This document shows, in pieces, positions 1-64,000 of a stretch of DNA of 64,000 nt. This DNA comes from Acidobacteriota bacterium. Lineage in GTDB: Bacteria > Acidobacteriota > Terriglobia > Versatilivoradales > Versatilivoraceae. The stretch covers positions 1-64,000 of the forward strand of contig JAPPDF010000101.1 in NCBI GenBank assembly GCA_028875575.1, written 5' to 3'. Under the pieces are notes generated by a model. That model saw only the letters and a program-made list of their open reading frames with translations. It had not been told where the DNA came from and searched no databases. Numbering within the stretch: the first letter of the stretch is position 1; the number at the start of each line of letters is the position of its first letter. The translations under genes and the position numbers were made by a program.

Positions 1-372
1 ACATAAAGAAGACTGGCCGTGTAAACCATGTATGCGGTTTATTGTGTAAACCATGAATGGATTGCACAAGAGTTCTACTGGAAGTCTTGTGCTGGCCTCG
101 AATCACTCCCCCCTGGAGGGGGAGTCGCAGAAGCCGAGCCGCAGGCGAAGGCTGATGCGGTGGGGGGCACGGCTCGGCTCCGGATCGTGCGACTGGGCGG
201 CCGGGTGCTGGATCGCAGGGAAACTGAGCGGCACCGAATGGGAGTGCATGCGGGCGGGACGCCCGCGCTCCCGGGTAGGGTCTCCTCCCATCCCACTTGC
301 TCCTCAAGGGGGGTGTAATTCTTCAGGCCCGCACAAGGCTCCTTGTCCGATACCCAGGGAAGAAGAAGTCCC
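1..372. other. non-coding left edge with short direct repeat
   Basis: No convincing gene. An 11-bp direct repeat, TGTAAACCATG, occurs at 20-30 and 45-55. The rest is GC-rich with several hairpins; open frames here lack family similarity and ribosome binding sites. The YjbQ gene ends at the right border. Confidence 0.5.
246..276. repeat. GC hairpin repeat, copy 1
   Basis: A 31-bp sequence starting GCATGCGGGCG and ending CTCCCGGGT, with self-complementary arms GCGGGCG and CGCCCGC. It recurs with one substitution at 24662-24692, and the similarity fades outside. It is intergenic in both places, so it is probably a dispersed palindromic repeat. Confidence 0.6.
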
Positions 373-792
373 CTACTCGCCGATGAACTGCAGCAGGACT
401 TTCCGCTGACGGGGGCGGTTGTCGAAGTCAACCAGCACGACCTGCTGCCAGGTACCGGTTTTCAACTCCCTGTCGGCAAAAGGAACCTGCAGCGATGGAC
501 CCAGCAGGGCCGCCCGGGTGTGGGAAAAGCCGTTGCCGTCGCCCCAGCGGGCGTTGTGAGCATAGTGGGCGGACTGAGGCAACAGGCGTTCGAGCGCGTC
601 CTGGAGATCCTGCACACAACCCGGTTCATATTCCAGGGTGGTCAGGCCCGCCGTGGAACCGGCAACAAACAGCGTAATCACGCCGTCCGAGAGCGATTGG
701 CCGGCCAGGGCAGATTCGATTTCAGGGGTAATGTCCACCACATCGCAGAAGCCTCGCGTGGACAAGTGGATGGTTCGGCTTTCGACCGGCAC
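373..792 (-). CDS. YjbQ/UPF0047 family protein
   Basis: A 139-residue protein of the YjbQ (UPF0047) family, usually about 135-140 residues. Some members have weak thiamine-phosphate synthase activity, but the physiological role is unsettled. Visible family features are the central segment with FVAGSTAGLTTLEYEPG, the HNARWGDGNGFSHTRAALLG stretch with conserved Asn, Asp and His residues, and the C-terminal Q(V/I)VLVDFDNRPR strand. The start is a GTG at 790-792 preceded by a strong GGAGGAG site. It probably forms a cytosolic trimer. It lies downstream of dapF in the same direction but more than 200 bp away, so co-transcription is uncertain. Confidence 0.9.
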   Translation of the reverse strand: MPVESRTIHLSTRGFCDVVDITPEIESALAGQSLSDGVITLFVAGSTAGLTTLEYEPGCVQDLQDALERLLPQSAHYAHNARWGDGNGFSHTRAALLGPSLQVPFADRELKTGTWQQVVLVDFDNRPRQRKVLLQFIGE

Positions 793-848
793 GGCTTCTC
801 CTCCTTAACCCGCATTTCTCACCAGGGGGCATGATCATGGCGCAGGAA

Positions 849-929
849 TTTCCCCTTCAGCGCGTGCTCGCGACCGAAGAGCGTAGCGGTCACTACGGTC
901 GAGGGAGCATGTTCGCGCTGAAGGGAAAA
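849..929. repeat. imperfect inverted repeat between yjbQ and dapF
   Basis: Arms of roughly 28 bp face each other around a short loop. The outer 15 bases match with one substitution (TTCCCCTTCAGCGCG at 850-864 against the complement of CGCGCTGAAGGGAAA at 914-928), and the similarity continues inward to GCGACC/GGTC. There is no T-tract, so a REP-like palindrome is more likely than a simple terminator. I saw no second copy in this window. Confidence 0.55.
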
Positions 930-1014
930 GCACAAGTCAGAGCATGCCCAGCGCCGTCTGTTTCCTGCAAGCCCTTTACTACGTGGCCCGTTTCCCTGTC
1001 CCCATGAGAGCAGG

Positions 1015-1869
1015 TCAGTCCTCCAGGGGATAGTATTGGCCCTGGCAGACGATCCGAGCGGGTCCGGTGAGCGACACTTGGTTGTCCTCCTGCCAGTGAA
1101 CCTGCAGGATTCCTCCCGGGGTGTGGACCTGAACGTCCCGATCGGACACCCCATTCAGGCAAGCGGCAACTACCGCGGCGCAGCCGCCCGTGCCCGAGGC
1201 CAGGGTCTTCCCTGTTCCGCGCTCCCAGAAGCGCACGGCCAGGTTGCATCGGTCGAGAATCTGCACGAACTCCACGTTGGTGCGCCGTGGAAAGCAGGGG
1301 TGGACTTCAATCAGCCGCCCCAATCCTTCCCAATCGGTTTTCTCCAGATCCGCCACCAGCAGTGAGCAGTGCGGGTTGCCCATCGATGTGACCGTGACCG
1401 GGTGGATGCGGTCCTCCACCATCAGCGGATACCGTACCAGCGAGGCGCCGGGCGGATCCGGTCGAAAGTCGATGGCCGCCGGCTCCAGAATGGGCTCTCC
1501 CATCAGCAGATTGAAGCAGTATCCGGGTGTTTTGGAGTCGGTCAGCCTCAACCGCTTGGCGCCGGCGCCCGTTTGGATAACCAGCGTCCCGCCGGGTGCC
1601 TGCCCCTGCCGGATCAGCAGCGCCGCCAGGCAGCGCAGGCCGTTGCCGGAGATCTCCGCCTCACTCCCGTCCGCATTGAAGACCTGCATGGAGAAGCGCG
1701 GCTGTCCGGAGACCTCCGTCTCCCGAAACAAGATCAAGCCGTCCGCTCCCAGATCGAGGGAACGCCGGCAGACCTGCAGGGCAACCCGGGAGACATCCTT
1801 CCCTGCCAGTTGCCCGGCATCGACGATCACGAAATCGTTGCCCAGGGCCTCTGCCTTGGCGAATCGCAT
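1015..1869 (-). CDS. dapF: diaminopimelate epimerase
   Basis: Interconverts LL- and meso-2,6-diaminopimelate for lysine and peptidoglycan synthesis in the cytosol. At 284 residues it is of normal length. The N-terminus FAKAEALGNDFVIVD is the family opening. The two catalytic cysteines are present in GNGLRC and in the C-terminal ASGTGGCAA motif, which supply the acid/base pair of this PLP-independent epimerase. Its ATG is 12 bp downstream of the PfkB kinase stop, so the two are probably co-transcribed. Confidence 0.96.
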   Translation of the reverse strand: MRFAKAEALGNDFVIVDAGQLAGKDVSRVALQVCRRSLDLGADGLILFRETEVSGQPRFSMQVFNADGSEAEISGNGLRCLAALLIRQGQAPGGTLVIQTGAGAKRLRLTDSKTPGYCFNLLMGEPILEPAAIDFRPDPPGASLVRYPLMVEDRIHPVTVTSMGNPHCSLLVADLEKTDWEGLGRLIEVHPCFPRRTNVEFVQILDRCNLAVRFWERGTGKTLASGTGGCAAVVAACLNGVSDRDVQVHTPGGILQVHWQEDNQVSLTGPARIVCQGQYYPLED

Positions 1870-1881
1870 GGATGTTGTGAC

Positions 1882-2799
1882 CTATAGGGAGTTTCCGGCT
1901 TCGAAGTGGGTGAGTTCCTTGAATTGACGGAAGCGACGCCGTATGTCGGACGTTTTCAAAGTCCTTAGCCGGTTCAGGCTGAAGTCTTCCACGTTGAAGG
2001 AGGCCATCACCGAGCCGTATATGACCGCCTGGCGAAGGGATTCGTCATTGAGCGTACCGGACCGCGCCAGATAACCCACCAAACCTCCGGCAAAACTGTC
2101 CCCGGCCCCGGTGGGGTCAAAGACTTCCTCCAAGGGGAAAGCCGGAGCGCCGAAGATGGATCCGCCGTGGTACATGGCCACTCCATATTCACCCTTCTTG
2201 ACGACCAGCGTCTTGGGGCCCCACTCGGCAATGCGCCGGGCCGCCCTGGTCAGGTTGTGCTCCCCGGTGAGCATCCGGACTTCGGCATCGTTGATGATCA
2301 GGATATCCACCCGCTGTAGCGTCTCCCGGAGTTCATCGGGCTTGGACTCGATCCAGTAATTCATGGTGTCACAGGCCACGAAACGGGGTTTTTCCACCTG
2401 GGAGAGCACACCTGCCTGCAGCACCGGATCGATGTTGCCCAGAAAGACGCAATCCGACTTCCGGTAAGGGTCGGGAATGCGCGGACTGAAGCTTTCGAAT
2501 ACGTTGAGGCGGGTATCCAGGGTCCTGGCCTCATTGAGGGCGTAGCCGTACTCGCCCTTCCAGCGAAAGGTCTCTCCCGGCGATTTTTGCAGCCCCCGGA
2601 TGTCTATGGAGAAATCCCTGAACAACTGAAGGTGGTCTTCCGGGAAGTCATCTCCAACCACGGCAACCAGTCGGACCGGAGCAAAAAAGCTGGCCGACAG
2701 GGAGAAATAGGAGGCGGAGCCTCCCAGAACCTCGTCGGCCTTGCCAAACGGGGTTTGAACGGAGTCGAAAGCCACCGAGCCCACAACAAGGATTGACAT
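1882..2799 (-). CDS. PfkB-family carbohydrate/nucleoside kinase
   Basis: A ribokinase-fold kinase of 305 residues that uses ATP to phosphorylate a sugar or nucleoside hydroxyl. The first PfkB signature is in GGSASYFSLSA (about residues 26-36). The anion-hole and catalytic-base motif DPTGAGDSFAGG is near residue 230. The ATG has an AAGGAGA site about 11 nt upstream. It is followed directly by dapF and sits downstream of mtnP, so a substrate from nucleoside or methylthioadenosine salvage is possible, but the sequence does not fix the specificity. Confidence 0.88.
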   Translation of the reverse strand: MSILVVGSVAFDSVQTPFGKADEVLGGSASYFSLSASFFAPVRLVAVVGDDFPEDHLQLFRDFSIDIRGLQKSPGETFRWKGEYGYALNEARTLDTRLNVFESFSPRIPDPYRKSDCVFLGNIDPVLQAGVLSQVEKPRFVACDTMNYWIESKPDELRETLQRVDILIINDAEVRMLTGEHNLTRAARRIAEWGPKTLVVKKGEYGVAMYHGGSIFGAPAFPLEEVFDPTGAGDSFAGGLVGYLARSGTLNDESLRQAVIYGSVMASFNVEDFSLNRLRTLKTSDIRRRFRQFKELTHFEAGNSL

Positions 2800-2828
2800 T
2801 GGGGGTAGGTTCTCCTTGAACCGGGAGG

Positions 2829-3018
2829 TTCAGACAGTTGTCAGTTATCAGTGGTTAGTGGTCAGCCCTGAAAGCAGGCAAGTGCCTGATGACCGGGTTT
2901 CACTCATTGAACGATTGCGCCGAGGTCAACAACAAGCTTAACCCTTGGATCCAATAACTATCCACTGACCACTATTCACTTTTCACTTAGCCGCGCCCCC
3001 GTCCCATGCGACGGAGCG
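2829..3018 (-). repeat. heptad-arm repeat element, copy a (minus orientation)
   Basis: On the minus strand it opens with GTCGCATGGGACGG, then AAGTGAATAGTGGTCAGTGG. About 100 bp of core follow, and it closes with the inverse arm (complement of GTCAGTTATCAGTGGTTAGTGG). The arms are degenerate 7-bp tandem repeats of the type AGTGGNN. It lies between the PfkB kinase and mtnP. Related copies are at 13777, 19566 and 61205. Confidence 0.7.
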
Positions 3019-3045
3019 ACTCACAAGAGGCGAAACAGAGGGAGG

Positions 3046-3909
3046 TCAGTCAAGGTACTTGCCGATTATCGGGTGCAGTTTTTTCCGGGTGGCGGCGGGA
3101 ATGCGGCTCCGATCCGTCAGCAGCGCCGACTTGAGCGCAGAACGGCACTTGCAGTCCGGCGTTTCCCCCAGTTGGGCCACTGCTTCACGGATCAACTTTT
3201 GGGCGTTTTCGCTGTTTTGATTCAGAACGGCGATCACCTGATCCACCGTCACCGCGTCATGTTCCGGATGCCAGCAGTCGTAGTCGGTCACCAGGGCCAG
3301 GGTGGCGTAGCAGATCTCAGCTTCCCGGGCCAGCTTGGCTTCCTGCAGATTGGTCATCCCGATCACGTCCATGCCCCAGCTTCGGTAGAGATTGGACTCG
3401 GCCAGGGTCGAAAAGGCCGGCCCCTCCATGCAGAGATAGGTACCCCCCCGCCTTGCGTTCACCCCGACGGCCGCCGCCGCCGACTCCAGCAGCCGGCTCA
3501 GGTCCGGGCATACCGGATGGGCAAAGCTGATGTGTCCCACCAGTCCCTCTCCAAAAAAGGTCGAAACGCGCCCCCGGGTCCGATCGACGAATTGATCGGG
3601 AATGACAATGTCCAGCGGGCGATGCTCCTCCTTGAGAGATCCCACGGCGCTGGCAGAGATCAGGATCTCTACTCCCAGGACCTTCATGGCGTAGATATTG
3701 GCCCGGAAGTTGAGCTCCGAAGGCAGGATGCGATGCCCCCGCCCGTGCCTGGCCAGAAAGGCGACCCGTTTCCCACTCAACCTTCCGACCGCCAGACGGT
3801 CGGAGGGAGGACCGAAAGGCGTCTCGACCGCCACCTCCTCCACCTCCTCCAGTCCTTCCATGCCGTAGAGACCGCTGCCTCCAATGATGCCGATGGAAAT
3901 GCGTTCCAA
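3046..3909 (-). CDS. mtnP: S-methyl-5'-thioadenosine phosphorylase
   Basis: Phosphorolysis of methylthioadenosine to adenine and methylthioribose-1-phosphate in methionine salvage. It is a 287-residue member of the trimeric purine nucleoside phosphorylase family. Visible are the N-terminal [13 protein letters not shown] phosphate loop, the ARHGRGH segment, the LICIEGP-like [15 protein letters not shown] block and the [18 protein letters not shown] motif that binds the nucleoside. The start appears to be TTG at 3907-3909 just after a GGAGGG; no ATG lies between it and the conserved GIIGG. A close PNP relative cannot be excluded, but the ST-rich base pocket favours MtnP. Confidence 0.93.
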
Positions 3910-3946
3910 AATCCCTCCTTCTCCGAGGACGGGCCGCCCCGCCTCC

Positions 3947-4339
3947 TCACTCCTCCACCAGCTCGATCAAGACCCCGTGAGTGGAACGCGGATGGAGAAA
4001 GGCAATCCGCCGGCCTTCGTAACCGGTTCCGTCCGCATCGGACAGGATCTGGATCCCGGCCTTGCGGAACGCCGACAGCTTCTGGTCCAGATCCCGGACC
4101 TTGAAGCAGATGTGGTGCACTCCCTCGCCCCTATTGGCCAGGAAGCGGCAGATGGGCGAGGTAGGATCGGTCGCCTCCAGGAGTTCGATCCGACTCTCTC
4201 CGACCGGCAGCATGGCCACCCGCACCTTCTGCTCTTCAACGTCGATGGCACCTTCCATTTCAAGGCCCATGGCCACCCGATAGCTTCGCAGAGCCTTGTC
4301 GATGGAATGGACGGCGATGCCAATGTGGTCCAGCTTCAT
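3947..4339 (-). CDS. mce: methylmalonyl-CoA epimerase
   Basis: A vicinal-oxygen-chelate protein of 130 residues, the normal size. It interconverts (R)- and (S)-methylmalonyl-CoA on the propionate/methylmalonyl pathway. The start [16 protein letters not shown] gives the first metal His. [10 protein letters not shown] gives the second, and the terminal ...GVLIELVE gives the metal Glu. It lies 37 bp upstream of mtnP in the same direction. No mutase gene is in the window. Confidence 0.93.
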
Positions 4340-4650
4340 GGGCTTGGCGGCCTCACCGCACCCGGGCCGGGAAGGGGCCCGGCAAGGGCCTGGATTCTAT
4401 CCCAAATGGACCCGGGCTAATAGCACTTTCAGGGGCATCGCCTGCAGCGACCACAATGCCTCCGTTGCCCGAAAGACCACTCTCCGCCCCGGTGGGGACA
4501 GGTTCCGCGGGCACCCCGGAATTGCTAATCCCGCCGCTTGGCGGCCTTCTCACGGACTGGATGAGAAATGGGGTGCGCCTCGGGGGCTTTCGCGGGAACT
4601 GTGTTAGGATGCAGGGTTTTTAGCGGGTTCCATCCCGACCCAGAGGCCCC
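4340..4650. other. divergent intergenic region mce/argS
   Basis: A 311-bp GC-rich region separating two genes read in opposite directions, so both promoters should lie here. I see a hairpin with arms CCGGGCC (4362-4368) and GGCCCGG (4376-4382), and a possible -10 TAGGAT at 4605-4610 for argS, but no good -35 boxes. No gene is visible. Confidence 0.4.
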
Positions 4651-6648
4651 ATGTTGGAATCGCTGATCGATCGCATCAAGGACCGGCTGATCGCATATGT
4701 CAAGGATCGTTACGGATATTCCCTTCTTCAGGTAGTCGCGGAGCAACCGCCCAGGGTGGAGCTGGGGGACCTGGCCTTTCCCTTTTGCTTTGAACTGGCC
4801 AAGCACCTGCGGAGGGCACCCCGCCAGATCGCCGCCGAGATCGTGCAGGATCTTCCGGATCTTCCGGGTGTCGCCAAAGTGGAGGTGGCGGGCGCCGGCT
4901 ACCTCAATTGCTTCCTGAAACGGGATGACATTTTCAGGAGATTGCTGCAGCCAACCCAGGAACAACCGTCTCTTGTCGGCTCGGGCAAGGTCATTGTGGA
5001 ACACACCAATATCAACCCCAACAAGTCCGCTCACATCGGACACCTGCGCAACGCCGTTTTGGGCGACACCTTTGCCCGCCTGCTGCGCTCGGTTGGAGAG
5101 AGGGTCGAAGTCCAGAACTATATCGACGACACCGGCGTCCAGGTCGCCGACGTGGTGGTGGGCTTCAAGTACCTGGAAGAGAAGACCCTGAAGGAAATCA
5201 AGGCTCTTCCAGGAAAATTCGACTACTACTGCTGGGATCTATACGCCAGGGTCTCTTCCTTCTATGAGGCTGCTCCGGAGAACCGCGATCTGCGGGGTCG
5301 GACGCTTCGGGAGATCGAGGAGGGCGAGGGGGACACCGCCGACATCGCCCGCTACGTATCGCGAACCATTGTCCGTTGCCACCTGGCGACCATGAGTCGC
5401 ATCGGTGTCGCCTACGATCTGCTCCCCAAGGAGAGCGACATCCTCCACCTCAATTTCTGGAGCCATGCCTTCCAGCTCCTGAAGCAGGCCGGGGCGATCC
5501 ACTACGAAACCGAGGGAAGGCATGAGGGCTGCTGGGTCATGAGAGCCGGCGTCTCCGGCCCGCGCGACCAGGTCGGTTCCTCGAGTTCCTCCGGCGGTTC
5601 GGGGCACGAGGAAGACAAGATCATTGTCCGCTCCAATGGCACCGTCACCTATGTGGGCAAGGACATCGCCTATCAGCTATGGAAGCTGGGACTGCTCGGC
5701 ATGGATTTCTTCTATCGTCCCTTCCATACCTATTCCGACGGCCATGGGGTCATGATGACCGACTCCTTCGACAACCAGGATTCGAGCAACCCGGATTTCG
5801 GCCGGGGCGAACGGGTCTACAACGTCATCGACTCGCGCCAATCCTACCTGCAGAACATTGTGGTCGCCGGCCTGCGAGCTCTGGGATTCCACCACCAAGC
5901 CGATCGCTCCACCCACTTCTCCTATGAAATGGTGGGCCTTTCACCGGCCTGCTGCCAGGATCTGGGAATTCGACTGTCGGAAGAAGACCGGCGTCGCCCC
6001 TACCTGGAGGTCTCGGGCCGCAAGGGCCTGGGGGTGAAGGCCGATGACCTGATCGACAGGCTTCTGGAAAAGTCGGCAGCCGAAGTGCAGGCTCGCCATC
6101 CCCAGCTCGCCGCCGGTGAGGCCCAGGCCATTGCCCACTCCATCGCGGTCGGCGCCCTCCGCTATTTCCTGTTGAAATACACCCGTAACTCGATCATCGC
6201 CTTTGATTTCCGGGAGGCATTGAGCTTCGAAGGAGAGACCGGCCCCTACCTCCAGTACACCGTGGTACGCATCAATAGCATCTTTCGCAAGGTCGAAGCC
6301 CTCGATTCCCGATTCAGCCACCAGTCGCTTCCGGAATTCATGGATCAGCCGGAAGCCGCTGCCTTCCTCCGCCAGTCGATCAGCAATGACTTCTGGTCCC
6401 TCATATACCTGGCCGCCCAGCTCGAAACCCAGGTCCGCGTCGCCATTCAGACCTGCGAGCCGGCCGGCGTGGCCAAATACCTCTTCAATCTGGCCCAGGC
6501 CCTCAACCACTTCTACCACCGCCATCGGATCAAGGATGAACCCGATCCCTTGAGAAAAGGGTTCTACCTGGCCCTGATCACCATCCTGCGAGACCGATTG
6601 CAGGAGGGCATGGATCTGCTGGGAATTTCCGTTCCGGACAGGATGTAA
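4651..6648 (+). CDS. argS: arginyl-tRNA synthetase
   Basis: Charges tRNA-Arg with arginine. The protein has 665 residues, longer than the roughly 550-590 typical of bacterial ArgRS. The N-terminal tRNA-binding domain comes first. HIGH is intact in SAHIGHLRN near residue 127, and the KMSKS position is SGRKG near residue 454, a substitution seen in class I ArgRS. The DALR anticodon-binding domain fills the C-terminus (LQYTVVRINSIFRK onward). An unusual Gly/Ser-rich stretch (SSSSSGGSG, near residues 308-318) interrupts the catalytic domain. An AGAGG sequence precedes the ATG. The gene is transcribed alone. Confidence 0.96.
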   Translation: MLESLIDRIKDRLIAYVKDRYGYSLLQVVAEQPPRVELGDLAFPFCFELAKHLRRAPRQIAAEIVQDLPDLPGVAKVEVAGAGYLNCFLKRDDIFRRLLQPTQEQPSLVGSGKVIVEHTNINPNKSAHIGHLRNAVLGDTFARLLRSVGERVEVQNYIDDTGVQVADVVVGFKYLEEKTLKEIKALPGKFDYYCWDLYARVSSFYEAAPENRDLRGRTLREIEEGEGDTADIARYVSRTIVRCHLATMSRIGVAYDLLPKESDILHLNFWSHAFQLLKQAGAIHYETEGRHEGCWVMRAGVSGPRDQVGSSSSSGGSGHEEDKIIVRSNGTVTYVGKDIAYQLWKLGLLGMDFFYRPFHTYSDGHGVMMTDSFDNQDSSNPDFGRGERVYNVIDSRQSYLQNIVVAGLRALGFHHQADRSTHFSYEMVGLSPACCQDLGIRLSEEDRRRPYLEVSGRKGLGVKADDLIDRLLEKSAAEVQARHPQLAAGEAQAIAHSIAVGALRYFLLKYTRNSIIAFDFREALSFEGETGPYLQYTVVRINSIFRKVEALDSRFSHQSLPEFMDQPEAAAFLRQSISNDFWSLIYLAAQLETQVRVAIQTCEPAGVAKYLFNLAQALNHFYHRHRIKDEPDPLRKGFYLALITILRDRLQEGMDLLGISVPDRM

Positions 6649-7215
6649 GCGACCTGGGAGAATTGCGCAGGGTGAGAAGGAAAAAGAGTGATCCACGAAG
6701 AGGCGCGAAGGACGACGAAGGGCCACTAAGAAAGACACCAAGGGAACAGGGCTGTCCTCCAGCGGGAATCGGTGAGACCAGGGCGTAACCCGCTGTCGAG
6801 CCGGTGGGGATACTTTCTCCCGCCTCTTGAGTTACAGGAGTTCTTCACATCGATGGGCAGGACTCTCGGGATTGCCTCTTCCAGTCCAGCGTCCTGTGAT
6901 CCTGGGCAATATTTGAAAGACTTATTAACATCGATGCACAGGATGCACAGGATTTTTCAGGAAACGGCTAGCCTGTAATCCTGAGTATCTGCAAATTCGC
7001 CCGCGAACATTTCCGGAGCCAGCTTCTCGCGCAGCAACCTCTCGTTCTGTTCATCCTGTGCATCGATGTCAATATCAAAAAGATATCGTTCCCCGGTGGG
7101 GATCCGTCCCCACCGCATCAGAGATTCCCTGGCCTCAAACCATCCTCTGCATCGAGGTTAACTGATACTGCCAACCAGCGTTCGGCCTGCCCAGCTTAAT
7201 GTCAAGCCACACGGA
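6649..7215. repeat. non-coding gap with an 18-bp inverted repeat and a GC hairpin
   Basis: No gene in 567 bp. A perfect 18-bp inverted repeat (ACATCGATGCACAGGATG at 6928-6945 and its complement at 7052-7069) brackets about 105 bp. A strong hairpin follows, GGTGGGGA (7095-7102) with TCCCCACC (7107-7114). The region separates the ends of argS and the exporter operon, which converge, so the hairpin could help end transcription, though there is no T-run. Confidence 0.55.
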
Positions 7216-8004
7216 TCAGCTTCCCGTGCTTTGGTAGCCACGCACCCCCCGGCTCCACAGGAGGAGCGCCAGCACCAGGAACGTGGCCGCCACTGCCGGA
7301 ACCAGGGCGAAGAAGGACGAAAACTCGTGGCGCTGCAGAAAGTAGGTGGTCGGATAAAAGGAAGCGAAGGCGAAGGGAATGATCCAGCTCAGCAGGAACT
7401 GGATGAAGACATTGTAGATGGTCACCGGATAGCGCCCGAATGCGATCATGTTGAAGACCGGCGGAGAGACGCCCACCCTGTCCTCGAACCAGAAGCTCAG
7501 GGTGCTGAGCATCACGAAAACCGAGAGATAGATGGTCACTCCGCAGATCGTCATCAGCAGAAACAGGACCAGGTCCAGCGGGGTCAAGGGCAGGTCCAGC
7601 TTGTGCCAGACATAGACGACCACCACCAGACCGGTGGCGAACTCCTGAAAGGATTCGATTCGAAAGGCTTCGAAGATCACCTGGAAGAGGGAATGCAGCG
7701 GGCGCAGCATGATCTGATCGAACCGGCCCTCCATGATGTAGCGCTCGCCGAACTCGTAGAGGTTCATGCTGAGCACGTTAAAGAGCCCCAGGCAGACCAG
7801 GTTGAATCCGTAGATGAAGAGCAACTCCTCGAAAGCCCACCCCTGAAGGGAACTCACCCGATGGAAGAGGATGTAGAGAAAGCCGAAGCTGGCCACCGTG
7901 CCGGCCAGGCTGGTGAACACCGAGATCAGGAAGTCTCCCGGGTAGGCCAGCCGGACCTTGATGTACTGGGCGAAGTAGTAGCCCAGAATGGAGAGGTGTC
8001 TCAT
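7216..8004 (-). CDS. ABC-2 type exporter permease (COG3694-like)
   Basis: An integral membrane subunit of about 262 residues with six predicted hydrophobic segments, starting with YFAQYIKVRLAYPGDFLISVF. The family is the uncharacterised ABC-2 permeases that pair with a second permease and a COG4586-type ATPase; some relatives export viologens or other cationic compounds. The ATG at 8004 has GGAGA at a good distance; an in-frame TTG 36 bp upstream is less likely. It is the third gene of the operon, 78 bp after the other permease. The substrate is unknown. Confidence 0.85.
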   Translation of the reverse strand: MRHLSILGYYFAQYIKVRLAYPGDFLISVFTSLAGTVASFGFLYILFHRVSSLQGWAFEELLFIYGFNLVCLGLFNVLSMNLYEFGERYIMEGRFDQIMLRPLHSLFQVIFEAFRIESFQEFATGLVVVVYVWHKLDLPLTPLDLVLFLLMTICGVTIYLSVFVMLSTLSFWFEDRVGVSPPVFNMIAFGRYPVTIYNVFIQFLLSWIIPFAFASFYPTTYFLQRHEFSSFFALVPAVAATFLVLALLLWSRGVRGYQSTGS

Positions 8005-8082
8005 TCGCCTGTCTCCGGTTAAGGTTTCCCGCCAGTCCAAGTCAAAACCGCTGCTGCAGCGCGGCGAATCGGGAACGCGGCT

Positions 8083-8880
8083 TCAGCCACCCTGCACGGT
8101 CAGTTTCGTAGCTGCTTTCCGCCAGAACCAGTGGCCCAGGCCCACCAGCACCAGCGTCCATCCCAGGCCCAGCAAGAAACTGGTAACCAGTTGCTCGCCC
8201 TGGAACTTGCCCATGTAGATCATGAGTGGCGTGAAGCTGATCAATTGAAAGGGCAGCCATCGGGAGATCTCGGCCAGGGTCTCCGGAAAAAAGCTGATGG
8301 GAATCAGCAGACCGGAAAGAATCTCCACCAGAAAATACTTGGCCCGAATCAGTCCCAGGATGGAGTGCAGGTAGACGGCGCAGGTGCCGACCAGGAAATT
8401 GAGAGCCGCGAAGACCATGAAGGAGAACACCAGAGCAGCCAGAAAAGCCAGGGCCGAGTGCAGTGAAGCCGGGGCCCGCAGGGGGAAGACCATCAGGATG
8501 GCCAGGGCGGTGGGAACGGTGAACATGAAGAGCCGAAAGAACGACTCGCCGGCTGCCTGGGCGATGTTCATCCACTGGTAGTTCACCGGCCGCGTCATCT
8601 TGGCGGCAATGTGCCCCAACAGGATGTCGTTGGCTATCTCCCGATCGATATTGTTGAAGTAGAAGGTACGAATAATGAATCCAACCGATACATAGGTAAT
8701 CATTTCCTCAAAGGTAAACTCCCCCAGGGACTCCTTCCCCCGGTAGAGCGCTTTCCAGATGAAATAGTAGACGGACACATTGACCATGTAGGTCACGATG
8801 CCCGTGTAGTAGCGCAGTCGATAAGCCAGGATCTTGAGGAAGGCAATTCTGGCGAAGGCAATGTAGGGGGTGACCGTCAA
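8083..8880 (-). CDS. ABC-2 type exporter permease (COG4587-like)
   Basis: The second membrane subunit of the exporter, about 265 residues. It has an N-terminal amphipathic start, then six hydrophobic segments (for example GIVTYMVNVSVYYFIW and FMVFAALNFLVGTCAVYL). The only start that keeps the first segment is TTG at 8878-8880, which is immediately preceded in frame by TAA. The 269-bp mobile element begins 3 bp upstream, so the native leader has been replaced; an AGGA inside the element end sits at Shine-Dalgarno distance. It is part of the ATPase-permease-permease operon. Confidence 0.83.
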   Translation of the reverse strand: MTVTPYIAFARIAFLKILAYRLRYYTGIVTYMVNVSVYYFIWKALYRGKESLGEFTFEEMITYVSVGFIIRTFYFNNIDREIANDILLGHIAAKMTRPVNYQWMNIAQAAGESFFRLFMFTVPTALAILMVFPLRAPASLHSALAFLAALVFSFMVFAALNFLVGTCAVYLHSILGLIRAKYFLVEILSGLLIPISFFPETLAEISRWLPFQLISFTPLMIYMGKFQGEQLVTSFLLGLGWTLVLVGLGHWFWRKAATKLTVQGG

Positions 8881-8883
8881 TTA

Positions 8884-9152
8884 AGTGTCCTGTCTCAGAA
8901 ATAGGATTACCATCTCCGATGGAGGTTCCACCGGAAAACGGTCGGTAGGAAAAGCTCGTTGCGTTTCAGCCAACGGGCACCGCTGTGCTCTCCCCATTGG
9001 GAACCTCCATCGGCCCTCCGGGTTCGGGCGGAACGGCGCCGTCTTCGTCGTCGCTCCTCCTCACAATGAATGGCATTGCATCGTCGTCGCTCCTGGAATC
9101 CGGCGCCGTTGCGCTCCGAAAGATGGCAACCCTATTTCTGAGACAGAACACT
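8884..9152. mobile_element. MITE-like element, copy 1
   Basis: A 269-bp element with terminal inverted repeats of about 32 bp and few mismatches. The left end begins AGTGTCCTGTCTCAGAAATA. The right end, read inward on the other strand, begins AGTGTTCTGTCTCAGAAATA. Inside, CCGATGGAGGTTCC pairs with GGAACCTCCATCGG, and CGTCGTCGCTCCT occurs twice. There is no transposase. A second copy is at 47616-47883. It sits between the exporter ATPase and permease genes and overlaps the ATPase stop codon. No clear target-site duplication is visible. Confidence 0.85.
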
Positions 9153-10155
9153 AGGTTACGACCTCGCCTCGGCTGTAGATCTCACGCACGATTTCCTCGA
9201 TGGTGGTGTCGTCCAGCATAACGTCCCGAACTGCCAGGGAGTTCACGATGGCCTTGATCAGCTCGGCGGAGGCGACCTGCTTCTTGTCGAACACGGCCTG
9301 GCAGCGAAGGGCATCCAGTTGCTGGAATTCCACCGAAGAATTGAACCCGAGTCGACCGAAATCGACCTGTCCCGGCTCTCGCAACTCGAAAACAATCTGG
9401 GACTTGCACTCGAATCGTTCCCGCAGGCCCTCCAGGCTGCCGTCGAAAAGCAGGTGACCGCGATCGATGATCAGGACCCGCCGGCAAAGCTCTTCGATAT
9501 CGGAGAGATCGTGGGTGGTCAAAACCACCGTGACCTGCAATTCGGCATTGATTCTCTTCAGAAACTGCCGGATGTTCTCCTTGGCGACCACGTCCAGCCC
9601 GATGGTGGGTTCGTCCAGGAATACGATCCTGGGGCGATGCAGGAAGGCGGCAGCCAGATCGCAGCGCATGCGTTCTCCCAGGCTGAGCTTGCGAACCGGC
9701 GTGTACAGCAGCGGTTTCAGGTTGAGGACCGCGTCGAAAATCTCCAATTGCTCCTCGAAAGTGCGGTCGCTGACGTCGTATATGCGCTTGAGCAGCTGGA
9801 AGGACTCCACCACCGCGATGTCCCACCAGAGCTGGGTCCTCTGTCCGAAGACCACTCCGATTCCCCGGGTGTACTGGTGCCGGTCACGATAGGGCACGTA
9901 TCCGTTGGCCCGAATGGAACCCGAGGAGGGCACCAGAATTCCGGTCAACATTTTGATGGTGGTGGACTTCCCCGCCCCGTTGGCCCCGATGTACCCCACC
10001 ATTTCACCGGCATCCACGGTGAAGGAAACGTCGTCGACCGCCTTCACTTCGCGGGAGTTCCTGCGGAAGAGGTTTTGAATGCCCCCCCAGACGCCCTCCT
10101 TGCGGTCGTAGGTCTTGAACCGCTTGGAAACTCTGCTGACTTCAATGACCGCCAT
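9151..10155 (-). CDS. ABC transporter ATP-binding protein (COG4586-like)
   Basis: The ATPase subunit of the exporter, 334 residues. The Walker A motif is GANGAGKST (about residues 57-65), the Q-loop segment is GVVFGQRTQLWWD, the signature is LSLGERMRC, Walker B is RIVFLDEPT and the H-loop is LTTHD. The FGQRTQLWWD segment is characteristic of the COG4586 group. The stop codon TAG is formed at the junction with the inserted element, so the C-terminus may differ by a few residues from the ancestral protein. It is the first gene of the three-gene operon. Confidence 0.93.
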   Translation of the reverse strand: MAVIEVSRVSKRFKTYDRKEGVWGGIQNLFRRNSREVKAVDDVSFTVDAGEMVGYIGANGAGKSTTIKMLTGILVPSSGSIRANGYVPYRDRHQYTRGIGVVFGQRTQLWWDIAVVESFQLLKRIYDVSDRTFEEQLEIFDAVLNLKPLLYTPVRKLSLGERMRCDLAAAFLHRPRIVFLDEPTIGLDVVAKENIRQFLKRINAELQVTVVLTTHDLSDIEELCRRVLIIDRGHLLFDGSLEGLRERFECKSQIVFELREPGQVDFGRLGFNSSVEFQQLDALRCQAVFDKKQVASAELIKAIVNSLAVRDVMLDDTTIEEIVREIYSRGEVVT

Positions 10156-10213
10156 ATCGAATCACCTTGTTCGGAAACGAGCTTCGACTCCGTAGTCCTG
10201 CCTCCCGCGTGGA

Positions 10214-10231
10214 CGCCAGGTTACCCTGGCG
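10214..10231. terminator. hairpin between DMT-like gene and exporter operon
   Basis: A perfect 7-bp stem, CGCCAGG with CCTGGCG, around a 4-base loop, lying between the end of the small membrane gene and the start of the exporter ATPase. It has no U-tract on either strand, so a terminator role is only possible. Confidence 0.3.
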
Positions 10232-10342
10232 CAACCGGTCGGTTCGGAGAAACCGGGAAACTCCGATGGAATCGGCGAATTTCCGTCCCCGCCATGCGGC
10301 CCGATATCCGGGATGCCCGAGTGGGCGTTGTCAGTGGAAGAT

Positions 10343-10792
10343 TCAGGAACTGGGCCTGAAGTAGAGAACCATGGCGGCGCCTACGGCTACCATGACAAAC
10401 CCCAGATACAGCAACGGATTGGGTGCCGTCTTGGGAGGATGAAGCAGCACCGAGCCCAGGACGTTCACCAGCGGAGCGCCTCCAAACACCAGAGGCATGA
10501 CATACAGGGGCTTGCCACCGGACTTGAACGCCCAGATGATACAGATGGCTCCCGCCGCTCCCAGGCAACCGGCAAGGATGGCCGTCAGGGTCCCACCGGT
10601 GGTGAAACCCTGAAATTCCCCCTTGGACCACATGGCCACCGACGGCACCAGTACGGCAATCAGAAAGTAGGCGAAGCCCACACAGAGGAGTGCCCGAAGC
10701 GGACTGGCCAATTGGGCCTGACCGCGGTGCAAGGTGACGCCGTACATGCCCCAGGCCAAAACCGCTCCGCATACAAAGGTAAGCCAGTTCAT
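10343..10792 (-). CDS. small DMT/EamA-like membrane protein
   Basis: A 149-residue protein with four to five hydrophobic segments, from MNWLTFVCGAVLAWGMYGVTL to the final LGFVMVAVGAAMVLYF. The pattern, including GxxGAAGAICIIWAFKSGG, resembles half of a ten-helix EamA/DMT transporter, so it may work as a dimer. The ATG at 10792 is taken because the open frame upstream only overlaps the neighbouring propeller gene. It follows that gene by 2 bp and is probably translationally linked. No substrate can be assigned. Confidence 0.7.
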   Translation of the reverse strand: MNWLTFVCGAVLAWGMYGVTLHRGQAQLASPLRALLCVGFAYFLIAVLVPSVAMWSKGEFQGFTTGGTLTAILAGCLGAAGAICIIWAFKSGGKPLYVMPLVFGGAPLVNVLGSVLLHPPKTAPNPLLYLGFVMVAVGAAMVLYFRPSS

Positions 10793-10794
10793 TA

Positions 10795-12387
10795 TTATCG
10801 TCTTCCTTTCCTGTCGTTCAACGACTGCTCCGGTGGGCGGTGCTCGCCGAAGCAGTAGAGAAACTCCAGAGTCCGAATATAGAGCCGGCCCTCGGAGATG
10901 GCCGGGGTTGCGCTGCATTCGCTCCCGAGGTCATTTACCGACAACACCTGCCAGTCGGCGCCCGCCCGGATGACGCTCACCTTCCCTTCATGGCTGACGG
11001 CGAAGATCTTACCATCCCCCGCCACCGGGGAAGCGTAGTAAGTTCCCAGAGCCTCGCGGATGCGATCCTGCTTGAGCACGCTTCCGTCGGAGGGATCCAG
11101 GGCGGTCAGTATTCCCCCTTCCTTCATCAGGTAGAGGATGTCCTCGTAAAGGAGCGGAGAAGGCACGTTGGGCAGTGTCCGTTGATACCTCCAGAGGAGA
11201 TTGCTTGCAGTCATATCTCCTTCGCCCCCCAGGCGGATGCCCAGGGCCCCGTTGCGGGCCGATCGCTTGGCCCGATAAATCCGCCAATCCCGGTCTTCCA
11301 GAAAGCCGGTGCGATCCAGGTCCAAACGGTCGAAATTCCACCTCAAGCGCAGGCCCTCGATTTCCTGTTGGGAAAGGCGGCGGTCTCCGTCGGCATCCCG
11401 CTCGGACAGGAAATCCGAAAAGCTCTCCACCTCCTGGCGCTGGCTGTCGTCCGCTCCCCCGGCCCATCCATTCAGGTAGAGCATCTCCCGATCGATCACG
11501 GGGGTCGACTTCATCTGCCAGGTCAAGCCGCGTACCCACCAGATCTCCTTACCGCTGTCCACCGAGTAGGCCGTCAACTGGTGGGAACCCGCGACCAGGG
11601 CCTGCAGCGTTCCTCCTTTGGGCCGGTAGAGCACCGGTGTGGAAAACCCCCGGGTAAAGCCGGGGCGTTCCACACGCCAGAGGACTTTACCCGTCATTTG
11701 ATCCACCGCCACAAAAAAGGATCCGCTTTCCTGGTCGCAGATCATCAGGACCCTGCCGTCGGCCAGAATGGGGGAAGCAGCCTGACCCATGGGGTTGATG
11801 AAGGGCCCCAGGGGTAAGCGCCACCGCTCCCGGCCTTCGGAATCGAAAGAAATCAGGCCGAAATCGCCGAAGAAGGCATACACGTTGCTGCCGTCAGTCA
11901 CCGGAGTGGGCGAGGCGGGGCCATTGGCTCGATGCACTACCTCGGACCGAGGACGCGGGACTTCCTGTTTCCACCGCAGATCGCCGCTGGACCGGTCCAG
12001 GCAGATCACCCAAAGCCGATCTCCCTCCACGGCCGACAGAAAGATGCGGTCCCGGGTCAGGACGGGTGAAGACTGGCCGGGACCGATCGCAGTACGCCAC
12101 ACCAGGTTTCGGTGGGGTCCGAACCGCACCGGCAAGGAAGACGTCTCCACAACTCCAGTGCTGTTCGATCCTCGAAACTGGGACCATTCCGCGGCTGGGA
12201 CAGGCGAGACAGAGAGACCCAGGCACAGAAGCAGCAACGCCCCCACACTACGTTTGCAGGCTCTCCCCGGACGCCCACCGAACCGCCTTCCCGCAAAAAC
12301 CGAACGGCCGTTGCACCCAAAGCCGGCCAGTCTCTGCGGACCGGGGACAAACCTAACCCCCAAGATGCCTTTCATCCTGTTTCTCAC
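10795..12387 (-). CDS. secreted PQQ-like beta-propeller with EF-hand insert
   Basis: About 530 residues. A hydrophobic export signal (SVGALLLLCLGLSVSPVPAAEW) follows a basic N-terminal region. Then come repeated PQQ/quinoprotein-type blades with W-x-x-x and G-x-(V/I)-x-A-x-D patterns. An EF-hand loop, DADGDRRLSQQE, followed by a second DLDRTGFLEDRD, is inserted about two thirds along, so calcium binding is likely. The catalytic quinoprotein motifs are not evident, so it may be a scaffold or sensor rather than a dehydrogenase. The GTG at 12387 has a GGAGG site and lies 11 bp after the ligase gene. Confidence 0.75.
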   Translation of the reverse strand: MRNRMKGILGVRFVPGPQRLAGFGCNGRSVFAGRRFGGRPGRACKRSVGALLLLCLGLSVSPVPAAEWSQFRGSNSTGVVETSSLPVRFGPHRNLVWRTAIGPGQSSPVLTRDRIFLSAVEGDRLWVICLDRSSGDLRWKQEVPRPRSEVVHRANGPASPTPVTDGSNVYAFFGDFGLISFDSEGRERWRLPLGPFINPMGQAASPILADGRVLMICDQESGSFFVAVDQMTGKVLWRVERPGFTRGFSTPVLYRPKGGTLQALVAGSHQLTAYSVDSGKEIWWVRGLTWQMKSTPVIDREMLYLNGWAGGADDSQRQEVESFSDFLSERDADGDRRLSQQEIEGLRLRWNFDRLDLDRTGFLEDRDWRIYRAKRSARNGALGIRLGGEGDMTASNLLWRYQRTLPNVPSPLLYEDILYLMKEGGILTALDPSDGSVLKQDRIREALGTYYASPVAGDGKIFAVSHEGKVSVIRAGADWQVLSVNDLGSECSATPAISEGRLYIRTLEFLYCFGEHRPPEQSLNDRKGRR

Positions 12388-12398
12388 CCTGACCTCCT

Positions 12399-13673
12399 TC
12401 AGACTCGCACCCATCGATTAGACTTGAACTCGGGTCGTGGCAGGGTCCCCCTGGCCACAATGGACACCGGAATGCGCAAGGAGAATGCCGACCGCAGTTC
12501 GGTCTCCAGCCGTCTTTCCAGCTTTGGTCCGTCGACGGAGTCACAAGAGACCTCCGCTTGCACCTTCAATTCGCACAGGGTTCCCCGCGTGTCGACTTCC
12601 ACCCTGTATTCCGCAACCTGGCGGCACCGGCGGATCACTGCCTCCAAAGCGCCGGGGTAAAGGTTGACGCCCCGAACCACAACCATATCATCGCTGCGGC
12701 CCAGGATCCCACCCTCCAGGGCGAGTTCCCAACTCCCGCAAGCGCAGGGCTGCGAGCGGGACGGCCGGACCAGGTCGCCGGTGCGATAGCGCAGCAGTGG
12801 AGAACCGGTCCGGCCCAGCGTCGTCAGGACCAATTCTCCGATCTCTCCCGGCGCCACCGGCCGATGATCTCCCGGATTGATGACCTCGGCAAGGTAGGCC
12901 GACTCCATGACGTACAGCCGTAGCGGCTCCAGGGGACAGCCGTAGCTGACGGGTCCGGTTTCGGTCATCCCGTGGTGGTCCACCACCCGCGCCTTGGGCC
13001 ACAGTCGCTCGATTGCAGCCACGGTACCGCCGATGCTTCCCCCGGGCTCTCCGGCTACCAAAATGGTCCGGACGCTTCCCCGGCTTAAATCAAGGCCCTT
13101 GCCGGCCGCCACTTCGCCCAGCCGCAGGGCATAGGTCGGCGTGCAGCAGAGGACGGTCACTTCATTTTCCAGAATGGCTTCCAGCCGGGCCAGGCTACTC
13201 ATTCCACCGCCGGGAATGCAAAGACAGCCCCGTTTCGAGGCTGAGTCGAAGGCGGTCCAAAACCCCAGAAAGGGCCCGAAGGAAAAGGCAAAAAAGACGC
13301 GGTCCCGAGACGAAACACCGGCCGCCGCAAAGACGCGGTCCCAGTTGTCAAGCATCCATTGCCAGCTCTCCGGCGTATCCAGCCAGTTCATCGCCTTGCC
13401 GGTGGTGCCGCTGGTCCGGCTGAACCGGGTGTAGCGGTCCAGTCCGTAGGTCAAATTGGAGCCGTAGGGAGGATGACGGCGCTGATCCTCCACCAATTCC
13501 GCCTTCTGGGTGAAGGGCATGGTGGACCGGAAGGCGTCCAGACTCGTAATCTCTGAAGATAGTCCCACCTCGTTCAGCCTGGGGGCATAAAAGCGATTGC
13601 CCGCCAGCAGTTCCTGCAACAGGACCCGCAACCGGGCAAGCTGGGCAGTCTCTATCGTGCTGCGGTCCTGCAC
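12399..13673 (-). CDS. phenylacetate-CoA ligase-type adenylate-forming enzyme
   Basis: An ANL-superfamily enzyme of the PaaK branch that activates a carboxylate as an acyl-AMP and probably passes it to CoA. The motifs are SRTSGTTGKAMN (phosphate loop), HHGMTETGP, YRTGDLV, GRSDDMVVVRGVNLYP (highly typical of PaaK) and the terminal LPRPEFKSNRW carrying the C-domain Lys. Length from the GTG at 13673 is 424 residues, matching the family. The open frame continues upstream, but that part is repeat-derived sequence and is not homologous. It is downstream of the thioesterase and halogenase-like genes, so its substrate may be the same pathway's carboxylate. Confidence 0.85.
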   Translation of the reverse strand: MQDRSTIETAQLARLRVLLQELLAGNRFYAPRLNEVGLSSEITSLDAFRSTMPFTQKAELVEDQRRHPPYGSNLTYGLDRYTRFSRTSGTTGKAMNWLDTPESWQWMLDNWDRVFAAAGVSSRDRVFFAFSFGPFLGFWTAFDSASKRGCLCIPGGGMSSLARLEAILENEVTVLCCTPTYALRLGEVAAGKGLDLSRGSVRTILVAGEPGGSIGGTVAAIERLWPKARVVDHHGMTETGPVSYGCPLEPLRLYVMESAYLAEVINPGDHRPVAPGEIGELVLTTLGRTGSPLLRYRTGDLVRPSRSQPCACGSWELALEGGILGRSDDMVVVRGVNLYPGALEAVIRRCRQVAEYRVEVDTRGTLCELKVQAEVSCDSVDGPKLERRLETELRSAFSLRIPVSIVARGTLPRPEFKSNRWVRV

Positions 13674-13776
13674 CGAAGAGCCTTCGACGCCGGACTCCAG
13701 TTTGGTTCGACCAGGTTGCAATGTCGTAGTCCCAGTGCCGACGGGGTCTCCGAACACGACCGGCGAAAGCCGCCCG

Positions 13777-13982
13777 GTTGCATGGAGCGGCGGCGCAGCT
13801 AGGTGAAAAGTGAATAGTGGAGAGTGGAGAGCTATTTGGTCGACATGCAAAACATCACTTCAGTCTCGGCACAGTCCGTCAAACAAGCGCAGTCAGTTCA
13901 TCAGGCGCTTGTCCGTCCCCGAAAACCTCGGCCAACCACCCTTCACCCTTCAAACTTCATCCTTCACACTTCAAACTTCACA
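13777..13982 (+). repeat. heptad-arm repeat element, copy b
   Basis: It opens with GGTTGCATGGAGCGGCGGCG, then AAGTGAATAGTGGAGAGTGG. It closes with a tandem array of CTTCANN heptads (13940-13980) that runs into the stop codon of the thioesterase gene. The core contains a TCGACATGC segment corresponding to TCGACACGT in the other copies. It separates the thioesterase from the PaaK-type ligase. Confidence 0.7.
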
Positions 13983-14424
13983 ACCCCGGCGCCACCCCGA
14001 TCTTTTCGCTGATGGACCTGGGAATGGTAATCGAAGTCATGGGACCCTGGGGTTCGGGCCTGGAGACACAGGCCACCACCAGCTTGCCCCGGGCGACTGG
14101 CGGGGATGCCGGGTCGTTCAACCGACGAAAAGTAAAGGAATAGACCAGGGAGCGTTCCCTCTTTTCCGCCACCTGCAGGTGTATCTCGACCAGGTCTTCG
14201 AAACGGAGAGGGTGACGAAAATCGCAGCTTGCGTGAACACGCGGCCAGCCGACTACCGGACGTCTCCGGGTGTCGTGTATCGAAAATCCCAGGGACCGGA
14301 AGAAGGCCTGCTCCGCCGCCTCCATAAAGCGAAAGAAGTTGGAAAAGTGCATGATACCCGCCATGTCGGTGTCGGAAAATTCCACCCGGCGGGTCAACTT
14401 GAATTCGAAGGCTCCGCTCTTCAT
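13978..14424 (-). CDS. hotdog-fold acyl-CoA thioesterase (4HBT/YbgC type)
   Basis: 148 residues. Cleaves an acyl- or aroyl-thioester. The active-site motif FSDTDMAGIMHFSNFF carries the catalytic Asp of the 4-hydroxybenzoyl-CoA thioesterase family, followed by the DFRHPLRFEDLVEI strand. Its ATG overlaps the stop of the upstream FAD enzyme by 4 bp (ATGA), so the two are translationally coupled. The stop TGA is supplied by the adjacent heptad repeat. It would release a CoA- or carrier-bound intermediate handled by the cluster; the substrate is unknown. Confidence 0.87.
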   Translation of the reverse strand: MKSGAFEFKLTRRVEFSDTDMAGIMHFSNFFRFMEAAEQAFFRSLGFSIHDTRRRPVVGWPRVHASCDFRHPLRFEDLVEIHLQVAEKRERSLVYSFTFRRLNDPASPPVARGKLVVACVSRPEPQGPMTSITIPRSISEKIGVAPGL

Positions 14425-15719
14425 CGCGCCTCGATCAGTGCCTTGCCATGAGACAGGGGCTCGGGCGGTGCGGCAAACTCGGCAACGCCGTCGAACAGCG
14501 GCTGCAGATCACGAAAGAGGTTGCCGATCAAACAATCGGTCAGATCCCCACGCAGTTGAGGAAATCGCTCGATGAAGGCCCGAAAGCTGAATTCCTGGTC
14601 GTAGAAGGCATAGACCAGCTTCCGCATCGCCTCCAGTCCGCGCGTGATCTCTTTCCCGTAGCCATCGAACATAGCGGCGGAACAGTCACCCGAGGCCAGA
14701 GCGCGATCGGCGGCTTCGGCCGCCAGTTCCCCGCCCCTCAAGGCCAGAAAGACCCCGGAGGAAAAGACCGGATCCAGGAAAGCGAAGGCGTCGCCGACCA
14801 GCACCAGACCGTTGGCCGCGCAATACCTGGATCGATAGGAGTATTCCCCGGTCACCCAATAGCGCCCTTCCTGCCGTCCGGGGCCCAGGTGATCCCGGAT
14901 CCAGGGGTTGGTGCCGATCTCACCCTGAAAAATGGCCTGCGGATCGCGGGTATTCCGGTAGAGGTATTCCTTTTCGGCGACGATGCCCACGCTCACCCGG
15001 TCCTCGGGTAGAGGGATGTACCAGAACCATCCTTTTTGGGGAAGATAGGCCACCGTGGTGGCTCCTTCGTCCAACCCCGGGTCTCGCCGAGCCGCCCGGT
15101 AGTAGGTCCAGATCGCAATCTTGTTCAAACTGGGGTCGCGCACCTTCCAGCGGTTGCGCGTCATGCTGAAGACGTCGCGACCGCTGGCATCCAGGGTCAG
15201 GGGCGCCCGGAACTCGTGCTTCCGGCCCTGGCTGTCAATGGCCCGCACCCCGGCTACCGCCCCCTGCCCTTCCACCGTCTCGATGGCCCGGGTTCCCTCC
15301 CGAATCTCCACTCCCTTTTGGCGAGCGTTGTCGAGCAGCATCTGGTCGAACTCGCTGCGCAAGACCTGCCAGGTGGTGGCCGCTTCGTGATTGAAATGCT
15401 CGAAGAAATAGAAGGGGGTCGAGACGGTGCCCTGGGTGCTGACAAACTGGACGCTGTACTTCCTGGGGAAATGGGAACTCTTGATCTTGTCGATGACCCC
15501 CAGCCGCTCCAGGGTGAAATAGCAGTAGGGCATCAGGGACTCGCCGATGCGATAACGGGGAAAGCGCTCCTTCTCCAGAAGCAGGACTCGCCACCCCTTC
15601 TGGGCCAGAAAGGCCCCGGCGGTGGCTCCGGCCGGCCCCCCGCCCACAACGATGGCGTCGAACGGATCGTGCCGCTGGAAAGTGTCGTCTCCGGAATTCA
15701 TCGACAAACTGTTTCCCAT
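14421..15719 (-). CDS. flavin-dependent halogenase-like FAD oxidoreductase
   Basis: 432 residues. The Rossmann motif VVGGGPAGATAGAFLAQKG opens the protein, followed by RYRIGESLMP, typical of the halogenase/geranylgeranyl-reductase group. GWFWYIP (about residue 225) fits the WxWxIP signature of flavin-dependent halogenases, and FLDPVFSSG fits the FxxPxxSxG motif; GDAFAFLDP binds FAD. Such enzymes form hypohalous acid at the flavin and halogenate phenols, pyrroles or carrier-bound acids. A reductase or monooxygenase role remains possible because related non-halogenating enzymes share parts of these motifs. It is co-translated with the thioesterase. Confidence 0.8.
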   Translation of the reverse strand: MGNSLSMNSGDDTFQRHDPFDAIVVGGGPAGATAGAFLAQKGWRVLLLEKERFPRYRIGESLMPYCYFTLERLGVIDKIKSSHFPRKYSVQFVSTQGTVSTPFYFFEHFNHEAATTWQVLRSEFDQMLLDNARQKGVEIREGTRAIETVEGQGAVAGVRAIDSQGRKHEFRAPLTLDASGRDVFSMTRNRWKVRDPSLNKIAIWTYYRAARRDPGLDEGATTVAYLPQKGWFWYIPLPEDRVSVGIVAEKEYLYRNTRDPQAIFQGEIGTNPWIRDHLGPGRQEGRYWVTGEYSYRSRYCAANGLVLVGDAFAFLDPVFSSGVFLALRGGELAAEAADRALASGDCSAAMFDGYGKEITRGLEAMRKLVYAFYDQEFSFRAFIERFPQLRGDLTDCLIGNLFRDLQPLFDGVAEFAAPPEPLSHGKALIEAR

Positions 15720-15722
15720 GGA

Positions 15723-17054
15723 TCAGCTATAGCGGCTGCCACGATGCCGGCTCAAGAAGAAGTCCGGAAGAAAGCGGTCCACCTGCAGCAACCCCTCCCG
15801 ACTGAGCCTGAGGCTGTTGTCACCCACTTCCAGGTAGTTCCGCTGCTGCAGACTCTGCAGAGGCAAGGCGAATCGCTGCCGGATATCGGTATCGAACTTT
15901 TCCCTGAAGTAGCTGGGGCGGACCGTTCCCAACTTGAACTGAAGGATCAGTTCGCGGATGAGACGCTCTTCGTGGCTGGGAGTGAGAGCCCGGTAGATGG
16001 GAAGCCGTCCTTCCTCCAGGCTCCCCCGGTAACCCGGCAGGTCATGCTCGTTCTGGTAGTGGGTGCCGTTGACATGGGAAAAGGAGGCCACTCCCAACCC
16101 CACCAGGTCGGCGCCGGTCCAGAGCAGATCACGGTAGAGGAAGCGCGTGCGATCCGGATCCTTCACCGCCGTGTAGGCGCTGCTGACGGAGTAACCACCC
16201 TGCTCCAGCAGCGAGAAGGCTTCGTCCACCCAGGCTCGCTTGGTTCCCCAGTCGGCCACCGGGGCCACGCTCTTGCCGGCGGCCTTCATCTCCTGAAACA
16301 CGGTGGTGTTGTAGGGAATCTCCATCTGGTAAATGGTCACGCTGTCGGGCTCCATTTCCAGGGTACGCCGTACGCAGTCGCGCCAGTTTTGGCCGGTTTC
16401 GCCCACCATCCCGGCAATCAGGTCGATGTTGATTTGCGGGAAGCCCACCGACCGGGCGATCCGGTAGGCCCGGTCGATTTCCTTCGAACCGTGTGCGCGG
16501 CCGTTGGCCTCCAGGATGGCATCGTTGAAATTCTCGATCCCCAGGCTGAGCCGGGTCACACCGATATCCCGGATCACCCGCAGCTTGTGTTCCGTCAACG
16601 TCCCCGGCTCGCACTCGAAGGTAACTTCTTCAGCCGCATCCCAGGAAAGCTGTGCCTTCAACTCTTCGGCAAGCCGCACCAGTTGTTTCGAGGAAATGTA
16701 GGAGGGCGTGCCCCCGCCGAAATAGATGAAGAGCGGCCTGCGACCGCCGACGAAGGGCTTGCCGGCATAGAGTTTCAGCTCCTCAGCCAGTGCGCCCAGA
16801 TAGCGCTCGACAGCCGGAGCGTCCTGCTGGGTATACACCTTGAAATAACAGAAATGGCAGCGTTTGCGACAAAAGGGAATGTGCAGGTAAACGCCCAGGG
16901 GGTTGTCGCTCAGGGGCGGCCTCTGAAGGGCGGCTGAGGCCTCTCCCACCCGATCGGGCTTCCAGAAGGAGTAGGGAGGGTAGTTGGAAACGAAGTAGTT
17001 TCCCGCGGTCGTCCGGTCGCCGCCCCGCTGGGGTCCGGAGCTATCGGAGCTCAT
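15723..17054 (-). CDS. HemN/HemW-like radical SAM protein
   Basis: About 443 residues. The iron-sulfur motif CRKRCHFCYF (CX3CX2C followed by aromatic, not by the extra Cys of HemN) follows the family opening YLHIPF. GGGTPSYI and ECEPGTLTEHKLRVIRDIGVTRLSLGIENF are SAM-binding family blocks, and a HemN C-terminal region closes the protein. The lack of the fourth Cys argues against true coproporphyrinogen oxidase and fits HemW-type heme chaperones or the radical methylase/cyclopropanase branch. ATG at 17054 with GAGG upstream. The stop is 3 bp before the halogenase-like gene, so it heads that operon. Confidence 0.85.
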   Translation of the reverse strand: MSSDSSGPQRGGDRTTAGNYFVSNYPPYSFWKPDRVGEASAALQRPPLSDNPLGVYLHIPFCRKRCHFCYFKVYTQQDAPAVERYLGALAEELKLYAGKPFVGGRRPLFIYFGGGTPSYISSKQLVRLAEELKAQLSWDAAEEVTFECEPGTLTEHKLRVIRDIGVTRLSLGIENFNDAILEANGRAHGSKEIDRAYRIARSVGFPQINIDLIAGMVGETGQNWRDCVRRTLEMEPDSVTIYQMEIPYNTTVFQEMKAAGKSVAPVADWGTKRAWVDEAFSLLEQGGYSVSSAYTAVKDPDRTRFLYRDLLWTGADLVGLGVASFSHVNGTHYQNEHDLPGYRGSLEEGRLPIYRALTPSHEERLIRELILQFKLGTVRPSYFREKFDTDIRQRFALPLQSLQQRNYLEVGDNSLRLSREGLLQVDRFLPDFFLSRHRGSRYS

Positions 17055-17065
17055 GAATATCCTCA

Positions 17066-17077
17066 ACCTGTACAGGT
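17066..17077. promoter_or_regulatory. 12-bp palindrome upstream of the radical SAM gene
   Basis: ACCTGTACAGGT is a perfect palindrome lying 12 bp before the ATG of the radical SAM gene, the head of the halogenase-like operon. Its position next to the ribosome binding site suggests an operator for a dimeric repressor. No regulator is encoded nearby. Confidence 0.4.
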
Positions 17078-17244
17078 ATTTATGGCAGTCTTGTAGCCCT
17101 TCCGGATCAACATTTTAGCATGGCTCCCCGCGATTGCAATTCACTCGGCTGCACTTGGCGCGGATGCGCGGGCAGCGAGGGAAACGGCCGTATCCGGGAA
17201 AGTATGGGAAAAAGCCGGAATGATGGAGGAAGTCTCGGTGGGAC

Positions 17245-17266
17245 CCGGCGCTTTCGACAGCGCCGG
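17245..17266. terminator. hairpin after the TRAP transporter gene
   Basis: Stem CCGGCGCT (17245-17252) with AGCGCCGG (17259-17266) and a 6-base loop, 19 bp beyond the TRAP transporter stop. No U-run follows, so it may slow or end transcription only weakly. Confidence 0.35.
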
Positions 17267-17284
17267 AGGTTCTTCCTGGCGGAG

Positions 17285-19543
17285 TCACTCCTCCAGAGCT
17301 TCATCGGGCTCTTTGGAGGCAACGGGTTCGGGACCTGCCCACAACCGGTTGGCCATGACCACTCCTGCCAGGGCAACCGCCGCTCCCAGGTTCAGACCGG
17401 GGCCCAGGTTGTAACCCTGAACCTGAATTTCCGGAGACAGCAGGCAGGCGGCAGCGGCGAACAGGATCAGGCGGTGATCCAGCCGCAGGGGCCGCTTGAG
17501 ATAGCCGGCGATGGCGGCCGCCAGCGCAAAGATTCCCAGAATGGCCGTGCCCACCTCCAGGCCCAGTTCCCACAGATTTCCAAGCCGGGTCAGATCCAGG
17601 GAGGCGTTGGAGGTGATCCGATCGCTGAGGCGGGTGCTGGTATCCCGCGGCACCAGCAGCAACAGCTCGGGACGGTAGACGAACATGAAGGGCAAGGTGA
17701 AGCCCACTAGGGCGAAACGGAAGGAAGCCAGGGCCGTCTTCATGATCCTGGCCTTGGCGATGGAGGCGCTGGCATAGGCGGCCAGCGCCACCGGCGGAGT
17801 CACCATCGACATCATCCCGAAATAGAAGATGAACAGATGGGCCGCCAGGGGCTGCACGCCCATCTGTTCCAGCAGCGAGCCCATCAGGGTGGCCATCAGC
17901 AGGTAGCAGACCACCGAAGGCACCCCCATGCCCAGGATGATGGAACAGATCATGATTCCCACCAGGGCCAGCAGTAGGCTCGATTCCACCACGCCCTTGA
18001 TGACATTGCTGAAGTCGGTGGCGACTCCCGTCGATTGGACCACACCGATGATGATCCCCACGCAGGCGCTGGCGGCGATCAGGGCCACCCCGTTCCTGGC
18101 CGCCTTGACCAGCGCTTCCAGGATGGACGGCCTCAACCGGGGGTGCAGCAGGGCAAACAGCAGCAGTCCGAACATGCCCACCAGGCAGGAGTTGATGAGC
18201 GACTCGGCATAGAGACGCAGCTTGGGCACGGCCGGGGGCTGGGCAAGAACCGCCTGATGCAGGACCACCACCAGGGCGAAGGCCGAAAGAGCCCAACGGC
18301 GTGGGGCTGCGCTCAAACCGGTCCCGGGGCCGGCCATGCTCAGCAGCAGAATCACCACCAGGGACCCGCTCACCGCCTTGAAGGGGGTGAAGCCCATCAG
18401 CAAAAAGAGGATCAGCGTCCCCAGGGCCGAAAAGAAGACCAGTCCCTGAAACCGCGAGACCGGGCCCGCCGGCCCTCGGTCGGCCGCAACCGCCCCGGCC
18501 CGCCGGGCGTAGAAATGCACGATCAGGAAAATGGACAGATAGTAGAGGATGGCGGGAATCAGGGCCGCCTTGGCTACCTGCAGGAAGGTCACCTGGGGCT
18601 GAACCAGCTCCAGCATCATGTAGGCACCGGCTCCCATGACGGGAGGCACCAGGGCTCCCCCTGAGGCCGCCGCGGCCGTGATGCCTCCGGCCACGTGCCT
18701 TTCGAACCCGGCGTGACGCATCATGGGGATGGTAAAGGTGCCGGTGGTCACCGCGTTGGCGACGGCGCTGCCCGAGAGGGACCCCATCAGCCCGCTCCCC
18801 AGCACGGCCACCTTGGCCGGCCCACCGGGCGTGCCGCCGAACACTTTTTGGGCGAAATCGATAATGAACCGGGTTGCGCCGGACATCTCCAGAAAGGCCC
18901 CGAAGATGACGAACAGGAAGACATACTTGAACATGACGCCGGCTGCCGGGCCGAACACGCCCAGAGACTGCGAAAAAGTCGTGCTCACCAGGTAGGCCGC
19001 ATCCTGGCCGGCATGCGGCAGCAGCCAGCCCGGCAGATCGGGCAGGAGGCTCTGGTGGGCCAGATGCCCGTAATAGCTGTGCGCCAGGAAGAGGAGCGCC
19101 AGCGCCGGCACCACCCAGCCAATGGAGCGGCGCGTGGCTTCCAACACCAGCAACAAGCCGACCGCGCCCAACACAAAGTCGGCAGGTCCTTCGATACCGG
19201 CGCGGTTTCCCAGCGATTTCCCGTAAGGCCAGAGGTTGGGGAACCACCCGTGAAAGAGCGGTTCGGTCATCAGCACCACGTAACCGCAAGCCGCGATGCT
19301 GGCGACGGCCAGGGCCAGATCGCCCAGGCGCGCGACCCGGCAGTCCCGCCAGCGTTCACGGGCCGGGGTGCTGAGAAAGCAAAGCACCAGGCCCAGCATG
19401 ACAAACAGGGCCAACTGGGACTGCGGACGCAGCCGGGGAAAGTTGACCTCGGTCAGCGTGTAGAGGCACAGGACCGCACTCAGGAGGGGAATCAACCGCT
19501 TGCTAACGGGCTCGAACATGAGCCAACCTTTCTTGCCTGACAC
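17285..19543 (-). CDS. TRAP transporter fused permease (4TM/12TM)
   Basis: 752 residues, a fusion of the small DctQ-like and large DctM-like membrane subunits, as is usual for TAXI-type TRAP systems. Many hydrophobic segments are visible. The DctM-type core includes GSLSGSAVANAVTTGTFTIPMM, GITAAAASGGALVPPVMGAGAYMM and GMGVPSVVCYLLMATLMG. It uses an ion gradient to import an organic acid delivered by the binding protein encoded just upstream. Start: GTG at 19543 or ATG at 19519 (AGG 7 nt upstream). A repeat element separates it from the binding-protein gene. Confidence 0.92.
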   Translation of the reverse strand: MSGKKGWLMFEPVSKRLIPLLSAVLCLYTLTEVNFPRLRPQSQLALFVMLGLVLCFLSTPARERWRDCRVARLGDLALAVASIAACGYVVLMTEPLFHGWFPNLWPYGKSLGNRAGIEGPADFVLGAVGLLLVLEATRRSIGWVVPALALLFLAHSYYGHLAHQSLLPDLPGWLLPHAGQDAAYLVSTTFSQSLGVFGPAAGVMFKYVFLFVIFGAFLEMSGATRFIIDFAQKVFGGTPGGPAKVAVLGSGLMGSLSGSAVANAVTTGTFTIPMMRHAGFERHVAGGITAAAASGGALVPPVMGAGAYMMLELVQPQVTFLQVAKAALIPAILYYLSIFLIVHFYARRAGAVAADRGPAGPVSRFQGLVFFSALGTLILFLLMGFTPFKAVSGSLVVILLLSMAGPGTGLSAAPRRWALSAFALVVVLHQAVLAQPPAVPKLRLYAESLINSCLVGMFGLLLFALLHPRLRPSILEALVKAARNGVALIAASACVGIIIGVVQSTGVATDFSNVIKGVVESSLLLALVGIMICSIILGMGVPSVVCYLLMATLMGSLLEQMGVQPLAAHLFIFYFGMMSMVTPPVALAAYASASIAKARIMKTALASFRFALVGFTLPFMFVYRPELLLLVPRDTSTRLSDRITSNASLDLTRLGNLWELGLEVGTAILGIFALAAAIAGYLKRPLRLDHRLILFAAAACLLSPEIQVQGYNLGPGLNLGAAVALAGVVMANRLWAGPEPVASKEPDEALEE

Positions 19544-19565
19544 TCCCTTGTTTCGGCGCGTATGA

Positions 19566-19745
19566 GCCGCCTCATCGTATGGGACGGCAGCGCAACCAGG
19601 TGAAAAGTGATTAGTGGCCAGTGGTTAGTGGATAGTTACTTAATCGACACGTTCAGCAACTGAAACAAATCTGTTTCACTCTCGTATGTTCCGCCCGCCA
19701 GGGCGGAGGCACGGCTAACCACTAGCCACTGATCACTAATCACTA
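19566..19745 (+). repeat. heptad-arm repeat element, copy c
   Basis: The best preserved copy. It has CATCGTATGGGACGG, then a left arm of heptads (AAGTGATTAGTGGCCAGTGG onward, 19603-19635). A core follows with AATCGACACGTTCAGC and the small palindromes GAAACAAATCTGTTTC and CCGCCCGCCAGGGCGG. The right arm (19714-19745) is complementary to the left over about 32 bp with few mismatches. The right arm overlaps the stop codon of the TAXI gene. Confidence 0.75.
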
Positions 19746-20944
19746 TTCCGCTCGGGTTGCGCCGGGACGCGGTTGGCGGGGTTGGGCCGGAAGCCGATCT
19801 CCGGGTGACTCTCATAGAACTCTACGGCTCCGGGATGAAACGGGATCCCGGTATAGAGGACGGCGCCCTGAATCAGTCGTTTCTGTCCGCCGGGAAGCGG
19901 CACCGACCTGAGTTTTAGAAATCCCAGGGCCGGATGCCTGCGGGCCAACTCCTCCCGCTGCTCCCACAAGACTTCCAAGAGTTTTCGAATCAACTGCTTG
20001 TCGGTGCTTTTATGAGTCACCACTTGCATCGAGCCCACGTTCAGCCAACCGAAACGGGCTCCGACGAGGGCCTTGCGGAGCGCGTCAAGTTCCATCGATT
20101 CCGCTCCCGGCACCCTCAGTCCCTGGTCCAGGATGAAGGACAGGGCTTCCTCTCGGCTCATTTGAGCGATGCGGTCCTCCAGCTCATAGCGCAGTATCTT
20201 CGGATACCTCGACTTGACCAGGGCGTGGGGAATGGGCTTGAAGAAGGCATAGTCCCGGATCAACTGTCCCCGGACCCTGGGATCGAAGGGAATCACGTAG
20301 ACCTCGAACGATCCGGAAGCCTGGATGATCGACTGGGCAGGCAGGGCCCCGCCCAGAAAAGCCGCATCGACAGCCCCGTCGCTGAGCATTTCGACGGCCA
20401 CTCCCTGGGGCGCGTAGATGGCGCTGAACGAGCCTGCCGCCACCCCGTGGGCTTCCAGGATCGGCATCACGAACATCTCGAATCCTGCCCCGGCCGGCCC
20501 GATCACCACCCGCCTTCCCTTCAGATCGCCGATGGCGCGGATGCCCGAATCCCGCTTGGTGACAAACATGGCCACCAGGGGGGCCAGCGTGCAGACCGCC
20601 CGCACGTCGTAGCCGCCTTCCGATTTCCAGTTGGACCCGCCCTGGCTGGCGAAAAAGCTGATGGCCGAGTTGCTCATCCCCAACTCGAACTGACCGCTGG
20701 CCAGACGCCGGATATTCTCCTGGCTGCCCTTGCTCCCCTTGATCTGCACCTTCCAGTTGTGAGGGCCTCGATGGAGGTTGAGCACCTCGGCAATGGCCCC
20801 GCCCACTACCGGAAAGGTGCCCCCCACTGGAGCCGTCCCCAGACTGAGGAAACGGTGCCTTTCACCCTGTTGGCAAGCTACGGCCCCCAGGCCCATAGCC
20901 ACCAGCAAACCAATCCAAAGCCAGCGTGTGGCGCTTTGTCCCAT
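19736..20944 (-). CDS. TAXI-family TRAP solute-binding lipoprotein
   Basis: About 402 residues. The leader LWIGLLVAMGLGAVAC ends in a lipobox, so it is probably a membrane-anchored periplasmic lipoprotein. The mature part begins with LGTAPVGGTFPVVGGAIAEVLN, typical of TAXI (TRAP-associated extracytoplasmic immunogenic) proteins, followed by VQIKGSKGSQENIRRLASGQ. It hands a ligand, probably a carboxylate, to the fused TRAP permease. The ATG at 20944 is chosen for the signal peptide. The final residues NSD and the TAG stop are written by the neighbouring repeat. Confidence 0.9.
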   Translation of the reverse strand: MGQSATRWLWIGLLVAMGLGAVACQQGERHRFLSLGTAPVGGTFPVVGGAIAEVLNLHRGPHNWKVQIKGSKGSQENIRRLASGQFELGMSNSAISFFASQGGSNWKSEGGYDVRAVCTLAPLVAMFVTKRDSGIRAIGDLKGRRVVIGPAGAGFEMFVMPILEAHGVAAGSFSAIYAPQGVAVEMLSDGAVDAAFLGGALPAQSIIQASGSFEVYVIPFDPRVRGQLIRDYAFFKPIPHALVKSRYPKILRYELEDRIAQMSREEALSFILDQGLRVPGAESMELDALRKALVGARFGWLNVGSMQVVTHKSTDKQLIRKLLEVLWEQREELARRHPALGFLKLRSVPLPGGQKRLIQGAVLYTGIPFHPGAVEFYESHPEIGFRPNPANRVPAQPERNSD

Positions 20945-21051
20945 GAAGAGTTTCTCGACTGGATTTGCTTCCCCGCCTGCACCAATGAAACCGGTACTGC
21001 CGCGACGATTGTGAATAGCCCGTTGAAGTTCCTGAACATTGTATTCCTTCT

Positions 21052-21216
21052 TCACTCCACAACCAGCCAATACACCACGAACACAAGCACAATAGCTACT
21101 ACGACCACGATTGAAAGTACCCATCCAATTCGGGAAGCGGTTCGGTTTCGGGAAGCCATTTCCAAAAGGGCTTCGTCCGCGACTTCTTCCATCAGGTCAT
21201 CAGTATCAAGAGGCAT
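21052..21216 (-). CDS. 54-residue single-span membrane protein
   Basis: A small ORF with an acidic N-terminus (MPLDTDDLMEEVADEALLEM), a basic stretch (SRNRTASR) and one strong transmembrane helix (WVLSIVVVVAIVLVFVVYW), ending VVE. GGAGG lies 6 nt before the ATG, an ideal ribosome binding site. The topology should be N-inside by the positive-inside rule. I do not recognise a family. It precedes the TAXI gene by 107 bp in the same direction and follows the decayed toxin gene. Confidence 0.7.
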   Translation of the reverse strand: MPLDTDDLMEEVADEALLEMASRNRTASRIGWVLSIVVVVAIVLVFVVYWLVVE

Positions 21217-21235
21217 GATTCGCCTCCATGGTCGT

Positions 21236-21335
21236 TCAAGGGCAATTCCGGTGGACCGGTACCAGGTCAGGTCTCAAGTGCCGATCACGGAATTCTTTCC
21301 ACTCCCCGGTTTTCTGCATGACAGTATCATAACTG
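21236..21335 (-). pseudogene. YafQ toxin remnant fused to its promoter
   Basis: On the minus strand, frame EWKEFRDRHLRPDLVPV closely matches SGEWTDFRDCHLKPDLVLI of the intact YafQ at 22465, then ends at a premature TGA (21236-21238). Directly upstream is the sequence ATGATACTGTCATGCAGAAA, nearly identical to the region preceding the intact antitoxin gene (ATGATATTGTCATGCAGGAA). The antitoxin and the first part of the toxin are therefore missing, as if deleted between promoter and toxin end. Confidence 0.75.
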
Positions 21336-21541
21336 TGCGGAATCGAGCTCTTCCGGCCATATCCTGGCGTTTCAGAATTGCTCCTCGCGGTAGTTCCAGT
21401 AATTCAACAACGTCCCCGGTTTTCCGCTCGTGCCCTGGTTTTGATATGTTGAGGGTCGAGAAACGATGATCTGACAGGCATGATGTAGTGACTGGGGGCC
21501 GTTCAGGCAATCGAGAGGATGAATTACCGGAGGATCCTGTA

Positions 21542-22288
21542 ATGAGCTTGCTGCGAGCCATTAGCTTCTCGGCGGTGCTTCTGTTGCTGAGCGCCGATCT
21601 CCAGGGATCGGATCAGGAAAAGTCTCTGGAAGTCCGGTGGGGAGAGCTGAACGACTTGATCGGCGTCAAATTGGTCACACTTCAACTCGCCGAAGGCGCA
21701 CGGGTTGAGGGACGAATCCGAAGCGTGAATGCTGCTTCGCTTGACTTTAACGTCAAAAACAGCAGCAGTCTAACCGATTACCCCAAAGGCGAGGCTCAGA
21801 TCCCCAGAGACGCCGTCTCTCGAATTGAGGTTCGAGGGCTCAAGGAGAACAAGGGTATACGGGTTGCCGCAACCGTGGGAACGTTTGTCGGAACCATGAT
21901 GGGAAGCATGGTTGCAATTGCCGGAACCGAAGCCGGGGAACCCGGTGACAAGTATTATGGCAGCTACGCGGCGAGTATCGCCATCTCCACGGGAGTTGCC
22001 ATATTGGTGAACCGGGCTCTTCGTCCCAAGGACGTCACCTTCATCAAAATCCTGCCCGATTCACCCGGTGCGAGGATGCCGAAACCCACCGACAAGGAGG
22101 AAAGTACATACACGACGGCTTCGGAAGAAGTGTCAATCCCTCCACTGTTTGAGGAATCAAGTTCAGAACGATTCCGCCGCCAAGCCCGGAGAGCTGTGAT
22201 GCGGCAAGACCTCCCGCTTGATTTGCGGAGACTGCACGTTCAGGGCGCACAGACAAGTTTTGGGCAACCAGGGAACGCTGTTGAATAG
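21542..22288 (+). CDS. secreted LSm-like hypothetical protein
   Basis: 248 residues. A signal peptide (LLRAISFSAVLLLLSADLQG) is followed by a segment WGELNDLIGVKLVTLQLAEGARVEGRIRSV whose strand pattern resembles an LSm/small beta-barrel fold, ending in IPRDAVSRIEV. A Gly-rich helix region (GTFVGTMMGSMVAIAG and YAASIAISTGVAILVN) suggests one or two membrane-associated segments. The tail is basic. The ATG has GGAGG 8 nt upstream. I cannot assign a function. It stands alone between the toxin remnant and the yafQ-dinJ pair. Confidence 0.7.
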   Translation: MSLLRAISFSAVLLLLSADLQGSDQEKSLEVRWGELNDLIGVKLVTLQLAEGARVEGRIRSVNAASLDFNVKNSSSLTDYPKGEAQIPRDAVSRIEVRGLKENKGIRVAATVGTFVGTMMGSMVAIAGTEAGEPGDKYYGSYAASIAISTGVAILVNRALRPKDVTFIKILPDSPGARMPKPTDKEESTYTTASEEVSIPPLFEESSSERFRRQARRAVMRQDLPLDLRRLHVQGAQTSFGQPGNAVE

Positions 22289-22464
22289 TTGGAAGAAATT
22301 GGAACAGCGGTTCTTTAATCCTTTAGCAATGAAGGTGTTGGGATGATTTACCTGGCGGGGATCTATGTCCGATCTCCTTCAAACCTCATGTGACATTCGG
22401 TGTGAGCAAAGTTTTTCCAGTAACTCAAAAACGTCACAATTGCCCCCAATTCTCCTTCACTGTC

Positions 22465-22746
22465 TCAAAGCCCGAGTTCCGAATGGGATCCGAGGCGAAC
22501 AAGTCTCAGCTTGTCTGTGCCGTGCTTCTGGTAGATCAGTACCAGGTCAGGTTTCAGGTGGCAATCACGGAAATCTGTCCACTCGCCGCTCAGTGCATGG
22601 TCGTGGTGTCGAGATTCCAGCGGCTGATCATTTGCCAACGCGACCAGGACGGGAAACAAAACAGCGTCCAGCGACGTCCGGTGTCGGCCCTTCAACTCAC
22701 GCCTGTAATCGCGTTTGAATTGACTGGTGCGCTCAATCCTTCCCAT
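22465..22746 (-). CDS. yafQ: YafQ-family mRNA interferase toxin
   Basis: A RelE-superfamily toxin of 93 residues that cleaves mRNA on the ribosome. The opening RTSQFKRDYRRELKGRH, the central HALSGEWTDFRDCHLKPDLVLIYQK and the end LRLVRLGSHSELG match YafQ. The family catalytic residues are a His/Asp/His set: the H of DHALSG, the D and H of FRDCHL and a C-terminal residue; the last conserved His is visible as GSHSELG. Its start overlaps the antitoxin stop by 14 bp, the usual antitoxin-first order. Confidence 0.93.
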   Translation of the reverse strand: MGRIERTSQFKRDYRRELKGRHRTSLDAVLFPVLVALANDQPLESRHHDHALSGEWTDFRDCHLKPDLVLIYQKHGTDKLRLVRLGSHSELGL

Positions 22747-22996
22747 TCAGATCGTCCATGAGCGCACCCACGCTGTCGAATTGAGACATGCCACCCTTGC
22801 GGGCCTCCTTCATTGCCTCGATGGTGACAGTGTTTGGAGTCAGCGGTGCAAATGGCAGTGCCTTTTCCCGCGCAATCCTGGTCAGCAACAACCGTACGGC
22901 ATCGGACACGGTCAGGCCCATTGCAGCCAGCACCGCAGCTGCCTCTTCCTTGATGGCTCCGTCAATGCGCGCTTGAACGAGTTGATTCGCTGGCAT
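22733..22996 (-). CDS. dinJ: DinJ/RelB-family antitoxin
   Basis: An 87-residue antitoxin: a ribbon-helix-helix N-terminus (VQARIDGAIKEEAAAVLAAMGLTVSDAVRLLLTRIA) for DNA binding and dimerisation, and a C-terminal tail (ALPFAPLTPNTVTIEAMKEA) that wraps the YafQ toxin. AGGGGA precedes the ATG. It should repress its own promoter, where a palindrome lies at 23021-23033. Confidence 0.93.
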   Translation of the reverse strand: MPANQLVQARIDGAIKEEAAAVLAAMGLTVSDAVRLLLTRIAREKALPFAPLTPNTVTIEAMKEARKGGMSQFDSVGALMDDLNGKD

Positions 22997-23020
22997 AGTC
23001 GATTCCCCTTGGTTTCCTGC

Positions 23021-23033
23021 ATGACAATATCAT
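23021..23033 (-). promoter_or_regulatory. palindromic operator of dinJ-yafQ
   Basis: ATGACAATATCAT is an inverted repeat (ATGA-N5-TCAT) 25 bp before the dinJ start. Its complement overlaps a likely -10 (TATGAT). The same palindrome with one change is at 21318-21330, upstream of the YafQ remnant, which supports conservation of an autoregulatory site. Confidence 0.55.
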
Positions 23034-23143
23034 ACACCCTGTCTCCTGAGAGTCTCCAGTAAGAACTGGCGCGGCTCCTTCACGGAGCCGCCTTGCGGTA
23101 TTCTGAGACGGTAACTATCCTTGCAGCTAGCAAGGGAGAATCT

Positions 23144-24574
23144 GTGAGCAGCCTTTCCAACATCGTTATTTTTCTTTCTCTTACCGCGGCAGCGTCGGAA
23201 TCGCCTTCGGTTGGGCTGCACCCGGCCGTCTCCCGGGGAGACGCATCATCGGTGCGTGTTGAACTCGACAAGGGAGTCGATCCCAACCGCAAGAACCCGG
23301 ACAAACTCACCCCCCTGCATCTCGCTGCCCGCCAAGGCCACCTTGAAATCTCCAGACTGCTGTTGGAGAAAGGGGCGGATCCTAACCGGATGCAGGACAC
23401 AACCGCCCGCACGCCGCTGCACCTCGCCGTGCAGCACCAACATGAACAGGTAACCAGGCTGCTTCTGGAGCGGGGAGCCAATCCGAATCTGGTGGCCCGC
23501 TATGGAAAACGTGAAACCCTGGTGCCGTTGCAGTTGGCCGCCCGGAGCGCAGATGGTGAAATCGCCCGATTGCTCTTGAGGTACGGCGCCCGCCTGGGTG
23601 GTCGATGCTCCGGCTGCGGACCTCAACTACTCCATTTGGCGGCAGGTACCGGGCATGTAGGCCTGGCCCGATTGCTGCTTGCCCAGGGGGTCGATCCAAG
23701 CACCCCTTTAGACGGGCTGCGGCCGGCCCAGATCGCCGCTCGGCGCGGGCATCTGGAATTGGCCCGGTTGTTGGGAGGAAGCGAGGCGGAACTCGAGGCG
23801 CCCAGTGCGGACGGCGGCGCCGACGGCCAGAGAGCCTCGACGCAAGCCCGCGCCAACGTTTTTGGATCTCAGCGCTCACAAGAGCTGTTGGAGGGCGCCA
23901 AGCAATGGGCCTTGAGCTTCACCGCGAACCTCCCCGATTTCTTCTGCACCCAGATCACAACACGGTCCGACAACCAGGGTCGGGAAAACACGGCGCTGAA
24001 GAAACGCCATGACATCGTCACCAAGGTTCAGTTCGTCGACGGGGCCGAATCCTATATGACGCTCACCGTGGATGGGAAGCCGTCCCAAAGGCACGTTCGA
24101 GAAATCAGCGGCATGGGAGAGTTCGGCAGCGCGTTGCAGGCCCTCTTCCAGCCGGATTCGCCCGCAAGCTTCTTCCACGAGGGCGACAGCCTGCTCGAGG
24201 GGCAGCCGGCGGTTGTCTTTGCCGTCACCCATCCGTCCGGCTACCAGTTGTATACGGGCGTCCTGCACGACGGCACCCTGCAAAACTTCGTCAGGGTCGG
24301 CTACGAGGGACACATCCATATTGCAAAGGATTCGTCGGCGGTGCTGCGGATCGTGGGCGAACGGATCTTTGGCGTCCCGGCCGATTTTCCGGTCCGGCAG
24401 GCACGCTTTCAGATCGACTACGGCCCCGTGGACATCGAAGGCAGGACCTACTGGCTACCTCTCAGCTCCAGGGACGTCCTGGTTGGAAGACGCAGCTGGA
24501 TCAACCAGAACGAAAACAAGTGGATGAACTATCGCCGGTTCGCTACCAAAACCACCCTGGATTTCGGCAAGTGA
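23144..24574 (+). CDS. secreted ankyrin-repeat protein
   Basis: About 476 residues. The GTG at 23144 follows GGGAGA and gives an N-terminal hydrophobic leader (NIVIFLSLTAAASE). Five or six ankyrin repeats follow (for example KLTPLHLAARQGHLEISRLL, RTPLHLAVQHQHEQVTRLLL, LQLAARSADGEIARLLLRYG). After a linker, a region of about 220 residues starts with FTANLPDFFCTQITTR. I recall that motif from other acidobacterial secreted proteins, without a known role. It is divergent from dinJ. Probably periplasmic or surface protein binding; not an enzyme by visible motifs. Confidence 0.8.
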   Translation: MSSLSNIVIFLSLTAAASESPSVGLHPAVSRGDASSVRVELDKGVDPNRKNPDKLTPLHLAARQGHLEISRLLLEKGADPNRMQDTTARTPLHLAVQHQHEQVTRLLLERGANPNLVARYGKRETLVPLQLAARSADGEIARLLLRYGARLGGRCSGCGPQLLHLAAGTGHVGLARLLLAQGVDPSTPLDGLRPAQIAARRGHLELARLLGGSEAELEAPSADGGADGQRASTQARANVFGSQRSQELLEGAKQWALSFTANLPDFFCTQITTRSDNQGRENTALKKRHDIVTKVQFVDGAESYMTLTVDGKPSQRHVREISGMGEFGSALQALFQPDSPASFFHEGDSLLEGQPAVVFAVTHPSGYQLYTGVLHDGTLQNFVRVGYEGHIHIAKDSSAVLRIVGERIFGVPADFPVRQARFQIDYGPVDIEGRTYWLPLSSRDVLVGRRSWINQNENKWMNYRRFATKTTLDFGK

Positions 24575-24661
24575 GGCGGCGCCCCCGGACGCCGAGCTTT
24601 TCCTCCGCCATGGACTCGGCCCTGCCCCGTTGCCAGCCGGATGCTACAATGAGCGGCTTGC

Positions 24662-24692
24662 GCATGCGGGCGAGACGCCCGCGCTCCCGGGT
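24662..24692. repeat. GC hairpin repeat, copy 2
   Basis: The 31-bp relative of 246-276, with one changed base in the loop. It lies between the ankyrin gene and the DUF3311 gene. Confidence 0.6.
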
Positions 24693-24736
24693 GATCCCCT
24701 CCCAGCAGGAATGGACGATTTGAGCTCAGATCGAAA

Positions 24737-25003
24737 TTGAAAAAGAAGATTCCATTCATCCTGGCACTTGTCGTCCTGGTCTTCTATGGCCTCCATCAGG
24801 ATTTCTGGTTCTGGCGCCTGGCCGATCCGTTGATCCTGGGATTTATCCCCATCGGCCTGTTTTACCATGCGCTCTATTCGGTAGCTGTAGCCGGCCTCAT
24901 GTGGCTCCTGGTCCGGTACTGTTGGCCCGTGCACTTGGAGGAGGTCTCCGAATGCACCGAGCCCCCGCCCTCCACCCGTTCCGAGAAACCGACCCCATCA
25001 TGA
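24737..25003 (+). CDS. DUF3311 small membrane protein
   Basis: 88 residues with two transmembrane helices ([16 protein letters not shown] and [24 protein letters not shown]). DUF3311 proteins are typically encoded directly before sodium:solute symporters and are thought to be their small partner. Here the stop overlaps the symporter ATG (ATGA), a strong sign of co-translation. The start is a TTG (24737-24739). Confidence 0.85.
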
Positions 25004-26631
25004 TCCCCACCCTGGTTGTGCTGGTCTATCTGGCCCTGGTTCTTTACATCGGAATTTTCGCCTTTCGCCGTGCAGCCTCCAGGCACGCGGCTGAAGACTA
25101 TTTTCTGGCCGGCCGTTCCCTGGGCCCCTTCGTCTTTCTCTTCTCGCTGTTCGGGACCAACATGACCGCCTTCACCATCCTGGGGGCCTCGGGACACGCC
25201 TTCAACAACGGGATCGTCACTTATGGGCTGATGGGCTCCTCCTCGGCCCTCATCATTCCCCTGACCCTCCTGCTGATCGGCACCCGCACCTGGGCGCTGG
25301 GCAAGAAACACGGCTTCATGACCCCTGTCCAGATGTTTCGGGACCGTTGGGAGTGCAGCCACATCGGAACGGCCATCTTCGCCCTGCAAGCGCTCTTCCT
25401 GGTTCCCTACATCATCATCGCCGTCAAGGGAGGCGGGACCATCCTGCAAGCCATCAGCGGCGGCTGGGTTCCTTACTGGATGGGCGGCAGCCTGGTGGCC
25501 CTGGTGGTGATGAGCTACGTCTTCTTTGGCGGCATGCGCGGCACCGCCTGGGTGAACACCTTTCAGACCACGCTGTTCCTGAGTTTCGGCGTGGCTGCGC
25601 TTCTGGTGATCGGCGCCGGAATGGGGGGCTTCAGCGCGGCCATGGAAAGAATCGCCCAATCCCCCGCCCTGGCTCCCCTGCTCACCCGGGAAAATGTCTC
25701 ACCGCTCTACTACCTCAGCTACACCTTCATCCCGCTGTCCGCCATCTGCTTCCCCCACATCGGCATCTTCTGCCTTACCGCCCGCCGCATGTCCCAGTTC
25801 CGCAAGACGGTGATCCTCTATCCGATCTGCATCATGGCCATCTGGCTTCCCTGCGTCTTTCTGGGGGTGGCGGCCAACGGAGCCGAAGACTTTCCCCGAA
25901 TCCAGGACAAGCAGGCCGCCCGTCAAACGCTGGCGACATCAGGAACCGAGCTGACTCCCGAACGGGAAAGCGACCTTCGCCGCCGGATGGCGGCCGATGA
26001 CGTCATCCCCCTGCTGCTGGACCGCTACGCGCCCCTGTGGCTGGCCGGCATCCTGGGAGCGGGCATCATGGCGGCCGTGATGGCCAGCGACTCCCAGATC
26101 CTGGCACTCTCGACCATGTTCACCGAGGATATCTTCGCCTTCTATGGGGGCAAACAGCGGTTCGGGGACCGGGCCCAGGTTCAAACCGGCCGTCTGTTCG
26201 TGGCGCTGATCACTTCGGCAGCCTTCGTCATCGCCCTGAAGACTCCGGCCACCATATTCCTGGTGGCCGTACAGTACTCCTTTACCGGCTACGCCGCTCT
26301 CCTTCCCCTGTTGGTGGCGGCTCTGTTCTGGAAGCGCAGCACTCGCTGGGGAGCCCTGGCCACCACCCTGTGGGCGGGCGCCTCCGTCGGCGCCATTGCC
26401 CTGCTGCAGGCGATGATTCCGCCTCCCTCCGGACCGCCGACCGCGATCCTCTCCTGGGGACAGCTCGACCTGATCGTGAGGACGGCCGGCGGGACCACCA
26501 TTCTGGGCTTCCTGCCCGTCGTCCCCATCGTCCTGGTCTCGGCGCTGCTGATGATCGTGGTCTCCTGGATGACGGCTCGACCCGGCGCCGCTACAATCGA
26601 GCGATACTTCCCGTCCAAAGCCGACAGTTGA
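25000..26631 (+). CDS. sodium:solute symporter (SSF family)
   Basis: 543 residues, about 13 transmembrane helices. The family start [29 protein letters not shown] contains the Na-site region of the LeuT-fold SSF proteins, and [26 protein letters not shown] carries the conserved Ser/Asp-rich helix 8. It imports a small solute with sodium; the substrate is unclear (monocarboxylate, sugar or pantothenate relatives). A longer frame begins at 24901 inside DUF3311, but the ATG at 25000 gives the conserved N-terminus. Confidence 0.92.
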
Positions 26632-26725
26632 CAGTCTCAATGCCTGCGCTGCGTCGCCGGTCGCGCATACTGCTGTCGCCGCGTTCGCGGCTTAACTCCC
26701 ATACGCGACGTCTTCCGATGGCTTT

Positions 26726-26754
26726 CCCCGGGCTCTTGCCCGGGGCATCATTTT
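26726..26754 (+). terminator. rho-independent terminator of the symporter operon
   Basis: Stem CCCCGGGC (26726-26733) with GCCCGGGG (26738-26745) around TCTT, followed by CATCATTTT. It lies about 95 bp after the symporter stop. Confidence 0.65.
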
Positions 26755-27142
26755 AAATAGAAAAGCGCGTTTCCCCTTGCAGCTTTGTGGGTTAGGTGAG
26801 AGCTGCGAGGCTGCGGTTGACGTAGATTACCCGGCACGACGCCACCTACGAGCCATCCTTATAGAGCTGCGTAGCTGCGGCCCAGGGTCGCCTGCGGGGT
26901 GAGCAGGAGGAGCCCGGGAGGCGTCGAGCTTGGCAGCGACGGCGGAGTCCTCTGGGCAACGGAGGTGTCAACCCGGGGTCGTATCGGTTCTGCGTCAACC
27001 CAGCCGCGAATGCGGCGAACAGGAAGCACCCGTCCCGGTAAGCACTACCTCTCCAGAACGTCGTTCGTCTGATTTCAAACCAGGTTGCGCACACGGAAAG
27101 GGGATCTTGTCGGCCTATTCCGTTTAGCGGTGGGGCCAAAGC
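26755..27142. other. non-coding region before the transhydrogenase gene
   Basis: No gene seen. It contains two similar segments, AGCTGCGAGGCTGCGG and AGCTGCGTAGCTGCGG (near 26800 and 26865), and other repetitive GC-rich sequence. It separates two convergent transcription units. Confidence 0.4.
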
Positions 27143-28420
27143 CTACCAGGCCGTCAGCGCCTCTTCGAAGATACGGGTCAGGTCCTCTGCGGAGGCGGGT
27201 CGGGGGGAGAGCTTGGTGACGCGGTGTTGGGGGAGAGTGCCTTCCACCAGGCTGGGGATGTCCCGGGAGGTGTAGCCGAGGCCGCTCAAGCCGTTGGGCA
27301 GCTTCAGCCGCTGCATGAAAGCGACAATGCGATCGGACAGGATCTTGCCGGCGTCATCCAAAGCCTTGCCGTTGGTGTCGGCGCCCAGAATGGCGGCGGC
27401 ATTCAGGTGCCTTTCGGGGCAGGCCGGCGCGGTGAAACGAAATACGGCCGGAGCGTTGAGAATCACCGAGATCCCATGAGGCACCATGGGGTGGTCCACC
27501 GAATACCCGGGGGCGCGATAGTCCCGGACCAGCCCCGATACCGGATAGGACATGCCGTGGGGCAGGTGGACGCCGGCATTGCCGAATCCCACGCCCGCGT
27601 AGGAAGCGGCCAGCAGCATCTGGGCCCGCGCTTCGCCGTCGCCGGGGTCTTCCGCCGCCCGCGGCAGGTATTCGGACACGATCCTCAGGGCTTCCAGCGA
27701 CCAGACGTCGCTGATGGGATTGGATCCCTGGTAGGCCGGCCTCAAGACCGGGCGGTCGGGATAGGGCCGCTGGGCATATGGAATGGCGGTGTAGGATTCC
27801 AGGGCGTGGCTGAGCACGTCCAGACCGGTCGAGGCCCCCACTTCGGAGGGCATGCTGCGGGTGTTTTCCGGGTCCAGCAGGCCCAGGGTCGGCTTGAGCC
27901 TGCGGTGGGCGATGCCGGTCTTGGCCCGCATGCCGCTCAAGTCGAAGATGGCCACCCCGGTGGTCTCGCTGCCGGTGCCGGCGGTGGTGGGAATGGCCAC
28001 CAGGGGCTTGAGGCTCCCCGGCACCGGAAGCCCCTTGCCGATGGGTGCGTTCACGTAGTCGAGGAAGTCCGCCGGGAAGGTGGAGTAGAGATTGGCCGCC
28101 TTGGCCGTGTCAATGGTCGATCCTCCGCCGATGGCAACGAAACCGTCGTAGCGATCGCCCCGGGCCGCGGCGATGGCCTCCTGGATGGATCGATCGGTGG
28201 GTTCCACCCGGACCCGGTCGAACACTGAAAAGGCGATGCCCTCGTCCTCCATCGCCTGCAGCGCCACCGTAACCGGCGGCAGATCCCTCAGACCCGGGTC
28301 GATGACCACCAGCACCCGGCCAAGCTTCATGTCCCTCAGATCCATCCCCACTTCCCGGGTCACCCCGGGACCGAAGCGGATGTTGGAGGTGGCCATCTGA
28401 AAACCGATCTCACGGCCCAT
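27143..28420 (-). CDS. hydroxyacid-oxoacid transhydrogenase (ADHFE1-type iron ADH)
   Basis: About 425 residues of the group III iron-dependent alcohol dehydrogenases. It resembles human ADHFE1 strongly: GGGSTIDTAKAANLY, DFLDYVNAPIGKGLPVP, AGTGSETTGVAIFD, RPAYQGSNPISDVW and TLPQHRVTKLSPRP. This enzyme couples 4-hydroxybutyrate oxidation to reduction of 2-oxoglutarate to D-2-hydroxyglutarate using bound NAD. Metal His residues are in DVLSHALESY, HLPHGMSYP and MVPHGISV. GGTGGAG precedes the ATG at 28420; an ATG at 28435 is an alternative. It is the last gene of a three-gene operon. Confidence 0.9.
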   Translation of the reverse strand: MGREIGFQMATSNIRFGPGVTREVGMDLRDMKLGRVLVVIDPGLRDLPPVTVALQAMEDEGIAFSVFDRVRVEPTDRSIQEAIAAARGDRYDGFVAIGGGSTIDTAKAANLYSTFPADFLDYVNAPIGKGLPVPGSLKPLVAIPTTAGTGSETTGVAIFDLSGMRAKTGIAHRRLKPTLGLLDPENTRSMPSEVGASTGLDVLSHALESYTAIPYAQRPYPDRPVLRPAYQGSNPISDVWSLEALRIVSEYLPRAAEDPGDGEARAQMLLAASYAGVGFGNAGVHLPHGMSYPVSGLVRDYRAPGYSVDHPMVPHGISVILNAPAVFRFTAPACPERHLNAAAILGADTNGKALDDAGKILSDRIVAFMQRLKLPNGLSGLGYTSRDIPSLVEGTLPQHRVTKLSPRPASAEDLTRIFEEALTAW

Positions 28421-28487
28421 GTCTGTCTCCACCATTGAAGGACTGAAGCCGGACTGCACTACCGCTGAATCACGCCGCCCCTTTTCC

Positions 28488-29684
28488 TTAACCAAAACAG
28501 AAAAGCTGGCCATCCAGAGATCCGATGACGATCCTTCCACCGGCCACCGCCGGTGAAGCCGACAGGGGTGCCCCGGCGTTGAACTCCCAGACCTTCTTGC
28601 CGTCTTTGAGGTTCAGGACGTAGAAGCGTCCATCATTGGATCCCACGTAAATCCGATCCCCGACCGCGACCGGGGAGGAATCGACTCGCGCCCTGGTGGC
28701 AAAGGTCCAGAGGGACTCGCCGTTGGCCGCCTCGAGGCAGTGCACCTTTCGATCGCGGCCTCCCAGAACCACCCGCCCCCCGACCACGGCCGCCGAGGAA
28801 TAGAAGGGGAACTGGGATTCCTTGGACTCATACCGCCACAGCACCTTGCGCTCCCTCCTGCTGACACTCACCACCTGGTTGCTGAAAGTTCCAAAGTAGG
28901 CGGCATCGCCGGCCAGGGCCGGGGAGGCGCCGGTGTAGGCGATGGAGGGCACCTGGTACAGTTCCCGGCCATCCTTCACCCGGATGGCGCGAAAGATTTC
29001 GTCACAGCCGGAGATATAGGCCACGCCGTCAGCCACGCTGGGGGTGGAATGGACATACCCTTCGGTCATCACCTTCCACAGGAGCAGTCCCGTGTCGGCC
29101 TCCAGCGCGTAGAGGTGGCTGTCGTAAGAACCGACCAGGACCCGGTTCCCGACCAGCACCGGGGAAGACTTGATCTCTCCCTCGGTGGCGAAGGTCCAGG
29201 CGGCCTTGCCGGTTCGGACGTCGACCGCGTGCAGCACCCCGTCCAGGTCTCCGATGTATACCATCCCCTGCCCCACGCAGGGAGAGGACTCCCCGATGCC
29301 GAATTCGGCGGCCCGATAGCGCCACAGCTCTTCGCCGCTGCCCAGGCTCACTGCCAGCAGGTCGCCCGACTGAGAGCCCACGTAGACCACACCGTCCACG
29401 ATGGCTGCCGAGGACTCGATCGGTTCGCCCACCTCCAGCGTCCAGAGCAGCTTGAGCGAATCGGGAAGGTTCGCTTGGGAGATTCCCGTCAAGGCAGGAT
29501 TTCCACGAAACTGGCTCCAGATGCCGCCCGCCTGTGACGATGCGCTTCCGGTTCCCTGAACTCCGTGGAGAGACAGACCGAGCAAGCAAATCAGGGCCAG
29601 TACCGGCAGACCCGCCAGGACAACCGCCCCTGAGCACAGACCCTTCCCCGAATCGAATTGCCGGCGCTGTTCTAAAGTGCCCAT
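28488..29684 (-). CDS. exported PQQ-like beta-propeller (BamB-like)
   Basis: 398 residues. A hydrophobic N-terminal segment ([21 protein letters not shown]) is followed by about seven or eight propeller blades of the pattern [18 protein letters not shown]...G...W, ending in [11 protein letters not shown]. It has no quinoprotein catalytic motifs, so PQQ binding is doubtful; such propellers often act as scaffolds. The ATG at 29684 overlaps the end of the upstream iron ADH by 13 bp. The frame is open much further upstream, but that part only mirrors the ADH gene. Confidence 0.82.
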
Positions 29685-30820
29685 TGGTAGACCTCCAAGG
29701 CTCCTTTCCGGTCCAGAGGCCGGGGATTGAATCGTCCGGTCCACTGCAGGCTGGCTGCTTCCGCCAGTCGACCCAGATCCTCCCTGGTCACTCCCACGGC
29801 TCTGAGTCCGGAAGGCATCCCGCCACGCGCGGCCATCTCTTCCAGGCGCGTCGCCAGCGCCACCGGGTCGTCGCGGTCGAACCCGTTTACCCCGGCCAAG
29901 TGCATCAACTCCCGGTACCTGGCCCCCACCACCGACGCGTTCCAGCGCACCACCTGGGGAAGCAGCATGGCGATGGCAACCCCGTGAGTGACCCCGTGAT
30001 GGCTCGTCAGAGGGTTGGCGCAGGCGTGGCTGGCCCCCAGCATGGAGTGCTCGATGGCCAGCCCGGCAAAATAGGCCCCCAGCAGCATGGCTCCCCTGGC
30101 GTCGAGATCCCCCGGGGCTCTCAGCACTCTCTCGTAGTTCCCCTCGAGCAATCTCCAGGCTTCCCTGGAAAAGCACTCGGAGACGGCGTTGCGCTTGGTG
30201 GTGACGAAGCTCTCCACCGCGTGGGAAACGGCATCGAATCCTGCCGTGGCCGTTACCTGAGCCGGTTGGGAAAGCGTCAGCGCCGGGTCCAGCAGGACCG
30301 CTCGAAAGGCGGCCTTGGGATCCCCGCAAGCCATCTTCTCATGGGAATTCGGGTCGGAAATGAGCGCGTAGCTCTGAGCCTCGCTGCCGGTGCCGGCGGT
30401 GGTGGGAATGCCGATCATGGGCAGCATGTCCCTGGTGGCCTTGCCGTATCCCCGGTAGTCCTGCATGCGGCCGCCGTTGGTCAGCAGAAAGTTGATGCCC
30501 TTGGCGCAATCCAGGGAACTGCCTCCCCCCAGTCCGATGATGGAGTCCGGCCTCTGTTCGGCTGCGAACCGTCGCCCCTGCTCGACCATGTCGGCATCGG
30601 GGTTGACGTCGAAGTCGTGGAAGGGCAACGCCTCAACGCCCGCCGCCCCGAGAGCGTCCAGGGCTTCGTCCACGTGGCCCGAGGCTTGCAGGCCATGGTC
30701 GGCCACCAGCAGCGACCGCTTGAACCCCAGTTCGACCGAGACCTCACCCAGGCGTCCTATCGCGTTCAGACCGAAGAGGACCCGGGCTGCCGAATGAAAT
30801 TCAAAAGGAGATAAATCCAT
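29672..30820 (-). CDS. iron-containing alcohol dehydrogenase
   Basis: 382 residues of the Fe-ADH family. [18 protein letters not shown] binds the NAD diphosphate and [18 protein letters not shown] is the second cofactor motif. Metal ligands come from [10 protein letters not shown] and [13 protein letters not shown]. It oxidises or reduces an alcohol/aldehyde that cannot be named from sequence. It begins the operon that continues with the propeller and the transhydrogenase, suggesting linked hydroxy-acid or diol metabolism. ATG at 30820; the frame extends upstream without support. Confidence 0.9.
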
Positions 30821-31028
30821 GAAGCAAGGACGTTGGGGATTCCCTTCGGGGAAGGAGTCGGTGGACCGAATCTCGGCCGGCGCCATCGTTTAATTATGCG
30901 GGGCGCAGCCCGGCAAGTAAAGCCTTCGGCGTCTCCAGGGACATCCAGGGCCGGCCCCCGACCTCAATGCAAGAGCAACCGTCGTGGTTGCCCGACTATT
31001 CCCGTTCGCTCGGACAGCGCGGGCTCGA

Positions 31029-31049
31029 GGGCACCCACCAGGGGTGCCC
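31029..31049. terminator. hairpin downstream of the GGT gene
   Basis: GGGCACCC (31029-31036) pairs with GGGTGCCC (31042-31049). It sits 8 bp beyond the stop of the gamma-glutamyltransferase-like gene. No U-tract follows on the minus strand; it resembles common GGGCACCC/GGGTGCCC palindromes, so it may be a repeat. Confidence 0.4.
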
Positions 31050-31056
31050 CTACGCC

Positions 31057-32739
31057 TCAATACCCGGCCGCCTGGCCGTCCTTTCGCGACTCGGAAGCCC
31101 CTCGGTAGACCCGAGCTGCCGGGTCGACCCCGATGGCTTGATACCCCCCGAAGGGGCCCGCGTTCCGGGTGACCCGGTGACCCCGTCGCAGCAGCCCCTC
31201 CACCGATTCTTCGGAATAGCCCCTCTCCAGCTCCACCACGCCGCCATCGTCCATGCAGTCGCCGGTCGGCGAGGAAGATCCGTCGTGGTTGATGCGCGGG
31301 GCGTCCCCGGCCTCCTGCAGGTTCATGCCGAAGTCGATCAGGTTCAGGAGCACCTGAACCTGGCCCAGGGCCTGGAAGTCACCTCCCATCACGCCAAAGC
31401 TGAGGAAAGGTTCGCCGTTCCGGGTGACAAACCCGGGAATAATGGTGTGGAAGGGCCGTTTGTGGGGCGCGTAGCAGTTGAAGTGGCCCTCCTCCAGGCT
31501 GAACAGTTCGCCCCGGTTCTGCAGCATGAAGCCCAGTCCCTCGGGAGTCATTCCCGACCCCATGCCCTTGAAGTTGCTCTGAATGAAGGAGACCATGTTC
31601 CCGGCCGAGTCGGCCGTCGTCAGGTAAACGGTGTCTCCGGCAGCGAGGGCCGGGTTGCCCGCGTCGAAGCTCTTTCCCGCCTGCAGGGAGTCCAGCAGCT
31701 TGCAGCGCCGGCCTGCATAGGCCTTCGAAATCAACTGGCGGACCGGAATCCGGTTGAAGGCGGGATCGGCATAAAATCGGGCGCGATCTTCGAAAACCAG
31801 CTTCTTGGCCTCCACGAAATGGTGGATGTGATCGGTGGAGCCGAAGCCCATGGAGGCGATGTCGTAGGCCTCCAGCAGATTCAGCATCTGCAATACGGCA
31901 ATGCCCTGTCCATTGGGAGGGAGCTGCCAGACACGGTACCCCCGGTAATCGGTGGCCACCGGCTCCACCCATTCCGAACGATGGTCCGCCAGATCCCCGG
32001 CGCTCAGAAATCCCCCCAGTCTCTTGAAATAGGCTTCGATCCTCCGGGGGATTTCTCCCTGGTAGAAGGCTTCCCTGCCCGACCGGGCAATCGCTTCCAG
32101 CGTCACCGCCAGGTGGGGACTGGCGAACACCTCGCCCGCCCGGGGGGCCCGACCCTCCAGCGTAAAGGTCTCCAGGAAGCCGGGCCACTTCCCGTGGATC
32201 GCCACGCTTGCGTCCCAGTCCCTGGAAATAACCTCCGAGACCGGAAATCCCCGGCGAGCATATTCAATGGTCGGGGCCAGCAACTGATCCATGGGCAGCC
32301 TCCCGTAGCGCTCGTGGAGTGTGTACCACCCGTCCACGCATCCCGGCACGGACACCGAGAGCGGTCCCCGGGAAGGCAGCCGGCTCAGGCCTCGCCGTTT
32401 CAATTCCGCCAACTCCAGGGAATAGGGGGAGCGGCCACTGCCGTTGAGACCGGACAAGCTCCTGGCGCCGGCATCCCAGACCAGGGCAAAAAGGTCGCCC
32501 CCGATCCCGCACGAGACCGGCTCCACCAGGCCCAGCATCGCATTGGCCGCAATGGCGGCGTCCAGGGCGGTCCCCCCTTTCCTGAGAGTATCCACAGCCA
32601 CCTGGGTGGCCAGGGGCTGGCTGGTGGCGGCCATGCCGTCACGGGCCAGAACCTCGGAGCGGGTAGCCCATCTCCTGCCCGCCACCGCCACCTGCTGGCC
32701 TTCAAAAAGAGAAACGCCCATCCCGGATCCGGCATCCAT
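31057..32739 (-). CDS. gamma-glutamyltransferase-family Ntn hydrolase
   Basis: 560 residues. The single chain should self-cleave before the nucleophile Thr in GDTVYLTTADSAGNMVSF (about residue 363), giving large and small subunits. GIGGDLFALV, GGTALDAAIAANAMLG and the later NRGELFSLEEGHFN, PFHTIIPGFV and GVMGGDFQ are family blocks. Known members transfer or hydrolyse gamma-glutamyl groups or acylate side chains (cephalosporin acylase). No signal peptide is obvious, so it may be cytosolic. The ATG is 2 bp after the Mut7-C gene, so it belongs to the MoxR operon. Confidence 0.9.
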   Translation of the reverse strand: MDAGSGMGVSLFEGQQVAVAGRRWATRSEVLARDGMAATSQPLATQVAVDTLRKGGTALDAAIAANAMLGLVEPVSCGIGGDLFALVWDAGARSLSGLNGSGRSPYSLELAELKRRGLSRLPSRGPLSVSVPGCVDGWYTLHERYGRLPMDQLLAPTIEYARRGFPVSEVISRDWDASVAIHGKWPGFLETFTLEGRAPRAGEVFASPHLAVTLEAIARSGREAFYQGEIPRRIEAYFKRLGGFLSAGDLADHRSEWVEPVATDYRGYRVWQLPPNGQGIAVLQMLNLLEAYDIASMGFGSTDHIHHFVEAKKLVFEDRARFYADPAFNRIPVRQLISKAYAGRRCKLLDSLQAGKSFDAGNPALAAGDTVYLTTADSAGNMVSFIQSNFKGMGSGMTPEGLGFMLQNRGELFSLEEGHFNCYAPHKRPFHTIIPGFVTRNGEPFLSFGVMGGDFQALGQVQVLLNLIDFGMNLQEAGDAPRINHDGSSSPTGDCMDDGGVVELERGYSEESVEGLLRRGHRVTRNAGPFGGYQAIGVDPAARVYRGASESRKDGQAAGY

Positions 32740-32741
32740 AG

Positions 32742-33509
32742 TCACCTCGGCTCCTGGCTCGTTTGGGCCAGCACCTCTTCCAGAAAACCCTGCATCCGGT
32801 CGTGGTGCGACCCCTTCCAGTAGACGCGTTCGCACTCCGGGCACCACCGGAATTCCCGATAATGCTCCCGGGTTCGCGGCAGCAACCTGGAAGCCACCTC
32901 GTCGCTGGGGATTGACTCGATCGCCCCGTTGCAGCGCAGGCACCGTCCGAAGGGCTCCAGCCTGTCCCAAAGGCCGAATCGCCGCACCACTTCGATCAGC
33001 TGAAGCCGCGGACTCGTTGCCCGGATCCAATACCCGTAGGTAACCTGGCTCCGCTTCAGCAAACCCCGATCGCGAGTCAGCAGGATGCGGCGCTCGGCGT
33101 TGGACAGACGGGCCAGGCTCGCGTCCTCGAAGTCTCTCCGGTAGAGGCTGTCGAATCCCAACAGGCGCAGGAAGGAAGCCAGCTTCCCCAGGTGGACGTC
33201 CAGGACGAAACGGAGCTCCGGCAGCGGTCGAGGACGGACCCGAAGAATCGGTCCGACATCGATGGATTCGAACCGGGGGTAGAAGCTGATCCGGTCTCCG
33301 TCCCGGACGCGGTAGCTGAAGTCCACCGAATCTCCGTTGGCCAGAATCAGATCCAACTCGGTGTGGGGCACTCCCAGAGACTCCACCATATCCTTGACCG
33401 ATACCTGGCCGCTGAAGGAATGGTCAAAGCCCCCCGGACCGTCGCCATTGCTTGCGGCCGGTAGGCAATCCTGCAACTCGGCATAGAATCGCAGATGAGC
33501 GGTGGCCAT
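32742..33509 (-). CDS. Mut7-C RNase with ubiquitin-like N-terminus
   Basis: 255 residues. Residues 1-85 (TAHLRFYAELQDCL ... YRVRDGDRISFYPRF) form the Mut7-C ubiquitin-like (ThiS/MoaD-like beta-grasp) domain. The rest is the Mut7-C PIN-fold nuclease: RFVLDVHLGKLASFLRLLGFD, ILLTRDRGLLKR and a zinc ribbon, CLRCNG ... CPECERVYWKG. Acidic residues in DVHLG, RRDFED and TRDRG would hold the catalytic metal. The start codon overlaps the stop of the preceding gene (TAATG). The family is widespread; its substrates in bacteria are not established. It is the third gene of the MoxR operon. Confidence 0.88.
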   Translation of the reverse strand: MATAHLRFYAELQDCLPAASNGDGPGGFDHSFSGQVSVKDMVESLGVPHTELDLILANGDSVDFSYRVRDGDRISFYPRFESIDVGPILRVRPRPLPELRFVLDVHLGKLASFLRLLGFDSLYRRDFEDASLARLSNAERRILLTRDRGLLKRSQVTYGYWIRATSPRLQLIEVVRRFGLWDRLEPFGRCLRCNGAIESIPSDEVASRLLPRTREHYREFRWCPECERVYWKGSHHDRMQGFLEEVLAQTSQEPR

Positions 33510-35518
33510 TACCAGATATAGTCCTTGGCCAGCGGCCTCTTGTCGAACCCGTCCAGAACGTGAACGACCCGGATCTTTTTGACGCTGACCGGAGAGAGCT
33601 GTCCGATGGGCAGATAGACGATCTTGCGCCCCATCCTGGAGGCAACGGTGCGAAAGATGGATCGGGGCGGACGGGCCGCCACGTAGACCACGAATCTCTC
33701 CAGCGTGTAGTCCAGACCCGCCAGCAGCAGGGTCTCCGCCTTGCTTTCCGCCATCCCGTAGTCCGGGTCCTGCCAGACGTCCAGCATGCGGCGCGGAGGG
33801 TAGGAGAGCAGGAAGCCGCCATACTCGGCCCGGGAAATCCCCGGTCCCACGATCCGCTCGTAGGGGTTGGTGGAATAGAAGGCCATGTCCGATTCCTGCG
33901 CATGCTCCCCCAGCCAGGTTGTGCACCAGTGGTAGCGGTTCTCCAGGTCCTCGTCAAAGACGACCACCACGGCCCCCACCTCACCCGAGACCCGCTGGTA
34001 CTCCCGGACGTACAATTGCCCCTGGTGCCAGTTCCGCAGTGTCTCGCGGACGTCGATGCCGTCCAGCAGGGAGGTCTTGAAGACTTCCACCCTGGACCTT
34101 TCCGCCGAAAGAACGCTTTTCCCCTTTTTCTTGAGGAATGCCCCGTAGTCTTCCAGGACCAGGTCCTCGGGAGGGTAGGAACAGATGCCGCTGCCGTCGA
34201 ATTGGCGGGCCCATTCGCCCGGCGCCGATTCCTTTCTGCGGCCCCTCAGACCATAGGGGCGCACCCGGGTCTTGCGTCGGGGCAACCGGCGCCTGAGCTG
34301 GATTCGCCTCATGTTGGCGTAAAGCTCTTCTCCTGAAATCCTGACGGTCATGAGATCCGACTGGGTCCTTTGGTGAGGAGTGCCGCCGGCCAGTTCCCAA
34401 AGATCCCAGGCGTAGTTGTCGTCCACCACCGAACGGGCCGAAACCGTCAGGTCAAAGAGTCCGGCCACCAGTTGCCGGTCCAGGAAAGCCAGGTTTCGAG
34501 CGTAGCGCCCCAGCAAGCGTCGTTGCCAGTGAGAGACCTTTTCGCCGGTGGCTGCGCCGTATCGACTTTCCGATTCAGCCAGAAGCCGGAAAACCATGCG
34601 CTGGCGGTCGATGCTCCGGACGCCTGCCACAGGCGCATTATCCTCGGAAGCACCGGTGCGCCGGGCCGGCCTGGCCCTCCACCTCACCCTCCTGGCCGTT
34701 CGTTCCACGATGGACTCCAGGGACTGCAGCGGATCCTCCACCGGGGAGGTAATCACCCTGAAGGGTTGGTTGCCGTGCCCGGGCAGCGGGTCGGATGTGA
34801 CTGACTCAACCCTCCCGGCCTGCGAGGGCCGGCGGCAGCGCTCGTAGACTGCCTGGAAAAAGGGAGGCTCCAGCAGCACTTCGGCCAGGCACTCGGGGTG
34901 GAGGTTGAGCACCTGAATTCCGGTCCGTCTCTGGTGTGCCAGGGGCTCGGCCTGGGGCTTTTCGAGGGCCTTGAGCACCAGGGGAAATAGATTCAGGGAA
35001 AGCACTACCCAGACGGCTTGCCGTCCGGGGAGCGATTGCAGTCTCCAGGCCATGCCTTGAGCCTGCCGGCGAAGCTGGTGTCCGGCCGGCCGGGGGTAGG
35101 CGAGCCAGCTCTCCACAAACCTTGAATAACCGATTCGCCGAACCGCGTAGGAGTCGGGATAATTCTCCGGGGGATGGGCCGGCCGGTCCAGGTCGGGATC
35201 CACGAAGTGGGCAGCGGCATTCACCTCCCGGCCGCTGCGAAGCGCCTCCATGAAGGGGTCGGTAATTTCTACAGGGACGTAGACGGCATCCTGTCCGGAT
35301 TTGTCCGGGTAGAGGATCACCGAAAACTCCGGTAGCCGGCTCACGGCCCGGAGGGTCGCCGCCTTCAGCGTTTGGGGCAGCTCGACGGCGATCCGTCGGG
35401 GGCGATGGGCCAGGATGGCCCGCCGAACTTCAGCGGCGAACTCCATTCGCCCGGGCACCACCGGCAGAAAGCGAAAGCGCCCTCGCCTCCAGCCGTCCGC
35501 CTTTTCAGTGCCGCCCAT
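33509..35518 (-). CDS. unassigned 669-residue protein of a MoxR operon
   Basis: I do not recognise the family with certainty. The N-terminus (FLPVVPGRMEFAAEVRRAIL, then RPRRIAVELPQTL) resembles the Ere/ChaN/TraB type of fold seen in DUF5682 proteins that accompany MoxR ATPases. The middle (about 290-400) is helical with WQRRLLGRYARNLAFLDRQL. The last 200 residues are rich in likely conserved motifs: KTSLLDGIDVRETLRNWHQG, VVVVFDED, TTWLGEHAQESDMAFY, YGGFLLSYPPRRMLDVW and YVAARPPRS. No signal peptide or membrane span. It overlaps the ATPase end by 14 bp and the Mut7-C start by 1 bp, so it is a core part of the operon. Confidence 0.75.
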   Translation of the reverse strand: MGGTEKADGWRRGRFRFLPVVPGRMEFAAEVRRAILAHRPRRIAVELPQTLKAATLRAVSRLPEFSVILYPDKSGQDAVYVPVEITDPFMEALRSGREVNAAAHFVDPDLDRPAHPPENYPDSYAVRRIGYSRFVESWLAYPRPAGHQLRRQAQGMAWRLQSLPGRQAVWVVLSLNLFPLVLKALEKPQAEPLAHQRRTGIQVLNLHPECLAEVLLEPPFFQAVYERCRRPSQAGRVESVTSDPLPGHGNQPFRVITSPVEDPLQSLESIVERTARRVRWRARPARRTGASEDNAPVAGVRSIDRQRMVFRLLAESESRYGAATGEKVSHWQRRLLGRYARNLAFLDRQLVAGLFDLTVSARSVVDDNYAWDLWELAGGTPHQRTQSDLMTVRISGEELYANMRRIQLRRRLPRRKTRVRPYGLRGRRKESAPGEWARQFDGSGICSYPPEDLVLEDYGAFLKKKGKSVLSAERSRVEVFKTSLLDGIDVRETLRNWHQGQLYVREYQRVSGEVGAVVVVFDEDLENRYHWCTTWLGEHAQESDMAFYSTNPYERIVGPGISRAEYGGFLLSYPPRRMLDVWQDPDYGMAESKAETLLLAGLDYTLERFVVYVAARPPRSIFRTVASRMGRKIVYLPIGQLSPVSVKKIRVVHVLDGFDKRPLAKDYIW

Positions 35519-36353
35519 AACGGAGGGCCTCCTGGCCGAGGGTCTGCAGGATGGCAGTCTCCAGCGCGCGGGCGCGGCCCCGTCCCGGAGACATTTCGGC
35601 CAGCTTCATGGCGAATCTGGCGATGTTGATTCCATCCCGGACGGTGTAACGCTCGTCGGCCTCATGGGCTGCCTGCAGAAAATCGGTGACGTAGTCCAGG
35701 ACCTCCTGCTCGGCAAAAGGCAGATTTTCGCGAAGGATGTGCAGCTCTTCCTCCCGCTCCGGGAACTCGAGCAGGATTTGAGGCTGCAGCCGGGAATGAA
35801 TGTATTCCGGCAGCTCAAAGGTGGAAGCGTCGTCGTTCATGGTGGCGACCAGGCGAAAATTGGGATGGGCCTTGATCTTGATCCCGGCCACGATGGATTC
35901 CACGTATCGCCGGTTGTCGAGCAGCGGGGCCAGGCTGGCCCAACTCTTTTCGCTCATGCGATTGCCCTCGTCCAGGATCACCACTCCGCCCCTCACCATG
36001 GCGGTCACCAACGGCGAGGCCACGTAGCGAAGCTTTCCCTGCGACTCGATCACCGGGGTGACCAGCAAGTCTTCGGGACGGGTGTCCAGCGTCGCCTGCA
36101 GGATATAGACTTCCCTTCCCAGCCGCTTGCCCACGGCGTAGGCCAGGGTCGTCTTCCCCACGCCCGGCTTGCCCAGCAGCCGGGGGTTCATCGGCAGATC
36201 CTGGTTGTTGACAACCATCCAGGCGGCCATGAGCTGGCGAATGAGCTCCTCCTGGCCAACCCACTGAATGGGCAATTCATCCGGATGAGCCAGGTGAATG
36301 CGGACGCCGTCGATGTCGACGCTCTGAAGAGTTTGAGGCGATTGCGCGGTCAT
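35505..36353 (-). CDS. MoxR-family AAA+ ATPase
   Basis: 282 residues. Walker A GKPGVGKTT (about residue 60), Walker B GGVVILDEGNR with the MoxR-type Asn, sensor 1 LVATMNDD, and arginine finger region EYIHSRLQP. MoxR proteins remodel or load cofactors into partner proteins, often with a vWA protein, which is absent here. ATG at 36353, with a TTG 6 bp upstream as an alternative. It heads the operon with the 669-residue protein, the Mut7-C RNase and the GGT-like enzyme, from a promoter at 36427-36432. Confidence 0.92.
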   Translation of the reverse strand: MTAQSPQTLQSVDIDGVRIHLAHPDELPIQWVGQEELIRQLMAAWMVVNNQDLPMNPRLLGKPGVGKTTLAYAVGKRLGREVYILQATLDTRPEDLLVTPVIESQGKLRYVASPLVTAMVRGGVVILDEGNRMSEKSWASLAPLLDNRRYVESIVAGIKIKAHPNFRLVATMNDDASTFELPEYIHSRLQPQILLEFPEREEELHILRENLPFAEQEVLDYVTDFLQAAHEADERYTVRDGINIARFAMKLAEMSPGRGRARALETAILQTLGQEALRYGRH

Positions 36354-36410
36354 AGGCAATTAAAGAACGATCCACGAAGGGATGAGATTCGGCGACGGAG
36401 CAAAACTTGC

Positions 36411-36432
36411 TATAATTCGGTTCAGGATTATA
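36411..36432. promoter_or_regulatory. back-to-back extended -10 promoters
   Basis: On the plus strand TGCTATAAT ends at 36416, an extended -10 directed at the coiled-coil gene (36509). On the minus strand TGATATAAT ends at 36427 (complement of ATTATATCA), directed at the MoxR operon. The two -10 boxes are 10 bp apart, so the polymerases would compete. Neither has a clear -35, as expected for the extended type. Confidence 0.55.
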
Positions 36433-36508
36433 TCAGGCCGCCTTACAACGGTGGAGGTCGGGTTCCAAGCCATCTTCCCGGTCCGCCGATGCAACCAGGA
36501 GCCATTGC

Positions 36509-37534
36509 ATGACCAGGGCCGCCAAAAACGGCCTGCAGGCATCCGACAAGTTTGCGCCCCCTTCTCTTCGCTCAACCCTTTTCCTGCCGGAAACACTTGA
36601 TTCCCAGCATCGACCGGCTCTCCCGGCCAACGCGATGATCGCACTTCGCCTGACATTCATCCTCTTCATCCTGCTCTGGACGCTTACTCAGGAACTGAAG
36701 GCCCAGAGCCTGACGGAGGTTGCCAGCAAGGAACGCGGTCGTCGGGCCCAACTGCCCCATGCGGCTGTCATCCATACCAACGAAACCCTGCAGGCTCACG
36801 CCAGCCGGCTTGCAGTTTCCTCCTCCACCAGGGCAGCGCCCGCTGTGTCCCCGCGCCGACCTTCCCGGCCCGCAGACCTATCCGGTACGACCCGGGAGGA
36901 GCGCGGCTGGAGCCGGCGCTTTCTCCAAGCCAAAGCCAGGCTGGCAACCGCCGAACAGCGTCACCAGGCGCTGCGGGCCAAGCTGGAGGGCCTGAACCTC
37001 AAGCTCCAGGGCGATCCGTTTCGCCAGACCACGGTAACCGACCCCGCTCGCGTCTATGGTCCACTGATCGCCCAGGCGGAGCAGCGGATTGAACAACGCC
37101 GGCAGGTCCTCTCCAGGGCCCGGCGAGAACTTGCCGACCTTCGCGAGCGCCTGCGCAAGAGCGGAAAGCCCCTGTCCTGGGAGCACTCTCGGGCCGCCCT
37201 GGACCACCGGATCGGCGAGGGAACCGCCGATGGGACGGAGGGCCCCGTGCTCAGGGATCGAGCCTACTGGCAACGGCAACTGAGCCTCGTCGACCAGCGC
37301 TTCCGCTCACGAATTGCCCCGCTGGAACTCGAGCGGTTTCAGCTGGTGCATCGGCGCATTCCGCAGAAAGGGGAGGCTCTGGAGGTTGACAGCACCCCGG
37401 GGCTGGGCCTGCCCCCGGGAGTCGCGGACATCAACCGTAGAATCCGGCAACTGAGAAGCCGGAAAACCGAGGAGAAACGAGCCTTGGTGGGACACGCCCT
37501 GCGGTCAGGGGCCTTGCCGGGGTGGTTTCGCTGA
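36509..37534 (+). CDS. secreted or anchored coiled-coil hypothetical protein
   Basis: 341 residues from the ATG with AGGAG 7 nt upstream, or 299 from an internal ATG at 36635. A hydrophobic segment (LRLTFILFILLWTLTQ) precedes a Pro/Ser-rich linker. A long charged helical region follows (RRFLQAKARLATAEQRHQALRAKLEGL ... QRIEQRRQVLSRARRELADLRERLRK), a likely coiled coil. I cannot assign a function. It is divergent from the MoxR operon and 39 bp upstream of the PBP gene, so it may share expression with the latter and act in the envelope. Confidence 0.7.
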   Translation: MTRAAKNGLQASDKFAPPSLRSTLFLPETLDSQHRPALPANAMIALRLTFILFILLWTLTQELKAQSLTEVASKERGRRAQLPHAAVIHTNETLQAHASRLAVSSSTRAAPAVSPRRPSRPADLSGTTREERGWSRRFLQAKARLATAEQRHQALRAKLEGLNLKLQGDPFRQTTVTDPARVYGPLIAQAEQRIEQRRQVLSRARRELADLRERLRKSGKPLSWEHSRAALDHRIGEGTADGTEGPVLRDRAYWQRQLSLVDQRFRSRIAPLELERFQLVHRRIPQKGEALEVDSTPGLGLPPGVADINRRIRQLRSRKTEEKRALVGHALRSGALPGWFR

Positions 37535-37573
37535 TCGCTGCCCCCCGGCCGCTTGTATAGGAAACCGATAGAC

Positions 37574-40084
37574 ATGTTCCGCTCCAGGAAGAAGAAATCC
37601 GCGAGAAAGAAGACCCGGGTAAAGGCCAGGTGGTGGTACTGGCCCTGGTTTCATTCGACCTGGTCCAAGGTGTTGCTGACCCTGGGGATTTTCGCTTTCG
37701 TCGCGGTCAGCTTTGTCCTCATCGACACCTACCAGCAGTTCTCCCGGCAAATTGACCGCAAGATTTCCGGGGAGATTTTTCTCAATACGGCCAAGGTCTA
37801 TACCGCTCCACTGGAGATCTATCCCGGCCAACCCATAGGCCTGGCCCAGATCGAGGGCTACCTGGAGGCTGCAGGGTACAGCCCGAACCAACCCGAGGAG
37901 GGTGCCCAGGGGCACTTCGCTGCAAGCGGAGACGGACTGCAAATCTATCCGGGAGAACATGCCTACGGAGGGAGCGCCGGGGCGGTCCGGATCGAGTTCG
38001 ACCAAGACGGCATCGAAAATATTGTCTCCCTGTCCGACCGGAGCCTGCTCGAATTCTACGATCTGGAACCCCGGCTGATCACCCACCTGTTCGACAAGAG
38101 TCGTGAAAAGCGCCGCCTGATCGAGTACTGGGAAATCCCTCAGGTGCTCAGGGACGCCGTGCTGGCGATCGAGGACCGCCGGTTCTTCTCACATTACGGT
38201 TTCGATCCCATCGCCCTGGTCAGCGTGGCTCTGGGGGGATTTGAACGGGGAGCCAGCACCATCACCCAGCAACTGGTGCGATCTTCCAGCTTCTGGTTGA
38301 CACGGGAGAGACGGGTGATCCGCAAGGCCAAAGAGATTTACATGTCCACCATCCTGGAGACACGGCTGTCCAAGGAGGAAATCTTCACCCTCTACTCCAA
38401 CGACATCTACCTGGGACAGAGCGGTTCTTTCAGTATCAACGGATTCGGTGAAGCCGCCACCGCCTACTTCAACAAGGACATCAAGGACCTCGACCTGCCG
38501 GAAGCCGCCCTGCTGGCGGGACTGATTCAGTCTCCGAACCGCTACAGCCCCACCAGGCGTCCGGAAAGAGCCATGCGTCGCCGAAACGTGGTGTTGATGG
38601 CAATGCTGGAAACCGGCAGCATCACGCCGGAACAGTATCAGGCAGCCATCAAGGCGCCCTTGGAGGTCGCTCCCCACAGCGTGGATCAGAACGACGCCCC
38701 CTACTTTGTGGACATGCTCAAGGACCGCTTGCTGCAGACCTACTCCGACGATGAACTGCTCACCAAGCGCTTCAAGGTCTACACCACCCTGGACGCCGAC
38801 CTGCAATCCATTGCCTACAAGGTCGTGCGGGACGGCGCCGAGCTGGCGGATCAGACCCGGGCCCATCGGCAACGGCGTGGTCCCAGGGCCAGATGGGATC
38901 CGGCCTCCCACCCAAAGTATGAAATCCCTCCCGATGAGCGGGTGCAGGTCTGCCTGATTGCCCTGGATGCCGTCACCGGAGAGATTCGAGCCCTGGTGGG
39001 CGGCCGGGATTACGGGACCAGCCAGTTGAATCGGGTGACCTACGCCAAGCGACAACCCGGCTCCATCTTCAAGCCCTTCGTCTTCGCTGCCGCCATCAAC
39101 TCGGCCATCAAACACACCGAACCCCTGGTCACGCCCTCGACCATGGTGGAAGACATCAAGACGGTCTTCAATTTCAACGAGGAACCCTACGAGCCCAACA
39201 ATTACGGGGAAAAATTCTTCGGGCCGGTGACCCTGCGACGGGCGCTCACCAAGTCACTCAACGTGGCCACCATAAAATTCGCCGAAATGATCGGTTGGCA
39301 GAAGGTGGTCGATCTGGCGATATCCGCCGGCATGAACGACCGCATTCTGGCCACTCCGGCAGCCGCCCTGGGTTCCTACGAGGTCACTCCCCTGGAGATG
39401 GCGGAGGCCTTCACCATCTTCGCCAATCAGGGTATTCGGGTGGAGCCTCGGATCATTCGCGACGTGGTCAATGGTGACGGCGAAACCATCTTCAGCTCGG
39501 AGATCTCGTCCGAAGAGGTTATCGACCCGAGCGTGGCCTACCTGATGACCAACCTGATGGAAGGGGTGATCAATCGGGGCACCGGCATTCGGGCTCGGCT
39601 GATGGGTTTTCGGAAGCCGGCGGCGGGCAAGACCGGGACCTCCCATGACGGCTGGTTCGCCGGCTACACCAGCGGGCTGCTCTGCATTGTCTGGGTAGGG
39701 TTTGACGACAATCGGGAACTGATGCTGGAGGGGTCCACTTCGGCCCTGCCCATCTGGACGGACTTCATGAAGCAGGCCACCGAACTTGAACCCTGGCTGG
39801 CCGAGGATGAATTCCAGCCCCCGGAGGAAGGCATGGTTCGGGTCCACATCGACGAAGAGACCGGCCTACTGGCCACGCCCGATTGTCAGAGCGTCATTTA
39901 CGAGCACTACATTGCCGGCAGCGAGCCGACCCAGCGCTGCAGCCATTCCGCTCACGAGTGGCTTTACGACCAGCGCCAACTGAGCAACGAGGCCGGAGCC
40001 ACCCAGGACGAAGAGGAACAGCCTGCACAGCCCCCCTCCAAGAAGACCAACCGCTTCAAGCGAATTTTCTCAAAGATTTTCTAA
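37574..40084 (+). CDS. class A penicillin-binding protein (PBP1b-like)
   Basis: 836 residues. A short basic cytoplasmic tail is followed by a membrane anchor (VLLTLGIFAFVAVSFVLI) and a UB2H-like region. The glycosyltransferase 51 domain has EDRRFFSHYGFDP and GASTITQQLVR. The transpeptidase domain has SxxK in PGSIFKPF, SxN as KSLN and KTG as GKTGTSHDGW. It polymerises and cross-links peptidoglycan outside the inner membrane. The first ATG (37574) is chosen; a TTG 21 bp earlier is in frame. Its stop overlaps the stop of the convergent LhgO gene in CTAA. Confidence 0.95.
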   Translation: MFRSRKKKSARKKTRVKARWWYWPWFHSTWSKVLLTLGIFAFVAVSFVLIDTYQQFSRQIDRKISGEIFLNTAKVYTAPLEIYPGQPIGLAQIEGYLEAAGYSPNQPEEGAQGHFAASGDGLQIYPGEHAYGGSAGAVRIEFDQDGIENIVSLSDRSLLEFYDLEPRLITHLFDKSREKRRLIEYWEIPQVLRDAVLAIEDRRFFSHYGFDPIALVSVALGGFERGASTITQQLVRSSSFWLTRERRVIRKAKEIYMSTILETRLSKEEIFTLYSNDIYLGQSGSFSINGFGEAATAYFNKDIKDLDLPEAALLAGLIQSPNRYSPTRRPERAMRRRNVVLMAMLETGSITPEQYQAAIKAPLEVAPHSVDQNDAPYFVDMLKDRLLQTYSDDELLTKRFKVYTTLDADLQSIAYKVVRDGAELADQTRAHRQRRGPRARWDPASHPKYEIPPDERVQVCLIALDAVTGEIRALVGGRDYGTSQLNRVTYAKRQPGSIFKPFVFAAAINSAIKHTEPLVTPSTMVEDIKTVFNFNEEPYEPNNYGEKFFGPVTLRRALTKSLNVATIKFAEMIGWQKVVDLAISAGMNDRILATPAAALGSYEVTPLEMAEAFTIFANQGIRVEPRIIRDVVNGDGETIFSSEISSEEVIDPSVAYLMTNLMEGVINRGTGIRARLMGFRKPAAGKTGTSHDGWFAGYTSGLLCIVWVGFDDNRELMLEGSTSALPIWTDFMKQATELEPWLAEDEFQPPEEGMVRVHIDEETGLLATPDCQSVIYEHYIAGSEPTQRCSHSAHEWLYDQRQLSNEAGATQDEEEQPAQPPSKKTNRFKRIFSKIF

Positions 40085-41280
40085 AAGCGCCGGGCCAACC
40101 GGTCCACCACCAGCCGGCCGATGTTCAAGCAGGCAGTGGCTGCTGGTGAAGGAGCGTTGCACACGTTCAGAACCCGCTGGGTTTCCCGGATATCGAAGTC
40201 ATACACCAGGCTTCCCTGGGGGCTGAGTGCCTGCGCCCGGATTCCCGCCGGCGCCGGGTTCAGGTCGCCGGTGGCGATCTCCGGCACCAGCCGCTGCAGG
40301 GCTTTCACGAAGGCTTTCTTGCTGATGGAGCGCCACATCTCCTCCACACCCACCCGCCAGTATTTCCGCGCCATCCTCAGAAACCCCGGATAGGTCACCG
40401 ATTCGAACAAATCCCGCAGGTTCACGTCAGTAATTCGGTAGCCCTCCCGAGCGAAGGCCAGCACGGCGTTGGGTCCGCACTCCACTCCTCCGGAAATCAT
40501 TCGGGTGAAGTGGACTCCCAGGAAGGGGAAACTGGGATCGGGCACGGGATAGATCAGGCCCCGGCACAGATGGTGCGCTTCCGGCTTGAGCTCATAGTAT
40601 TCTCCGCGAAAGGGCACGATCCTGGCTTCGGGACGAGTCCCGCTGAGCCTGGCCACCCGGTCGGACTGCAACCCGGTGCAATTCACCACGTAGCCGGCCT
40701 CGAAGGTCTCGCCCTGAGACGTCCGCACCCGCACCTTGGATGCATTGGAGTCGATGGCGCTCACCCGGCTATTGGTGACGACCGCCCCTCCGCTTTCCAG
40801 CAGGCATCGAACCAGCGCCTCGCACACCTGGGTGTAGTCGATAATGCCGGCATCGGGGACGTGAATGGCCCGGATGCCTCGAACGGCCGGCTCCAAGTCG
40901 TTGAGCCGCTCCGGTCCCACCAGGGTGCAGCGCACTCCGTTGGCCTGCCCATTGCGATAAATGGCCTCCAGACGGGGAAGTTCCTCCTCCTTGACGGCCA
41001 CGATGACCTTCCCGCAAAGAGCATAGGGAACGCCCTGCCGGTCGCAGAATTCCTGCAGAATGCGCTTGCCGTCCAGGCAGTTGCGGGCCTTGAGGGAGCC
41101 CGGCTGGTAGTAGACGCCCGAGTGTAGCACCCCGGAATTGCGTCCGGTCTGGTGCCGGGCCACCGCCGCTTCCTTCTCCAGGACCAGAACCCGCTTCCCG
41201 GGGAATCGCCGGGTAAGATCGTAGGCGGTGGCCAAGCCCACAATGCCGCCTCCTACAATGATGACCTCCGCCTGTTTCAT
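40081..41280 (-). CDS. lhgO: L-2-hydroxyglutarate oxidase
   Basis: 399 residues. FAD-binding IIVGGGIVGLATAYDLTRR, then EKEAAVARHQTGRNSGVLHSGVYYQPGSLKA, the conserved LhgO block, and later NCTGLQSDRVARLSG. It oxidises L-2-hydroxyglutarate to 2-oxoglutarate, passing electrons to the membrane quinone pool or to oxygen. It repairs a side product of dehydrogenases or works in lysine degradation. It converges on the PBP gene. The hydroxyacid-oxoacid transhydrogenase at 27 kb makes the D-isomer, so the two do not form a simple cycle. Confidence 0.93.
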   Translation of the reverse strand: MKQAEVIIVGGGIVGLATAYDLTRRFPGKRVLVLEKEAAVARHQTGRNSGVLHSGVYYQPGSLKARNCLDGKRILQEFCDRQGVPYALCGKVIVAVKEEELPRLEAIYRNGQANGVRCTLVGPERLNDLEPAVRGIRAIHVPDAGIIDYTQVCEALVRCLLESGGAVVTNSRVSAIDSNASKVRVRTSQGETFEAGYVVNCTGLQSDRVARLSGTRPEARIVPFRGEYYELKPEAHHLCRGLIYPVPDPSFPFLGVHFTRMISGGVECGPNAVLAFAREGYRITDVNLRDLFESVTYPGFLRMARKYWRVGVEEMWRSISKKAFVKALQRLVPEIATGDLNPAPAGIRAQALSPQGSLVYDFDIRETQRVLNVCNAPSPAATACLNIGRLVVDRLARRF

Positions 41281-41334
41281 CGGCTTATCTTCGTGCTAAT
41301 TCGTGTCATTTCGTGACTCGTCTTCACTGACAAT

Positions 41335-41520
41335 CGGCTGTTTCTCCCCTGAGCGGTTCGCAAATTCGTCAGCGAAAGCCTTGCCGTCAATGGCCACAAA
41401 AGGCACAAATTTTTTGTGCCTTTTGTGGTGAACCCGTATTTCTTGCCAAGTCGCACGCGCTATTGAAGGAGACTCTCTACCGACCCCTTTCGCAAAACAC
41501 GGCTCCGTAAAATCTGCCCG
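41335..41520 (-). repeat. CCACAAAA-hairpin element, copy A (minus orientation, diverged)
   Basis: The minus strand reads CAATAGCGCGTGCGACTTGG, then ACCACAAAAGGCACAAAAAA with TTTGTGCCTTTTGTGG pairing back, then GACGAATTTGCGAACCGCTC. It matches the other copies (B at 50800, C at 55857, D at 59222). It occupies most of the 316-bp gap between lhgO and the aminotransferase gene. The rest of the gap has a CGTGCTAATTCGTGTCATTTC repeat-like stretch and no gene. Confidence 0.65.
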
Positions 41521-41596
41521 GTCGTGGGGGACGGGCGCCCGACTGATCTCTGCCAATTCGGGATTCGGCGGCGCTTCAATCGAAACGATCCCTCGC

Positions 41597-42958
41597 TCAG
41601 CGCCCCTCCCTCAACTCCTCGGCGACCGCTTTCACGAACACCTCGAGCATTTCGTCGGCCTGCTCCACCGTCATGGTCAACGGTGGGGCCAGCCCGATCC
41701 AGTGAGGGTCGCAGCGCAGGATCAATCCGTGCTTGATCAATCGCTTCTCGACCTGCTTGCCGAAGCGCCGGTCGTCGGCAAAGGGCTTGCCGGTGTCCAT
41801 GTTCTCCACAAATTCCACGCAACTGAGCGCGCCCCTGCCGCGGACCTCACCCAGAATCCCCAGCGCCCCGATTTCCTCCCGGAGCCTCTTGCGGATGTGG
41901 CGGCCCACCGATGCTCCCTTGGGAATCAAGTCCTCCTTCTCGATCACGTCGATAACCGCCAGGCCCGCGGCCGTGGCAATGGGGTTGCCCCCGAAGGTGT
42001 GCCCGTGGGCGAAGCTGATGTTCTGGCTCTCCTCGCCCCAGAAGGCGGAATAGTGCAACTCGTCCCTGACGATCATGGCAGCCAGGGGTGCGTACCCGCT
42101 GGCGAGTCCCTTGCCGACGCACAGAATATCGGGGGCGACCCCGAAGGTTTGCGCGGCAAACCAGTTTCCGGTCCGGCCCATGCCCGTGATGATTTCGTCA
42201 TAGATCAGCAGCACGCCGTATCGGGAACAGACCTCGCGCACTCCCTGAAAGTATTCCGGTGGAGGAACGACAATGCCTCCGGTATTGCTGATGGGCTCCA
42301 GGATGAATGCCGCCACCGATTCGGGACCTTCGTGACGGATCGTATACTCCAGCATGGCGGCGCCGGGATGGGTGCCGCTGGCTCCGGCCAGATCGAACGG
42401 TCCGGGAAAACAGGCCGGCGGCGGAATATGCACGAAGCCGGTGAGAAAGGGTCCGAACACCGCCTTGCGCGGTCCCCCCAGCCCGGAGGCCGACATGGCC
42501 CCCATGGTCCCCCCGTGGTAACCCAGATAGTTGGCAATCACCTTGTACTTGGCCGGACTACCGCTCTGGCGGTGGTATTGGCGGGCAAACTTGAGTGCCG
42601 ACTCGGTGGCCTCCGATCCCCCGCTGACCAGCTTGACGGTGTCGAGACCTGCCGGGGTGATTTCGGTCAGTTTCTTGGCGAAGCGAACGGTGGTGTCCGA
42701 TACGGCATGCAGCGGCGCCACGAAGCTGACCCTTTCCTGCTGCTTGCGGATGGCCTCGATGACGTGCTCGTTTCCGTGACCGATGTTGACCACGTAGATC
42801 CCGGACACACCGTCGATATAGCGCTTGCCGTCCACATCCGTCAGGTACACCCCCCGGGCTTCCCGGATGATCAACGGATTGGCGGAAAAGACCTTCATCT
42901 GCTGCAGATCCAGCAGCAGGTGTCGGACGTCATTACCGGCAATAAGGGTAGGAGACAT
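41597..42958 (-). CDS. class III PLP-dependent aminotransferase
   Basis: 453 residues. PLP Lys in VGKGLASGYAPL, phosphate loop SGGSEATESALKFAR, and IYDEIITGMGRTG carrying the Asp that bonds the pyridine nitrogen. The substrate could be an omega-amino acid or beta-alanine; sequence alone does not decide. Cytosolic. It is transcribed alone, 68 bp downstream of the GMC pair's last gene, and may be co-expressed with it. Confidence 0.9.
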   Translation of the reverse strand: MSPTLIAGNDVRHLLLDLQQMKVFSANPLIIREARGVYLTDVDGKRYIDGVSGIYVVNIGHGNEHVIEAIRKQQERVSFVAPLHAVSDTTVRFAKKLTEITPAGLDTVKLVSGGSEATESALKFARQYHRQSGSPAKYKVIANYLGYHGGTMGAMSASGLGGPRKAVFGPFLTGFVHIPPPACFPGPFDLAGASGTHPGAAMLEYTIRHEGPESVAAFILEPISNTGGIVVPPPEYFQGVREVCSRYGVLLIYDEIITGMGRTGNWFAAQTFGVAPDILCVGKGLASGYAPLAAMIVRDELHYSAFWGEESQNISFAHGHTFGGNPIATAAGLAVIDVIEKEDLIPKGASVGRHIRKRLREEIGALGILGEVRGRGALSCVEFVENMDTGKPFADDRRFGKQVEKRLIKHGLILRCDPHWIGLAPPLTMTVEQADEMLEVFVKAVAEELREGR

Positions 42959-43026
42959 GGTTACCCCGCATTGGTCACCGGGGCACTCCCGGTGCGATCA
43001 AGGTGGTTAAGGAGAGAGGGAATTCC

Positions 43027-43746
43027 TCATGCGCCGCCGAACGGGCTCCGGCGCAGTGCCTCCTGGATGATGGCTTCAGGCACTTCGTATTTGCTGACGG
43101 CTATGTTTCCCTGGTAGCCCACATCCTGGATGCCGATGGGGCTGGTGTAGAAGGCGTCGACGATCATTTTGCGCAACCATTCGAAGAACCGGACTCCAGG
43201 TGCAAGATCCGAGACGGGATGGATACGGTAGTCGCTGAACCCCTGGTAGTCCTCGGAGGCCCCGTATCGGGTGGCCCGGGCTCCCTCCACCTTCTCCGGA
43301 TCTCCCTCCTCGACCAGGCGATCCAGCAGGGAGGTCTGCTGCTCCGCGGTGGATTCCAGGAAGGAGGCGCCGTGTTGCTGGCGCATCTGCGCGTCCAGCC
43401 AGAGCAGCCCTCCGGTGTAGATGTCCGCCAACTCCGGATTCTGGCTGCAGAGCAGGTCGATGAACTCGGGAGCGCCGGCCTCGAGGGCGCTTCCCGAATG
43501 CTCGTCGGCCGGAATGATCAGTTCGGCCAGTTGCTGAATGGTCCGATATTCGTGGGGTTTGAACAACTTGGGCTTGTAGGCCCCGGTCTTTTCCCTTTCT
43601 TCCCGAGCCGTTCCATGGACGTGCTCCCCCCAGGCAAACTCGAAGGGAGCGGCCCCGCTGGCCGTCAGGGCCAAGGCGATCCTCTCCAGCATCTGGCGCC
43701 GGGTCAGAGGGCACCGGATCTCCGGTTTCAGGGGGTCGCTAGACAT
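43027..43746 (-). CDS. gluconate 2-dehydrogenase subunit 3 family protein
   Basis: 239 residues. The start TRRQMLERIALALTASGA is a twin-arginine-like leader. The DUF1323/GlucDH3 region begins with YRTIQQLAELIIPADEHSGSALEAGAPEFIDLL. Such proteins are the small partner of a secreted GMC-type dehydrogenase, which is encoded next to it with an 8-bp overlap. Together they would oxidise a polyol or sugar acid in the periplasm, feeding electrons to a cytochrome not encoded here. Confidence 0.9.
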   Translation of the reverse strand: MSSDPLKPEIRCPLTRRQMLERIALALTASGAAPFEFAWGEHVHGTAREEREKTGAYKPKLFKPHEYRTIQQLAELIIPADEHSGSALEAGAPEFIDLLCSQNPELADIYTGGLLWLDAQMRQQHGASFLESTAEQQTSLLDRLVEEGDPEKVEGARATRYGASEDYQGFSDYRIHPVSDLAPGVRFFEWLRKMIVDAFYTSPIGIQDVGYQGNIAVSKYEVPEAIIQEALRRSPFGGA

Positions 43747-45457
43747 TTCCCTTCCTCATCTCCTCGGCCAGGTAGTCGGAGGCTCTCCAGGCCAGGGCGT
43801 TGATGGTGAGGGTGGGATTCTTGTCGGGGTTGCTCACGAAGGTACCGCCGTCGCAGACCAGCAGATTCCTGACCTCGTGAGACTGACAGAATCCGTTCAG
43901 CACGGAGTTCCGGGGATTGGACCCCATCCGAACCGTTCCCACCTCGTGGATGATGGTCCCGGGAACCGAGATCCCGTGGCGATCGAAATGGCTGGTCAGC
44001 CCGATCACCTTGCCACCCATGCTTTCGATCAGGGCTGCAAAGGTCTTCTCCATGTGCCGGGCCTGCTTCCATTCATAGTCGGACCACTTGAAGTGAAAGC
44101 GCAACACCGGGATGCCCCACCGATCGACCACCTCGGGGTCGATCTCGCAGTAGCTCAGGTTGTTGGGAATCATCTCGCCCCGACCCGCGAACCGGACGAA
44201 AGCCCCGTACTCTTTCCGAACTTGCTGCTTCAGCTTCCTGCCGTAGCCGTGCCGTCGGGCCGCGCCGTGAAACGTCCCCACCTTCGGCATGTTGTAGCCG
44301 CCGCCGATTTCGATGTGGTATCCGCGCGGGAACCCCAATCGAGCCTGATCCTCCCAATGCCACCAGGGCATGTAGAGGTGGGCCCCACTCATCCCGTCGG
44401 TGTTGTATCGGGGAAGGTTCTCCAGGCTGGGGACATAGCCGGCCATGCCCAGCCCCACCGTGTCCATGAGAAAGCGGCCTACCGTGCCCGAGCCGTTGGC
44501 CAGGCCGTCGGGAAAGAGGCTGGACCGGGAATTCAGGAGCAGGCGGGCGGACTCGCAGGCACTGGCCGCGACCACCACCACCCGGCAGGCGATCCGCTTT
44601 TCGGTGCGGCTCTCCTTGTCGATGTAGACCACCCCGTTGGCCCTGCCGCGGGCGTCGGTCAGAATCTCCCGCGCCATGGCCGAGTGGATGATCTTGAGCT
44701 TGCCAGTCTCCAGGGCGGGAAAGATCTGCACCTGGCTGGACGAGTAGTTGGAGGCGGTCAGGCACCCGCGCCCGCACTGTCCGCAGTAGTGGCAGGCGGG
44801 CCGCCCGTTTAGGGGCCGCGTAATCACGGCCTTTCGCATGGCGATGCAGGGTATCCCCAGCTTGTGACTGGCCTTCTGGATGACCAGTTCATGGGCCTTG
44901 GGCGGCGGAGGCGGTTGAAAAACGCCGTCGGGGGCGCTGCGGATCCCTTCCCTGGTGCCGGTCACTCCGATGAAGGCCTCGGCCCTGTCGTAATAAGGAG
45001 CAAGGTCTTCGTAGGAGATGGGCCAGTTGGTCCCCAGACCGTCGCGGTCGTGAGGGTTGAAGTCGTAGTCGGAAAAGCGCAGCGAGATTCGGCCGTAGTG
45101 GTTGGTCCGCCCTCCCACGACGCGGGACCGGAACCAGAGGAAGTCGCTGCCCTTGGCGACGGTGTAGGGCTCCCCTTCCAGTGTCCATCCACCCTTGACC
45201 GCGCTGGCGTTGAAGTGACCGAAGGCCTCTCCGCGGCCGAAGTAGACGCCCCCGCCCTCCTCGGCGCCGCGATGGTCCACGTCATGGGGCCAGAGGTGCT
45301 CCTTGAAGTCGGCCAGCGGGTTCAGCATGGGGCCGGCTTCCAGCAAGGTGACCCGAATACCCATTCGGGTCAGGACGTGGGCGACGGTTCCACCGCCCGC
45401 GCCCGATCCGATCACCACCACTTCGTGTTGTTCGGGGGTCTGCCTGATGTGAGCCAT
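43739..45457 (-). CDS. GMC-family FAD oxidoreductase
   Basis: About 572 residues. FAD motif VVIGSGAGGGTVAHVLTRMG, RVVGGRTNHYGRISLRF, CGQCGRGC (a Cys cluster typical of the gluconate-dehydrogenase-like GMC group), and near the end the active-site HEVGTVRMG and NPTLTINALAWR. It lacks a signal peptide of its own and may be exported with its Tat-bearing subunit 3. The ATG is at 45457; MCLNT in front is an optional extension. It oxidises an alcohol group of a sugar-type substrate. Confidence 0.92.
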   Translation of the reverse strand: MAHIRQTPEQHEVVVIGSGAGGGTVAHVLTRMGIRVTLLEAGPMLNPLADFKEHLWPHDVDHRGAEEGGGVYFGRGEAFGHFNASAVKGGWTLEGEPYTVAKGSDFLWFRSRVVGGRTNHYGRISLRFSDYDFNPHDRDGLGTNWPISYEDLAPYYDRAEAFIGVTGTREGIRSAPDGVFQPPPPPKAHELVIQKASHKLGIPCIAMRKAVITRPLNGRPACHYCGQCGRGCLTASNYSSSQVQIFPALETGKLKIIHSAMAREILTDARGRANGVVYIDKESRTEKRIACRVVVVAASACESARLLLNSRSSLFPDGLANGSGTVGRFLMDTVGLGMAGYVPSLENLPRYNTDGMSGAHLYMPWWHWEDQARLGFPRGYHIEIGGGYNMPKVGTFHGAARRHGYGRKLKQQVRKEYGAFVRFAGRGEMIPNNLSYCEIDPEVVDRWGIPVLRFHFKWSDYEWKQARHMEKTFAALIESMGGKVIGLTSHFDRHGISVPGTIIHEVGTVRMGSNPRNSVLNGFCQSHEVRNLLVCDGGTFVSNPDKNPTLTINALAWRASDYLAEEMRKGNV

Positions 45458-45634
45458 GGCGGTATTCAAGCACAACCGGGTGGGAAATCAAGCCTGAGCT
45501 CCCGGCGTTGCCAGTCAGCGTCCGCAGGATGAGCCGGGACAAGGCCATGGGAAGTCGATTCCTGACAGAGTTCCCGGTTCAGGCCGGCGGTCGGCACTAA
45601 TGACAACAAAGCTGCTGCAAGCCCTAGGAACGGC

Positions 45635-46054
45635 TCAGGCCAACACGTCGAAACCCTGCCAGGTGATCTTGGCGCCAACCGCCTCGATCTTGGGCCAGGC
45701 CTCCTCGTGCTCCTTGGAAACCGCCCAGGTCGCCCGTTGGGCTTCCGTTTCGAACGAGATGTCGATCTCGTACATGGTCGAAGACTCGTAGTGGCGCAGC
45801 AGGCGGGTCGAGAGAAAGCCCTTCTGCACCTTGATGGCAGGGACATAGGCGTCCCGGTAGAGCTTCTCCAGCTTCTTGCCCATCCCCGACTTGGTTTCAA
45901 TATAGATGTGGAGCTGAACCGACTTCTTGGCGTGCTTTCCGGCAGCCGCAAGGGGTCGGCCCAGGACTGCGCCCACAATTCCCAGTCCGGCGGCTTTGAG
46001 CCAGTTGCGGCGGTGGTCCAGGGAACGGACAACTCGGCAGGTCGAAGTTTTCAT
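45635..46054 (-). CDS. Tat-type exported ABM-fold dimeric barrel protein
   Basis: 139 residues. The leader SLDHRRNWLKAAGLGIVGAVLG has a twin-arginine character, then a domain beginning VQLHIYIETKSGMGKKLEKLYRDAYVPAIKVQKGF, typical of ABM/antibiotic biosynthesis monooxygenase-like ferredoxin folds, and ending WPKIEAVGAKITWQGFDVL. The ATG follows a strong GGAGG site. An exported member may bind or oxidise a small molecule. It lies in a separate unit upstream of the GMC pair and is divergent from nupC. Confidence 0.75.
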   Translation of the reverse strand: MKTSTCRVVRSLDHRRNWLKAAGLGIVGAVLGRPLAAAGKHAKKSVQLHIYIETKSGMGKKLEKLYRDAYVPAIKVQKGFLSTRLLRHYESSTMYEIDISFETEAQRATWAVSKEHEEAWPKIEAVGAKITWQGFDVLA

Positions 46055-46281
46055 CGGTCTTTGTCCTCCTTTTTTGCGGAACGGGTTGCCAACGGCAACG
46101 GTATGGCCCCGACAACCCTGCCGAAGCACGGCGCCCGGCCTGTCCTTAAGCAGCAGCGCCAACGGGGAAGACGGGGTTGCCGGCGACCCCTTCGGCGTCC
46201 TGCCCAACATCCTTTCTTTATCACGAAACCGGGAACGGCGACAGGACTGTTTTTGCCGGGGCGCCCCAGCCTGACGCCCGC

Positions 46282-46311
46282 TTGACCCGCCAAGCCGGCC
46301 AGCCATAGAAT
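46282..46311 (+). promoter_or_regulatory. sigma-70-type promoter of nupC
   Basis: TTGACC (46282-46287), an 18-bp spacer, and TAGAAT (46306-46311), followed by the nupC start 22 bp later with AAAGGAGCGGCA as ribosome binding site. Confidence 0.55.
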
Positions 46312-46333
46312 TCCTGCTTTCAAAGGAGCGGCA

Positions 46334-47575
46334 ATGCTGGTTCAAAGCGCCATCGGTCTGGTTGTCTTCCTGGGACTTGCCTGGGCCATGAGCGAGCATC
46401 GACGTAAAGTGTCGCTGCGCCTGGTGGGCTTTGGGCTGGCCTTGCAACTGGCCCTTGGAATCCTGCTTCTGAAGGTCCCCGGCTCGGGAGAGATCTTTCT
46501 GGGGTTCAACCGGGTGATCCTGGCCCTGGAAGAATCGGTCCAGGCGGGAACGGCTTTTGTTTTCGGCTATCTGGGAGGCGGTCCCCCACCCTTCGAGGAG
46601 AAGAATCCCTCCTACAATTACGTCTTTGCCTTTCGGGCGCTTCCCCTGTTGTTCCTGATGAGCGCCCTTTCTTCCCTGCTCTTCTACTGGAAGGTGCTGC
46701 CCCTGGTGGTGAAGGGGTTCTCGCGGGTGCTGGAAAAGACGCTGCGTCTGGGAGGCGCCGAGGGTCTGGGTGTCTCCGCCAACATCTTTCTGGGAATGGT
46801 GGAGGCTCCGCTCTTCATCCGTCCCTACCTGGCCAAAATGACCCGCAGCGAGTTGTTCACGGTCATGACCTGTGGAATGGCAACCATCGCCGGCACCGTC
46901 ATGGTGCTCTACGCCAGCATCCTGTCCGACATTATTCCCAATGTCATCGGGCACATCCTGACGGCTTCCCTTCTCAACGCCGTGGCCGCCGTGATCATCT
47001 CCAAGATCATGATCCCCGAGACCGGTCCGGGAACCTCGGGGGAGTTGGTTGAACCCGAACCGTTCAGCAGTTCCATGGACGCCATCACCAAAGGCACGCT
47101 CCGGGGGGTTCAACTCCTGATCAACATCGTGGCCATGCTATTGGTCATGGTGGCTCTCATTCATCTGGTGAACCTGATTCTGGGAGTTCTCCCCATCGGT
47201 GGGTCCGGTCCCGTGACGCTGCAGGGCATCCTGGGAATCGTCAGCGCACCCATCGTATGGCTCATGGGGATTCCCTGGAGCCAGTCCTGGACCGCCGGTG
47301 AACTGATGGGCACCAAGATGGTGATCAATGAGCTGGTGGCCTACATCAACCTGAGCCAACTCTCTCCCGACGCCCTGTCCTCGCGAAGCCTGGTGATCAT
47401 GACCTATGCCATGTGCGGATTCGCCAACCCGGGCAGTCTGGGAATCATGATCGGCGGGCTGGGCACCATGGCTCCCGAGCGGCGGGCCGACGTGGTCAGC
47501 CTGGGGCTGCGTTCCATCGTCGCCGGGACCCTGTCCACCTGCATGACCGGCGCGTTGGTGGGCCTGCTTTATTGA
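46334..47575 (+). CDS. nupC: concentrative nucleoside transporter (NupC)
   Basis: 413 residues with about ten membrane helices. YNYVFAFRALPLLFLMSALSSLLFYW and GVSANIFLGMVEAPLFIRPYL (the gate/nucleoside site of CNT transporters) are clear, as is NELVAYINLSQLS with MTYAMCGFANPGSLGIMIGGLG near the end. It imports nucleosides with protons or sodium. It has its own promoter. The MITE copy follows 40 bp downstream. Confidence 0.94.
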   Translation: MLVQSAIGLVVFLGLAWAMSEHRRKVSLRLVGFGLALQLALGILLLKVPGSGEIFLGFNRVILALEESVQAGTAFVFGYLGGGPPPFEEKNPSYNYVFAFRALPLLFLMSALSSLLFYWKVLPLVVKGFSRVLEKTLRLGGAEGLGVSANIFLGMVEAPLFIRPYLAKMTRSELFTVMTCGMATIAGTVMVLYASILSDIIPNVIGHILTASLLNAVAAVIISKIMIPETGPGTSGELVEPEPFSSSMDAITKGTLRGVQLLINIVAMLLVMVALIHLVNLILGVLPIGGSGPVTLQGILGIVSAPIVWLMGIPWSQSWTAGELMGTKMVINELVAYINLSQLSPDALSSRSLVIMTYAMCGFANPGSLGIMIGGLGTMAPERRADVVSLGLRSIVAGTLSTCMTGALVGLLY

Positions 47576-47615
47576 CTTTCCCCGTTTGGATCGAAACGCA
47601 CTCTAGTTTATACTG

Positions 47616-47883
47616 GTGTCCTGTCCCAGAAATAGGCTTACCATCTCCGATGGAGGTTCCACAGAGCAACGGTAGGCCTGAGACACCCTTTGCGTATCAG
47701 CGAAATAGGAGCCATTCTGCTTCCCCTCGGGAACCTCCATCGGCCCTCCGGGTTCGGGCGGAACGGCACCGTCTTCGTCGTCGCTCCTCCTCGCAATGAA
47801 TGAGCATTTCCTCGTCGTCGCTCCTAGAATCCGGCGCCGTTGCACTCCGAAAGATGGCAACCCTATTTCTGGGACAGAACACT
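47616..47883. mobile_element. MITE-like element, copy 2
   Basis: A 268-bp relative of the element at 8884, with inverted ends (GTGTCCTGTCCCAGAAATAGG and complement) and the same inner CCGATGGAGGTTCC hairpin and doubled CGTCGTCGCTCCT. Ends and the right half are conserved, while roughly 60 bases on the left side differ. It lies between nupC and the aldolase gene, and no gene is disrupted. No transposase. Confidence 0.85.
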
Positions 47884-47999
47884 AGCCACCAATCCACAAC
47901 CGCGCGGCAGGTCTTGCGGGTTGGACCGGTAACTGCTTCACATCACACCTTTTAACTCACATTTCTTCAGGCGCGCCCCACAACCCCGGAGGTAAGCAA

Positions 48000-49037
48000 A
48001 TGGATACGGCCAAACTAGAGTCCGTCGCTCGTGCCCTGGTTCAGAAGGGCAAGGGAATTCTGGCTGCAGACGAGAGCTCGGGAACCATCAAGAAGCGATT
48101 CGACAGCATTCATGTGAAATCGACCGAGCCGAACCGCCTTTTTTACCGCCGCATGTTGTTCACCACCCCCGGAATGGAGGATTTTATCAGCGGGGTGATC
48201 CTGTTTGACGAAACCCTCCGCCAGATCGGGCCCGACGGCGTTCCCCTGAGCGAAGTCCTGGCGGGGAAGGGAGTGCATCCGGGCATCAAGGTGGATAAGG
48301 GAGCCAAGGCCCTTGCGGGTTTTCCCGGGGAGAAGATTACCGAGGGGCTGGACGGCCTGCGCGATCGTCTGGCCGAGTACCGCGACCTGGGAGCGCGGTT
48401 CGCCAAGTGGCGCTCGGTGATCACGATCGGCGAGGGGATTCCGAGCCGCACCTGTATCGACGGCAATGCCCGAGGCCTGGCCCGCTACGCCGCCCTCTGC
48501 CAGGAAGCCGGACTGGTGCCGATCGTCGAACCCGAGGTGCTGATGGACGGAGGTCACACCATCGAGCGCTGCGAGGAGGTCACCGCCGACACCCTCACCA
48601 CGGTCTTCTTCGAGCTTCATCGCCATGGAGTTCACCTGGAGGGCATCCTGCTCAAGCCCAATATGGTCATTTCGGGCAAGCAGTGCCCCGTGCAGGCCGG
48701 CCCCGGCGAGGTTGCCGAAGCTACCCTTCGCTGCTTCCGGCGGAGTGTGCCGGCGGCGGTGCCGGGCGTCGTCTTCCTGTCGGGCGGGCAGACCCCGCTC
48801 CAGGCCACCGAGAACCTGCAGGCCATGAACGCCTTGGAGCCCTCGCCCTGGCAGCTCAGCTTCTCCTATGGGAGGGCCTTGCAGGAGACCACTCTGAAGG
48901 CCTGGAACGGCCGCGCGGAGAATGCCGACCAGGCTCAGGCGACCTTCTTTCATCGCTCCAAGTGCACCGGCGCGGCCCGCGACGGCCAGTACGATCCCGT
49001 GATGGAAGATGAAGTCATCTCGCTTTCCAGGGCTTAA
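48000..49037 (+). CDS. class I fructose-bisphosphate aldolase
   Basis: 345 residues. Cleaves fructose-1,6-bisphosphate to two triose phosphates through a Schiff base. It is the eukaryote-like class I type: GKGILAADESSGTIKKRF, PGIKVDKG, VEPEVLMDGGH, and the Schiff-base lysine in EGILLKPNMV. FLSGGQTP and LSFSYGRALQ complete the set, and the C-terminus ends differently from the animal YxxHAY tail. GGAGG lies 7 nt before the ATG. It is next to the PEPCK gene, so both serve gluconeogenesis. Confidence 0.95.
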   Translation: MDTAKLESVARALVQKGKGILAADESSGTIKKRFDSIHVKSTEPNRLFYRRMLFTTPGMEDFISGVILFDETLRQIGPDGVPLSEVLAGKGVHPGIKVDKGAKALAGFPGEKITEGLDGLRDRLAEYRDLGARFAKWRSVITIGEGIPSRTCIDGNARGLARYAALCQEAGLVPIVEPEVLMDGGHTIERCEEVTADTLTTVFFELHRHGVHLEGILLKPNMVISGKQCPVQAGPGEVAEATLRCFRRSVPAAVPGVVFLSGGQTPLQATENLQAMNALEPSPWQLSFSYGRALQETTLKAWNGRAENADQAQATFFHRSKCTGAARDGQYDPVMEDEVISLSRA

Positions 49038-49154
49038 GCCGATTGAGCGCAGGGCTCATCATCTCCCGGGGCATCCCCGATTGCTCGGCAGGTTGGCCCA
49101 AGGCCGGTTTCCGTCTGCCATTACTGCTGAAAAAGAAAGGACTTAACGCCGCCC

Positions 49155-50738
49155 ATGAATGGTTTCAGCCTCGAGTCCCACGGCATTCAGGTCAATAGAA
49201 TTTACCGTAACTTTTCCCCGGCCCAGCTCTACGAGGAAGCCATTCGCCACGAGTCGGACAGCAAGGTCTCCTCCAACGGCGCACTCATGGCCTATTCGGG
49301 AACCAAGACCGGCCGCTCACCCAAGGACAAGCGAGTGGTCCGCAACGCGGCTTCCGAGTCGGAGGTCTGGTGGGGCAGCGTCAATGTGCCGCTGGGTGAG
49401 ACTCCCTTCATCATCAACCGCGAGCGGGCCCTCGACTACCTGAATACCCGCAAACGTATCTATTGCACCGATGGATTCGCCGGCTGGCACCCCAAGTACC
49501 GGATCAAGGTGCGGGTGATCGCCTCCCGTCCCTACCACTCTCTTTTCATGTGGAACATGCTGATTCGGCCCAATGACCGGGAACTGGCGGACTTCGGCAC
49601 ACCGGATGTAACCATCTTCAACGCCGGCGCCTTCCCGGCCAACCGGCACACTTCCGGCATGACCTCCAAGACCAGCGTCGACCTGAGCCTGGAGGACCGC
49701 GAAGTGGTGATTCTGGGCACCGAATACGCCGGAGAGATGAAGAAGGCCGTGTTCAGCTACATGAACTACGCCATGCCCAAGCAAGGGGTCCTGTCGATGC
49801 ACTGCTCGGCCACTGCCGAACAGGCGGGTGAAGGCTCCTCGATCCTGTTCGGCCTTTCCGGTACCGGCAAGACCACCCTGTCGGCCGACCCCAAGCGGCA
49901 ACTGGTGGGCGACGACGAGCATTGCTGGACCGATGACGGCATTTTCAACATCGAAGGAGGCTGCTACGCCAAAGCCATTCACCTCACTCGCGAGGCGGAA
50001 CCCCAGATTTTCGATGCGCTTCGATTCGGCGCCGTGCTGGAAAACGTCGCCTATGACCAGGCGACCCGCCACGTCGACTTTGACGACGACACCATTACCG
50101 AGAATACTCGAGGGGCCTACCCCATCGATTTCATCCCCAACGCCAAGGTGCCCTGCCTGGCCGGCCACCCCACGGACGTGATCTTTCTGACTTGCGACGC
50201 CTTCGGGGTGCTGCCCCCGCTGAGCCGCCTCACCCCCGACCAGGCCGAGTACCACTTCATCAGCGGCTACACCGCCAAGGTGGCCGGCACCGAAGTCGGG
50301 GTTACCGAGCCCCAGGCCACTTTTTCGCCCTGCTTCGGGGGACCCTTCCTGGTATGGCACCCGGGAAAGTACGCTCGCATGCTCAGTCAGCGCATCCGCC
50401 GCCACGGCGCCCAGGTCTGGCTGGTGAATACCGGCTGGTCGGGCGGGGCTTACGGGACCGGCTCGCGCATCAAGCTGAAATACACCCGGGCCATGCTGGA
50501 TGCGATCTACGCCGGAGCCCTGCGGGACGCCAGGACCGTCAAGGATCCTACCTTCGGCCTGGAGGTGATTGCCGAATGTCCGGGGGCGCCGAGCGAGCTG
50601 ATGCTGCCCCGCGGTTCCTGGGCGGACAAGGCCGCCTACGATCAGACCGCCGTCAAGTTGGCGGGTTTGTTCAGGGAAAACTTCAAGGCCTACCAGAGCG
50701 GTGTCACCGACGAGGTGCGGGCGGCCGGGCCGCGGTAG
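49155..50738 (+). CDS. pckA: phosphoenolpyruvate carboxykinase (ATP)
   Basis: 527 residues. Converts oxaloacetate and ATP to phosphoenolpyruvate in gluconeogenesis. GLSGTGKTTLSADP is the kinase-1a loop and GDDEHCWTDDGIFNIEGGCYAK the metal-binding kinase-2 block. The oxaloacetate site TGRSPKDKRVV and the ENTRGAYPIDFIPN stretch are present. It follows the aldolase gene by 117 bp in the same direction. Confidence 0.97.
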   Translation: MNGFSLESHGIQVNRIYRNFSPAQLYEEAIRHESDSKVSSNGALMAYSGTKTGRSPKDKRVVRNAASESEVWWGSVNVPLGETPFIINRERALDYLNTRKRIYCTDGFAGWHPKYRIKVRVIASRPYHSLFMWNMLIRPNDRELADFGTPDVTIFNAGAFPANRHTSGMTSKTSVDLSLEDREVVILGTEYAGEMKKAVFSYMNYAMPKQGVLSMHCSATAEQAGEGSSILFGLSGTGKTTLSADPKRQLVGDDEHCWTDDGIFNIEGGCYAKAIHLTREAEPQIFDALRFGAVLENVAYDQATRHVDFDDDTITENTRGAYPIDFIPNAKVPCLAGHPTDVIFLTCDAFGVLPPLSRLTPDQAEYHFISGYTAKVAGTEVGVTEPQATFSPCFGGPFLVWHPGKYARMLSQRIRRHGAQVWLVNTGWSGGAYGTGSRIKLKYTRAMLDAIYAGALRDARTVKDPTFGLEVIAECPGAPSELMLPRGSWADKAAYDQTAVKLAGLFRENFKAYQSGVTDEVRAAGPR

Positions 50739-50799
50739 GCAACTCTTCCGCCAAGTCAAACCACGACATCATCTTTGATCGGACTGAAGCGCGGATTCG

Positions 50800-50962
50800 T
50801 GACGTGTTTCTACACGTTTCTGGTGGTTCTGCCTATTTCAATATCGCGTGCCACCCGGCAAAAAATGCTGTCTAAGCACAAAAGTCACAAATTGTGTTTT
50901 TGTGGTTTTTGTGGCCATTTCCGGGAAACGTCCCGCTGCCGAATTTTGCAACAGGCTCCGAA
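50800..50962 (+). repeat. CCACAAAA-hairpin element, copy B
   Basis: GCCTATTTCAATATCGCGTG, then AGCACAAAAGTCACAAATTG facing TTTTTGTGG, then GCCGAATTTTGCAACAGGCTC. Its left part is diverged. The palindrome is conserved with copies C and D. It lies between pckA and the M29-like gene and produces a spurious N-terminal extension of the latter. Confidence 0.65.
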
Positions 50963-51028
50963 TATTGTCCCGTACCCTTGCGGTCTTCTTGGCGTTCCGG
51001 AGTCCAGCAACTTCAAGGTCGTAACACT

Positions 51029-52102
51029 GTGGCCGAAATAGCGACGCGATCACTCTTCAAGAAGTTGGCAGACATGGCCACTGCCGGTCTGGACATTCAG
51101 CCTTTGCAGTACGTGGAAATCCGGGGCGACACCTCCATGCAGGAGTGTATCGATGCGGTGTCTCTTGCCGTGGAAAGGGTCGGAGCCGTGCCGTGCCTCA
51201 ACCTGACTTCAATCGCCCTCGAGGCTGAACGCATCCGGACCCTGTCAAGTGGCTGGCTGCGGCGACCGTCTCCGTTTCTGTTCGATCTGGCAAGAACCGT
51301 GGATGCCGTCATTGTCATTGAACGAGACTGGAGTTCGTTGGCAGCGCTGTGTCCTGCCGAGAAGCTCGAGGCGTGGAACCAGGCCGTAGGTCTCCTGGTG
51401 GCGCAACAGGAATCCAGGCAAATCCCCTATTGTCTGATCGCAAATCCGGAGGCACAACGGCAGGATCAGCTTCTTGTCTCAACCAATGAGACCTACGAAG
51501 CCATAAAGGCCGCCGTCAGCGCGGACATCGATGAAATACGTGCACTTCTGGGAATTGCCAAGAAGATCATCGACAACGGACGAGTCCTCGAGATAAGGAC
51601 TCGCAACCACGGTTGCATGAGGTGTGAACTTGGGAGGCCCCTATATTGGAGCGACGGGCGCCTGAACAGGAGCCTTGTGTTGAATCTTCCCTATGGCTCG
51701 CTATCGTTTACCGTTCCGGAAGACAGCGTCGAGGGCACGATTTGCTTCGACCGCTGGCGGGATGTACGTGATCTCGTGGTTGCTTTCGAAGGCGGCCGCA
51801 TATCCGATCTCTCGGCAGCCAATAGTCCCGAAGCCTTTGCCGATTTTGTGGGCAGGCACTCGGGCGACCGCGACCGGATCAGTCACATCGGCATCGGCGT
51901 CAATCCGGGCATCAAGCACCCGACCGGATTGACAACCATAGACGAGTGCATGTCCGGCATGGTGTTCGTTGCCTTCGGCGAGAATAGATTCATGGGTGGA
52001 CAGAACGAATCGACCCTCAACATCGACCTGGTCTGTTCGGGAGCAACCGTGCTTTGCGATTCCAGGTGCCTGGTGCGGGAAGGACGGCTGGCATTTGGGT
52101 GA
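51029..52102 (+). CDS. M29 aminopeptidase-like protein lacking metal His
   Basis: About 357 residues of the AmpS/M29 superfamily that also holds 2,5-dihydroxypyridine dioxygenase. The C-terminal core is conserved: SHIGIGVNPGIKHPTGLTTIDE and GENRFMGGQNES. At the two positions where the family has His ligands, it reads MVFVAFG (usually H in this strand) and STLNIDL (usually S..H.D), so Phe and Asn appear. It may be a pseudo-enzyme or have another chemistry. The GTG at 51029 is chosen; the ATG at 51074 is an alternative. The frame in front comes from repeat copy B. Confidence 0.7.
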   Translation: MAEIATRSLFKKLADMATAGLDIQPLQYVEIRGDTSMQECIDAVSLAVERVGAVPCLNLTSIALEAERIRTLSSGWLRRPSPFLFDLARTVDAVIVIERDWSSLAALCPAEKLEAWNQAVGLLVAQQESRQIPYCLIANPEAQRQDQLLVSTNETYEAIKAAVSADIDEIRALLGIAKKIIDNGRVLEIRTRNHGCMRCELGRPLYWSDGRLNRSLVLNLPYGSLSFTVPEDSVEGTICFDRWRDVRDLVVAFEGGRISDLSAANSPEAFADFVGRHSGDRDRISHIGIGVNPGIKHPTGLTTIDECMSGMVFVAFGENRFMGGQNESTLNIDLVCSGATVLCDSRCLVREGRLAFG

Positions 52103-52186
52103 ATCCAGGATGAGTGGACTTCACCAAGCGCCGAGTGATCTGCTGACAGGTAGGAAATGTCCCGACGTTCAGGCCCTGAAACCGCT

Positions 52187-53446
52187 TTACACGAAGGGCA
52201 GGAAATCGCCGCTGGAATCGAACTTCAGGTCCGTAGGGGGAGTCACCACGCTCAAGTCGCTGCGCGATTCCACTTCGGGAAGATAGGCCTCCGAAGCCAG
52301 AATCTCCCGCAAGTCGAGCGTGTCGTGAATGCGAACGACCCTGGCCTGCTCGGGCTCCACCAGGCCCACGGTCCCCAGCGCCAGGCTCAAAGCCCTGCGG
52401 TCGTTGTCGAAGGTGATCGGGATCGATGCTCCCGAAGGCGCATTCCCCGTCATGCAGTTGATGTAGGTGGCTTCACGGTTCATGCGGTCGACGGCCCTCC
52501 GGTGGCAGTATTCGGCCATTCCGAGTCCCGATGCGTTCCCGTGGGTTTCCTCGGTCAGGTCCCGGACGTAGATGCGGGTGATCCTGGGCCGCTCGCTGTC
52601 CGTAGCACGGTGGTCGTTGTACTTGCGGCCGATCACATTGGTGTCCATGCCGGCCCCGCTGATGTCCTTGCCGATCCGGTCGACCACCAGCAGATCGATG
52701 TTTTCAAAAGGCAATCTCGGCATCCATCGCTTGGCCAGCACCAGCAATTCCTTTTCGCGTTCCAGGAAATCCCCGGGAGCCACCGCCTCGATCAGAGCCG
52801 TCTCATCGTACTGGTTCTCCACGATCCCCAGTCCCAGAAGCACCCCGCACTTTTCAATGACGGTTCGGGCGATGGACCGGACCATCTGATCCCAACTGTA
52901 GTGAATGATGGCCTGGTGATAGAGGGCCGCCCCCTTGTGCTTGCCGAACCCGATGAGCATCATCTTGTGAAGCCCACTCTCGATTTCGCCGTTGAAGCCG
53001 GTGTGGGGCTTGACCCGCGCGACCACGGCCACATGGTCGGCCTCAAAGGCAAACTTGTCGAAAAGCACCGGAACCCCTTCCTCGGTGCGGCCCACCTCCA
53101 CGGTTTCCATGGAGGCCCGTATGGGCGCCCCGGTGAATTCTTCCGTGACCCCGTAGCTTTCGATGATGCCCCGCTGGTTCTCCGCAATGCCCCCGCCGTG
53201 GCTTCCCATGGCAGGGACCAGGAAGGGTTTCCCTCCCAGCGCCTTGAGCTCCTCCACCAGCGACTTGACGATCAGGGCGATGTTGGCAATACCGCGGCTG
53301 CCCACCGAAATGGCGATGGTCTGACCGGCCTTGACCTGAGAGGACAGGTTGAGCCGGGCCACCTCGTCTCGAACCGTCCCGGGAATGTCATCCACCGTGG
53401 GCGCTTCAAAATGCTGAGCCACTCTCATCAGTCGCGGGTACGCCAT
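52187..53446 (-). CDS. LarA-like (DUF2088) protein
   Basis: 419 residues. The N-terminal domain (IAISVGSRGIANIALIVKSLVEELKALG, then VPAMGSHGGGIAENQRGIIESYG) matches the DUF2088/nickel-dependent lactate racemase fold. ARVKPHTGFNGEIESGLHKMMLIGFGKHKG is the second region, rich in His/Lys residues that could bind the nickel pincer cofactor. The maturation genes larB/C/E are not in this window. The AGGAGG site precedes the ATG. It may racemise a hydroxy acid other than lactate. It converges on the M29-like gene. Confidence 0.8.
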   Translation of the reverse strand: MAYPRLMRVAQHFEAPTVDDIPGTVRDEVARLNLSSQVKAGQTIAISVGSRGIANIALIVKSLVEELKALGGKPFLVPAMGSHGGGIAENQRGIIESYGVTEEFTGAPIRASMETVEVGRTEEGVPVLFDKFAFEADHVAVVARVKPHTGFNGEIESGLHKMMLIGFGKHKGAALYHQAIIHYSWDQMVRSIARTVIEKCGVLLGLGIVENQYDETALIEAVAPGDFLEREKELLVLAKRWMPRLPFENIDLLVVDRIGKDISGAGMDTNVIGRKYNDHRATDSERPRITRIYVRDLTEETHGNASGLGMAEYCHRRAVDRMNREATYINCMTGNAPSGASIPITFDNDRRALSLALGTVGLVEPEQARVVRIHDTLDLREILASEAYLPEVESRSDLSVVTPPTDLKFDSSGDFLPFV

Positions 53447-53599
53447 GGTTTGCCTCCTCTATTGGGGACGCTGCAACAGTAGTCCAAGTTCTACCACGAG
53501 ACGACCTGTTTGGGAAGTGGCCCGAAAAGGAAGACTCGTAACCCTTCATGCAACTCCATTCCGAATGTGCGTTTGGCTGTCCATTCGGAGTAGTTCCCC

Positions 53600-53628
53600 T
53601 TGACTGCCGAGCACATTACCCTTATTAT
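53600..53628 (+). promoter_or_regulatory. sigma-70-type promoter of vapBC with repeated CATTCGGAGT
   Basis: TTGACT (53600-53605), 17 bp, TATTAT (53623-53628): a near-consensus promoter. CCATTCGGAGT occurs at 53581-53591 and 53658-53668 on either side of it, and an inverted relative, CTCCATTCCGAATG, lies near 53560. These could be VapB operator half-sites. Confidence 0.65.
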
Positions 53629-53673
53629 GGTTCAGCCTTATTACGTTCCAATGTTTTCCATTCGGAGTCCGAT

Positions 53674-53925
53674 ATGAATATTACCTTGAGCGTTGACGAG
53701 GAAATCGTGAAGAAGGTCCGCAAGATCGCCATCGACAAGGATACTACCTTGACGGCGATGGTGAGGGACTATCTAACTCGAGTGGCCAGCAGCGATGCCG
53801 CGGCACGAAAGGCGGACGCGGCCAAACTGATGGAAACGTTCGAGAAAGTGAGCCGTGATATGGGTCCCCGAACATGGACGCGAGAGGAGTTGTATGACAG
53901 GCCTCGCCGATACCATGCCAAATAG
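53674..53925 (+). CDS. VapB-type ribbon-helix-helix antitoxin
   Basis: 83 residues. MNITLSVDEEIVKKVRKIAIDKDTTL is a beta strand plus helices of the RHH type used for DNA binding, followed by VRDYLTRVAS and a charged tail ending RPRRYHAK that would bind the toxin. The ATG at 53674 is taken, not the frame 126 bp longer. It overlaps the PIN toxin gene by 32 bp. Confidence 0.88.
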   Translation: MNITLSVDEEIVKKVRKIAIDKDTTLTAMVRDYLTRVASSDAAARKADAAKLMETFEKVSRDMGPRTWTREELYDRPRRYHAK

Positions 53926-54331
53926 GGACTTCTTCGACAGCAACATCTTGATCTATGCGGCTGACCGGAGTGAGCCGGAGAAGCAATTCCAGGCTCGAAG
54001 ACTGCTAAATTCCGCCATCGAGAATGAAACGGGCACTCTATCCGTTCAGGTGCTGGGTGAGTTTTTCAGCGTGGTGACCAAACGCATTCCCAACCCGCTC
54101 TCGGTTGAAGAAGCAGAGGCAATCATCGAGCGGACCGCTGTTCTACCGGTAGTGGAACTGGATTGGTCTCTGGTGCGCCGGGCGATCGATACTCACAAGG
54201 AATACGGCATCAGCTATTGGGATTCGCTGATAGTTGCCGCCGCGGAGAAGGCTGGCTGCACACGGATTATTTCTGAAGACTTGAATTCAGGGCAGTCCTA
54301 CCACGGCATTACCGTGGTTGACCCATTTTGA
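53894..54331 (+). CDS. VapC-type PIN-domain toxin
   Basis: 145 residues. The PIN nuclease acidic set is visible: FFDSNILIYAAD (first Asp), QVLGEFFSVVTK (Glu), SYWDSLIVAAAEKAG (Asp) and ISEDLNSG (last acidic). It would cleave tRNA or rRNA when free of VapB. ATG at 53894; an ATG at 53915 is possible. It follows the antitoxin with a 32-bp overlap, as is usual for the pair. Confidence 0.9.
   Translation: MTGLADTMPNRDFFDSNILIYAADRSEPEKQFQARRLLNSAIENETGTLSVQVLGEFFSVVTKRIPNPLSVEEAEAIIERTAVLPVVELDWSLVRRAIDTHKEYGISYWDSLIVAAAEKAGCTRIISEDLNSGQSYHGITVVDPF
54300..54318. terminator. hairpin at the converging ends of vapC and the HigA-like ORF
   Basis: ACCACGG and CCGTGGT pair around CATTA, inside the last codons of vapC and of the opposite HigA-like ORF. 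It may end both transcripts, but it has no U-tract. Confidence 0.35.
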
Positions 54332-54560
54332 TCGAGACCTGGGACTTGGGCATGGGATGGTGTTGTTCCTCCCAGGCATGAACAAGAGTTCCGAGCGTAT
54401 CGAGCAGAGAATACAGCGGATGATGCTCGTCGGTGCCCACTTCATCAATGAGGCTATTGAGTCGGTCCACCGCCAGGTCATAGTCCTTCTCATTTTGGAT
54501 TGTGAGTAAAGCACTCACTTGGGTCCAAGATCGTTCAAGCTCTGGGGTAATGACACTCAT
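54309..54560 (-). pseudogene. truncated HigA-like antitoxin
   Basis: 83 residues. YDLAVDRLNSLIDEVG and DTLGTLVHAWEEQHHPMP match the N-terminal part of HigA-type antitoxins, which continue into a helix-turn-helix. Here the protein ends after IKMGQPR, so the DNA-binding domain is missing. The end overlaps vapC by 23 bp, suggesting the insertion or rearrangement of vapBC removed the rest. The ATG at 54560 has GGAGG 9 nt upstream. It could still be expressed as a partner-binding fragment. Confidence 0.6.
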
Positions 54561-54578
54561 GTCATCCATCCTCCGCGG

Positions 54579-54758
54579 TCATAGGCTTGGAACCGGCAGA
54601 CTGTCTTCTTCAAGAGAGACGATGTAACCTTCAATGGCCTCTTTGATATTGGCAATGGCTTCCTGCCTGGTTTTTACCTGACTGATGCAACCGGGTAGAC
54701 TGGGACATTCGGCAACCCAATAGCCATCTTCGCCCAGGTAAACTACCACCTGTCTCAT
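54579..54758 (-). CDS. HicB-like antitoxin without HicA
   Basis: 59 residues. MRQVVVYLGEDGYWVAECPSLPGCISQ is the standard HicB start, with the predicted alpha/beta fold continuing in KTRQEAIANIKEAIEGYI. No HicA toxin is adjacent; the next gene (18 bp away) is the truncated HigA-like ORF. Standalone HicB-type proteins are common. A GTG-started longer form (54782) is possible. Confidence 0.8.
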   Translation of the reverse strand: MRQVVVYLGEDGYWVAECPSLPGCISQVKTRQEAIANIKEAIEGYIVSLEEDSLPVPSL

Positions 54759-54889
54759 CATTTCACCGCCATTCAGCCTCACAACCGGTTTAGCCCGGCC
54801 TGGTCACCGTACAATAATAGGGAAGGAGAGATTCTTGTGACTACCTGAATCCTCCGGAACTCCATCTCCTTCGGTTCCTTCGAGGACAA

Positions 54890-55891
54890 TCACCAGTCCC
54901 CCAATCCATCCTCAACGGCCACAACCCGTTCTATGAGTTCCCGGCTGCAGCGTTCGTGGTAGGCGTCGTAGGGCAGGATGGGCTCGCGCACGTTGTGGGT
55001 GGAAAAAAAACCTCGCCGCACGCAGTAGCGCTTCAGGAAATGGATGGAAATGTCGATGTGCTGGTGGACGAAAGCCAGGTAGGGAACAATGCGGTCGAAC
55101 AGCGCCATGGCTTCGGCTCTCCGTCCCTCCCGGTGCAGCCGGTAGATGTGGACGAAGGGCTTGTTGATGGCGGTGGTATTGAAGCCGTGGATGCCTCGAT
55201 CCAGGGCTTCGATCATTTCCGGCAGGGACCAGCCACTGGAAACGTTGAGCCTGCCTTCGGTAGCTTCCAACACCCGGGTGGATTTGAGTCCCGCCGGTAT
55301 GGTTTCGATCTTGATGCAACGAAAGGCCGGAATCTTCTCGAACAGCTCCAGGATGACTTCGAGGCTGACGCCGTAGCCGCCCCAGGAGAGGTCCTGAATC
55401 ATCAACATCTCCATTCCCGCTTCCGAGAGTCGGGTGAAGAAGCTGACAATGCCTTCCCGGTCGCCTTCCAGGCGATCGGGCACCCGGCAAAGGATCCCGT
55501 CCGCACCGGCCTTGACCCCATGCCTGGCCAATTCGAAGGCCTCTTCCAGGATTTCGGAGCTGGCTCCGGCGACCACCTGAATGCGTCCATCGGCGATGGC
55601 CACCACGCGCTCGACCAACTGGCGGCGCTCGAGGTCCGAGAGCTTGTCGACCTCACTGGCTACAGCCGGAACGATGCAGCCCACGATGCCGTCGGCAATG
55701 GACTGCTCCAGCAACCGCTCCAGCGAGGGGAAATCGAGCTTGAGGTGGTCGTCGAACGGCGTGTTGATGATGGGAACAATGCCGTGCAGCGAGTAACAGG
55801 ACTTTTGATTGATGATTTGTGATTTTTGATTGTCGATTGGCAAAGACAAGTCCCTGGAGTATTTTGCAATATTCGCAACGGGGCAGGTCAC
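54890..55891 (-). CDS. DHDPS/NAL-family aldolase with unusual start
   Basis: Up to 333 residues. The domain proper begins at HGIVPIINTPFDDHLKLDF. Schiff-base Lys in FRCIKIET, and GIVGCIVPAVASE at the usual GTTGE site. The catalytic Tyr motif (YNxP in the family) reads QDLSWGGYG, so Tyr is absent there. The N-terminal 35 residues are written by a heptad array and by repeat element C. No good start codon lies between the repeat and the domain, so an ATG at 55891, a TTG or a CTG must serve. A repeat insertion probably removed the native start. Confidence 0.75.
   Translation of the reverse strand: MTCPVANIAKYSRDLSLPIDNQKSQIINQKSCYSLHGIVPIINTPFDDHLKLDFPSLERLLEQSIADGIVGCIVPAVASEVDKLSDLERRQLVERVVAIADGRIQVVAGASSEILEEAFELARHGVKAGADGILCRVPDRLEGDREGIVSFFTRLSEAGMEMLMIQDLSWGGYGVSLEVILELFEKIPAFRCIKIETIPAGLKSTRVLEATEGRLNVSSGWSLPEMIEALDRGIHGFNTTAINKPFVHIYRLHREGRRAEAMALFDRIVPYLAFVHQHIDISIHFLKRYCVRRGFFSTHNVREPILPYDAYHERCSRELIERVVAVEDGLGDW
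55803..55840. repeat. ATC-type heptad array
   Basis: A run of 7-bp units on the minus strand: ATCGACA, ATCAAAA, ATCACAA, ATCATCA, ATCAAAA. It lies directly before the DHDPS-like coding domain and beside element C. It resembles the arms of the AGTGGNN elements in structure, not in sequence. Confidence 0.6.
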
Positions 55892-56052
55892 ATTTCCGGC
55901 AAACCTGAGGTTTTGCCTTTTTCAATATCGGGTGCGACCTGGTGAAGACTGCTGTCCAACCACAAAAAGCACAAAAGTCACAAATTGTGTTTTTGTGCCT
56001 TTTGTGGCCATTCCCGGCAAACGTCCCCCTGGTGAATTTGCAAAAGGCTCAA
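55857..56052 (+). repeat. CCACAAAA-hairpin element, copy C
   Basis: A full-length copy of about 195 bp. It begins TATTTTGCAATATTCGCAAC, then AACCTGAGGTTTTGCCTTTT, then a hairpin of CCACAAAAAGCACAAAA with TTTTTGTGCCTTTTGTGG, ending GGTGAATTTGCAAAAGGCTC. The two ends are partly complementary (TTGCAA.ATTCG against CGAATTTGCAA). It lies between the DHDPS-like gene and the VCBS gene, in a 355-bp gap without other genes. Confidence 0.75.
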
Positions 56053-56246
56053 TAGATTGTGAATACCCAAGGCTCCGGACCTGGAGTGCGTGTCCTTCCC
56101 TTTACCCCAGTTCCGAAAGCAGAAATCCCTCGATCCCCAGTCCGCCTCGCGGCGGCGATCTATGATATCCTACTCGGCCAATTTGAAAGCCTTGCCCCCT
56201 CCCCGTCCATTGGATATCTGGAAACTCACTTCCTAGGAGACGCTTC

Positions 56247-59144
56247 GTGAAACTTGTCAGGCCCCGCTTGTTCACAAGCTGCCTGGCTTGCCTGGCAGCC
56301 CTTGCCGGTCTTGCCGTTTTTTCCTCAGCCTTGCTGGAGGCCAATGACTCCCTCTGGATCAGGCACAGCGGCTTTGAATCCCTGAAAACCGGACAGCCCG
56401 GCAACAGCGGCGCCAACCTCTATGTCTCCTCCAAGGGGAGGATCCAGACCATCAACCGCTGGGACCTGAACCGGGACGGCGAGCTGGACCTGGTGTTCAC
56501 CCAGGATCACAACTCGGTCTACACGCCCGACACCTTGATCTACTGGGGCGGCAAGGAGGGCTACGCTTCTCTGCTGCCCGACATGTGGCAAATCCGGGCG
56601 CCCTTTTCCCTGCTCAAGACACTGACGACCGCGATCAAGCGGGTAACCCGTTTGCCGACCTCGGGGGGAGGCCGCAGCAAGATCGCCGATCTCAACCTGG
56701 ACGGACACCTGGACATCGTTATCTGCAACTTCCAGCACAACTACCGCACCGACCAGCCCGCCTACATCTATTGGGGCGGAGACGACGGATTTCGACCGGA
56801 GAATCGCACCGACTTGCCCGCCCTGCTGGCCGGTGGCCTGGCAGTGGAGGACCTCAACGGAGACGGGCTGCCCGATGTCGCCCTGGCCAACCACGGAAGC
56901 GAGAGGGGAGAGACCAGCGGGTTTCGGCAGCACCTGGAATCCTACATCTACTGGGGCAACCTGAACGGTTTCAACACCGCGCGCCGCACTTCCCTTCCCA
57001 CCATCAGCGCCACCGACGCGGCCTCGGCCGACTTCAACGGTGACGGACACGCCGACCTGGCCTTCCTGAACCACAACAGCCAGGAACAGAGTCTCTATCT
57101 CTATTGGGGAGACGGCAAGGGAGGGTTCGGCAAACACCGCCGTCAAGTGCTGAGCAGCGCCGATCTGCAAGTGGGCGAGAGACCTCGCGGCCGGGAAGGC
57201 TCCCACATGGGAATGAAGACACTGCTGGCGTCCCGCATCAATCCTGACCCAATCTCCGACCTGGTGGTGGCCGGCTCCGAAAAAGCCATCGTCTTTTACG
57301 GCTCGACAAGCGGTCTGTCTCCCGAAACAACCGTGACTCTGCCGGCCAACGACTGCCTGGGTATGCAGGCCGCCGATTTGAACCGGGACGGGCGGATCGA
57401 CCTGGTTCTGGCCAACTCCGGGGGGCGGGCCGATCCCCTTGTCGACTCGACCATCTACTGGGCGACTCCGGACGGGTTCGACCCGAAACGGCGCACCGAT
57501 CTGCCCACCCAGGGGGCCGCCACCGTTCAAGCCGCCGATCTCAACGGAGACGGTGTGCTGGATCTCCTGTTCGGCAACTCTCGAGGCTCCGACAGCACCG
57601 ATGTGCCCAGCTACATCTATTGGGGACGGCCCGACGGCTTTGCGGCCCACCGGCGGACGGAGCTCACCGGCTTCGGCACCATCAGCAGCGGCGTGGCCGA
57701 CTTCAACCGGGACGACCACCCCGATATTCTGCTGGTCTCCCACCACAGCGGCACCGGCGTGCTGCCCACGGCCATCTTCTGGGGTCGCCCCGACCACTAC
57801 TACTCCAGCGCCGCCAGCACTCTGATCGAGCCGGGCGCCAACATGGAGTACAGCATCGCCGACCTGGACGACGACGACTATCCCGACCTGGTTGTCAATC
57901 GGGACCAGACCAGCGTGGTTCTGTGGGGCTCGTCCGAAGGTTTCACCGAAGAAACCAAGCTGCCCGTCACCAGGCCCATCGCCACCAGCGTGGCCGATCT
58001 GAATCGGGATGGCTTCCTCGACATCCTGGTGGCCATGACGGCCAATCCGGGAGAAACGGCAAGAGGGGCCATCGTCTGGGGGACTGCCGGCCGCTTCCAG
58101 GACCCCGAAGTCAGTCGCTGGGACCTGGATGGGCCGGCCATCGAGAGCACGGCCATCGCCGACCTGAACAAGGACGGCTTCCTCGACCTCATCTATCCCG
58201 AGGCAGGTACGGAAATTTCCGAAATCTTCTGGGGGAGCGCCGAGGGATACCGTCCCGACAACGTGCTGGCCATCAAGGCCAACGGCACGCCCCATGCGGT
58301 GCCGGCCGACCTGGACAATGACGGCTGGCTGGACCTGGTCTTCGCCAGCGGGTTCTCCCAAAAGAAAAATACGGTCCACGTCGACACCCTGATCTACTGG
58401 GGCGGGCCCCAGGGCTTCTCCGAGGATTCCCGCAGCGGAGTGGAAGGGTTTACCACGCTGGACGCCACCGTGGCCGACTTCAATCGGGACGGCCACCTGG
58501 ACATCGCCACCACCAACTATCGCTCCGATACGACCCGGGAACTGCCGGCATTCATTTACTGGGGGGGCGCCGGACGGGACTTCAGCGAGAAGCGCCGGAC
58601 GCTGCTGGAAGCCCATTCCTCGTCGGCCATCGACGCGCTGGACCTCAACCGGGACGGCTGGGTGGACCTGGTGGTCTCCAACCACCAGAAACACTTCGAC
58701 CACGCCGCCGGCACCAACATCTATTGGGGCGGGCCCGAGGGGTTCTCCAGCCAGCGGCGGCACCATATTCCCACGGTCGGCGTGCACCTGGACGCCATGG
58801 TGGACGCGGGAAGCGTTTACGATCGGCGCTACCAGTGGGACTACACCTCGGCACCGGTCCAGGCTCCCGAGGGAGCCGCCTTTGCCGCCCTCCACTGGAA
58901 GGCGGAAACCCGCTGGGGGACCGGGGTCAAGTTTCAGATCCGTTCGGCCGGCACTGAAGTGGGGCTTGGAAACGCCGCCTGGAAGGGGCCTTCGGGAAAA
59001 GATTCCTTCTACGAGCAGTCCGGTGCCGCGCTCTCCGGGCTGGCCAGGGACCACGGTTGGCTGCAGTACCGGGCGTTCCTGACTTCTCCGGACGGCGGCA
59101 ACTCGGCCATCCTGACCGAGATCGCCATCCAGTGCGAGCGCTGA
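56247..59144 (+). CDS. secreted FG-GAP/VCBS repeat protein
   Basis: 965 residues. The signal peptide SCLACLAALAGLAVFSSALLEA is followed by about 14 repeats with calcium-binding loops of the type DLNRDGxxDLV (DLNRDGELDLVF, DLNLDGHLDIVI, DLNGDGLPDVAL, ADFNGDGHADLA, DLDDDDYPDLV, DFNRDGHLDIAT), each with a YIYWGG-like strand. The C-terminal 100 residues (WKAETRWGTGVKFQIRSAG) form another domain. A GTG start with AGGAGA. It probably forms one or two beta-propellers on the outer surface that bind a glycan or protein. Confidence 0.9.
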   Translation: MKLVRPRLFTSCLACLAALAGLAVFSSALLEANDSLWIRHSGFESLKTGQPGNSGANLYVSSKGRIQTINRWDLNRDGELDLVFTQDHNSVYTPDTLIYWGGKEGYASLLPDMWQIRAPFSLLKTLTTAIKRVTRLPTSGGGRSKIADLNLDGHLDIVICNFQHNYRTDQPAYIYWGGDDGFRPENRTDLPALLAGGLAVEDLNGDGLPDVALANHGSERGETSGFRQHLESYIYWGNLNGFNTARRTSLPTISATDAASADFNGDGHADLAFLNHNSQEQSLYLYWGDGKGGFGKHRRQVLSSADLQVGERPRGREGSHMGMKTLLASRINPDPISDLVVAGSEKAIVFYGSTSGLSPETTVTLPANDCLGMQAADLNRDGRIDLVLANSGGRADPLVDSTIYWATPDGFDPKRRTDLPTQGAATVQAADLNGDGVLDLLFGNSRGSDSTDVPSYIYWGRPDGFAAHRRTELTGFGTISSGVADFNRDDHPDILLVSHHSGTGVLPTAIFWGRPDHYYSSAASTLIEPGANMEYSIADLDDDDYPDLVVNRDQTSVVLWGSSEGFTEETKLPVTRPIATSVADLNRDGFLDILVAMTANPGETARGAIVWGTAGRFQDPEVSRWDLDGPAIESTAIADLNKDGFLDLIYPEAGTEISEIFWGSAEGYRPDNVLAIKANGTPHAVPADLDNDGWLDLVFASGFSQKKNTVHVDTLIYWGGPQGFSEDSRSGVEGFTTLDATVADFNRDGHLDIATTNYRSDTTRELPAFIYWGGAGRDFSEKRRTLLEAHSSSAIDALDLNRDGWVDLVVSNHQKHFDHAAGTNIYWGGPEGFSSQRRHHIPTVGVHLDAMVDAGSVYDRRYQWDYTSAPVQAPEGAAFAALHWKAETRWGTGVKFQIRSAGTEVGLGNAAWKGPSGKDSFYEQSGAALSGLARDHGWLQYRAFLTSPDGGNSAILTEIAIQCER

Positions 59145-59221
59145 TTCCGGCGGTATTGGAATGGCTCGTGCAGCGCACTGCGGGTGGTATCCGGTTCCGG
59201 CTGGCCGTAACTGTTACAGGA

Positions 59222-59413
59222 GCTTCTTGCAAAATTCGCAGCAGGGCTGGTCAACTTGCCAGCAGACCTGAGGTTCTGCCTTTTTCAATATCGGGTGCGG
59301 CCTGGTAAAAAAGGCTTTCTAACCACAAAAAGCACAAGAGTCACAAATTGTGTTTTTGTGCCTTTTGTGGCCATTCCCGGTAAACGTCACGCTGCCAGAT
59401 TTTGCAAAAGGCT
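59222..59413 (+). repeat. CCACAAAA-hairpin element, copy D
   Basis: A full-length copy of about 190 bp: CTTGCAAAATTCGCAGCAGG at the left end, ACCTGAGGTTCTGCCTTTTT, the hairpin with CCACAAAAAGCACAAGA and TTTTTGTGCCTTTTGTGG, and AGATTTTGCAAAAGGCTC at the right end. Its frame leads to a spurious 37-residue extension of the next gene. Confidence 0.75.
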
Positions 59414-59460
59414 CACAAGCTATTCCGATCCAACTTGGGAAAGGGAAACGAGGACCAGAG

Positions 59461-61173
59461 ATGAAACGCAGACACTTCCTGCAGACCATGGGGAGCCTGG
59501 CGCCCGGCACGCTGGCCGTGCCTCTGGCGGCGGCTTCCCCCCCCGAACAAAACGGCAAGCATGAGCCGGCATCCGACCGGGAACCCAAGGTCTTCCTTTT
59601 CGACGACGGGCGTCACGCCGGAGGTCTCTACCAGATGGAACCTCCCTTTACCCCGGAGCCTCATGCCTACACCGTGGACCAGATGGCATCCAGCGGGGTG
59701 GACACCCTGGTCTACTTTGCCGGAGTCGAGGGCGGCACCATGCTCTATGACAGCAAGGTGGCCGAAATGTGGGGCACGGTGGTCAAGAAATGGACCCACT
59801 ACGTCTGGTACAGGGCGGGCAGGATCCTGCGCCAGATGGTCGACGACGGCCTCGACCCCATGAAGATCCTCTGCGACCGCTGTCACGAGACCGGCATCCT
59901 GATGCTGGCCAGCGCCTGGGTGAGCCTGCACGGGGGCACGCGGGCGGAGCAGGAGGGCCTGGGTCGCTGGTCGGCCTTTGCCCTGGACAATCCCCAGTTT
60001 CACGTGGGTCCCGACCCCGACCCGAGAGCCGAGGGCATGCCGACCAGCCGCTTCAGCTTCATGCACGCCGAGGTCCGGCAGGAACGGTTTCGTGTCTTCG
60101 AGGAATTGCTCTCCCGCTATGAGACCGACGGCATCGAGCTCAACCTGACTTCCAATCCCCCCTTCTGCCGCTTCGACCAGGCCGACCAGTTGGCCCCCAT
60201 CATGACCCAATGGATCCGGGACCTGCGACGGGTGGCCGACAAGGCTCAAGAGACCCAGGGGCGCCGCAAGCGCATTTACGCCCGGGTGCCGGCCCACCCC
60301 GACGCCTGGAAGACCATCGGATACGAAGTTCCCGGATGGGTCTCGGAAGAGCTGGTGGACGGCCTGTTCTGCGTCAGCAGCCATGGCGAGGACGAGACCA
60401 TGGACCAGGACCTGGACCTCAAGCCCGTGGTCGAGTTGACCCGGGGCACCGGCTGCCGCGTGCTCTACGCCTTCCACAACACCCTGGGGAGGCAGTTGGC
60501 GCGCTACTCCACCCCCACCATGATCTGGGCGGCCGCCGCCAACACCTATGCCCAGGGCGCTGACGGCTTCGGTATCGGCGACCACCACTGGACTCCCAAC
60601 GGATGGCCCTGGACGGCCCAGGAATACGACACGCTGCGTCTGCTGGGGCATCCCGAGCTCTTGGCCACGGCCGACAAGCACTACCACGTTCGCTCGACCT
60701 CCCGAAGTACCGCCTCGAGGGCCTGGTGGCCGGGTCGTTCCACCCCCCTTCCCAAGGAACTGCTCCAGGGAGAGGAGACCCAGGTGTCTTTCAAGGTTGC
60801 CGACGACCTGGCCCGTTGGCACGGTCTGGGTCGAGTCAAGTCGGTGAAGTTGCGGGTGCGGCTCTCCAACTACCAGCCCCACTACGACCAGGTGCGCATC
60901 GAGCTGAACGGCAAGGAGTTGCCCGACTCCATCCTGCAGAAGGTGGACATGACCTACCGGCTCATCCGCGGGGGCGCCGTTGGACCTTACGGCTACGCCT
61001 TCGACTACTATCTGGGGCCGGACCAGTTCCCCAAAAAGGGCAAGAACCGGGTGAAAGTGACGCTGCTGAAAAGAGATCCGGGAATCTCCCTGAAGCTGTC
61101 TCTCTACGATGTGGACTGCTTCATCGAGTACCGCTTGCACCGCCACTTCGAGCGCAAGCCCATTGAGTACTGA
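59461..61173 (+). CDS. Tat-exported TIM-barrel-like protein of unknown function
   Basis: 570 residues. The start is a twin-arginine leader (MKRRHFLQTMGSLAPGTLAVPLAA). GAGGACCAGAG precedes the ATG. The core has a barrel-like order of strands: SGVDTLVYFAGVEGG, GILMLASAWVSLHGG, GIELNLTSNPPFCRFD, RIYARVPAHPD, LFCVSSHGEDETMD, VLYAFHNTLGR, ADGFGIGDHHWTPN. The last 150 residues look like a beta-sandwich. I associate this with glycoside-hydrolase-like proteins but cannot name a family. It follows the VCBS gene and precedes a CocE hydrolase in the same direction. Confidence 0.7.
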   Translation: MKRRHFLQTMGSLAPGTLAVPLAAASPPEQNGKHEPASDREPKVFLFDDGRHAGGLYQMEPPFTPEPHAYTVDQMASSGVDTLVYFAGVEGGTMLYDSKVAEMWGTVVKKWTHYVWYRAGRILRQMVDDGLDPMKILCDRCHETGILMLASAWVSLHGGTRAEQEGLGRWSAFALDNPQFHVGPDPDPRAEGMPTSRFSFMHAEVRQERFRVFEELLSRYETDGIELNLTSNPPFCRFDQADQLAPIMTQWIRDLRRVADKAQETQGRRKRIYARVPAHPDAWKTIGYEVPGWVSEELVDGLFCVSSHGEDETMDQDLDLKPVVELTRGTGCRVLYAFHNTLGRQLARYSTPTMIWAAAANTYAQGADGFGIGDHHWTPNGWPWTAQEYDTLRLLGHPELLATADKHYHVRSTSRSTASRAWWPGRSTPLPKELLQGEETQVSFKVADDLARWHGLGRVKSVKLRVRLSNYQPHYDQVRIELNGKELPDSILQKVDMTYRLIRGGAVGPYGYAFDYYLGPDQFPKKGKNRVKVTLLKRDPGISLKLSLYDVDCFIEYRLHRHFERKPIEY

Positions 61174-61204
61174 TTGCAACACCCCTGTTTCGCCTTGATT
61201 TTGG

Positions 61205-61291
61205 CGCCCCGTCGCATGGGAAGGCGGCGCGGCCAATTGAAAATAGTGGAGAGTGCAGAGTGGAGAGTGGAGAGTTATTCGATCGACACGT
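61205..61291 (+). repeat. heptad-arm repeat element, copy d (left half only)
   Basis: GTCGCATGGGAAGGCGGCGCG, then a TGAAAATAGTGGAGAGTG array of AGTGGAG heptads and TTATTCGATCGACACGT. The matching right arm is not seen. It overlaps the first 12 codons of the CocE-type gene. Confidence 0.65.
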
Positions 61292-63107
61292 AAAGCAAGG
61301 AAAGTTTCTCGAGAGGCCCCAGACGAGATCCCTCCTGTCCGGGCTGATCCTTTGCGCCTGTCTGTGGCCGGGCCAGGCCCTCCCGGGATCGGATTCCCGG
61401 TTTCCCGCCTCCGATCCTCCCCGCAACGACATTCTCCTGGAAAACCGCGTCCCCGTTCCCATGCGGGACGGGACCATTCTCTATGCCGACGTCTATCGCC
61501 CTCTGGCCGAGGGCCGCTACCCGGTGCTGGTGGCCCGCACGCCCTACAGTGCCGAGGCCCGACCGGAGCCGAAATTTTTCTCCCGGCGGGGCTACGTCTT
61601 CGTGATTCAGGACGTGCGGGGACGGTACGAATCGGAAGGGCGTTGGGACCCGTTTCGCCACGAGGCCCGGGACGGCTACGACACCATCGAGTGGGCTGCC
61701 GGCCAGCCCTGGTCCAACGGCAAGGTGGGAATGCTGGGCAAGTCCTACCTGGGACTGGTGCAGTGGCAGGCCGCCAAGGAGGCCCCTCCGCACCTGGTCA
61801 CCATCTTCCCCGACGTGGCCTCAACCAGCCCCTATCACGATTTCGTGACCCTCAACGGCGGCTGGCGGCTGTCCTTCAACTTTGGCTGGGGCGCGGTCCG
61901 ACAGGAGTCTCGCATCGGACAGAACCCCCGCCTGCACTGGAGCGATAGCGGCTCCGACAACCTCGCCTACGACCGGGTGATCTGGCACCTGCCCCTGCTG
62001 GACATGCAGCGGCTGTTGGGCCGGCAGGCCCAATTCTACGACCAGTGGATAGAGCATCCAGACTACGACGACTACTGGAAGGCACTCAACGCAACCGAAC
62101 AGTTCGAGAAGATCACCATTCCGGTGCACAACTTCGGCGGGTGGTTCGATATCTTCACCCAGGGCACCGTCGACGGCTACGTGGGCATGAGGGAAAGGGG
62201 CGGATCGGAGGTTGCCCGCCAACAGAGTCAGATGATCGTGGGACCCTGGGGGCACGGCCCCTCGCGAACCACGGGAGACCTTGACTTCGGCCCTGAAGCC
62301 CCGGTGGACGTCATGGCCGTGCAGCTCCGCTGGTTCGACTACTGGCTGCAAGGAAGAAACGGGCTGGACCAGGAGACACCGGTCAAGATCTTTGTCATGG
62401 GCCGGAATCGATGGCGATTTGAAAAGGAGTATCCGCTGCCCGGGACCCGCTACCGAAAGCTTTACCTCAACAGCGACGGCGGGGCCAACAGTTCCAGGGG
62501 CGACGGGCGACTGGGCTGGAACACTCCTCCCGCCGATTCTCCTGCCGACCGCTACCTCTACGACCCCGACAATCCCGTGCCAAGTCTGGGAGGCAACAAC
62601 TGCTGTGGAACTCCGACGCCGGCGGGTCCCGTGGATCAGCGCCCCATCGAGCAACGCCGCGATGTGCTGGTCTACACCTCCGGTATTCTGGAGAAAGAAG
62701 TGGAAGTGACCGGGCCCGTCAAGCTGGTGCTGTATGCTGCTTCCGACGCTCCCGACACCGACTTCGTGGCCAAGCTGGTGGATGTCTACCCCGACGGCAG
62801 AGCCATCAATGTCGCCGAGGGAATCTTGAGAGCCCGCTACCGTAACGGTGCCGACCGCCCCGAGCTCCTACAGGAGAACCGGGTCTATGCCCTGACCATC
62901 GATATGGTCGACACCAGCAACTCCTTCCTGCCCGGACATCGCATCCGCCTGGACGTGACCAGCAGCCACTTCCCCCAATTCGACCGCAACCCCAATACGG
63001 GAGAGGCGTTTGGCACCGGTGCAAGCACGAGACCGGCTCGGCAGACCATCCATCACTCTGCCGAGCACCCTTCACACCTGCTTCTTCCAATTATCCCGGC
63101 GGAATGA
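61260..63107 (+). CDS. CocE/NonD-family serine hydrolase
   Basis: 615 residues from a GTG inside the heptad repeat. A hydrophobic leader (SLLSGLILCACLWPGQALPG) with a possible lipobox follows. The alpha/beta-hydrolase domain (X-Pro dipeptidyl peptidase S15 type) has PVPMRDGTILYADVYRP, the nucleophile in GMLGKSYLGLVQWQ, and GPWGHGPSRTT. PDTDFVAKLVDVYPDGRA begins the C-terminal jelly-roll. It hydrolyses esters or amides, possibly in the periplasm. No ATG, GTG or TTG lies between the repeat-coded residues and the leader, so the repeat must supply the start. Confidence 0.85.
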   Translation: MESGELFDRHVKQGKFLERPQTRSLLSGLILCACLWPGQALPGSDSRFPASDPPRNDILLENRVPVPMRDGTILYADVYRPLAEGRYPVLVARTPYSAEARPEPKFFSRRGYVFVIQDVRGRYESEGRWDPFRHEARDGYDTIEWAAGQPWSNGKVGMLGKSYLGLVQWQAAKEAPPHLVTIFPDVASTSPYHDFVTLNGGWRLSFNFGWGAVRQESRIGQNPRLHWSDSGSDNLAYDRVIWHLPLLDMQRLLGRQAQFYDQWIEHPDYDDYWKALNATEQFEKITIPVHNFGGWFDIFTQGTVDGYVGMRERGGSEVARQQSQMIVGPWGHGPSRTTGDLDFGPEAPVDVMAVQLRWFDYWLQGRNGLDQETPVKIFVMGRNRWRFEKEYPLPGTRYRKLYLNSDGGANSSRGDGRLGWNTPPADSPADRYLYDPDNPVPSLGGNNCCGTPTPAGPVDQRPIEQRRDVLVYTSGILEKEVEVTGPVKLVLYAASDAPDTDFVAKLVDVYPDGRAINVAEGILRARYRNGADRPELLQENRVYALTIDMVDTSNSFLPGHRIRLDVTSSHFPQFDRNPNTGEAFGTGASTRPARQTIHHSAEHPSHLLLPIIPAE

Positions 63108-63123
63108 AGCTCTTGGGTTTGTT

Positions 63124-63996
63124 TCAGGGCCCCAATCCGGCCTGGATCAGGAAGTCCTCCAGCAGTCGATTGAAGCGATCGGGCTCGTCGACAAACAGGG
63201 CGTGACCGGCCCCCTCGAAGACCTCCACCCTGGCTGAAGGAACGTCGGTCGAGACCCCTTCCGCCTGTTTCCTCTGCGGCTCGGTCACCACGAAGAGGAG
63301 AGGCCGGTCGATTTCGGGCAGTATCTTGCGCCAATCCCCCACTGCGGCAAAACTGGCGCCCAAGGTGACCGCCGCATTGGTCGGAGTCCGCAGGGAGGCG
63401 GCCATGATTCTCTGAAGGTAGTCCTCCGGCTGCGGCCGCTTGTACATGCCTCGGACGAAGCGATCGGTCACTCTCTTGCGATCGGCTTGCAGTTCCAGTC
63501 TTCCCTTCCCCTGACGGCGGGAATCGATCCAGGCATTGGGCGGATATCCCAGGACTTCATCGACCAGGACCACCGCGCTGAGCCATTCGGTCCCGAACTG
63601 CTCCACGGCGGTCAAGACCTGCAAGGCGCCCATCGACCATCCGACCAGGACGATAGGGGGCAGCTCGAGGTGCCGGGTCAACTCCCGGATGTCCCGAGCC
63701 AGCCGGTTCGGGTAGTGTCCATCCGTCACCCGCTCCGAATCGCCGTGTGAGCGGGGATCGAAGGCGACGACGCGATAGTGCCGGGAAAAGTGGGCGATCT
63801 GGTGTTCCCAGATCCAGGCAGGCATGGTCCAACCCGGGACAAAAACTATGCTGTGCCCCTGACCGGCCTGGAGATAATGCAGCCGAACCCCGTCACTCGA
63901 TGTTAAAAAGCCGCTTTGGGCCGGCGACGGATTCCCTGCCTCCGGTCGGACCGTCAACAGCATGATGGTCAACCAGCCCAACAGCATTGGCCGCAC
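63124..63996 (-). CDS. exported alpha/beta hydrolase
   Basis: 290 residues. A short hydrophobic leader (LLGWLTIMLLTVRPEAG), then the fold: oxyanion region VFVPGWTMPAWIWEHQ, nucleophile elbow GWSMG, Asp region in RPLLFVVTEP and His in GAGHALFVDEPDRFNRLLEDFL. The family spans esterases, lipases and haloperoxidase-type enzymes; no specific substrate. A GTG at 63996 or an ATG at 63987 serves as start, so upstream sequence outside the window would decide. It converges on the CocE gene. Confidence 0.85.
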   Translation of the reverse strand: MRPMLLGWLTIMLLTVRPEAGNPSPAQSGFLTSSDGVRLHYLQAGQGHSIVFVPGWTMPAWIWEHQIAHFSRHYRVVAFDPRSHGDSERVTDGHYPNRLARDIRELTRHLELPPIVLVGWSMGALQVLTAVEQFGTEWLSAVVLVDEVLGYPPNAWIDSRRQGKGRLELQADRKRVTDRFVRGMYKRPQPEDYLQRIMAASLRTPTNAAVTLGASFAAVGDWRKILPEIDRPLLFVVTEPQRKQAEGVSTDVPSARVEVFEGAGHALFVDEPDRFNRLLEDFLIQAGLGP

Positions 63997-64000
63997 TGCA

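Follow-up and report, generated by a model that had tools for sequence, protein, structure and literature searches.

The stretch of DNA analysed here (the window, 64,000 nucleotides from an Acidobacteriota bacterium whose closest relatives, Candidatus Versatilivorator and its kin, are Acidobacteriota associated with sponges) carries, on the minus strand, genes for a MoxR-type AAA+ ATPase, a 669-residue protein termed P669, a Mut7-C RNase, and a gamma-glutamyltranspeptidase-like (GGT) enzyme (Table 1). The initial annotation described these four genes as overlapping or touching, and both their existence and their overlaps were re-derived from the sequence of the window. The MoxR gene ends at 35505 and thus shares 14 bp with P669, which starts with the ATG at 35518; the stop codon of P669 (33511-33509) and the ATG of Mut7-C (33509) have one base in common (TAATG); and the stop codon of Mut7-C (32744-32742) is followed, after a gap of 2 bp, by the ATG of GGT (32739). 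The mechanical open reading frame starts of Mut7-C (33926) and GGT (33030) are spurious, both lying inside the upstream gene. The proposed identities of MoxR, Mut7-C, and GGT, as well as the ubiquitin-like N-terminus of the RNase, are borne out by Pfam (AAA_5 and AAA_3, Mut7-C with Ub-Mut7C, and GGT, respectively). Purifying selection acts on these genes, P669 having a dN/dS of 0.13-0.20 versus its relatives.

Table 1. Genes and protein regions at the locus (positions are those of the window)
Feature	Position	Strand	Evidence or remark
MoxR-type AAA+ ATPase, 284 aa	35505..36359	-	start TTG 36359 or ATG 36353; Pfam AAA_5 2.5e-20, AAA_3 9e-10
P669, MoxR partner protein, 669 aa	33509..35518	-	one match in each of 48/200 relatives; residues 13-365 match the YehM/DUF5682 profile
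P669 residues about 11-190, TraB/ChaN (TIKI/Ere)-like domain	34949..35488	-	AF2, VIA-align, motif alignment
P669 residues about 231-299, variable insert	34622..34828	-	alignment; pLDDT <50
P669 residues about 305-380, helical domain resembling the C-domain of the magnesium-chelatase ATPase (an AAA+ lid)	34379..34606	-	two separate models
P669 residues about 445-669, conserved alpha/beta domain without known fold	33512..34186	-	invariant columns; AF2 model of the C-terminal part
Mut7-C RNase (255 aa) carrying a Ub-Mut7C domain; next gene downstream, outside the conserved unit	32742..33509	-	PF01927 5.7e-46, PF14451 2.4e-26
Gamma-glutamyltranspeptidase-like gene, 560 aa; downstream neighbour outside the conserved unit	31057..32739	-	PF01019 2e-145

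The ATPase carries a Walker A motif (GKPGVGKT), a Walker B motif (VVILDE), and a sensor-1 motif (ATMN), and its AAA_5 and AAA_3 matches exceed the Pfam cut-off, as expected of a MoxR AAA+ protein. Its closest relatives of solved structure are midasin, NorQ, and CbbQ, the last two being the closest among bacterial proteins. Since it is only 21% identical to E. coli YehL (E 0.014), the window protein is assigned by sequence to a MoxR subfamily other than that of YehL. Co-encoded partners with a vWA domain, common but not universal, are the usual route by which MoxR ATPases are studied. No vWA gene adjoins MoxR and P669 among the neighbouring genes examined, as the initial annotation had said, and strong CoxE-type vWA genes are missing from all 48 genomes with P669 that are described below. 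Generic vWA genes are common in these genomes, however, so that a vWA protein encoded elsewhere may still work with MoxR.

P669 itself was left unassigned by that annotation, and indeed it has no match in Pfam, NCBIfam, PADLOC, PHROGs, or, using phmmer, the PDB sequences. In an AF2 model that drew on 37 relatives, residues 7-230 are well predicted, with a pLDDT mostly above 80 in the first domain. When residues 1-190 of this model were compared with known structures using VIA-align, the matches included the Tetrahymena complex IV subunit 8b6h_DQ (Z 10.2), ChaN (2g5g; Z 8.0 over 141 residues), HopBA1 (5t09; Z 7.5), and further members of the same superfamily. Moreover, the alignment profile of P669 matches a genuine TraB-like protein (E 1.1e-4). 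Residues 1-190 are therefore predicted to adopt the TraB/ChaN/TIKI/Ere fold, in agreement with the TraB/Ere-like opening noticed in the sequence. The resemblance to this superfamily includes a GxxH histidine in divergent P669 proteins: at the position that reads GTAH in TraB and RHH in YehM, the histidine is kept (PVLH) by P669 proteins from Neochlamydia and from acidobacterial classes other than that of the window, whereas the window has PVVP (residues 19-22) and its class PVVP or PVAP. The glutamate of the VAVELP motif is kept in all P669 proteins but one. Because the motif histidine is gone in the class of the window, the domain in this lineage probably no longer has the activity that it began with, although it retains the fold. 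P669 also differs from the superfamily in that this domain is joined, in one chain, to a lid-like domain and a new C-terminal one.

The TraB-like domain is followed by an insert (residues about 231-299) that is short or absent in most relatives. Beyond it, residues about 305-380 resemble the C-domain of the magnesium-chelatase ATPase in two separate models (6l8d_E, Z 7.2 over 71 residues at 2.3 A; 1g8p, Z 5.9 over 68 residues). These matches, of middling Z, suggest a helical bundle like that of an AAA+ lid, here on a separate chain.

The ancestry of this front half was traced using hhalign. A broad alignment of 24 P669 proteins matches YehM plus five DUF5682 proteins over residues 13-365 (98%, E 2.8e-13, 282 columns), an earlier and narrow P669 alignment having given 85% over 98 columns. 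Six of the 24 proteins, all of them divergent relatives, match PF18934 in hmmscan (best 3.2e-6). By these profile comparisons, the front half of P669 is a distant homologue of YehM, so the protein is no longer wholly unassigned. In the tests made, P669 nevertheless falls outside DUF5682 because the window protein does not match PF18934 above the gathering score, the C-terminal part has no counterpart in DUF5682 (probability 1.6%), the accompanying MoxR is of another subfamily, and the VWA and SWIM genes are absent. In E. coli, the gene order is yehL (MoxR), yehM (DUF5682), yehP (VWA), and yehQ (SWIM); YehL does accompany the DUF5682 loci, two of five of which also have YehP. What P669 shares with this arrangement is a MoxR gene directly before a gene for a large protein with a homologous front half, that is, a TraB-like plus a helical domain. 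No relatives of YehP or YehQ were found near the MoxR/P669 pair, and the RHH motif of YehM is missing from P669.

The C-terminus of P669 is highly patterned, as the initial annotation had remarked. Most of the invariant columns across the phylum fall in residues 445-669 (C446, S447, E451, D489, R491, E492, R495, W535, E538, E542, D544, D584, E595, R650, and H653), with the motifs CSYPPE, DGxDxRETxRxW, TWLGExxxESDMA, and GPGxxRxEYGG. The last 220-300 residues are new and the most conserved part of the protein, and have no family in Pfam or NCBIfam. As the first, whole-length AF2 model was of low confidence beyond residue 420, this part was modelled separately using 59 sequences, which gave a pLDDT of 84 and a predicted strand order of beta-beta-beta-alpha-beta-alpha-beta (three to four strands, then helix-strand-helix-strand). 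Foldseek found nothing with E <0.001 among PDB and viral structures, and VIA found nothing with Z >=8; the best VIA matches after residue 445, to the creatinase N-domain (Z 3.7) and RuvX (Z 3.3), are below the noise level of the tool. The strand order and these weak matches suggest, as a lead only, an RNase H-like layout. A vWA domain was also considered here and found no support: the first strand reads FDED without the MIDAS motif DxSxS, a strand order with no helix after the first strand fits poorly, and Pfam gave only scattered chance matches on the 59 C-terminal parts, none of them vWA, while the fold searches gave no confident match for or against such a domain.

A rival explanation is that P669 is itself an enzyme with a C-terminal active site, possibly of RNase H-like layout, and that MoxR is a dedicated chaperone for its maturation or activation, as NorQ and CbbQ are for their targets. 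The dense invariant charged residues (D489, R491, E492, R495, E538, E542, D544, D584, E595, and H653) are consistent with this, as are the strand order with its creatinase and RuvX matches and the position of the window MoxR on the NorQ/CbbQ side. However, all the fold matches lie below noise, the catalytic residues have no assignment, and the TraB-like domain is without its histidine in the lineage of the window. We therefore regard an enzymatic P669 as possible but rather unlikely.

The relationship between P669 and MoxR was examined in a sample of Acidobacteriota genomes and in plasmid and viral collections. Of 200 related genomes, 48 contain P669, as do 16 of the 297 genomes that represented the Acidobacteriota as a whole. 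A MoxR orthologue (E up to 1e-60) occurs in exactly the same 48 genomes, which are related and do not count as independent events. In 52 of the 56 loci with sufficient upstream sequence or a located partner, MoxR lies directly upstream of P669 on the same strand, at a distance of no more than about 160 bp; the gene overlap is kept in relatives and is mostly 4-32 bp. The choice of P669 as the partner of MoxR, made in the initial annotation from one locus, is well supported by these figures.

Stronger evidence than the 48-genome count comes from retention when the genes are unlinked, from paired duplication, and from presence in another phylum. In three genomes (G037, G257, and G437), P669 is not beside MoxR, and the MoxR orthologue is on another contig (64-74% identity); in G467, P669 is at a contig edge, again with the MoxR orthologue on another contig (59-74% identity across the four genomes). 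In one further locus (L102), MoxR is about 2 kb upstream of P669. The genome G395 carries the pair twice, and each P669 there has a MoxR of its own. A plasmid of Neochlamydia sp. S13 carries the pair in the same gene order, and the pair also occurs on two contigs listed as viral. P669 occurs without a detected MoxR in G466, the assembly of which is fragmented.

The two downstream genes behave differently. In the genus of the window, L033 has no Mut7-C, and the protein lacks residues 27-202 in L035 and L037. Mut7-C is also absent beside L038; MoxR and P669 are intact in all of these. Among the 200 relatives, 37 have Mut7-C, 18 with P669 and 19 without it. Tight overlaps of Mut7-C with the pair are seen in the window and in four to six further genomes of the same family, outside of which Mut7-C never adjoins the pair and is, in P669-bearing genomes, far away or on another contig. 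GGT adjoins the pair, among the loci examined, within the genus of the window only. No recurrent third gene was found downstream of the pair in the compared loci, where the genes differ between genera and include NHL/teneurin-like repeats, PQQ dehydrogenase, DUF4197, phosphodiesterase, and oxidoreductase. Because Mut7-C and GGT are not kept beside the pair and the downstream genes are diverse, the conserved unit consists of two genes, MoxR and P669, which form a real and tightly coupled pair in these bacteria of soils and sponges.

This comparison of neighbourhoods bears directly on the initial proposal that all four genes constitute one module, with MoxR, P669, and Mut7-C (along with GGT) as an ATP-regulated nuclease system for stress or conflict. 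The tight overlaps within the family, and a slight over-representation of Mut7-C among genomes with P669 (18 of 48; Fisher p 0.0004, with the kinship of the genomes ignored), might be read in its favour. Yet the loss or unlinking of Mut7-C around an intact pair, its occurrence in 19 genomes without P669, and a survey of Ub-Mut7-C genes that reported no conserved genome context (PMC1779556) leave this reading largely refuted and very improbable, and they rule out Mut7-C and GGT as members of the system. Of the proposed MoxR/P669/Mut7-C triplet, it is the linkage of the first two that stands; P669 occurs for the most part without Mut7-C and emphatically not without MoxR. The RNase has the same domain make-up as Rv0579 and TM_0779 (PMC7052010, PMC1779556), and such Ub-Mut7-C RNases show no link to MoxR or P669 outside the family of the window. 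Mut7-C and GGT are incidental local neighbours there, and their disappearance when relatives are compared illustrates how little the overlap of genes in a single genome says about whether they form a functional module.

Another possibility, also related to conflict, is that the pair is a phage-defence system akin to the MoxR-vWA ternary systems (VMAP, iSTAND, FtsH, and beta-propeller types; PMC7159879), which likewise combine MoxR with a large extra protein. That systems of this type exist, and that the pair occurs on the Neochlamydia plasmid and on the two contigs listed as viral, would fit such a role. The pair, however, is without a vWA or effector-associated domain; PADLOC gave no match for P669 and only weak, generic ATPase matches for MoxR; the neighbours are ordinary and varied, with no recurring gene of vWA, effector, or hypervariable type; and both genes are strongly conserved and inherited in single copy across the lineage. 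A defence function is accordingly remote, and the conflict part of the initial proposal is unsupported. The available part of the text on the ternary systems contains no mention of TraB, TIKI, or DUF5682 (PMC7159879).

The pair also resembles NorQ/NorD, CbbQ/CbbO, and RavA/ViaA (PMC9976466), in which a MoxR ATPase likewise has a dedicated, co-encoded partner; unlike in those partners, neither a vWA domain nor a MIDAS motif can be recognised in P669. MoxR and P669 are a genuine, conserved, and undescribed two-gene MoxR system of the MoxR/YehM kind, with no vWA or SWIM gene beside it. As to how it works, the reading that we favour, with a probability of roughly 0.6, is that of a dedicated two-protein AAA+ remodelling system in which P669 is the adaptor and to which Mut7-C and GGT are incidental. 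By analogy with other MoxR systems (PMC9976466, PMC7159879), we infer a MoxR ring that would hydrolyse ATP to remodel a client held by the partner. P669 would take the place held by the vWA protein in those systems and would dock onto MoxR via its front half with the TraB-like and helical domains, in the way that YehM may dock onto YehL; the C-terminal domain would then be presented to the client, to bind it or act on it.

A broader view can be put forward tentatively, with the odds somewhat against it: the pair may represent a vWA-independent class of MoxR systems, in which a YehM-derived adaptor gained a new, highly constrained C-terminal domain as its client-binding or catalytic part, giving a self-contained two-gene AAA+ machine that extends across the Acidobacteriota and also to the Chlamydiota. 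To our knowledge, YehLMPQ has no known function. A compact pair that is co-inherited in single copy offers a simpler object for testing the role of the YehM-type front half, and P669 adds to it a deeply conserved C-terminal domain that is new to both Pfam and NCBIfam.

In the 669-residue partner of the MoxR ATPase (P669), the motif alignment shows that PVLH at residues 19-22 (window 35454-35464) has become PVVP, so that the TraB-family histidine is gone; judged by sequence, this loss is lineage-specific and confined to the class of the window. Far longer open frames (773-1199 codons) surround P669 in family f17 (L105, L107, and L112); these lengths run stop-to-stop in GC-rich DNA, and the frames may not be true extensions.

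Genome G257 (L100, L116, and L118) carries P669 with an unlinked MoxR, plus two DUF5682 loci of the YehLM type; the two systems therefore coexist. Another genome, G395, has two complete MoxR/P669 pairs (G395:C40:2347-5150 and G395:C68:8315-11156; L097 and L101). P669 is also found on two IMG/VR contigs (L109 and L110), one of which has MoxR as well; their listing as viral may be a mistake, with the DNA coming from a host.

Downstream of the pair, residues 27-202 of the Mut7-C RNase are missing in one sister species (L035 and L037), where repeat-like non-coding sequence occupies the gap ahead of the GGT-like gene (L037 10955-11154). A gene for a TtcA-like PP-loop ATPase lies near the pair in several loci (see table); this may point to a connection with tRNA thiolation, or it may be coincidental.

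TtcA-like PP-loop ATPase genes near MoxR/P669
Coordinates	Source	Position relative to MoxR/P669
L047:6946-7749	one acidobacterial genus	downstream
L070:9106-9897	same genus as L047	downstream
L075:4546-5343	same genus as L047	downstream
L111:5127-5873	Neochlamydia	upstream

On the other side of the operon, an ORF of 341 aa is transcribed divergently from it, as is a PBP1-type gene (together at window 36509-40084). The PBP gene adjoins the operon in every genome of the window's genus with enough sequence.
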